Shown here in pieces: positions 1-34,254 of a stretch of DNA of 34,254 nucleotides (position 1 is the stretch's first letter; each line of letters begins with the position of its first letter). The stretch spans positions 1 to 34,254 of IMG/VR virus record IMGVR_UViG_3300006921_000065. One strand, written 5' to 3'. The notes under the pieces are model-generated. The model was given only the letters and a program-made list of their open reading frames with translations. It was not told where the DNA came from and searched no databases. Made by a program: the position numbers and the translations under genes. The DNA comes from a virus.

Positions 1-513
1 GCCAAGCTGTTCACCAAATCTAGAATCAGATTTGTAATGTGCTTTTGCTACGTTTCTACTGTAGGATATATCTTTAGCTTCTTTCATAAAATCTTTTGAA
101 GCCTCTGGATATTTATCTGCTAATACTTTACCAACTAAAAATCCTTGTGCTGAATGACCAGAGGGATATGACGGAGTTTTCATAGTCTTAAGTTCTATGT
201 CATCAAGCTTCACCCCAACTTCCTCTGCCACAACTTTAGGTCTAGGTCTTTTATAATGTTTTTTAAGCTCCAGAATAACATCAGAGCTATCATCAATTAA
301 ACTCTTTACAAGTTTAGAAGGGTAATCTATGTTATTTTTATTTGCAACAGATTTAAATGATTCAAAAACATCATCCTTATCTTCAACAAACTTTCTATCA
401 CCTTTTATTTTTTTAAGATCTTTTATTTCTTTGAAAGTACCTAGTGATTTATTTCCGGGAGGTTTTTTGTTTTTAAACTTACTTACATTAAAATCCTTAA
501 ACAGACCTTTCAT
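1..513 (-). CDS. PAP2-superfamily (class A acid phosphatase-like) phosphatase, C-terminus cut by window edge
   Basis: The frame is open from an ATG at 513-511 to base 1 (171 residues), so the C-terminus is missing. All three PAP2 signature motifs are present in order. K84 to R91-P92 fits KX6RP, PSGH is at 117-120, and S152-R153 with H159 and D163 fits SRX5HX3D. In this family H159 is the nucleophile that forms a phosphohistidine and H120 is the acid/base. The family removes phosphate from small esters, or in membrane-bound members from lipid phosphates such as undecaprenyl pyrophosphate. No transmembrane helix or signal peptide is visible, and the N-terminal 60 residues are Lys/Asp-rich, so a soluble cytoplasmic or virion enzyme is more likely. 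It starts 2 bases after the stop of the preceding 55-residue gene. The activity class is well supported; the substrate is unknown. Confidence 0.85.
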   Translation of the reverse strand, partial: MKGLFKDFNVSKFKNKKPPGNKSLGTFKEIKDLKKIKGDRKFVEDKDDVFESFKSVANKNNIDYPSKLVKSLIDDSSDVILELKKHYKRPRPKVVAEEVGVKLDDIELKTMKTPSYPSGHSAQGFLVGKVLADKYPEASKDFMKEAKDISYSRNVAKAHYKSDSRFGEQLG

Positions 514-515
514 TT

Positions 516-683
516 TTATTTTTTCTTAGACTTATTACCGTAGTTTGCAGCACCCACTTTTCTACATTTAGCAATAGCACCACTAGCATAAGCTGATGGA
601 AATACTCTATACCTAGCTTTTACTTTATGATAGCATGCATCCTTTAATTTAAAAGGTGACTCTTCTTCTTTATTTTCCTTCAT
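516..683 (-). CDS. Small conserved basic phage protein with two Cys (55 aa)
   Basis: The ATG at 683-681 overlaps the end of the upstream gene (ATGA-type coupling, stop at 682-680), and the TAA is at 518-516. The 55-residue product starts with an acidic stretch (KENKEEE). It continues into a basic core containing KDACYHKVKARYRVFPSAYA and then GAIAKCRKVGAANYG, and ends in KSKKK. I recognise this core (Cys, KVK-RY, PSAYASGA, KCR) from many marine phages, where it occurs as a stand-alone peptide or as the end of larger proteins. I know of no proven function. The two conserved Cys and high positive charge would suit nucleic-acid binding or metal binding, but that is inference. The conserved core and tight coupling on both sides make it a confident gene despite its size. 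Confidence 0.75.
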   Translation of the reverse strand: MKENKEEESPFKLKDACYHKVKARYRVFPSAYASGAIAKCRKVGAANYGNKSKKK

Positions 684-844
684 TTCTTTTTATTTTTATA
701 TGGAAATAATATATTTAATGCATCCCTTCTACCCTCACATCCACAAGGAATATTTAATCCTTCAGATACTCTATCCACAACAGTTTTAATTCCTGTTGCC
801 TTTGTAAATTTTTCTATACTATCTCCTAATCCTCTTGATTTCAT
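680..844 (-). CDS. Small conserved phage protein with CGC motif (54 aa)
   Basis: I chose the ATG at 844-842, giving 54 residues, because it begins 4 bases after the stop of the upstream gene. An in-frame GTG at 877-875 would add 11 residues but overlap that gene by 29 bases. The product has GLGDSIEKFTKATGIK near the start, then PCGCEGRR and NILFPY, and a lysine-rich end. This layout (GLGD-IEK-T-ATGIK, CGC-RR, L-N-FPY) is one I recognise as recurring in marine phage structural regions, with unknown function. The adjacent cysteines suggest a metal site or disulphide. Its stop overlaps the next start. Confidence 0.7.
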   Translation of the reverse strand: MKSRGLGDSIEKFTKATGIKTVVDRVSEGLNIPCGCEGRRDALNILFPYKNKKK

Positions 845-848
845 AATA

Positions 849-1133
849 TTAACATTTCCACCTACGCCTTGCAGCACAGATTCTTTTTTCTGGTGTTTTT
901 GAACAATTTATTCTATGCATTTTCATTTGACCTTTTGACCTAGCGCAAAAAGATTTTTTTCTTTTACCACCTTGTGGTTGTGGTGGTTTTAAATTACCAC
1001 CTGTTTCTCTATTATATGCAGCCCTACCTGCAGCTGTCATTCCGGCACCTTCTTTTGCTGTAAGAAAGTGTCGACCCTTACCTTTGGTGGTCTTCCTTAA
1101 TTTAGTAAATGGTGAGCTTGTTTGAATATACAT
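849..1133 (-). CDS. Conserved phage protein, DUF6321-like (94 aa)
   Basis: This basic 94-residue protein starts 5 bases after the DUF5675 gene ends. Its middle contains KEGAGMTAAGRAAYNRETGG, followed by a Pro/Gly/Lys linker. The C-terminal block has FCARSKGQMK, then Cys in a KTPEKRICAARRRWKC ending. The combination of 'AAGR--YNRETG-NLK-P' with 'FCAR--G' and a terminal 'RRRWKC' is familiar from short uncharacterised proteins of marine phages. I associate it with DUF6321, but a profile search would be needed to confirm that. The function is unknown. Four cysteines with many Arg/Lys suggest a small metal- or nucleic-acid-binding protein (inference). It forms a run with the two following small genes and the PAP2 gene. 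Confidence 0.72.
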   Translation of the reverse strand: MYIQTSSPFTKLRKTTKGKGRHFLTAKEGAGMTAAGRAAYNRETGGNLKPPQPQGGKRKKSFCARSKGQMKMHRINCSKTPEKRICAARRRWKC

Positions 1134-1138
1134 AATTA

Positions 1139-1606
1139 TTATTTACATGTGCAGTTACACTCAGTGCAACAATCAGTTACACTAATATTTATAATATCAG
1201 CGTCACTCATTTTTTGATAAAGTCTTTTGAATGCTGGACCTGAATTACTTAAGTTGTTGTTTTGATCAAACCTATTAGACTTAACAGCATCTGACACGAG
1301 TAAACAACCATCGGTATGATCATCATCATTCCCTATGTGAATGTAAACGTACTGAAAATCAGGCACATCCTGAAGCATAAAGTGATAATCAAACCAAGGA
1401 TATTTACTTCTATACTTTTTAGTTAAACCACTAAGAACTTCACGCTTTTCTACTTTATAAGTACCTGCAGGTATTCTAGTTTCACCTTTTATCTTTTCCT
1501 CTCTATATTCATCCTCTAGTGTAAAACATTCAAACTCTCCATCAACAAATAGTAACCCTAAAGTAGTATCACTTTTGCTACTAAATCTTTTTAGTTCTAG
1601 TTTCAT
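1139..1606 (-). CDS. DUF5675 family protein, candidate lysis or cell-wall enzyme (155 aa)
   Basis: The fold signature is clear: a TLEDE segment near residue 30, GETRIPAGTYKV at 41-52, an aromatic strand at 68-77 (KYPWFDYHFM), then IHIGN at 89-93 and TDGCL at 98-102. This matches the DUF5675 family, common in phages and often near lysis genes. The IHIGN...DGC layout resembles the HG...GC active site of L,D-transpeptidase (YkuD-like) folds, with H90 and C101 as the candidate pair. A role on peptidoglycan is inference. The start overlaps the previous stop by one base (TAATG), so it is translationally coupled to a one-pass membrane protein, as expected for a lysis cassette. The last residues are unusually cysteine-rich (five Cys in ten residues). 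No classical lysozyme or amidase gene lies in the window. Confidence 0.8.
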   Translation of the reverse strand: MKLELKRFSSKSDTTLGLLFVDGEFECFTLEDEYREEKIKGETRIPAGTYKVEKREVLSGLTKKYRSKYPWFDYHFMLQDVPDFQYVYIHIGNDDDHTDGCLLVSDAVKSNRFDQNNNLSNSGPAFKRLYQKMSDADIINISVTDCCTECNCTCK

Positions 1607-1923
1607 TATCTGTCTTTTTTCTTGTATAGATCTTTTTGTAAATCTTCAATGTGTTTTCTGAGATCCTTAACATCCTCCTCTAAATCACTAACATGATCCA
1701 ACATCCAAGCATGATTTAAATCATACTCTTTCCTTTCTATCGCAGCTGGTGGCAATAGCTTTGCCTCTTCGATGTCATTTTGTAATTTAAAATACATGCC
1801 ACCCAATGTAAATATTCCTGCAACGATTAAACCTATAGACTTTAGCGTTAAATGAAAATCAGGCTTACCATCTCCATCTACATCAACTCCCATATTTGTA
1901 CCACTCCCTAATTCTTGTGCCAT
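1606..1923 (-). CDS. One-pass membrane protein with coiled coil, candidate holin or spanin-like (105 aa)
   Basis: The order of elements is a short N-terminus with a Ca-loop-like DVDGDGKPDF at about residues 14-23, one hydrophobic helix at about 28-46 (LKSIGLIVAGIFTLGGMYF), a Pro-containing turn near 58, then a charged heptad-rich helix from about 70 to 100 (DLEEDVKDLRKHIEDLQKDL). No signal peptide cleavage site is evident. Proteins of this size and shape sit next to lysis genes in many marine phages and are often annotated as putative holins. One membrane helix with a coiled coil could also fit a spanin-like or anchoring role. Its stop overlaps the DUF5675 start. The function is inferred from topology and position only. 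Confidence 0.7.
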   Translation of the reverse strand: MAQELGSGTNMGVDVDGDGKPDFHLTLKSIGLIVAGIFTLGGMYFKLQNDIEEAKLLPPAAIERKEYDLNHAWMLDHVSDLEEDVKDLRKHIEDLQKDLYKKKDR

Positions 1924-1970
1924 ATTTTATATTGTTTTATATCTTTATTATTACCTATTTATTATTTTTT

Positions 1971-4900
1971 TTAATTATCAACTATATCTCTAAGTCTTTT
2001 AGCTGTTTCCATTTTTTTATCTAATCTATTTTTTCTTCTGGTTTCTTTTGCTTTTTTAATACCCTCTTTCTTTCTTCTTTCTTTTATCCCTGCCTTTATA
2101 CGATCTTGATCTTTGTTTTCAATACCAATATTCCAAGTAGACCAACCCATGCTTGTGGCTATTCTTTGATAATTTTTATTATTAGAATCAAGTGCTGCTC
2201 CAAAATTTATAACTTTTGTTCTTAAACGATTTAATGGAATATTAGTTGAAGCTTCTATACTTCTACCTGCTATTTCATATATAGGATTATCTATTTGAAA
2301 GTAAGGAAATGTATCCTTAAAACCTTTGTTCTGTTCTTTAATTAAATCTTTTTCAAATTTTAATACATTACCAACTTGATATAAATTGTTGACTTTATTA
2401 CCTAAAGTTGGAGATACATTTGCTAAAGAAGCTATGATTTTACCTGTTTCTCCTAAAAATCCTTTTTCATCCTGTTTCCTATATTCAATGTAAGTATCTT
2501 TAAGTGCAACTAAACCAGCACCAACTAAGCCTGTGCCTCTTATTATTGTGTTAATTGAATTATTAAGCACTCTAAACCATTTACTACTTATAAAAGCCTT
2601 ATCATCTTTACCTTCTTTTGAAAACCAATCGCCCTTAATACCCTTTTTTGCAAGCTCTGCTTCTCTCTCTTCCTCATCATCATCAAACAACAAAAAGAAA
2701 AGACCACTTTGAAGACTATTAAAAGCTATATTTTGAATTGCACCATAATAAATTATTTTTGAGAGATGTGTTTTCCAAGCCCCTTCTTCGAATGACCTTA
2801 TACCATCACCCCTTTTATTTTTAATGTCTAAAAATGATTTTTTTATTTGTCTATTATACTGCATAGCCACGTTATTAAATGCAAGTATAAATCTACCAAA
2901 AGTTCCAGCTTGTTGTTTAGATATTAAAGCAGGATCTGAAGATTGCTGTGTTTCTTCAGCTATAGAATAAAAATCTTCAAGTGATTTAGATTCAGCTTCA
3001 GATTCACTCAACCCTTGTTTTAAATATGTTTTAATTCTGTTTCTATAAAAGCTAGCACCACCGAGAGCTATAGCAAAACTATCTGAAATTTGTGTTGGAG
3101 CAAACCCTATTTTAACCATATAATTATATGCAGCTTTTAATTTGTTTTTGCTACCAGCAACAGAATTTGCTAATTCAGCTTGATTAACATCTAACTTTAA
3201 CCCTTTTCTTCTTTGTTTTAATTTATCAGAATTAAAAAGTCTACTAAAATCACTCCAAAATTGAGGTTGGTTTGCAAAAGCAGCACCAGCAGCTAATATG
3301 TTATTATCACTCCAGTTTACAAAATTAGCAAAAGACACTTGTTGCAATAGTGCACTTCTAACATTTAAAAACATTATTGTGGCGGTAGATTGGTTTATAA
3401 AGTTTTCAACTGCATTTACTTCTCTATCTTTACCTTGTTCTCTATTTATGCCTGTTTTCATTCTATGTAAAGAGTTTTCTAAACTTTCTCTAAACACTTT
3501 CCCATAAATAGCTTGTATCTTGTTTAAATTTTCTTTATTAAATATTTCCTTACTATTTTCTATGAATTCTTTTAAATGTCTTTCTCTACTTTGTTTATTT
3601 AAAGATCCATCCATATCAGCGGCTATAGTATCTACAAGCCAAGTTTTAGTTGGCTCAACATAACCTTTAGGCTCATTAATAATTCTTTCTACACCTAAAG
3701 CAAACTCTAACAATCTAGGGTCATTTGCTACTATTCTGTAAAGTTTATTTGATTCTCTTTTTTTAATACCAGCCCCACCTTCACTAACATCTTTAGATAA
3801 ATCAAATCCATTTTTTCTCCATAGAAATACTCTTATTGCTTGATCATGAGTAAATTCTTCACCCGGTATTTTTTTCCCTAACTTTTTTGTAACATCTTTA
3901 TATTTTTTTCTTAAAGAAAAATAATCATCAGCCATTTTTTGTCTAGAACTTTCTAGTGCAGCTACACCTCTTTTGTAAGGAAGATTTAAAGCTTCTTCAA
4001 AGAATTGTTTTTGTTCATCTCCAATCTTACCTTTACCTAAAAAAGAATATATTAAACCCATAAAATCCTCTGCAGTAGGAGGTACAAAATATCCAAACTT
4101 TTTTGATATACCCCTTTGTGCGTTTGCAAATTCTGCTTCAGCGTCTGAGTATATTTTTTTAGCAGATACACCTTTATTTTGTTCTAAAATTTTATTAAAC
4201 TTATTTTTTAAAGCCATAGGTCTACTAAAGTAAATTGAGGTTTCACCTTCTTTTAAACCATAAGTTTCTCTTATTTCTGCTTCAGACAATTTAGGTAATT
4301 CTGTACCTTCTTTCTTAGCTTTAAAATAATTAGTTAATCTATCCTGCAATAACTTACTAGAGAATAATTGATTAGTTTTGTGATCTTTATATAAATTTCT
4401 AGAATTTATTTCTGTCATTTCAGGAGAATATCTTATACCAAAATAAGCCTTTGTTTTATCTGCTGGTGTAGCGGTTAATCCTATCTCTGGCTTAATGTAA
4501 AACTGTGGATACATTCTTTGTCCATCTACTAAATCTTTTTCATACAACATAGGTAAGCCTGTTGCGTCTGATAATTCTTTATTTAAAGCGTAAGGTTTAA
4601 ATTTAAAAAATAAAAGTTCTACATTTTGTTCAATATAGGGATTAAGAATTAATTCTTCAAAAAGGTTATTATTTCTTATTATTGTTTTATAATTTGCTGG
4701 TTTAATTTTTTTCTTTGCTTTTTTAGCTAAGTCTAAATTTAATATTGTTCCCGGATTTTTTTGTCCAGAAATTTTTTTGTAAGCGTCACCAAAATCAAAA
4801 AATAAATCAGTGTCACGATTTAATATTATATTTTTTATTTTTTCTGGTAAATTAATATCACTTTCTTCATTAAAAAATTTTTTATTTCTATCAAAGAGTT

Positions 4901-7900
4901 GATATGTTTTTTTATTTAATGTAATATACTTACCTACTCTCCCTAAAAGTTCATTTTTTAATTGAGCCCCAAATGTATCTGCATATTTTTTTGTTACACT
5001 ATGATTTAATTCATTATCTTTTTTATCTGAATAATAAAAATACACATCTTCTGCTGTTCTAAGAGTTCCAGCACTTGTGGGGAATATACCAAAATTATCA
5101 GTGTTATATGGTAAATGAAAATCAATAAACATGTGTTCCCCCACATAACCACCAAGTCTTGCTATTGCTAATTTTAGTGTATCATCATAAATAACTTTTT
5201 CATAAGAGTTTTCATCTAAATTAATTTTTTCAGCTTTTAACTGAGCAATTCTTGCTAAAGAAACATTATTTCTAATTTTATCAACTTTTTCATAGTCAAT
5301 AGAAACTAATTCATTATTAAAACCAATACTTTTTATAAATTCTTCTTTGGTCTTTTTAGGTAATAATTCAAAGTTAATTCTTCCTGCACTTAACATAAGA
5401 TTGGCTTTACCTGATTCTATATTTAGAATCTCTTGTTCAGTTCCAACTCTTTTAGCAAGCTCTTGTCTTGCTGTTGTGTTAGTAACAAGTCTACCAAACA
5501 AGTTAACCAACCCTTTTGCTGTCTGTGCTTCAGCTGATCTTACATCTACTCTTTTAGGTATTGAAGCATCAGATTCTAATCCTATGGCATTATAAAAATC
5601 CTGTACAGTTATATTTTCTTTTAAATCAAAAACTTTTAGTCCTGATCTAGTGTCTATTCTATCACCTTTAACATAAAAATTTTCTAATATATTTGTAGGT
5701 AATCCTGTAGCAGTTCCATACAAATCTTTTCTAACTGCTGGGTCAGTGATTGCACCTTCAGGTAATATTTTTATAAAGTCTTCAGCTATTTCTTTTAAAT
5801 TACTTAAAGCACTTTTTAACTCATTTTGAGTAAATCTCTTTTTAAGAGATACCTTATCAACAGGAATACCAAATCTTTCCGCTGTAGTTTCTTCAGATAA
5901 ATCTGGTAAATCTTTAAATGTTTTTGATTTTTCAGATACTTCATCTATTCTAGATGCAACATTTTTAATAGCTTGCTCACTTAATTTTTCATCTAATAAA
6001 GTTTTAGGATCTAATAGCTCATTGTCTATATCTTCTATTTCTTCTACTGAATCTAGTGACTCTTCATTAACAAAATCACCCACACTGGCTTCAGTTAAAT
6101 ACTGAGATTCTGCATCAGAATAGCTTGGTTCAGCTTTATCTTTTGTTGCATTTTTAAGTATTTTATTAGATCTAATTTTTAAATATTTAGAAACATAAGC
6201 ACCTAAAGGACCTTTTTCAACATCGTAAGTTCTAAATAAATCAACTATGCCATTAGGATCATATTTTAAAGAAGAAATCATATCTTCTTTTACTTTAGCA
6301 GATTCTGCTTCAGGAGTTTTTAATGAACGATACCTTCTTCTTAAATAAGAATTAATTACTTTTTCTATTGTTGTATCAAACAAACCCTCTTCAAGTGCTG
6401 TCCAAGCTCCATTGTCACCTTCATCTTCATATATTTCTTGAAGCCTATCGGATCTTTCAGTCATTTCTGGTGTTATACCTTGAGATAATAACATTTCAGA
6501 TTTCTTTTCACCTGTAGATTTTTTAGTTTCAGCTATTCTCTTTTTTCTTTCTTTAGCTTTTTCATTAATAGCATCTATACTTTCTTGGTCTATAATACCT
6601 TTTTCTAAAGACTTAGCTATACCTGATAAAAAATCTATAATATCTTTTTCTCCTTGAAAGTTAATTTTAGCACTTTTACCAAACTTAGATAATCCTTTGT
6701 TTACAATATTACCTAGAAGTTGTGGAAAACCTCTGTTTTCTCTTGAAGTCAAATCTATCTTTCCTTCAGCAACCCTCTCCATAAATCCAACAATAACTTC
6801 TTCTGCTATAAAATTTTTACCATCTCCTTCTACAGTTTGACCTTCATAATATCCACTAAACATTTCTATAAAAGCACTTTCGTTAGTGGTAGAAAGCCAA
6901 GTGTATATATTATTAGCAAGTTCTTTTTTCATGTTATTATCTACATCTTTTAATGCTTCTGCAAATAATTGATGAGATATTTCATGTACTCCACTTCTAG
7001 TTCTTTTGTTTTCTTTTATATTTTCTTTTGTAAGTATTATGGTATTCTTTCCTTTTTTTCTTTTAATTATAGCACCATTGGCATATTCTAGTAAATCTAT
7101 TTTTTCATCAGGTGTTATTTCGCTTCTTACATTTTTTACATACTCACTAATCTCCTCTTGAGTTTCAAAAACTTGAAGATCTACTTTTTCTTTTTTATCA
7201 TTAATAATTTTAATAAGAGATCTTGTGTTTGCTATATCCTTTTCTACTAATCTATCTAAATATATGTCAAATCTTTTCTTTTCTACTTTCTCAGTATTTA
7301 GTTCAGAAACAGAATCTAATCCCTCTTCTTTTCTGACAGCCGCTTCTGCTTTTTCAGTTATAATTTTATATTCTTCAGGATCAGAGTTTTCAAGCATAGA
7401 ATAAATGTTACCAAAATCTTTAACATTTCTAAATTTATCTTTTAATTCTGCTAGTTTGTTAAATCTTTCTTGCAAAATATTTATTCTATCTTGTCTTGTT
7501 TGTTTGTAATCAGGATTGTCTACTATTTTTTCTACTTCATTTCTTATTTGTTCTTGTTCTATGGTTGCTTTTGTATATGCATTAAATGATTCTTCAGATA
7601 ATGATCTTACATTTTCATCTATTTCTATTAGTATTTCATCATTTTTCTTATTAAGAGTATTAATTTGATCTTCTACTATCTTTTTTTGCTCATTATATTC
7701 AGCAGTTTTTTCTGGTGTATTTTCTTTAGAATCAAGAAAAACTGAACCATCACCGGATCCATATTTAGATTCAAACTCTGATTTTAACTGAGCAATTTTA
7801 AATACATTTTTTCTAAATTCTATTTTTTTATCGTAATCAGAAAAATTTGTTATAGCTAAAGAGGCTATTGTAGGCATTGAATTTACAGCAAAACCAAAAA

Positions 7901-9674
7901 AACCACCTGAAAACATTGCATGACCTACACCTTCGAAAAGAGGATTACCTGTGATAAAGTTTTGACCTAATTGAGTTAATCCTTCAGTATAAGTTTCTGT
8001 AAAAGTTGGCTCCATAACTCCGGACCAAACTCGTTTATTAACATAGTTGTTAACACCTTTTGTGACTAATCCTTTAGATCCTTGAGCAAAAGATTTACCT
8101 GCTGCATTAAATATTCTTGCTGTCGGAAGTGCACTTAATCCTCCTTCAAGCAAACCAAAGCCTGTGCTTACTAAAAACTTTTGTAAGTCACCTCTATTTA
8201 TATCGTTAAAATCAAATTTATCATTGTTAGCTAAATCTTCCTCATAATCCATATCTCCAAGTTGCGAACCTGCAGAGGAAACTCCTATAAATGTTGCAGC
8301 TGCTGCACTAGAAGCCATAGCCCCTAAACCAGCAGCAGAAGCTACTCCACCAGTAACAGCTATTGAAGCCATTATTGGTATTTGTATTGCTGCTTCTTGT
8401 AATATAAATTCTGAAAAATTGTCAACACTGTCAAATGCTTCATCAAATTTAATGTCAGGTAAAAATCTTGCTTTTTCTTGTGCCGCATTTTTCCTATGTT
8501 CTATTGCTAATTGAGCAAAATAAGGTCTCGCTTTTGGTGCGATTAAAACACTTGCATACTCAGCAAGACCAATACCCGATGATTTTACAAAGTTTTTACT
8601 TAAATTAGCAGCCTTTGCCACAGTATCAAAATCTCTTTTTAATATATCAAGTTGTGTTTCACCTGAAAGAACCTTATCAGATAACTTTCTATAAGAATCA
8701 TATTGTTTTTCATACAGACCATATTGATCAGATATAATTTTTTGTTGTTCTCTTACAGATTGTAATGAAGTATTATATCTATCCACTAAATCTTTAGGAA
8801 TTTTTTTATCATTAATTACAAAAAACTCCTGTCCTTCTCCTATAATATATTGTATTAAAGGGTCTTTTATTTCTTTTTCAAAATTATTAACATACTTAAA
8901 TTCATTAGAAGATTCAAGAAGATCAGATTGTTGTTTTATAACTTTCCTAACTTCACTCATAGAAAGTTCTACTCTATCTCTTTCTTCACTAATACCTTTA
9001 ATTTTTGGAGCTTCTATAGATACAATTTCTTCTCTTTGTTTTTCTGTTAAATTTTTACCTGATTCTATTGTTACTTTTTGGACTGTTTCACTTAATTCAT
9101 TATCATAAAGTTGTTGTCTCCATTGGTACTCCCATTCTTCTTGAGTAGGATTTCTTCCATATTGTTCAGATAAAACATTGTAAAGATTTAAGCCTACATC
9201 AACTTGCTCATCAGTTAAATTTTTATATACTTCTTTTTCTATTTTAGGCAAATAAACGCCTTTGCCCAAATACTGCGCTTCTCTGGAAATAAGTTCTTTT
9301 GAAAATAAATCTGGATCTTTATATTTATCACTTATTATATCTACAGACTGCTTAGTTGTGTTAGCAAGTTCCTGTTTTGATTTTATACTAAGTTCTGCAT
9401 CAGATAAATCTTGCTCTGCTTCTCTTAATCTTTGATAGTAAGATGAAGTTTTAGGTATATTCTGATTTAATAATGATCTACCTTGCTTATCTATATTAAC
9501 TACTTCACTTAAATCCTTCTCTGCTTGTTCCTTTTGTTTTCTAAGTTGAATATCAACAGCATCTTCCTGTTTAATTTTAGAACCGGGATTATTTATTCTA
9601 AACGCACCCATATTCTCTCTTTTAACTTTTTTCTCAGAACCGTCAGGTAAAATAAATATTACAAATTCATTCAT
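1971..9674 (-). CDS. Giant internal/ejected virion protein with membrane-active segments, HEXXH site and LPD38-like region (2567 aa)
   Basis: Residues 1-15 (FVIFILPDGSEKK) resemble the start of many phage giant internal proteins. Long coiled coils fill about 40-350. Gly/Ala-rich hydrophobic stretches at about 425-470, 500-520 and 585-610 look membrane-active. A second coiled-coil region spans about 625-830. HEISH at 897-901, with a downstream EE at about 957, is a zincin-type HEXXH signature. Around 1090-1175 is a helical stretch with LFRTYDVEKGPLGAYVSKYL. Near 2080-2330 is a conserved helical region resembling large-polyvalent-protein domain LPD38, and the C-terminus is strongly basic. By position and size it should act like T7 gp16: packaged in the head and ejected into the cell envelope to form a DNA channel. 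Polyvalent-protein domains suggest added enzymatic roles in the host. No RNA polymerase DxDGD motif was found. Role confidence is moderate, gene confidence high. Confidence 0.85.
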   Translation of the reverse strand: MNEFVIFILPDGSEKKVKRENMGAFRINNPGSKIKQEDAVDIQLRKQKEQAEKDLSEVVNIDKQGRSLLNQNIPKTSSYYQRLREAEQDLSDAELSIKSKQELANTTKQSVDIISDKYKDPDLFSKELISREAQYLGKGVYLPKIEKEVYKNLTDEQVDVGLNLYNVLSEQYGRNPTQEEWEYQWRQQLYDNELSETVQKVTIESGKNLTEKQREEIVSIEAPKIKGISEERDRVELSMSEVRKVIKQQSDLLESSNEFKYVNNFEKEIKDPLIQYIIGEGQEFFVINDKKIPKDLVDRYNTSLQSVREQQKIISDQYGLYEKQYDSYRKLSDKVLSGETQLDILKRDFDTVAKAANLSKNFVKSSGIGLAEYASVLIAPKARPYFAQLAIEHRKNAAQEKARFLPDIKFDEAFDSVDNFSEFILQEAAIQIPIMASIAVTGGVASAAGLGAMASSAAAATFIGVSSAGSQLGDMDYEEDLANNDKFDFNDINRGDLQKFLVSTGFGLLEGGLSALPTARIFNAAGKSFAQGSKGLVTKGVNNYVNKRVWSGVMEPTFTETYTEGLTQLGQNFITGNPLFEGVGHAMFSGGFFGFAVNSMPTIASLAITNFSDYDKKIEFRKNVFKIAQLKSEFESKYGSGDGSVFLDSKENTPEKTAEYNEQKKIVEDQINTLNKKNDEILIEIDENVRSLSEESFNAYTKATIEQEQIRNEVEKIVDNPDYKQTRQDRINILQERFNKLAELKDKFRNVKDFGNIYSMLENSDPEEYKIITEKAEAAVRKEEGLDSVSELNTEKVEKKRFDIYLDRLVEKDIANTRSLIKIINDKKEKVDLQVFETQEEISEYVKNVRSEITPDEKIDLLEYANGAIIKRKKGKNTIILTKENIKENKRTRSGVHEISHQLFAEALKDVDNNMKKELANNIYTWLSTTNESAFIEMFSGYYEGQTVEGDGKNFIAEEVIVGFMERVAEGKIDLTSRENRGFPQLLGNIVNKGLSKFGKSAKINFQGEKDIIDFLSGIAKSLEKGIIDQESIDAINEKAKERKKRIAETKKSTGEKKSEMLLSQGITPEMTERSDRLQEIYEDEGDNGAWTALEEGLFDTTIEKVINSYLRRRYRSLKTPEAESAKVKEDMISSLKYDPNGIVDLFRTYDVEKGPLGAYVSKYLKIRSNKILKNATKDKAEPSYSDAESQYLTEASVGDFVNEESLDSVEEIEDIDNELLDPKTLLDEKLSEQAIKNVASRIDEVSEKSKTFKDLPDLSEETTAERFGIPVDKVSLKKRFTQNELKSALSNLKEIAEDFIKILPEGAITDPAVRKDLYGTATGLPTNILENFYVKGDRIDTRSGLKVFDLKENITVQDFYNAIGLESDASIPKRVDVRSAEAQTAKGLVNLFGRLVTNTTARQELAKRVGTEQEILNIESGKANLMLSAGRINFELLPKKTKEEFIKSIGFNNELVSIDYEKVDKIRNNVSLARIAQLKAEKINLDENSYEKVIYDDTLKLAIARLGGYVGEHMFIDFHLPYNTDNFGIFPTSAGTLRTAEDVYFYYSDKKDNELNHSVTKKYADTFGAQLKNELLGRVGKYITLNKKTYQLFDRNKKFFNEESDINLPEKIKNIILNRDTDLFFDFGDAYKKISGQKNPGTILNLDLAKKAKKKIKPANYKTIIRNNNLFEELILNPYIEQNVELLFFKFKPYALNKELSDATGLPMLYEKDLVDGQRMYPQFYIKPEIGLTATPADKTKAYFGIRYSPEMTEINSRNLYKDHKTNQLFSSKLLQDRLTNYFKAKKEGTELPKLSEAEIRETYGLKEGETSIYFSRPMALKNKFNKILEQNKGVSAKKIYSDAEAEFANAQRGISKKFGYFVPPTAEDFMGLIYSFLGKGKIGDEQKQFFEEALNLPYKRGVAALESSRQKMADDYFSLRKKYKDVTKKLGKKIPGEEFTHDQAIRVFLWRKNGFDLSKDVSEGGAGIKKRESNKLYRIVANDPRLLEFALGVERIINEPKGYVEPTKTWLVDTIAADMDGSLNKQSRERHLKEFIENSKEIFNKENLNKIQAIYGKVFRESLENSLHRMKTGINREQGKDREVNAVENFINQSTATIMFLNVRSALLQQVSFANFVNWSDNNILAAGAAFANQPQFWSDFSRLFNSDKLKQRRKGLKLDVNQAELANSVAGSKNKLKAAYNYMVKIGFAPTQISDSFAIALGGASFYRNRIKTYLKQGLSESEAESKSLEDFYSIAEETQQSSDPALISKQQAGTFGRFILAFNNVAMQYNRQIKKSFLDIKNKRGDGIRSFEEGAWKTHLSKIIYYGAIQNIAFNSLQSGLFFLLFDDDEEEREAELAKKGIKGDWFSKEGKDDKAFISSKWFRVLNNSINTIIRGTGLVGAGLVALKDTYIEYRKQDEKGFLGETGKIIASLANVSPTLGNKVNNLYQVGNVLKFEKDLIKEQNKGFKDTFPYFQIDNPIYEIAGRSIEASTNIPLNRLRTKVINFGAALDSNNKNYQRIATSMGWSTWNIGIENKDQDRIKAGIKERRKKEGIKKAKETRRKNRLDKKMETAKRLRDIVDN

Positions 9675-9684
9675 ATACTATTTA

Positions 9685-11211
9685 TTAAAAAGTTAAACCA
9701 CTAGTAGGGTTAAGATCACTTTTTGTTGGTTTAAATCCTTGATTAAATAAAAATTCAGTTAAAAGTTCTTTTGTTTCATCTAAATTAATATCATCTATTC
9801 GATATGTTTGAGGAAACGCAACTTCATCTTTATCTAGTATTTCTAAAACAGGAATTCCTTCCTTATTATTTACAACTTCAAAACTAAAACCTAAATTAGC
9901 ATATCTTTTATTTAAATTTTTCTTATATTGTTTAGCTAAATCTCTTAAATTTCTTTTTCTTGTATCTGAAATAGATTCTTCTATTTTAATAGCTCCTTCT
10001 GGCAAAGCTCCCCCTTTTATTTTTGTAGTTGTATACAAATTTCCCTTTTCATCTTTAACTGTTCCAATAAATTTTTCTGTTTTAAGTCTTTCTGCTTCTT
10101 GAGCACGAAACGCTGGGGTATCTTTTTCTGTTGGAACAACACTGAAGGCTGTATCAATATCAGTTCTTATAGATTTTACTCTTTGATCCTCAACTGATAA
10201 AGTTTCTTTTCCTGCTTCTTCTTTCTCTTTTTGAAGTCTTGCTTCTTCTAATAATCTTAATCTTTCGTTATTGCCTGCATTAATTTGTGCATCGTACATG
10301 TTTATAAGGCTGGTAGATAATATTTCCTCTAACCTTGTTCTGGCAGCAGAAGATTTTTCTTCATCATCACTATATAAATCTATGATATCTTGACTTTCGT
10401 AATTTAAATCTGGAGATATTGCTTCATCAGCAAAAATTTTTGATATAAGACCAGAGACTAACTCCTCTTTGCTAGATTTAGTTACAAGTTTCTTTATTAA
10501 GTTTTTATTAAAATCATTATCATTTTTATTAATAGCATCTTTTCCCCTTTTTAATGAAACTTCATAAATAGGATCAAATAAACTAGTTTTTAAAGGTATA
10601 AATTTAGCAATACCAACCTCTTCATTAAATAATTTTTTGTGTTTATTATAATAAAATTCATCTATACCATCACCACTAAATAAAAGTCTACCATTTTGAT
10701 CTATTCTTAAATCAAGTTTATCTGTATAAAGAAAACTATTTAAATTTTTATCTTTTGGAGAATTTACATTATCATATATTCCTCTATCTAAATCATTCAT
10801 ATATATGAGTTTTCCTTCTCCAAATTTAGTAAACTCATTTCTTAATGTTGTGTAAGAATCTTTTATTCGATCCATTCTTTCTTTTGCTTCATCATACTCT
10901 TGAGACCTAGGATCTAAAGTGGCTAGTAGTTGAACATCATCAAAATATTGCTGTTTATTTTCTTTAAGAAAAGATTGCCAAATAGGTTTATATTCTAAAG
11001 GCAAATCTGACATAGAGGCATCACTGGGAAATAAATTTTTATATTGAGCTACTGTAGCTTTTATTCTCTCATCCTCTGCTCTTCTTAATTTTTCATTTTG
11101 TTTTATATTTTCTCGAATTTTTTCTACACCCTCCAAAATAGGGGTTATATCAGCTATAGGTCTACTGTAAGCTCCTTCAAAACTACGTATTAAATTTGTA
11201 TCTGCTGCCAT
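9685..11211 (-). CDS. Probable internal virion / cargo protein, coiled-coil (508 aa)
   Basis: I do not recognise a named family. The protein is helical and highly charged. Its N-terminal 60 residues (an IRSFEGAYSRPIADITPIL stretch, then a KIRENIKQNEKLRRAEDERIKATV helix) look like the packing segments of virion core proteins. A further coiled coil lies at about 318-345. The C-terminus from about 395 has short beta-rich motifs (YTTTKIKGG). No enzymatic motif, membrane helix or signal peptide is seen. It lies 2 bases after the S74-tailed 349-residue gene and 10 bases before the 2567-residue giant. In T7-like order this is the place of internal core proteins gp14-gp15-gp16, so a core or ejection role is the best inference. 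Confidence 0.75.
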   Translation of the reverse strand: MAADTNLIRSFEGAYSRPIADITPILEGVEKIRENIKQNEKLRRAEDERIKATVAQYKNLFPSDASMSDLPLEYKPIWQSFLKENKQQYFDDVQLLATLDPRSQEYDEAKERMDRIKDSYTTLRNEFTKFGEGKLIYMNDLDRGIYDNVNSPKDKNLNSFLYTDKLDLRIDQNGRLLFSGDGIDEFYYNKHKKLFNEEVGIAKFIPLKTSLFDPIYEVSLKRGKDAINKNDNDFNKNLIKKLVTKSSKEELVSGLISKIFADEAISPDLNYESQDIIDLYSDDEEKSSAARTRLEEILSTSLINMYDAQINAGNNERLRLLEEARLQKEKEEAGKETLSVEDQRVKSIRTDIDTAFSVVPTEKDTPAFRAQEAERLKTEKFIGTVKDEKGNLYTTTKIKGGALPEGAIKIEESISDTRKRNLRDLAKQYKKNLNKRYANLGFSFEVVNNKEGIPVLEILDKDEVAFPQTYRIDDINLDETKELLTEFLFNQGFKPTKSDLNPTSGLTF

Positions 11212-11213
11212 AA

Positions 11214-12263
11214 TTAAACTCTTTTAAATTCTACATCTAAGTTAGAATAATTAACCATGTCATAACCATCTTTATTAACAATAATATTTTCTATAGGTAT
11301 TTCATCTGACATAACTCCTTGATAAATACCCTCACCATATTTTTTGTTTTTATATTCAAAAGTATATATGTTATAACCTTTATTTGATTTTGTTAAAAAC
11401 TTAATGTTTTTCTTTAATCTTCTATCACTAGCAGCAGACATTATCATAGCAGAACCAATGGATCCAGCAGCATCTCCTGCTCCACCTACAACTGAGCCAA
11501 GTATTTGTGCTCTTCTGTTAAGTAAGTTTTGTAAATCTTGTTGTGCTCCAACAGTTCTTTGTGCTTGTATACCTAATGCGGTAGCTTCTCTATCAAATTG
11601 TCTTTGTTGAGCAATATCTGCTCCTTGAGCACGAAACATTTGTGATCTAAGATCTAAATCTGCAAGAGTCAAATCTCTTTGTTGTTGTTGTTGTGCTGCT
11701 AAAAGTTGATTTCTAGAACCTTCTTCAGCTATTGCTCTTTGATTTGCAATTTCTTGCGCTAAAATTGTTTGTTGATTTACAGCAGACTCAGAAGCAACTG
11801 CTCCTTGCAAAGTAAATTCTTGACTTGCTCTTTGTTCATTAATATTAGCTTCTTGCTGACCTATAGATGCAGCTGCTTGTTGTAAATTTTGAGATTGCAC
11901 ACCTGAAACAGCTTGAGCAAGAGCAGCTATACCACTAGATCCTGCCGCACCTCTTAAGCTTCCAAGAGTATTAGATAAACCTTGCTGTTGTTGTTGAGCT
12001 AAAAATTCAGCTTCTCTTTGATTTATTGTTAAATCTTCAAACGTATTCTCTCTTTGTGCTTGAAAGTTTTGAAGTCCAACAAAAGGATTTGTAAATCTTT
12101 CAGAAAGATTAGTTAAATTTGACGCTGGAGCGTCTCCTAAAGTAGGTGCTGTAATTCCTGAATAAACATTTTCTAAAGGAAATTGTTTAAAACTTTGAAG
12201 CTCTCTATCTAATATCCCTTGTTGCTTACTTATTTCATCTCTTAATGCCCTTTTTCTACCCAT
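11214..12263 (-). CDS. Gln/Ala-rich internal virion or tail-knob protein with compact S74-like C-terminus (349 aa)
   Basis: Residues 60-250 are a long Gln/Ala-rich helical region with several glutamine runs (five at about 90-94 and 191-195). A small Gly/Ala hydrophobic stretch lies at 256-276. The last 70 residues begin with ASDRRLKKNI (Ser279, Lys284), followed by GYNIYTFEY, YQGVMSDEIP and YSNLDVEFKRV. This tail resembles a shortened peptidase-S74 (intramolecular chaperone) domain and is common at the end of phage internal or tail proteins. In S74 the Ser of SD-x-RLK cleaves the chaperone off after folding. Whether this short version cleaves is uncertain. Position (before the core protein and the giant) and helical Gln-rich build resemble T7 gp14-type internal proteins. 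Confidence 0.78.
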   Translation of the reverse strand: MGRKRALRDEISKQQGILDRELQSFKQFPLENVYSGITAPTLGDAPASNLTNLSERFTNPFVGLQNFQAQRENTFEDLTINQREAEFLAQQQQQGLSNTLGSLRGAAGSSGIAALAQAVSGVQSQNLQQAAASIGQQEANINEQRASQEFTLQGAVASESAVNQQTILAQEIANQRAIAEEGSRNQLLAAQQQQQRDLTLADLDLRSQMFRAQGADIAQQRQFDREATALGIQAQRTVGAQQDLQNLLNRRAQILGSVVGGAGDAAGSIGSAMIMSAASDRRLKKNIKFLTKSNKGYNIYTFEYKNKKYGEGIYQGVMSDEIPIENIIVNKDGYDMVNYSNLDVEFKRV

Positions 12264-12304
12264 TTTTTTATTTTATTTTTTAATACAATTACACATATAT
12301 TTTA

Positions 12305-12640
12305 TTACTTACTACTTTCAACTATTTCAGATCCCACTTGATACAATTCAACTTCACTTGTAGATTCATTTTTCATTTCAACTTCAGCAAAATATCCTAC
12401 TAGCGAAGATAGATTAGCTTTGTTGTCTTTACTAAAAAAAAAGAAATTACTTGTTGTAGGTACATCAGCAGTAGAAGCTACATTACATGTTACAGTTGTG
12501 TCTGTAAAAGCAGTTACACTACCAACTTCTATTGGAGAACCAGTTACGTTATTAGTTACTACAGCGTAATGAACTGTATCACCTATTTGTAAAGATTTAT
12601 TAATTGAATTTGCAAATGTTAAAGTTAATGAAGTTGCCAT
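12305..12640 (-). CDS. Small conserved virion-associated protein (111 aa)
   Basis: This beta-rich protein has the pattern LTFANSIN-SLQIGDTVHYAV, then VTAFTDTTVTCNV, a FFFFSKDNKANLSSL segment near residues 67-81 and a YFAEVEMKNES...EIVESSK ending. I recognise the second half (FSK-N--NLSSL-GY-AEV---N-S---EL--VGSE--ESSK) from many marine phages, where it lies directly after the tail genes as here. The role is unknown; a tail or head decoration protein is plausible. Its IGD...VTAFTDTTVT core loosely echoes the repeat module in the neighbouring giant tail protein, but too weakly to claim homology. There is a 9-base gap from the muzzle gene. Confidence 0.72.
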   Translation of the reverse strand: MATSLTLTFANSINKSLQIGDTVHYAVVTNNVTGSPIEVGSVTAFTDTTVTCNVASTADVPTTSNFFFFSKDNKANLSSLVGYFAEVEMKNESTSEVELYQVGSEIVESSK

Positions 12641-12649
12641 ATTTATAAT

Positions 12650-15600
12650 TTATAAAGCATTATTTAATGTTACTTTTATAGTCACTCTTAGTGTATCTGT
12701 TGATACCACATCTCCGTTACATGTTACAGCAAAATCAAAAGTAGCTTTTGTATTTGTAACACTAGGTAAACTGTCAAATCCAGTTAACTGAGTATTACTA
12801 GAATCAAAAAACTTAATGTTACTAATTTGCGGAGCAGAAGACCCTCCTGTAAATCTACTACTTGCAGTAATTGTTATTGATGCATCGTTAACAGTATTTC
12901 CATCTCCTCTAAATAAAACTTGTCCAGATCCAGAAATTGTATCACCATTTTCTGCTCCATTACCAGAGCCAAGCGTAACAAGCTTCTTAACTTTAACAGT
13001 TCCACCAGAGTTTGTGCTTGTAGAGTCATATAATCCACTAATAGTTAGCGTAGGATTTGAAGGTGCAGGTGCAGCGGCTCCTTCTCCCCCCACACTTAGT
13101 AAACTAGGTAACGATATAGTTGAAGTTAAACTTTTTGTACCAAATCTTATAACTTCTAAAACTCCAGTTATAGTATATGTGTTTGGGTTATTTCCAGTAG
13201 CTATATTTCCTGCTATATTTGAATATTCGATTATCCAATCATTAGGTGCTGAAAATGTTAAAGTATCATTTAAAGATATACTATTTTGTGCTAGTGAAAC
13301 TGAATTTTCTGATGAATGATTTAAAGTTAAATCTAAACTGTCAGAATCATTTTTACTAGAAACGAAAGTTCCTTCTGGTAAAGTCCCTCCAGTAACAACA
13401 CTAGATAAAGTTTTATCAGCATTTGCTTGTATTGAAATATTTCTCACACTTTCTGTTAAATCTATTACAGAAGTGGTTCCATTACCAACAGCACCTACTG
13501 TTCTTTTAGTATTAGCAAACCCAAAATCATCTGATGTTAAACTTCTAGATGAAGATAAAAACGTATTACCAGTGCTATCATTTGCAGTTATTGTAAAAGA
13601 AAAATTAACTAATCCAGATTTTGATAATTCTTTTGGTTCAGATAAAGATATACCAGTTATACTCTGATTTGCTGTAGATGTAGGATTTGCATGAGTAAAG
13701 GTTAAAGCTGTATCATTTGATAAATTTTGAGCATCTGATAAAGTTAAATTGTCTTGATCTATAACTACTGCTACAGTAACTACTCCTGAAATTCCAGTAC
13801 CAGTAACTACGTCACCTACAACAATATTACCTCCAGATTGACCATCTATATTTAAATCTGTTGTACTACCAAGTGATCCAACAACTGATGCAGTAACTTC
13901 AGAATTTAATGTTACATCAGGAGATATTGTCCAAGTAACTTCAGCAGTTTGATTAACAGATGTAGGATTTGCACCATTAAAAGATGTGGCTAAAGCAGTA
14001 TCTTCTTGAGCTTCAACTTCATAATTAAATGTTCTAAATGTAGAGTTTGCAGGATATTCTACTGGTATAGAATAAACACCTGAAGATGGTATAGTTTGTA
14101 CAGGATTGGAATATAAGTTTTCGGATAAATCACCAACATCAAATTTTTTACCATTCCAAAAATTTGAGAAAGTCAACTCTGTATTATCTGCTATTGTAGT
14201 AGAAGATGAAGCTGTTACAACCGTAGGAGATCCAGATGCGCTACTTACTCTTAATCCAGATTGCACATTATCACCTTTAATTCTCATACCTGAAAGAATA
14301 GCAGTATTTGTGTTGTCTAAATTTATAGTAGTAGAACCAGCAACAGCACCATTGACAGTATCTGTGGTAAATCTAGTTAATTTAAATTTAGCTCCTGCTC
14401 TACCAAATATTCTTATAAATCTAGTTTCTCCTCTAGCACCTACAGGCTTTGTTGACATTTCCATGCCTGTGATTTCATCTGCAAAATCTAAAAATGTTTT
14501 TTCTGCTTTAGCTGTTAGTAATATTTTATCTTCTGTGGGATTATTAGAACTAAACACATAGTAAACTTTTAATGTAACTGATGTAGGAAAAAAAGATAAA
14601 GTTGTATTTGCAGATATTTTAGCTGCAGTCGATAAAGTTAAAGTTGTACTATTTATTACTGATACTGTCGTAAAAGATGATATTCCTGATCCACTAACAG
14701 CCATTCCTACAGCTATTAAAGAATTAGAAGCACTAAGCGTTACAGTTACAGAATTATTTACATTTGATTGAACAACAGATGTAGTAGAAACAAAATCATT
14801 GCTACTTGTATAATCACTAAATTTACTTTCATCTTCTTCTAAAACATCTAATGTTGGTGCAGACCTAAATTCAAATCCAGTGTCTGCTCTAAATGTTCTA
14901 GATATTATCTCTTTACCAAATCTTAACAAAGTGTCATCAGGTATTGTAGCATTTAAATCTGCACCTGTACCATCCTTTATTGTTAAATCTGTTAAATTAG
15001 CTCCAGTTATAGTTTTAACTAAAGCATTATCAGGCACACCAGATCCTATTATAGCCATATTAGCTGATATTAAACTATTGCCTGTTAAATTATGTAATAC
15101 AGGACTGTTGTCTGTGCTTAATCCATTTACTATGGCATTTACATAATAATCTCCACTACCACTATAACCAAAATTATAAACAGATGAAGTTTGTGTATTC
15201 TTTTCATCAGTGTTAAAAACTCCTGTTACTTTATATTGAATTTTCGATAAAGTGGTTACAGCTATACTAGGCTGTATTGTAACATTACCACCAATAGCTT
15301 CATTTACTAAATTAAAAGTTACTTCAACTGTATTTGAAGCAGTACCTGCTGTTCCTGTATCTGACTCATTTGCTGATGCTATTTTGCTTAAACTACTACT
15401 ACCAGTAACTTGACTAGCAGAAATAACGTAACCAGTATTAGGTGTAATTGTAAATACAGCAGTTTTACCAGCACCAATAGCTACACCACTTGTAGATTCT
15501 ACTGTAACACTACCACTTATTGTAAAATTAAGTAAAGTTATACTTGGAGTTATTGTTAATGTTCTAGTGACTGTTCCAGAATCAGATATATTCGAAGGAA

Positions 15601-18600
15601 AACCCAACCCTTGTACAGATAACTCTTTCGTGTCTATGTTAGATGATGTTGTGCTATCACCTAATATTTGATTAAATTTAAAGTTTTCTTTTTCTTTAAA
15701 AAATCTGACACTACCAGTTTGTTGATCTGTAGTTATAGAATCAGCAAACCATCCTTTTGTTTCTGCTTCTGGTAATGCAGCTATACTATCAGGAGAAAGC
15801 CCTGCTTTCTTAAGAACCTCTAATGTTGTACCTGCTCCATAAACAGGTGTAAATGTTAAGGTAACACCATCACTTATACTTTGAGCACTTGATAATACTA
15901 AATTATTTTGATCAGTGACAGTAGTAACGGTTACGGTTCCTGATATTCCAGAACCAGTTACTACATCTCCCACAACAATGGTTCCAGAATTACCATCAAC
16001 AACTAAAGCTGTTGAGCTAGTTATTGTACCGTTTACTACAGCTGTGCTAGTTGTTCCTCCGTATGTATATTTTCTAGAGTCACTACCCTCATAATTTAAT
16101 GTTTTAAAACTTTTTACACTTTCAGGAAAATCATTAAATATAAACTTTACAGAAGATGGACTTGCTGTATCATAAAAAGTATTTCTTGTTGCACTGTCGT
16201 GAGAATATAAATCTCCATTTTTATAAGTGTAATAAATATTATTTAATGAAAATCCAGCTTCAGGTATAAAAGATTTAAAACTAGTCCACCCATCAACTCT
16301 TTCATCAAAACTTATTGTTTGATTATTTAAAGTTATATTGTAAGATCCTTTGTCATCATCATAACTACCAAGTATTGTTGTAGATAAAGGCAAGTTATCT
16401 CCAAAAAAATCAGTCATACCTTTCTCAGATATTTCAGTCAACCCATCTCTAGACAATCTTAATACTGCACCTCTAGCTTTATCTGAAAAGTATATTCTAA
16501 AAGCATGTGATGCAAATGATTCTGGATTTCTAGATATGCCATACTCACCAACGTATGGAATTGCTTGACCTAAAACTGCACTCGTAGCTGTTAAGTTAGT
16601 ATTTCCATCAGCATTAAATAAAGCATCTTTATTCGCTAATACTTTTAATATTTTATCCTCACAAAATGTAATTAAATCCGCATCTCTAGCATATATTCTT
16701 TGTATAGTCCCATATTCAGGATTTATATCTTTTGTTATTGGTAATGCTAATAAAAATTGATTAAGTTCATTAATACCTGATATAGAGTTGAATATTCCTG
16801 AAAATATAAATGTATTAGTTTTATGTTCTTCTTTATAATCTTCATTTAAAGTTGTAGACACTATAGGACCTTTATCAATAAAAGATGTATTAAAATCATC
16901 TCTTATTCTATTAGATTCTACTCCATTGCCAAAAGAAAAAACATTATACCAATCTAAAGAATTTACTTGACCATGAACTTGATTATCTGCTAATACAACA
17001 GATTTAGATGTAGCAACATCTCCACTAGTAGTTATTGTAAAACTATATATACTATCCTGATCAGTAAAAGTTAATACAGTCCCACTAGACATAGTTCCAT
17101 TAGTGTTGTTTAATAGTTCTATATTACTACCATCAACTACAGATTCAACAACATTAGAATTACCAGACCCTACATTTGTGCCAGTAACAGTCATACCTGC
17201 TTTTATAATAGGTAATGCATTACTTGCCTCGTGATATATATCTAACCCTTCTTTTGTTTTTGGTTCTGTTTCAAATATTGCAGGATTATTAGAATTTATT
17301 TTTTCATCATCTATTTGTATGTTTTTCTTTACTAAAGATATGTTATTTATTCTTCCAAAAGAGGTTGAAGTCGCAGCAGAAGCATTAAATCCATCATCAT
17401 ATAGATCTCCTGTTTCTTGATTTCTTATAAATATTTTATATAATCTTCTTTTACCACTTATCCATGTTTTTTTCGTAGCATTATAAGTTCTAAATTCAGA
17501 TTTTACACTACTTCCTGTAACTTCATATATTTGACCTTTGTCTCCAAAATCATTACTAAATTGTATTAATGCTCCCGGTTTTGTTATTTCTGTTATAAGT
17601 GGATTTACATTTACACTTAAATTATCTTCTTTAGCACCATACTCACCTATATCTATACCTCCAAAATAAAACTGAAAAAATTCAGATCCTTTTTTAGGAT
17701 GTGTGTCTACTGGTCCTAATGTGTTTTCTACATCTCCAAAGTCTTTATCACCCCAAGCAAAATTTTGTTTTGGTTCTTCAGAACCTTCATCTTTATTTGA
17801 AAAATCATTTAATAGATTTGAATTAATAGTTTCACTTTTAGTTACATCAAATCTAGATTTTACTGATGGAAATACTTCTATTATATTTCTATCTAATGTA
17901 GAATCTCTAGATACTTTAACAAAAAATCTACCAAAGAATTCATCTTTAGGTTCTATTGTTTTTCTAAATATATTTACGTTAATATCTTTACCTTCAGACA
18001 CTAAATCTGATGCAAACACATCTTCATCACTTTCGTGAATTGGATCTTTTAATGTTACATCATAAACAGTTCCATTACTAGATAAACCACCACTTTCTAT
18101 TTTATATTTTCTAGATACTCTAGCTGGAGCTTGAATAAAAGTTATAACTACATTTTCATCTAAAGTTTGATTTGTTGATAAAACTAAAGATGCAGTGGTA
18201 GAATCTTGATTTGTAATTTTTGTTACTACAGGATTGTTCTGAATTCCGTCACCTGTTAATTGATCTCCTACTCTTATGGTATTTTGTTTTCCATCTACTT
18301 CTAGTGTATTCCTTTCTGAAATATCGCTTTTTACAGAAGCTGTAGCTATTTGATTTGGATTAGGAATATCTGTAGATATTTGTATTTCACTTTCAGTTCT
18401 AAATGCAGAAGAAAATGAAGGATTTGAAGATGCTTCAGGTCCATTAAATTGAAAAAAAGTAGAACCAACTGCTGGTTGATTTACTGACAATGTTGAACAA
18501 CTAGCTTTTCCTGAAGAAATTAATTTTTGAGATATAAAATCTGGTGCTTCATTAGATATATCTAAGATTCTATATCTAGCTTTTTCTGATACAAACTTAT

Positions 18601-21121
18601 TATTATCATGTTGTTTTTTAAGTATTAAATAAGTTTCTTCATCCACTTTATTTCTTTCAGCTGATGGAAATGATAACCAAATATTACCATCTTCTGCAAA
18701 ATAAAATTTATCAAGAGCTAGGTTATAGTATTCACTAGAAGTTTCTTTTACAAAAAATTTATAATGTGTTGCCCAATCAGGAGCATTATTTTGTAGCTGT
18801 ACATTTATTCTATTTTTTGTTATACCAAAAGATTTTCCTAATTTAATGGATGATTTTTTTGAAGAAAAAACCGGACTTTCTCTTCCATATCTGTCAGAAT
18901 AAGTTGTACCTATTTGATATGTTCTTAATGATTTAACTGATTTTTCACCTATTTTTTTATTAGTAAAAGTTAAAACAGTATTTTCTTCTATATATACCTC
19001 TTCGGATCCATAATTACTTCCATCTTTATAATCATCCTTGTTTATTTTTGTTCTTACAAATATTGTTAATTCTTGATCTAATATGTTTTTTACAAAAGTA
19101 TGTCTAGGCACTCCTTCACCTGTTATCAACATACCTATTTTAATTAAAGGATTAGAAGCTGATAAAGTAATTTTATTATTTTCTCCGGGATTAGATGAAG
19201 ATACAACAGCTGTAATTTCTGTATCAGAAGCACTTTGTTCTACAGTTACATCAATGTCAGGAGTGTTTTGTTTTAATAAATTATAACCTTGATAATAATT
19301 TGCAAATATTAATCTGTTAGCTATAATTTCTTGAGCTTTTGCTTTTTTAGGTACATTATCAAAAGGTCTTAATATTTGATTTGACTCTACTACTGCACCA
19401 AAACTTTCAGACAAAACAGAATAAGATGTTTCTCTATTTTTTAAAACATCTAACACATACACAACATTACTAACTGAATCTTTAACTAATATTTCAACTA
19501 ACTCTACATCATTTGGTTGAGTATCAAAACCACCTAAAGAAAGTGTTCTTATAGAGTTTTTCATACCTATATTGTGACTTTCATCACTTTCATACAAAAA
19601 CTCACTAGGTAAAAAAGCTACTTCAGAAAAAGGTGAAAATGTAGAATATTGACCTTCTTTATATTTCCATCTATAAGCAAATCTTACAAAACTATCTTCA
19701 AACAAAGGATCTTTTTCTTTTAATGTAGCAATCCAAGTAACAGATCCTAAATCTGGTAAGTTTAAATTTATTGTTTGTATAATAAAAGTTGCTGAATGAG
19801 TATCTGAATCAGGATATCCTTCAGTAATAATTTTAGAATTTATTAAACCTAATACTTTTACGGTTATTGTGTGTTTAGTTTCTTTAAAATTATCTAATTC
19901 AGTATGCTCTAATACTATAATATCATCTTTTATAAAATTAGCTTTATTGTCAAATTCTATATCAAATTTAGACCCTGAAGTTAAAACAGATCCTCCACTA
20001 TAAAAATTTTTTTCAATATATACAGGAGTACCACCTTCAATACCAGAGGAGCTTTGAGTTCTTTCAGTAGAAGACATTGTTAACGTGGGTGCTTTTAATG
20101 GAGATTGCTTAATTACAGTAATATCTTTTTCTGTAAAATCTGCATTATTAATTTGAGTGTGATAATTAAATGTACTAGAACCTTCTTTAAATTTAGATAT
20201 TTTTATTAATTTAGGTTCGGTTTGATTATCTGTCCAAGATAACAATCCACTAATAACATTTGCACCTGTTATTAAATATTCATCACTATATTTTAGTATG
20301 TTATTTTTATCAACCAGAACTGGTGATATTTCTCCTGTTGTACTATCAAACTCTGCAATACAACTAACTTGAGATTTAAATGTTAATAATGCGTTGTCTT
20401 TTAATAGAGAGTTACTAGATAAGGTAATATTGTTTTGATTTGTGACTGTTGCTACTGTTACTTTACCAGATATTCCTGCACCACTAACGGTCATCCCTAC
20501 TTCAATAGTGCCGGAATTATTATCAAGAACAATTGCTGTTCTTTTTGGAGTAAATGTTAAAGAGACATCATTAGATATAGTTTGAAGACTATCTATAAAT
20601 ATAACTTGTAATCCACCGTCTACTGAAGAAATAGCTGTTACTTTAACTTCACCAATAATTCCTGTTCCTTCCACCACATCCCCAATACTAACAGTACCAC
20701 TTATATTATCTATATTTATAGTAGAAGACTGATTTACTGTTGTATCATTAACTGAAGCTGTTGATATAGCAACATCTCCACTAATAGTTATTGATGCGGT
20801 GGCAGTAGACCCAGAAGATATAAACCAATATACTTTATCATTCTGAGGGTCGACAACATATCCTATGCATTTAGGGTTTGTTAAGTCTTTTATTGAAGAT
20901 GAGCTACTACCCCAATCAGTTAGTAAACCTGTACCACTATCAAAGCTTCTACCATCTTTTAAAGTATTACCTAAAACATTTTGAATAGACCCAACGTCAG
21001 ATCCTTCAGAAGTAATTATTTCAATATTCTGAGCGTCTCTATATTCACCATTAGGTATTAATCTTTCATCTAGATCTTTATTCATTCGACCTCTACGAAA
21101 GTGATGCTTTATATTTGCCAT
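12650..21121 (-). CDS. Giant tail-muzzle / tail tubular-type protein with about ten inserted beta modules (2823 aa)
   Basis: The N-terminus has GRMNKDLDERLIPNGEYRDA (residues 10-29), then SEGSDVGSIQNVLGN and VDPQNDKVYWFI. This is the hallmark start of the large tail-nozzle/muzzle protein that follows the ring proteins in crAss-like and marine short-tailed phages. The conserved core (for example LITGANVISGLLSWTDNQTE near 284, and strands with ISEKGMTDFFGDNLPL near 1560) is interrupted by a repeated module of about 65-75 residues. The module pattern is VVDG-SG-I-VGD-VTG-GISG-VTV--V-DQNNL-LS...LTFTP. Copies lie near residues 120-193, 195-250, 635-720, 920-995, 1300-1357, 1690-1760, 2002-2072, 2112-2182, 2252-2320 and 2405-2480. 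Another weak one is near 2544-2625. The C-terminal 250 residues are Ser/Thr/Asn-rich and Ig-like. At roughly twice the usual size of such proteins (recalled), it probably forms a long decorated tail tip that contacts the host. Confidence 0.85.
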   Translation of the reverse strand: MANIKHHFRRGRMNKDLDERLIPNGEYRDAQNIEIITSEGSDVGSIQNVLGNTLKDGRSFDSGTGLLTDWGSSSSSIKDLTNPKCIGYVVDPQNDKVYWFISSGSTATASITISGDVAISTASVNDTTVNQSSTINIDNISGTVSIGDVVEGTGIIGEVKVTAISSVDGGLQVIFIDSLQTISNDVSLTFTPKRTAIVLDNNSGTIEVGMTVSGAGISGKVTVATVTNQNNITLSSNSLLKDNALLTFKSQVSCIAEFDSTTGEISPVLVDKNNILKYSDEYLITGANVISGLLSWTDNQTEPKLIKISKFKEGSSTFNYHTQINNADFTEKDITVIKQSPLKAPTLTMSSTERTQSSSGIEGGTPVYIEKNFYSGGSVLTSGSKFDIEFDNKANFIKDDIIVLEHTELDNFKETKHTITVKVLGLINSKIITEGYPDSDTHSATFIIQTINLNLPDLGSVTWIATLKEKDPLFEDSFVRFAYRWKYKEGQYSTFSPFSEVAFLPSEFLYESDESHNIGMKNSIRTLSLGGFDTQPNDVELVEILVKDSVSNVVYVLDVLKNRETSYSVLSESFGAVVESNQILRPFDNVPKKAKAQEIIANRLIFANYYQGYNLLKQNTPDIDVTVEQSASDTEITAVVSSSNPGENNKITLSASNPLIKIGMLITGEGVPRHTFVKNILDQELTIFVRTKINKDDYKDGSNYGSEEVYIEENTVLTFTNKKIGEKSVKSLRTYQIGTTYSDRYGRESPVFSSKKSSIKLGKSFGITKNRINVQLQNNAPDWATHYKFFVKETSSEYYNLALDKFYFAEDGNIWLSFPSAERNKVDEETYLILKKQHDNNKFVSEKARYRILDISNEAPDFISQKLISSGKASCSTLSVNQPAVGSTFFQFNGPEASSNPSFSSAFRTESEIQISTDIPNPNQIATASVKSDISERNTLEVDGKQNTIRVGDQLTGDGIQNNPVVTKITNQDSTTASLVLSTNQTLDENVVITFIQAPARVSRKYKIESGGLSSNGTVYDVTLKDPIHESDEDVFASDLVSEGKDINVNIFRKTIEPKDEFFGRFFVKVSRDSTLDRNIIEVFPSVKSRFDVTKSETINSNLLNDFSNKDEGSEEPKQNFAWGDKDFGDVENTLGPVDTHPKKGSEFFQFYFGGIDIGEYGAKEDNLSVNVNPLITEITKPGALIQFSNDFGDKGQIYEVTGSSVKSEFRTYNATKKTWISGKRRLYKIFIRNQETGDLYDDGFNASAATSTSFGRINNISLVKKNIQIDDEKINSNNPAIFETEPKTKEGLDIYHEASNALPIIKAGMTVTGTNVGSGNSNVVESVVDGSNIELLNNTNGTMSSGTVLTFTDQDSIYSFTITTSGDVATSKSVVLADNQVHGQVNSLDWYNVFSFGNGVESNRIRDDFNTSFIDKGPIVSTTLNEDYKEEHKTNTFIFSGIFNSISGINELNQFLLALPITKDINPEYGTIQRIYARDADLITFCEDKILKVLANKDALFNADGNTNLTATSAVLGQAIPYVGEYGISRNPESFASHAFRIYFSDKARGAVLRLSRDGLTEISEKGMTDFFGDNLPLSTTILGSYDDDKGSYNITLNNQTISFDERVDGWTSFKSFIPEAGFSLNNIYYTYKNGDLYSHDSATRNTFYDTASPSSVKFIFNDFPESVKSFKTLNYEGSDSRKYTYGGTTSTAVVNGTITSSTALVVDGNSGTIVVGDVVTGSGISGTVTVTTVTDQNNLVLSSAQSISDGVTLTFTPVYGAGTTLEVLKKAGLSPDSIAALPEAETKGWFADSITTDQQTGSVRFFKEKENFKFNQILGDSTTSSNIDTKELSVQGLGFPSNISDSGTVTRTLTITPSITLLNFTISGSVTVESTSGVAIGAGKTAVFTITPNTGYVISASQVTGSSSLSKIASANESDTGTAGTASNTVEVTFNLVNEAIGGNVTIQPSIAVTTLSKIQYKVTGVFNTDEKNTQTSSVYNFGYSGSGDYYVNAIVNGLSTDNSPVLHNLTGNSLISANMAIIGSGVPDNALVKTITGANLTDLTIKDGTGADLNATIPDDTLLRFGKEIISRTFRADTGFEFRSAPTLDVLEEDESKFSDYTSSNDFVSTTSVVQSNVNNSVTVTLSASNSLIAVGMAVSGSGISSFTTVSVINSTTLTLSTAAKISANTTLSFFPTSVTLKVYYVFSSNNPTEDKILLTAKAEKTFLDFADEITGMEMSTKPVGARGETRFIRIFGRAGAKFKLTRFTTDTVNGAVAGSTTINLDNTNTAILSGMRIKGDNVQSGLRVSSASGSPTVVTASSSTTIADNTELTFSNFWNGKKFDVGDLSENLYSNPVQTIPSSGVYSIPVEYPANSTFRTFNYEVEAQEDTALATSFNGANPTSVNQTAEVTWTISPDVTLNSEVTASVVGSLGSTTDLNIDGQSGGNIVVGDVVTGTGISGVVTVAVVIDQDNLTLSDAQNLSNDTALTFTHANPTSTANQSITGISLSEPKELSKSGLVNFSFTITANDSTGNTFLSSSRSLTSDDFGFANTKRTVGAVGNGTTSVIDLTESVRNISIQANADKTLSSVVTGGTLPEGTFVSSKNDSDSLDLTLNHSSENSVSLAQNSISLNDTLTFSAPNDWIIEYSNIAGNIATGNNPNTYTITGVLEVIRFGTKSLTSTISLPSLLSVGGEGAAAPAPSNPTLTISGLYDSTSTNSGGTVKVKKLVTLGSGNGAENGDTISGSGQVLFRGDGNTVNDASITITASSRFTGGSSAPQISNIKFFDSSNTQLTGFDSLPSVTNTKATFDFAVTCNGDVVSTDTLRVTIKVTLNNAL
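13682..13905 (-). repeat. Beta module copy in muzzle gene
   Basis: This encodes a module with TDLNIDG, NIVVGDVVTGTGISG, VVIDQDNLTLSDAQ and ALTFTH. It is among the best-preserved copies of the family that recurs in this gene and in the ring-protein gene at 22499-22732. Confidence 0.75.
15842..16051 (-). repeat. Beta module copy in muzzle gene, closest to the ring-protein copy
   Basis: It encodes TSTAVVNGT, TALVVDG, IVVGDVVTGSGISG and TDQNNLVLSSAQS, ending LTFTPV. Bases 15891-15913 match 22548-22570 with a single difference. This is the muzzle module most like the one inserted in the ring protein. Confidence 0.8.
20372..20764 (-). repeat. Tandem pair of beta modules near the muzzle N-terminus
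   Basis: Two modules lie back to back (residues about 120-250), splitting the conserved VYWFISS strand from the SCIAEFDSTTGEISPVLV strand that normally follows soon after. The second contains IEVGMTVSGAGISG, VTNQNNITLSS and LLTFK. Confidence 0.72.
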
Positions 21122-21124
21122 ACT

Positions 21125-22273
21125 TTAATGTTTAATACGTTTAGATTTACCTCTCATTACTTGAGATAACTCTTCTAATTTAAGATTAGATAATCTTAGT
21201 TTAGCTGTTCTTGTAGCAGCAAATTTTTCTTTTTTAAATCTATTAACAATATATTCAGGTACATTTATTTTAGTTGATAATATGGCGTGAGCTAAATATT
21301 TATACATAGCTTCTTCGGCAAATTTATGTACAATCATTTCTGAATCTTTACCTAAACTATCGCTAATATATTTTAATATAACAACCTGACCACTTATGTT
21401 AGAGCTAAAATGTATATTACCTCTAAGTTCATCAATATAATAAACTCCATTTATTTGTGCTGACTCAGGATCTATCCCATATCTTCCACCAACCATTAAC
21501 TTTGTTTGGTCATCAACAATGCTTTTACTTTTTATAGTATGTTCATCACTTGTATTTTGTTTATATTTTTCCCAAGCAAATGACTCCTCAGATTCAAGTA
21601 AATCTCCTGTTGTGTTGTCAAATAAAAAATTATAATCAGAATCTTGTAATATTGATCTAGGATTACTTGTAGATCTTGAAGGATATATTACTCTTTCGAT
21701 TCCTGTATCTCGTTCAACCCAACTTAGTCTAACTTTACTTACATAATCTTGAGGTAACGGTAGTTTTAAAGTTGGAGGTATTTCTGATTCAAATGTTTTT
21801 TTACATTTAAAAACATCATAGCTAAATTCTTGTAATGCTCTTTGGGCGTGAAAGGCTACATCTGCTCTTCTAACTCTATTAATTATTTTTTCATAGCCAA
21901 CATAAGAAACCATAAAGTTGTTTATAATATCATCAATACTTACAAACTGATAATTACCAAAAGATTCACTTTGTTCAATTTCTTTTACTAAAACAGTTAA
22001 ACCAGATAATGGTGCACCATTTGTAGCTTGAACATCTGCATTTACATTTGTAGATGAAAAAGTTAATGTTGGTGATGAATAACTATAGTTAGAGCTAGAT
22101 ATTTGAGTACCATCAATAAAAACATCAAATTGTGTTTCGGCTGTAGGTAGTGTAGGGAAAAATGTTGTGGTTAATGTAAAGGCTACCGTACCAGAACTAC
22201 CAGACCCATCTCCTGTAAATGTTTGACTTTGATTATAATAACTTTGTTCAGTTGTTGTACCTAATAATCCCAT
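21125..22273 (-). CDS. Tail ring / tail-stabilisation (adaptor) protein (382 aa)
   Basis: Residues about 107-200 carry a conserved block: NYQFVSIDDIINNFMVSYVG, then RRADVAFHAQRALQEFSYD, IPPTLKLPLPQDYV and IERVIYPSR. I recognise this from the tail-stabilisation/ring proteins that precede the muzzle gene in crAss-like and marine relatives. The helical C-terminus (EEAMYKYLAHAIL, RFKKEKFAATRTAKLRLSNLK) also fits. Residues about 12-104 (TFTGDGSGSSGTVAFTL ... VFIDGTQISSSNYSYS) look like a separate beta domain placed between the first residues and the conserved block. The protein should sit between the portal/adaptor ring and the muzzle, sealing the neck and attaching the tail. It is 3 bases upstream of the muzzle gene and 6 bases after the other ring gene. 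Confidence 0.82.
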   Translation of the reverse strand: MGLLGTTTEQSYYNQSQTFTGDGSGSSGTVAFTLTTTFFPTLPTAETQFDVFIDGTQISSSNYSYSSPTLTFSSTNVNADVQATNGAPLSGLTVLVKEIEQSESFGNYQFVSIDDIINNFMVSYVGYEKIINRVRRADVAFHAQRALQEFSYDVFKCKKTFESEIPPTLKLPLPQDYVSKVRLSWVERDTGIERVIYPSRSTSNPRSILQDSDYNFLFDNTTGDLLESEESFAWEKYKQNTSDEHTIKSKSIVDDQTKLMVGGRYGIDPESAQINGVYYIDELRGNIHFSSNISGQVVILKYISDSLGKDSEMIVHKFAEEAMYKYLAHAILSTKINVPEYIVNRFKKEKFAATRTAKLRLSNLKLEELSQVMRGKSKRIKH

Positions 22274-22279
22274 ATTTTA

Positions 22280-23200
22280 TTATGTTTTTCTTTCTACCTC
22301 TTGAGCAGCTTGTTGATAAAGTAAAGGGTCTTTAATTGAAATACCGGCTAATTCTAATATTGTTAATACAAGTTCTGTTTCTTCAGATTCATGTAGTTCA
22401 AAATCAACAGAATTTGTAGAATTAAATAAAGCTTCTCCATTAACTATTGTATAATCAAAAGAAGCATTTGTTGGTTTATCTACATAATTACATTTTACAC
22501 TAGGTGTGAATGTTAAACCTCTATCATTAGTTAGTGATTGAGCAGAGGATAAAACTAAATTATTTTGATCGGTTAAACTTACAACTGTAACAGTTCCAGA
22601 AACACCTGCAGATGAAGATGGATCAGTGTTTGTGACAGTATCTCCAACAGCAATATTTCTATTTGTAGACTGACCATCTACTACTAAAGCTGTAGCACTA
22701 CTTGTTGTTCCATTTACAACTGCTGTAGATGAAGCTAAAGATAAAGGGTATAGTTTTATTGTTGTTTTACTTTGCCTAGTAAAATAAGGTCTATTTAAAT
22801 TTGCCCTAGTTAGGGGAGCTTTTTCTAAATCTAAAACATCATTTTGTGAAACTTCATCTAGTTCAATGGGGTATGTTCCACCAGTATACATAATAGTTCC
22901 TAGTCTATAAACGTCAGTTGGTAGTGTAGCAATTCCAGATGAATCTATAGTAGAAATGCTTTGTTGATATTTTTGGAATATAGCTATTTTTTCATTTATT
23001 AAATCTATCATATTAGAATACTCAGTATCATTACCGGGTGCTCTAACAAATTGATTAACATCGTAAAAATATTGTTCAAATATATCTAACTGAGCTTGAT
23101 TGGCAAATAAGTTAAACTCTTGGGGAGTTATGTATCCTCTTTGTTCCTTGTTAGCAATCGCTAAAACTCTTTGATATACTGTATCTACACTTACTGCCAT
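22280..23200 (-). CDS. Tail ring / head-tail adaptor protein with inserted beta module (306 aa)
   Basis: The N-terminus (VYQRVLAIANKEQRGYITP at 8-26, then EFNLFANQAQLDIFEQYFYD) is a block I recognise from a ring/adaptor protein that precedes the tail-stabilisation protein in crAss-like and marine phages. The C-terminal part (VKCNYVDKP at about 235, then FELHESEETELVLTILELAG at 267-286) is the normal continuation. Between TTIKLYP (about 146-152) and VKCNY lies an 80-residue Ser/Thr-rich module nearly the same as one in the giant muzzle protein. The ring protein is thus about 80 residues longer than its conserved framework. It probably forms a dodecameric ring under the portal. A 13-bp inverted repeat lies just upstream. 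Confidence 0.82.
   Translation of the reverse strand: MAVSVDTVYQRVLAIANKEQRGYITPQEFNLFANQAQLDIFEQYFYDVNQFVRAPGNDTEYSNMIDLINEKIAIFQKYQQSISTIDSSGIATLPTDVYRLGTIMYTGGTYPIELDEVSQNDVLDLEKAPLTRANLNRPYFTRQSKTTIKLYPLSLASSTAVVNGTTSSATALVVDGQSTNRNIAVGDTVTNTDPSSSAGVSGTVTVVSLTDQNNLVLSSAQSLTNDRGLTFTPSVKCNYVDKPTNASFDYTIVNGEALFNSTNSVDFELHESEETELVLTILELAGISIKDPLLYQQAAQEVERKT
22499..22732 (-). repeat. Beta module inserted in ring-protein gene
   Basis: It encodes STAVVNGT, TALVVDGQS, IAVGDTVT, VSGTVTV, TDQNNLVLSSAQS and LTFTPS. It is clearly the same module as the copy at 15842-16051, with a small extra loop (NTDPSSSAG). It separates two strands of the ring-protein framework. Confidence 0.82.
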
Positions 23201-23214
23201 GTTTTATTATTTAA

Positions 23215-23254
23215 AATAATAGTGTGACTATAAGTATATAATCACACTATTATT
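23215..23254 (-). terminator. 13-bp perfect inverted repeat, possible terminator or RNA hairpin
   Basis: The arms are 23215-23227 (aataatagtgtga) and 23242-23254 (tcacactattatt), fully complementary, with a 14-base loop. It fills the gap between the stop of the 279-residue gene (23262) and the start of the first ring gene (23200). On the minus strand the stem is followed by an imperfect T/A run, so it may be a weak terminator or an mRNA-processing or stability hairpin. On the plus strand a T-rich run (23256-23263) follows, so it could also stop antisense transcription. Confidence 0.6.
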
Positions 23255-23261
23255 ACATTTT

Positions 23262-24101
23262 TTACTTTAATTGTTTTTCAATATTGGAATAAATTTCCAT
23301 TCCTTCATCAGTTTTAAACCAAACTGCTAAAGCAGAATATGGATGTTCATCAAAAGGGACAGTCATTAATTTTCTATCATTTGATCCCCAACTAAAAGTT
23401 CTTTGATCATTTGATAGTTTTATAATACCAAGCTCAGTGGCTTTTATACCAAAATTTCTTAATTGCACATTGTCATCATTAACGAGTTCTAAGAGAAGAT
23501 CTGGGTTATTACGTGCAAATACTAGCAGATCTCTTTTAAGTTCTTTAGAACTCATCTCTGATACCTTAGAACCAAGCTCTACCCTCATTACAGCTTCAGC
23601 CATATCTATATCCATATTTCTTGCTGCTAAAATTGCATCTGCTTCTAATTCTAACCTTTCTATTTCGTTTTCAGCTACTTCAACTGGTTGCCATTCATAA
23701 TATAATTTATCTTTAAGAGGATGATAAAGACTTAATAATTTTTGAAGTGTTTGTTTATTTCTAGGAACAAACAAAGCACCATTCCTAAATATAATATGTT
23801 CTAATCTTTGGTCTCCTTTCATCTCATCAACAAAACAAGTTTTTTGATTTTGACAATATTTAAGTTCTCTTTCATAACCTAAATTTTCATCAAAATAATA
23901 AATATTTGCTGATTTAATCATATAAGACAATGGACTTCTGTTTCTTTTTAAATAATAAGTTCTGTCTTTTATTTCCCAATTATTTTTTTTAACAGTTGTT
24001 TCCTTAACAACTGGATGTTCTATTACTGGGTTTTCTAGAACAACGGTTTCTGTTTTTGGAGTTACTTTTCTAGCTGTACTCCTTGTTTGTTTTTTTGCCA
24101 T
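23262..24101 (-). CDS. Conserved head/neck-associated protein, function unknown (279 aa)
   Basis: A basic, Thr/Lys-rich N-terminal tail (about 40 residues) precedes a compact domain with TYYLKRNRSPLSYMIKSANI (48-67), then CQNQKTCFVDE (82-92) and IIFRNGALFVPRNKQTL (102-118). A second helical part contains LELEADAILAARNMDIDMAEAV and a region near 194-222 (ARNNPDLLLELVNDDNV). I recognise the layout from a gene that follows the capsid gene in marine phages, with no proven role. A head-completion or internal capsid role is plausible. It follows the terminator behind the capsid gene and shares a 17-base leader with the scaffold gene, so it may be expressed separately. The Cys pair at 82/88 is unusual in this otherwise Cys-poor region. 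Confidence 0.75.
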   Translation of the reverse strand: MAKKQTRSTARKVTPKTETVVLENPVIEHPVVKETTVKKNNWEIKDRTYYLKRNRSPLSYMIKSANIYYFDENLGYERELKYCQNQKTCFVDEMKGDQRLEHIIFRNGALFVPRNKQTLQKLLSLYHPLKDKLYYEWQPVEVAENEIERLELEADAILAARNMDIDMAEAVMRVELGSKVSEMSSKELKRDLLVFARNNPDLLLELVNDDNVQLRNFGIKATELGIIKLSNDQRTFSWGSNDRKLMTVPFDEHPYSALAVWFKTDEGMEIYSNIEKQLK

Positions 24102-24118
24102 GATATAATATAATATAA
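24102..24118 (-). promoter_or_regulatory. 17-base AT leader repeated before two genes (copy 1)
   Basis: The plus-strand sequence gatataatataatataa abuts the start codon of the 279-residue gene. The same 17 bases abut the scaffold start at 27001-27017. No other inspected gene start has it. It may be a translation-initiation leader or part of a promoter; the function is not known. Confidence 0.5.
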
Positions 24119-24121
24119 TTT

Positions 24122-24167
24122 TTAAAAAAATAAATAAAGACCACCCCTGAAAATCAAGGGTGATCTT
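24122..24167 (-). terminator. Intrinsic terminator after the major capsid gene
   Basis: On the transcript the arms AAGAUCACCC and GGGUGGUCUU form a 10-bp stem (one U-G pair) with an 11-base loop. A U-rich tail (UAUUUAUUUUUUU) follows. It begins 11 bases after the capsid stop codon and lies before the next start. It probably ends or reduces most transcripts after the capsid gene, allowing high capsid relative to neck and tail proteins. Confidence 0.85.
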
Positions 24168-24177
24168 ATAGTAATTA

Positions 24178-25686
24178 TTATTTCAATAACATAAAGTTGT
24201 TAGCACCTTGAGTGACTAAACATCTTTCTGATAAGAAATGTATTTGCATTGCATCCAAAGCAGCTGTTGCAGCACCTACAGAACCTGTAACCCAAGTTTT
24301 CATTTTTCGGTCATCAGTCTGTGAAGCTCTGTAACGAACATGTAAGAATGGTCGCTTCATATTAGTACCTAAAGTTTGATCATAAACTGTAGATACTCCA
24401 GCTGGAACAATAACACCTCTAATTGCATTAACAGTGTCTCTTTCATTAATTCCACCTCTAGTAGCTTTATCATTTAAATACCTAAAGTCAGACTTATAAA
24501 AATCATAAGATCCTCTTCTAAATCCTGAGAATCCTAAATTTAAAGCCATTTCTTCATCATTGCTAAATACTCCATAAGAAGTACCACCAGCACCATAAGA
24601 GTTCATTGAAGCAAGCATGTCATCAATAGCAAGAGATGTTCCTCTGTTTACAAATAACATGTTTTCTTCAATAGCTCCTTGCTTATCAAATTCTGCTAAA
24701 ATAGCATCAAACTCAGCTAAATCAGTTGCAGCGTTTACTCCTGTAACTCCAGAGGAGATATTTCCTCTGCTTTCAATAGCAGCAAACAAACCTTCAGTAC
24801 CAGTTAATGTAGTTCCGTCAGTTCCTAAAAATGCATCTACTTTAGTCTCATCTGCGTCAGCTAAAATAGATTCTAACATAGACATTTCTAAATAATCTGA
24901 GAATCTAGATCTTGTATCAGACTCTGCTTTTAAATACCAAAGATAACCAGAGGCTCCTCCTTCAGAAGAAACTTCAATCCATCCAATACGAGAAACATCA
25001 GATCCTGATACTTCGTAGTAATCTTTCAAAATAATTGGTTTGTTTTGAAAAGACTTAAATTGAGGTTCATTTGCCTGACGTGAAGTGCTTCCATTGTAGT
25101 TATCTCCTTTTTTAAATTCAGATCCATAAACTAATATAGTAGCTTCATCAGCACCACTTCCAGCAGCTAAACCAGCATTTGCTAATGTAGCTGTTGTATT
25201 TCCAGCATCATACACAGCAACATTAATTTTATCATTAGATACTGCAGTAACAAGACATTGAACAGTTGCGCTAGAATCTGCTATTAAAACTGTATCATTA
25301 ACTCTAATACCATGATCAACAGAAGATGTTCCAATAGAATTTCCATCTATATCAGTATCTATTTCAAAAACTCCACCTTCTTCATTCCCATTTTGAACTT
25401 GTTGCGTTGCATTCTCAACATGCCCCTTATAAGAAAGGTGTAGTCTACCTTGCTCTGACCAAACAACTTGATCAGCTGTCATTGGTTCTTCAGCACCAAT
25501 CTGAGATAAAAATCCAGATATTGTTCTGTTTCCAAATACTTCAGCTTCTTTATCCATTAAGTCAGGGACATATTGCTGTGCCCATCCTTGTCCGGCTGAA
25601 GAAGCTAAGTCTAAATAATTAGTGTTCAAAGTTGCCTTAGTAGGCGCTGGAACACTATTTAAATTACTTCCTGCGGTAATTGCCAT
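24178..25686 (-). CDS. Major capsid protein, HK97-fold type (502 aa)
   Basis: The C-terminal segment (RPFLHVRYRAS, DDRKMKTWVTGSVGAATAAL, MQIHFLSERCLVTQGANNF) and the central VYGSEFKKG, PIILKDYYEVSGSD and WYLKAESDTRSRF are motifs I recognise from the major capsid proteins of crAss-like and related marine phages. The length of about 500 residues fits that group. Such proteins adopt the HK97 fold. The stretch at about 90-195 (HGIRVNDTVLIADS ... EATILVYGSEF) is the normal extra beta domain of this group, not an insertion. It follows the scaffold by 27 bases and is closed by a strong terminator. No N-terminal protease-cleaved delta domain is evident. Confidence 0.88.
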   Translation of the reverse strand: MAITAGSNLNSVPAPTKATLNTNYLDLASSAGQGWAQQYVPDLMDKEAEVFGNRTISGFLSQIGAEEPMTADQVVWSEQGRLHLSYKGHVENATQQVQNGNEEGGVFEIDTDIDGNSIGTSSVDHGIRVNDTVLIADSSATVQCLVTAVSNDKINVAVYDAGNTTATLANAGLAAGSGADEATILVYGSEFKKGDNYNGSTSRQANEPQFKSFQNKPIILKDYYEVSGSDVSRIGWIEVSSEGGASGYLWYLKAESDTRSRFSDYLEMSMLESILADADETKVDAFLGTDGTTLTGTEGLFAAIESRGNISSGVTGVNAATDLAEFDAILAEFDKQGAIEENMLFVNRGTSLAIDDMLASMNSYGAGGTSYGVFSNDEEMALNLGFSGFRRGSYDFYKSDFRYLNDKATRGGINERDTVNAIRGVIVPAGVSTVYDQTLGTNMKRPFLHVRYRASQTDDRKMKTWVTGSVGAATAALDAMQIHFLSERCLVTQGANNFMLLK

Positions 25687-25713
25687 AATTTTAAATTTTT
25701 ATTTGTTTTTAAT

Positions 25714-27000
25714 TTATTTTTTAAGTTTAAATTTAAAACTAGTAGAATCATCACCTAATACTTTTGCTTTTATACCTCCAACTTCTACTCCAGTAAAAGC
25801 TTGTCTGGATCCCATACTTATGTTTTTAGATTTAGTAATACTATCCTTGATAGCATCAGCTTTACCCTGTTCATAAAAATGTTTAGCAATAGCATCAGAG
25901 TTCATGGCAGTAAATAAAGATTTATGATAATTCTTAGCATCTGACATTTCATTATTTTTATTCAAAAACTTTTTGACAAAATTATTAATGTCGCTTTGAT
26001 TTTCTTTTACTTTATTTGTCTCCTTAACATTAAACCTATATTTTTTATCTCCAACATCATATTCAAAACCTTTGAACTGATCATTAAAGACTTCATTTGT
26101 TTTATTTAAGAAGACTGACTTCTGCTTTTCTACTACTTTTTCAGACTCTTCAGTCTCTTTTTTGTAACGATTAAAAAAATCAATAGCTTTTTGCTGTTCA
26201 GGAGCTAACTTAGATCCCATTTTGATTTCTTCATAATATTTAGACTTTAATCCGTCTAAGTAAATTTTAGCGTTAGCAACTTGCTCTTTAAACGCTAATT
26301 TTTTTCTTTTAATATCTTTTGCTTCATCAACCTCTTCATCAAAAGAGAATGAGTCTTCAATAAGAAAATTTATTTCATCACTTGTTAAGTGAGGCTTTGT
26401 TTGTTTATAGTAATCTAATAATAATGAATTATCATCTAGCTTACTGTAATCTTGATTTAGTCTAACATAATCTTCTAGACTTCCTCCAGTTTCTTTCATA
26501 AAGTCAACTACCTTTTGTATGTTTTCAGGTAAATCAACTCCTGTTTCTTTTTGTTCTTCTACAGCCTCTTTAACTTCTTCAGTTAATTGCTGTGTTTCTT
26601 GCTTAACTTCCTCTTCTTTTTTTTCTTCCTCTTGTTCTTCTTTTATTTCTTCAAGAACAGGTTGTTCTTCTACTTTTTCTTTTTCTTCTTCTTGTCCGGA
26701 AGATTCTTCATTTGTTTCTTGCTCGTTTTTTTCTTGAACCTCTGAAATAGTTTCGGGTTCGTTGCTGCTAGAAACCTCATCTGTGCTTTGCTCTTGAACG
26801 GCATCTTCTTTTTCTTCTTCTTCTTTTACTATTGGTTTTGATAAGTTAACTTTTATAACATCATCAGTTAACTGTCCTTTTAATGAGGGTCTACCCCTCT
26901 TCTTTTTAACTTGTACTTTTTCTTCCACAGGTTTTTCCTGTGTGGTAGCAGTAGACTCGTTTTTATCCACCACTACTTCTTCTATTGTTTTTTCTTCCAT
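25714..27000 (-). CDS. Capsid scaffolding protein (428 aa)
   Basis: The N-terminal 150 residues are extremely rich in Glu, Lys and Gln with long acidic runs, probably disordered. The following helical part has ENIQKVVDFMKETGGSLEDY, then LNQDYSKLDDNSLLLDYY, and LIEDSFSFDEEVDEAKDI. A basic C-terminal end (TSFKFKLKK) would bind the capsid protein. This organisation, directly upstream of the capsid gene, is that of a scaffold, which directs shell assembly and is then released. I recognise the middle block from scaffold genes of marine phages. No protease catalytic triad is seen. The leader is the 17-base element shared with the 279-residue gene. Confidence 0.82.
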   Translation of the reverse strand: MEEKTIEEVVVDKNESTATTQEKPVEEKVQVKKKRGRPSLKGQLTDDVIKVNLSKPIVKEEEEKEDAVQEQSTDEVSSSNEPETISEVQEKNEQETNEESSGQEEEKEKVEEQPVLEEIKEEQEEEKKEEEVKQETQQLTEEVKEAVEEQKETGVDLPENIQKVVDFMKETGGSLEDYVRLNQDYSKLDDNSLLLDYYKQTKPHLTSDEINFLIEDSFSFDEEVDEAKDIKRKKLAFKEQVANAKIYLDGLKSKYYEEIKMGSKLAPEQQKAIDFFNRYKKETEESEKVVEKQKSVFLNKTNEVFNDQFKGFEYDVGDKKYRFNVKETNKVKENQSDINNFVKKFLNKNNEMSDAKNYHKSLFTAMNSDAIAKHFYEQGKADAIKDSITKSKNISMGSRQAFTGVEVGGIKAKVLGDDSTSFKFKLKK

Positions 27001-27017
27001 GATATAATATAATATAA
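27001..27017 (-). promoter_or_regulatory. 17-base AT leader repeated before two genes (copy 2)
   Basis: The same 17 bases as at 24102-24118, directly against the scaffold ATG, with a poly-A/T stretch upstream. Confidence 0.5.
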
Positions 27018-27034
27018 ATTAAAAAATTGTTTTA

Positions 27035-29116
27035 TTATCCTTCTAGAGTTTCTATTCTAGATTTAAGATCTTCTATAATAACTTGTTGCTCTTGGATTGC
27101 TTTGACTAATCCTACATAAATTGCATTTTTTTCCAAACCAAATCTTTGATCACCGTCATAATCAAATTCCGATACTGATTCGGGAATTATCTCTTTTACT
27201 TCTTGAGCAATAAAACCAAATTGTTTCTTTGAGTTTTTATCTCCGTCTAACCAATTAAATTTTACTGATCTTAATTTTAATATTTCAGATAATCCGTAAT
27301 CAATATTTTCAATGTTTGTTTTTAATCTTGAATCAGATGGGTCAGTATTTGTTAAAATTCCTGCTCCTGTCGAAAAAACATCACCACTTCCTAAATCATT
27401 TACTTTTACAGATGTTGAATACATTTGCCCTGTAATATTAACACCAGATGCTGTAATATTTGCAGTATTTGTAGCACCAGCTGTAAATATCAGTGTATTA
27501 TCACTATGAGTATATGTTATCCCACCTACATCAGTATCATCAGTATCTCCAAATTTAACAGAACCTTGACCAGAGGTTGATGATACAATAGTCATTCCCA
27601 CTGAAGCCACACCGGGATCAATAATAAAATCGTCTGCCACTGATTCTACACTAGTAGTACCAGTTCCGCATCTAAGTGTACTATTTTGAACTAGTGTACC
27701 ATTAGATTTAAGAGTCGTTCTATTTGTTAAACTCGCATTATTTCCAGTGGGTTTAGTACCAAAAACAATATCCATACCTCCTGCATCTGCTCCAAACGCT
27801 TCTGCTGCCTGAACTTTAATTTCAGCACCAACAGTTATAGCATCACTTCCATCTGATTCATCTGGAGCTTGAAATTGCATTTTACCTATGGCATTTTCTG
27901 AGGCAATTGCTGTTTTACTTGTTTGAAAAGTAAGTACTGCTGCATCAGCAACAGTATTTTTTAATATAACACCTTTATTGTGCTCGTGTTTTAAAGTAAC
28001 ATCTCCATTTGCACCAAAAACAAATCCTTTATCATCTGCACTTGTTGCTATATCACCATTTTCTACTACTAAATTTCCTCCACTACCAGAAGCACCAAAA
28101 GTAAATGCTTGATTACCATTAGTGTAAATTCTTATTTCACCTCCATTACCAGATGATGAAATACCAGACTGACCAGTCGCTAAAGCAGTTCCTTCAAACT
28201 CTATTCCTTGTGTAGAAATTACAACTCCATCAGCTTCAATTTTTAAAGCATCAGCATCAGTGGCAGACCCAATCGTACCAGCATCTGGTATTTTAATGTT
28301 ACCTGCAAAAGTTGCATTTTGACTAGCACTTATACTTAATGCTAAAGTAGCACTATCACCATCATTATTTCCACCATTATAAAACTCCATTACACCGCTA
28401 GAGCCTCTAATTTCTAAGTCATTACCACCAAGTTTGATATATGAGTTGTACTCAGTACCACCTGTTTGTGTAAGCTGAAGAGTAGGTGTTGAACTTTTAC
28501 TTATTTGGACATCTCCTCCTTCAAAAGTTGCATCACCTGCAAAAGTTACATCACCTCCAGATCCTATTGTCATCGCACTAGTTGCACTAGTATGACCTAT
28601 TGTTGTGCCATTTATAATAATATTATCAACTGTTAATGTTGTAAGTGTACCAAGTGAAGTAATATTACTTTGTGCTGCACCAGTTACTGTAGCTGCTGTC
28701 CCAGATGCATTTCCTGTAACATTACCTGTTAATGGTCCAGCAAAAGCATCAGCTGTTACTGTACCATCAAAAAATGCATCTTTAAACTCTAAGGATGAAG
28801 TGCCTAAATCTATTTGATTAGTAGTTGCTGGAGCTAATACAGAAGAAGTTAGTGTTAATCTATTTGCATTATCTACTTTAAAATCTATTTCATTAACTGT
28901 ACCAAAATCAATAGCAGTTTGTGCATCTTCACCTATAATAAGATCAGTGGCAAGTATAGAATTAATATTTGTTTGTGCTGCTGTTAACACTTGACCAGTA
29001 AGGTTACCAGTAACATTACCAGTGACGGTATTTATAAACGCTGTAGACCAACGCTTTGCTGTTACACCAATCCCACCTTCTCCGTTATCGTTAGGTACTA
29101 TGTTTTTAGTTGCCAT
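27035..29116 (-). CDS. Fibre/appendage protein with C-terminal S74 self-cleaving chaperone (693 aa)
   Basis: Residues 1-560 are low-complexity beta repeats with GNVTGNLTG-type and TFAGDATFEGG-type strands, typical of trimeric phage fibres. The last 100 residues are a full peptidase-S74 domain: SDSRLKTNI (Ser594, Lys599), GLSEILKLRSVKFNW, KQFGFIAQEVKEIIPESV, then a coiled-coil end (VKAIQEQQVIIEDLKSRIETLEG). In this family Ser and Lys catalyse autocleavage before the Ser once the fibre trimer has folded, releasing the chaperone. It is probably a receptor-binding or head fibre. Its position between the small head genes and the scaffold, not among the tail genes, suggests a head-attached fibre (inference). 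Confidence 0.85.
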   Translation of the reverse strand: MATKNIVPNDNGEGGIGVTAKRWSTAFINTVTGNVTGNLTGQVLTAAQTNINSILATDLIIGEDAQTAIDFGTVNEIDFKVDNANRLTLTSSVLAPATTNQIDLGTSSLEFKDAFFDGTVTADAFAGPLTGNVTGNASGTAATVTGAAQSNITSLGTLTTLTVDNIIINGTTIGHTSATSAMTIGSGGDVTFAGDATFEGGDVQISKSSTPTLQLTQTGGTEYNSYIKLGGNDLEIRGSSGVMEFYNGGNNDGDSATLALSISASQNATFAGNIKIPDAGTIGSATDADALKIEADGVVISTQGIEFEGTALATGQSGISSSGNGGEIRIYTNGNQAFTFGASGSGGNLVVENGDIATSADDKGFVFGANGDVTLKHEHNKGVILKNTVADAAVLTFQTSKTAIASENAIGKMQFQAPDESDGSDAITVGAEIKVQAAEAFGADAGGMDIVFGTKPTGNNASLTNRTTLKSNGTLVQNSTLRCGTGTTSVESVADDFIIDPGVASVGMTIVSSTSGQGSVKFGDTDDTDVGGITYTHSDNTLIFTAGATNTANITASGVNITGQMYSTSVKVNDLGSGDVFSTGAGILTNTDPSDSRLKTNIENIDYGLSEILKLRSVKFNWLDGDKNSKKQFGFIAQEVKEIIPESVSEFDYDGDQRFGLEKNAIYVGLVKAIQEQQVIIEDLKSRIETLEG

Positions 29117-29135
29117 GTTATTTTTGTTTTATCTT

Positions 29136-29468
29136 TTATTTACTAACATATTTTCTAACAACAGTTGGTGTTGCTTTTTTTTGTATTTCAGCCTCAATCC
29201 TAGTTTTATAATTGTTTATTTCATCTGTAGCAAGTATATCTTCAATCCAACCAGTTACATCAGATTCTTTTAAATCTGCAAACTCTGTAAAACTAGAAAG
29301 ATCTGAAGTATCTATTTCTTGAGCACCAGTTAATGATGATGAATTTTTTTCCGATGTATCATCTACACCTGTTAGTTCCCAATATACTTTAAATATTACA
29401 TCTGATTTACCACTTTTTGTTGGGTAGGTATCTACAGATTTTGTGTCCCATGTATATATTATTGCCAT
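29136..29468 (-). CDS. Conserved phage protein, DUF7936-like (110 aa)
   Basis: The pattern IYTWDTKSVDTYP near the start, then VIFKVYWELTG, a middle EFADLKESDVTGWIED segment (62-77) and a final EAEIQKKATPTVVRK is one I recognise from short marine phage proteins (I associate it with DUF7936). It is usually found beside fibre or head genes. Function unknown; virion association is likely from its location. It has no Cys and no membrane segment. The leader contains AATAAAACA directly before the ATG. Confidence 0.72.
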   Translation of the reverse strand: MAIIYTWDTKSVDTYPTKSGKSDVIFKVYWELTGVDDTSEKNSSSLTGAQEIDTSDLSSFTEFADLKESDVTGWIEDILATDEINNYKTRIEAEIQKKATPTVVRKYVSK

Positions 29469-29495
29469 TGTTTTATTATTTTATGTTTTTATTTT

Positions 29496-29735
29496 TTATT
29501 TAGGTGTTAAATCTCCATTACCATCTACATTCCAATACCCTTCTTCGCTAGGTGACTCTGCAGGTGTTAGTTCTGTACTAGTTACATCCCAACAATCACT
29601 AAAGTCATAAGCAATACCATCTCTAGGTGTTAAATCACCACCAACCACATCCCACACATAATCTTCTATTGCAGTGGCAGTTGTACCACCACCAACCATA
29701 GAAGATAAATCTATACTTAATCCTAACCCCGGCAT
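29496..29735 (-). CDS. Small virion-type protein with three WDV...LTP repeats (79 aa)
   Basis: Not recognised as a named family. After a short Gly-rich start it has three similar units: YVWDVVGGDLTPRD (26-39), CWDVTSTELTPAES (48-61) and YWNVDGNGDLTPK (67-79). Each has an aromatic-W, V, and L-T-P. Acidic and lacking Lys except at the end. Its start overlaps the previous stop (TAATG), so it is coupled to the 130-residue protein. A structural or fibre-attachment role is possible; the evidence is only position and composition. Confidence 0.65.
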   Translation of the reverse strand: MPGLGLSIDLSSMVGGGTTATAIEDYVWDVVGGDLTPRDGIAYDFSDCWDVTSTELTPAESPSEEGYWNVDGNGDLTPK

Positions 29736-30127
29736 TAGTATCCTAAGTAAGCGATTACACCACCATCAGCATCTGCGTCAATACTAAAGCTATCCCATCT
29801 TCCAAATATTGTAAGACCCTTTGGAAATACTGTTAAATCACTATCAAGATGTGCATTAATAATTTGACCTCCAGCTGCACTCCCAGCGTTTGGTGTATTA
29901 GATGTGCCTGCTCCACCTTCACCTGTATCATCACCAACACAAATACCAGTTTTTCCATCTGAAGCAGAATCTTGAGGTGTTGGAGATAAAGTGTTAAATG
30001 TTGTGTCAGATAAAAATTGTATTGCAATTATTTTACGATCATCTGGCGGAACTACAGTTGTAGTTGTATTTGTAAATATAGATCCGTTTTGCCCAAAGTC
30101 GTAACCTGTTCCGAAATGTATACTCAT
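29735..30127 (-). CDS. Probable head or fibre-associated virion protein (130 aa)
   Basis: Beta-rich, Gly/Thr/Asp-rich. It starts with HFGTGYDFGQ, includes DDRKIIAIQFLSDTTFNTL at 29-47 and ends in FPKGLTIFGRWDSFSIDADA then GGVIAYLGY. The end (KGLTIFGRW-SF----D-GGVIAYLG) is one I recognise from small marine-phage proteins. It lies directly after the portal gene, where decoration or accessory head proteins often lie. No enzyme motif. Function unknown. Confidence 0.7.
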   Translation of the reverse strand: MSIHFGTGYDFGQNGSIFTNTTTTVVPPDDRKIIAIQFLSDTTFNTLSPTPQDSASDGKTGICVGDDTGEGGAGTSNTPNAGSAAGGQIINAHLDSDLTVFPKGLTIFGRWDSFSIDADADGGVIAYLGY

Positions 30128-30154
30128 TTTGTTTTTGTTTTATTTATGTTTTAT

Positions 30155-32578
30155 TTATCTAGGTTCAAAACTACCTAAGTTAAAATTACCACTTAATATA
30201 TCATTACCTGATGACTCAAAGTTTCTAGGTGGTTTATCTTTTTTTCTTTGATCAATTAATTGAGATTGCTGAGATGCTTGAATTTTAGTTCTTTCATCTT
30301 TACGATCTTCTTTTTGCTTTTCTCTGGTTTTTAAAGATTCAACTTCCATGTTTTTTAATTGCATGTTCATTTGAAACTCTAATTGCATCAATTCTTTTTT
30401 AGCAAAAACTTCTTGTTCCATTTTTTGAGATTCTAGTTGAGCTTTTAATTGTTCCATTTGACTCTCTATTTGAACCATTGATTGTTTTTTCTGAACTTCT
30501 GCTTGTGCTGCAACTTGTTGTGCTTGAGCATTTGCTTGAGCTTGAGCTTGTATATTTTGTTGAGCAACTAGTTGATCTTTTTGGAACTTCTTTATTCTTT
30601 TTATTTTTAAAAGTTGATTAGCAAGTTTTATATTTTTTATTTGTCTTAAGTCTATTGCATCTTCTAAATCTATTCCTTGCTGTGAAATTGCCGCTTGTAT
30701 GTTATTTTCAAATATTGCTTTTTCTTCCTCATCTGGTTCTAACTCTAAAAATATACCAAAGTCATGTAGATGTAAGTTATGTAATTCATCTAAAGTAGCA
30801 ACATTATGAACACCTATACTTTGAATAAATGCATCTCTTGTTGGTGAATATTCAAGAACATCAGATATTCTAAGAGATAAACACTCAGCAGTTTCTGCTG
30901 TTAAGAATAAACCTGATTGTAATATGTGTCTAGTTGCAGTATTAGAATTTGCTGCTGCAAGTTTTTGAACACCCACTAAAGCATTTTTATCTGGGACACT
31001 ACCATCTCTTGCCTCATTTAATCCAGTAACATCTCTTATCATCTGTAAGTAATAGTTATAATTACCTATTAATGATTGCATCTTAGCTCCACCACTACCA
31101 CTCGCTATTTCTTGTATAGGTACTTTACCCGGATTCATATCTCCGTCAGATGTTAAGGATCTACCAACTATACTACCAGTTTGGAAGAACATGTTTAGTG
31201 CCTCTTGTGGATTGTAATTAGTTCCGTTACCAAGATCAACTTCAGCTATACCATCAGCATCTAAATAAACACCATCAGGTATTAATCTAGACATTACCTG
31301 TTGAAGTTTTAAGTGAGTTAACTGAATCATGTCAGCAAAACCAGTGATCCTACTTACTAAAGATTCTATTCTACCTTTATAAAGTCTAGGTGCTACTATA
31401 GAATAATTCATTTTTACTTTAGAATTATCACTTTTAGGTCTCATCATATTAGTAGCCATATCCCACTTTAATAACATTTTAGTTCCAAGAACTAAAACTC
31501 CTTCATATAATACTTCAATAGATCTAGATATTTTTTCAAAATTAGAATCTAAAACTTCTATTGGAGGGTTAAATGTATCATCTTTAACTATAACTTTAGT
31601 GCCTCCTGTAGCGGTCTCTTTTATTTTATAAACTTCATTCATATATGTTTTGTAATTAAAATACAAAACATCTATTTGGTTGTTATCACTTTCATCATAT
31701 AAAGATCTATTATTGGGCATCCCTGCGTTATTTGGCTGCATGGATATTTCTTTTAAATCTTCATTAGTAAGATTAGGAAATTGTTTTTTTAATTCATTTA
31801 TTGGAATTGTTTTTACTTCCCCAGCATAATAAATATCATCAAAATAAGGTGACTCAGTATAAGAGTGAACTAAATAAGCAGGATCAACATATTCAATTTT
31901 AATTCCTTCAGATTCAGTGAAAGTATTTTTTACACATCCAATACCTATTACAGTAAGATCATAATAAAACCTTTTCTTTATAAGTTCATATTTATTTGAT
32001 TCAAACAAAACATTTATAGCTTGTTCTTCTGCTATTTCGATTGCTTGCTTATAAGTTAGTTGCATGTGTAATGCAAGTTCTTCTTCATTTTCAGGTAATT
32101 CTAATTGATTACTAACAGACATATCAAAATCAAAAGCAGATTTAGTATAATCATTTAAATCTTTTGTCATCATGTCTGTTAATAAATTAGTCATATATTG
32201 AGTTCTTTTATTAACTCCATTTGGATCCTGAGAATATGCTTTTATATCATAAGTTCTTTCAGCAATACCATTAACAACAATATCTACAAACTTAGGTATT
32301 ATTGGGACTGGTTTCCAGTCTAAGTTAAGGTAAGACAAATCACCGTTTATAGATAGTTCATCTTTATATTTTTGTATAGATTGCTCCCCTCTAGCATATA
32401 ATCTTAATCTGTGAAATGAATCAAAGTTAGTTCTGAATCTATCATTTCCATAGTCTGTATAATAAAACCATTCGTTCTCTATAGCTTTAGCAATTTTTAG
32501 ACCATACTCTGGACTCATCTTTTCAAGATCACTAACTACCTGACTTGGGAAATAACTTTTAATACCTGATTGAGCCAT
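30155..32578 (-). CDS. Portal protein (807 aa)
   Basis: Near the start is PEYGLKIAKAIENEWFYY, then RLYARGEQSIQKYKDEL and SYLNLDWKPVPIIPKFVD (82-99), which I recognise as the portal of crAss-like and marine relatives. The length of about 800 residues is in the range of that group. The central region (GSIVGRSLTSDGDM, RDVTGLNEARDGS near 520-540) fits the conserved clip/stem part. The last 150 residues are Gln/Lys-rich coiled coil (QAQANAQAQQVAAQAEVQKK and following), ending in a disordered basic tail with SGNFNLGSFEPR. Portals form a dodecameric ring at one vertex for DNA entry and exit. The gene begins 1 base after the terminase stop. Leader: AATAAAACAATAAT, no Shine-Dalgarno. Confidence 0.88.
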   Translation of the reverse strand: MAQSGIKSYFPSQVVSDLEKMSPEYGLKIAKAIENEWFYYTDYGNDRFRTNFDSFHRLRLYARGEQSIQKYKDELSINGDLSYLNLDWKPVPIIPKFVDIVVNGIAERTYDIKAYSQDPNGVNKRTQYMTNLLTDMMTKDLNDYTKSAFDFDMSVSNQLELPENEEELALHMQLTYKQAIEIAEEQAINVLFESNKYELIKKRFYYDLTVIGIGCVKNTFTESEGIKIEYVDPAYLVHSYTESPYFDDIYYAGEVKTIPINELKKQFPNLTNEDLKEISMQPNNAGMPNNRSLYDESDNNQIDVLYFNYKTYMNEVYKIKETATGGTKVIVKDDTFNPPIEVLDSNFEKISRSIEVLYEGVLVLGTKMLLKWDMATNMMRPKSDNSKVKMNYSIVAPRLYKGRIESLVSRITGFADMIQLTHLKLQQVMSRLIPDGVYLDADGIAEVDLGNGTNYNPQEALNMFFQTGSIVGRSLTSDGDMNPGKVPIQEIASGSGGAKMQSLIGNYNYYLQMIRDVTGLNEARDGSVPDKNALVGVQKLAAANSNTATRHILQSGLFLTAETAECLSLRISDVLEYSPTRDAFIQSIGVHNVATLDELHNLHLHDFGIFLELEPDEEEKAIFENNIQAAISQQGIDLEDAIDLRQIKNIKLANQLLKIKRIKKFQKDQLVAQQNIQAQAQANAQAQQVAAQAEVQKKQSMVQIESQMEQLKAQLESQKMEQEVFAKKELMQLEFQMNMQLKNMEVESLKTREKQKEDRKDERTKIQASQQSQLIDQRKKDKPPRNFESSGNDILSGNFNLGSFEPR

Positions 32579-32579
32579 A

Positions 32580-34254
32580 TTATTGTTTTATTAATTTAGA
32601 TGACATTCCCTTGTTTTCATACTTAGCAAAGCCAATATTAAATTTTGTTTTTTCTTTTCTTACAGTTGGTGTGTATAAATTTCTATTACAAGCCATTACA
32701 GCCAAACCACTACTTATTGATGCATCAAATCTAGTTCTATTATTTATATCAAACTTAGACCAATCATTCAATGTTTTATTAAAAAACATATTACCATAAC
32801 TACCGTTTGGTGTTGCACCAACATAATTTTGTATGTACATTTCAATAGCAGCAGCATGTGCTTGCTTCATGTCTTCACTAGAATTAGGTATGCCACCTAT
32901 TTCTTTTTCTGTTACAGATAATTTATTCCAAATTCTATCTGGTCTATTCATAGAGTAACCTCTATACCCCCTTCTTTTTAAATAATAAAGAAGTCTTGGT
33001 TTGTTGTTTTCTGCAAGTATAGGCATACCATAAAATACTAATGCCATTAATACATCTTCAAAAAATATTTCAGCAGTCTGAGGTCTAGCTATATATTCTA
33101 AAAAAAATTTATTTGGTGGAGCATCCTCCATAGAAAACTTTGTTAATCCATGTAAAGCTCCCTTAGAACCTTGACCGTCAACAGTGCCAGATATATCATA
33201 ACTATCACATCCAAAAGCACCTATATGTTCGTTACCGGGTTTTTTACCATTACTAGCTTCTATTACTTTGTTTTGCAAATGACTTGGTGGTACCCAACTA
33301 ATATTAAACCTACCTTTTGGATCTGGATAAAATATTACTTTTGAATCTTTTATACCATTCACCCATTGAAAATTACCTGTAGTTATGGAGACATTATTTT
33401 CCATAACTTCATTATAATCTATTTGCTCGTATATTTTTGTTAAGTTAAATATACTGTTTTTTGTTTCATCTCTAAAGGCATGTTCTTCTGTTCTAGGGAA
33501 CTGTCTGTAAAATTCATTTAGTGCATCAGGATCATTTTTTAATCCATCAACTTCATTTTGCCAGTGTTCTAATATACCTATGTCTATGTAATCCCCATAA
33601 GGTCCTTTAACTTCTTTTTCAGGTGTATCAAATACTGGCTGACCGTATTCATCAATAAACCCTTCGTAATTCCATTCCATAGGAATAAAAAGGCTATAAA
33701 GCCCAGAACTAGTCTGCCCATTTCTATTTCTTTTGGTGACATCAGAATCTCTGTATAATTTTTTAAAATTACCACCACCTTTATCTGATGAGTTACATGT
33801 ACTACCCATCATACATTTACCTATAACTCTACTACCTAACCTTAAGGTTGTTTTTGTAACTCTCCAGTTGTTGAGGATGTTGTTTGGCTTCTCCCACTTC
33901 CCTGATTCATCATGTATGAGGAGTTTAAGTTTCTCCCCATCGTAGGAGTTATCTCCTGTATTTTTCCAGTCGATTGTGGTGTCCAAGCCTTGTAAATCTT
34001 CTGGTTTGTCTGTGCTCGTGATACTCCGTCTGGTAAGTTTTGATGCTGGTACTCTGAATGCAAGTTCTGTTTTAGGTCTATCCATACCGTCTTGGATCGG
34101 TTTGAAGAAGAACGGATAGTTGACGGATATTGGCACCACTTTGTCGGTGAACATTTTCTTAGCATCGGGACCGGACTTGGACAAAATCCCGTAGCGTGCA
34201 TCACTGGATATTGTTGCCAGATTAACGGTTTCACCACTTGCCATGAAAGAGAAC
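32580..34254 (-). CDS. terL: Terminase large subunit (packaging ATPase-nuclease), N-terminus cut by window edge
   Basis: The frame is open through the right edge; the ATG at 34244-34242 is internal, since the ATPase P-loop would precede it and the codons before it (FSF) continue the frame. Present are the Walker B region LKLLIHDESGKW (106-117 from that ATG), GSRVIGKCMMGSTCN with GGGNFKKL (137-163), and an RNase-H-like nuclease. The nuclease has D346 in GAFGCDSYDIS, an acidic residue in PILAENNKP (near 412), and D507 in TRFDASISSG. This is the motor that cuts and pumps DNA through the portal. The sequence is like crAss-like/marine TerL. The expected C-terminus (GMSSKLIKQ) and spacing to the portal are intact. 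Confidence 0.9.
   Translation of the reverse strand, partial: FSFMASGETVNLATISSDARYGILSKSGPDAKKMFTDKVVPISVNYPFFFKPIQDGMDRPKTELAFRVPASKLTRRSITSTDKPEDLQGLDTTIDWKNTGDNSYDGEKLKLLIHDESGKWEKPNNILNNWRVTKTTLRLGSRVIGKCMMGSTCNSSDKGGGNFKKLYRDSDVTKRNRNGQTSSGLYSLFIPMEWNYEGFIDEYGQPVFDTPEKEVKGPYGDYIDIGILEHWQNEVDGLKNDPDALNEFYRQFPRTEEHAFRDETKNSIFNLTKIYEQIDYNEVMENNVSITTGNFQWVNGIKDSKVIFYPDPKGRFNISWVPPSHLQNKVIEASNGKKPGNEHIGAFGCDSYDISGTVDGQGSKGALHGLTKFSMEDAPPNKFFLEYIARPQTAEIFFEDVLMALVFYGMPILAENNKPRLLYYLKRRGYRGYSMNRPDRIWNKLSVTEKEIGGIPNSSEDMKQAHAAAIEMYIQNYVGATPNGSYGNMFFNKTLNDWSKFDINNRTRFDASISSGLAVMACNRNLYTPTVRKEKTKFNIGFAKYENKGMSSKLIKQ

Follow-up and report, generated by a model that had tools for sequence, protein, structure and literature searches.

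Most known cases of domain shuffling in phage tails concern fibres, spikes and endolysins, and the adaptor ring is usually regarded as a conserved structural piece. The adaptors of T7 and SU10 consist of a helix bundle and a beta domain, which serves as the dock of the fibres in both phages (PF24175; 7z47; PMC9509320, PMC6702177), and the loops of this dock domain protrude radially in the SU10 adaptor (PMC9509320). The tail barrel of phicrAss001 is built with rings R1-R4, which are encoded by four paralogous genes (7qoj; PMC10172136), whereas one clear ring gene is seen in the DNA analysed here, a 34,254-nt fragment of a marine crAss-like phage that is referred to below as the window (L-numbers designate the loci and contigs compared with it). 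Its ring protein carries a segment that matches a module of the muzzle protein encoded in the same window.

The ring protein and its gene neighbourhood

The model of the ring protein (pLDDT 81) has the helix bundle and beta domain fold of ring and adaptor proteins. Its best Foldseek matches are the tail-barrel rings of phicrAss001 (7qoj, chains D-F, E 3e-6 to 1e-5), followed by the SU10 adaptor (7z47, E 8e-5). With the Pfam model SU10_adaptor (PF24175) the protein scores 15.1 bits, which is under the gathering score of 27; the same model matches 7 of 39 relatives, with a best E of 0.002. No sequence relative was retrieved from the PDB with a profile of the ring. The genes are arranged in the order ring, tail protein and muzzle, the last with a crAss muzzle C-terminal domain, and this order is the same in Maribacter phage Panino. 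The ring gene does not strictly adjoin the muzzle gene, as had been assumed in the initial annotation, because a 382-aa gene separates the two (Table 1). By fold and neighbourhood, we take the protein to be a crAss-type tail ring (adaptor), for which a 12-fold ring is expected by homology with 12-fold adaptor rings.

Several other products of the window have features of their own. In that of the 382-aa gene, an N-terminal extension of ~95 aa, of low complexity and beta-rich, precedes the phrog-matching region. The fibre-like product of 27035-29116 (phrog_5668) and that of 11214-12263 terminate in an SDxRLKxNI-type motif that resembles the beginning of chaperone-type S74 domains. In the presumed major capsid protein (24178-25686), a stretch around residues 100-190 is beta-rich and might represent a domain insertion comparable to the crAss I-domain. 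Directly downstream of the muzzle gene lies the gene of a 111-aa protein (12305-12640) with the beta motif LQIGDTVHY; both this protein and part of the muzzle match phrog_18548.

Table 1. Positions in the window of the ring and muzzle genes, the gene between them and the module copies
Feature	Position	Strand	Basis
Tail ring/adaptor protein, 306 aa, carries insert	22280..23200	-	phrog_14543; Foldseek of model
Inserted module copy in ring, 77 aa including 6-aa extra loop	22499..22729	-	module HMM, 63 bits; absent in 66/81 relatives
382-aa gene between ring and muzzle	21125-22273		region matching phrog_13977
Muzzle protein, 2823 aa, 10 module copies	12650..21121	-	phrog_14478, E 5e-128; PF25729 crAss_MUZ_C, 31.3 bits, above cut-off
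Muzzle module copy	20546..20761	-	HMM
Muzzle module copy	20372..20545	-	HMM
Muzzle module copy, divergent, with loop insert	18959..19213	-	HMM
Muzzle module copy	18131..18343	-	HMM
Muzzle module copy, divergent, partial	17060..17242	-	HMM
Muzzle copy closest to ring insert, loop at reference position 1322	15845..16045	-	protein match, codon test
Muzzle C-terminal module copy	14915..15136	-	HMM
Muzzle C-terminal module copy	14585..14782	-	HMM
Muzzle C-terminal module copy	14162..14365	-	HMM
Muzzle C-terminal copy (copy 2411)	13691..13894	-	best match: L331 bacterial SprB-protein module, 66% aa

The segment in the ring protein and its relation to the muzzle

In the ring protein, 82 residues separate the motifs TIKLYP and VKCNY; the match to the muzzle module covers 77 of these. 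Among 81 ring relatives from viral contigs, this phage included, the site is 74-99 aa long in 15 and 6-23 aa long in 66; the insert-less rings have a short hairpin there, such as TIKIYPSTLADSSSIVCNY in L016. A ring tree built without the insert columns places the carriers in clade A (this phage, L006, L086, L007 and L008; support 99/93) and clade B (L009-L015 and L017-L019; support 98/90). The sister of clade A, L016 and L032, is without insert, and two changes are enough to explain the distribution. Because the relatives carry either a long or a short stretch at this site, the data support the segment being an optional insert, that is, a movable domain outside the ring fold. The earlier description of a mobile domain thus gains from the 66 relatives that have no such segment, including the sister lineage of clade A. 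It is quite improbable that the segment belongs to the normal ring fold and was lost in the relatives: the same site is used in two separate clades, and in the module tree a single clade for both sets of inserts is not rejected (AU p 0.40), but the absence from most relatives and from the sister lineage, together with the greater simplicity of two gains over one gain and two losses, speaks against this explanation, and the insert-less relatives led to its rejection.

The history of the module and that of the surrounding ring core differ in several comparisons. This phage and L086 have modules of 95% nucleotide identity with 94% identical codons, whereas their ring cores are about 85-86% identical with 75% identical codons; the cores of L006 and L086 are more similar, yet their modules are 82% identical; and in the comparison of this phage with L008 a silent-site signal persists in the core (z 3.1), whereas the module has 53% amino acid identity and a z of 1.4. 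Since module and core identities disagree in these three pairs, they suggest that phages have exchanged, at the ring site, either the module or the tracts that surround it.

The module is confidently predicted to be a small six-stranded beta barrel of ~67 residues (pLDDT 94.1, pTM 0.82). No match to this model was found in the PDB at E 0.001, and Ig-family Pfam models have no match in the ring or muzzle protein of this phage. The model resembles small barrels of a phage tail tube, of Arthrobacter phage Bridgette and of F1-ATPase, where a RIFT-type comparison yielded TMq 0.5-0.6 at E 0.08 or more, as well as domains predicted in structural proteins of marine phages. An HMM built from module copies finds all ten muzzle copies of Table 1. 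In the muzzle relatives, which range from 1407 to 2931 aa, modules occupy constant loop sites (reference positions 83, 482, 693, ~990, 1278 and 1322) and in a C-terminal array. Among the sampled muzzle relatives, sites 83, 482, 693 and 1322 are occupied only in clade A, and the module at 1322 only in this phage, L006 and L008.

From the similarity of the ring and muzzle copies, the initial annotation had concluded that the module was transferred within the genome. Its coordinates and the protein match are correct. Here, ring 22499-22729 and muzzle 15842-16069 match with an E of 6e-18 and 64% amino acid identity, the copy at 15842-16051 is the best own-genome match of the ring insert, and two other places in the muzzle match more weakly. 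At the DNA level, a run of 23 bases indeed contains a single difference, but it is compatible with chance, as 187 of 1000 synonymous resamplings with the codon usage of this phage give 22 or more identities in the best 23-base window (p 0.19); the run therefore adds nothing to the protein match. In the codon comparison, the two copies are 70% identical in amino acids and 69% in DNA, and the identical residues share the same codon in 26 of 48 cases, for an expectation of 22.4 from codon usage (z 1.1), so that the DNA identity is no higher than the protein similarity and the codon usage predict. Silent sites between the ring and muzzle copies are saturated. The same codon test applied to orthologous modules of this phage and L006 gives a z of 3.6 for the ring and 6.1 for the muzzle, both clearly different from random.

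A recent duplication of the muzzle module 15842-16051 into the ring gene, by DNA-level transfer or gene conversion, is consequently most improbable; the codon test and the synonymous resampling rule it out. Both modules reside in one genome, the muzzle provides the best own-genome match, and the clade A ring inserts group loosely with modules from the muzzles of the phages that carry them (85/82), all of which would agree with such an event. Against it, apart from the silent sites and the 23-base run, the two copies were already separate lineages in the ancestor of this phage and L006, none of the 32 sampled same-contig pairs of similar modules exceeds a silent-site z of 2.8, and a bacterial module (score 202) and a module of an unrelated nozzle (199) match the ring insert as well as the own muzzle does (203). 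What may survive of the proposed transfer is an ancient copy within the lineage, because the module trees are short (69 columns) and few of their deep branches are supported. In the ancestor of this phage, L006 and L008, one module would then have passed from loops of the muzzle into the ring, or the other way round, and the copies would have diverged since. The limitation of muzzle sites 83, 482, 693 and 1322 and of the clade A ring insert to one sampled clade, as well as the weak 85/82 group, fit this scenario; we nevertheless consider it doubtful, as the exclusive group dissolves once bacterial modules are added (47 mixed rows, 81/79) and bacterial modules are the best match of some muzzle copies.

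Occurrence of the module in other phages and in Bacteroidota

The ring insert is matched about equally well by modules of unrelated phages and by the muzzle copy of this phage. Nozzles of HMO-2011-type podoviruses (phrog_5107) contain the module, among them that of the cultured Roseobacter phage CRP-345, and further carriers are a baseplate wedge of the T4 gp8 type, a tail fibre with CBM5/12, a DUF7483 fibre and other structural proteins. By tblastn, a phage collection yielded no matches to the module alone or to the muzzle C-terminal part, for the module probably because low-complexity masking hides it. The module is independently inserted into other SU10-type adaptors, two further lineages of which were found. 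One is the adaptor of L216 (L216:1036-1944; PF24175, 62.5 bits), which is the sole module carrier among the 80 loci listed for its family; the other 79 include relatives with about 90% identity in the best segment. The L216 insert has no strong silent-site match to any sampled module (best z 3.2). The other is the L317 adaptor group (PF24175, 25.8 bits, just below the cut-off), in which the module is present in tandem copies. The nozzle gene next to the L216 adaptor (L216:1917-4019) also has modules.

A scan of 84,980 bacterial species genomes retrieved seven loci, every one in Bacteroidota MAG records; the alignment that was used (A1) is narrow, so the scan favours modules like those of this phage, and more distant ones may exist in other phyla. 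The seventh of these loci is a phage nozzle gene, and the other six (L327-L332) encode large proteins rich in repeats, which measure 1635-2502 aa as read and contain 3-6 modules apiece. Two of them, L331 and L332, have 8-10 SprB repeats and a signal-peptide-like start; MAG contigs can be misbinned, but the SprB repeats argue for a bacterial origin of these two proteins. The best SprB stretches lie outside the modules, and two bacterial module copies gave no match to the SprB repeat PF13573; weak matches to RimM_N were obtained for bacterial copies. Across the bacterial set, identity to the ring insert reaches 71% at the amino acid level. In the tree with bacterial modules, one weak group (81/79) contains every bacterial module together with the clade A ring inserts and many of the muzzle modules; most modules of other phages are placed outside it. 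The hosts of this phage are likely marine Bacteroidota, as judged from distant cultured relatives, the Flavobacterium and Maribacter phages.

Proposed role and comparison with known systems

The reading that we favour, and regard as rather probable, is that the insert is a common marine accessory barrel, drawn from a pool in phages and hosts that spreads by recombination, and that it decorates the surface of the tail ring, where it is displayed outward. Its acquisition would have been an in-frame insertion at the tip of a beta-hairpin of a crAss-type ring, within the beta domain that is the fibre dock of related adaptors. Whole domains would move by recombination among phage tail genes, the module pool of this phage group would be common to the giant surface proteins of marine Bacteroidota, the likely hosts, and the domain would be swapped between lineages at the ring site. 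By homology with 12-fold adaptor rings, twelve barrels may surround the outside of the tail barrel and make contacts with the host surface or matrix that are weak and multivalent, or else brace the fibres. We infer the outward display from the fibre-docking role of the beta domain in the adaptors of T7 and SU10 and from the radially protruding SU10 loops, and for the same reason a role in surface contact or binding seems most likely.

A purely structural insert, which would hold fibres or adjacent ring subunits in place without taking part in binding, is possible though unlikely: the site lies in the fibre-docking domain and similar barrels are found in capsid and tube proteins, but swapping and the presence or absence in close relatives speak against a core structural contact. 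A more speculative extension of the accessory-barrel reading, to which we attach little weight, is that marine crAss-like phages capture modules from the giant surface proteins of their hosts, and plug them into ring and muzzle loops. If so, tail and host surface would show the same barrel, docking to the cell surface or matrix could be reversible, and module swapping could tune the host range. Independently of this extension, an adaptor ring is seen here to accommodate an entire domain at the tip of a hairpin, apparently on two occasions in its own family, and further SU10-type adaptors have done likewise. The same domain is present in large surface proteins of the phylum to which the hosts probably belong, which connects the proposed decoration of the virion with the surface architecture of the host.

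No such domain inserts were found described for adaptor rings in the literature consulted. The rings of phicrAss001 resemble the present one in ring fold, in the vicinity of a muzzle protein and in the 12-fold ring expected here, but for them an inserted barrel is not described (PMC10172136). SU10/T7-type adaptors share the helix bundle and the beta domain and differ from the present ring by the whole extra domain on a hairpin and by the Pfam score given above. A weak likeness of the module exists to the beta-barrel of phage endosialidases (PF12195; 1v0e, 4hiz; E 0.008), with a TM of about 0.45 to the phi92 endosialidase fold and 16.6 bits, which does not reach the gathering score of 35. Among SprB-type giant surface proteins of Bacteroidota, L331 and L332 have several copies of the module, but the SprB repeat itself is different from it, and these proteins are bacterial and not part of a virion. 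The SU10-type adaptor gp70 of Pelagibacter phage HTVC033P (L325:3501-4604) likewise has an extra domain on a beta-domain hairpin, although this insert of ~110 aa is different from the module and weakly CBM_4_9-like (E 0.02). A parallel in behaviour is offered by the Ig-like and other accessory domains of phage tails, which are optional, occur in functionally different proteins and are spread by recombination (PMC10684548), as is suggested for the module; the latter is a predicted barrel outside the Ig-family Pfam models, and its carrier is the adaptor ring.
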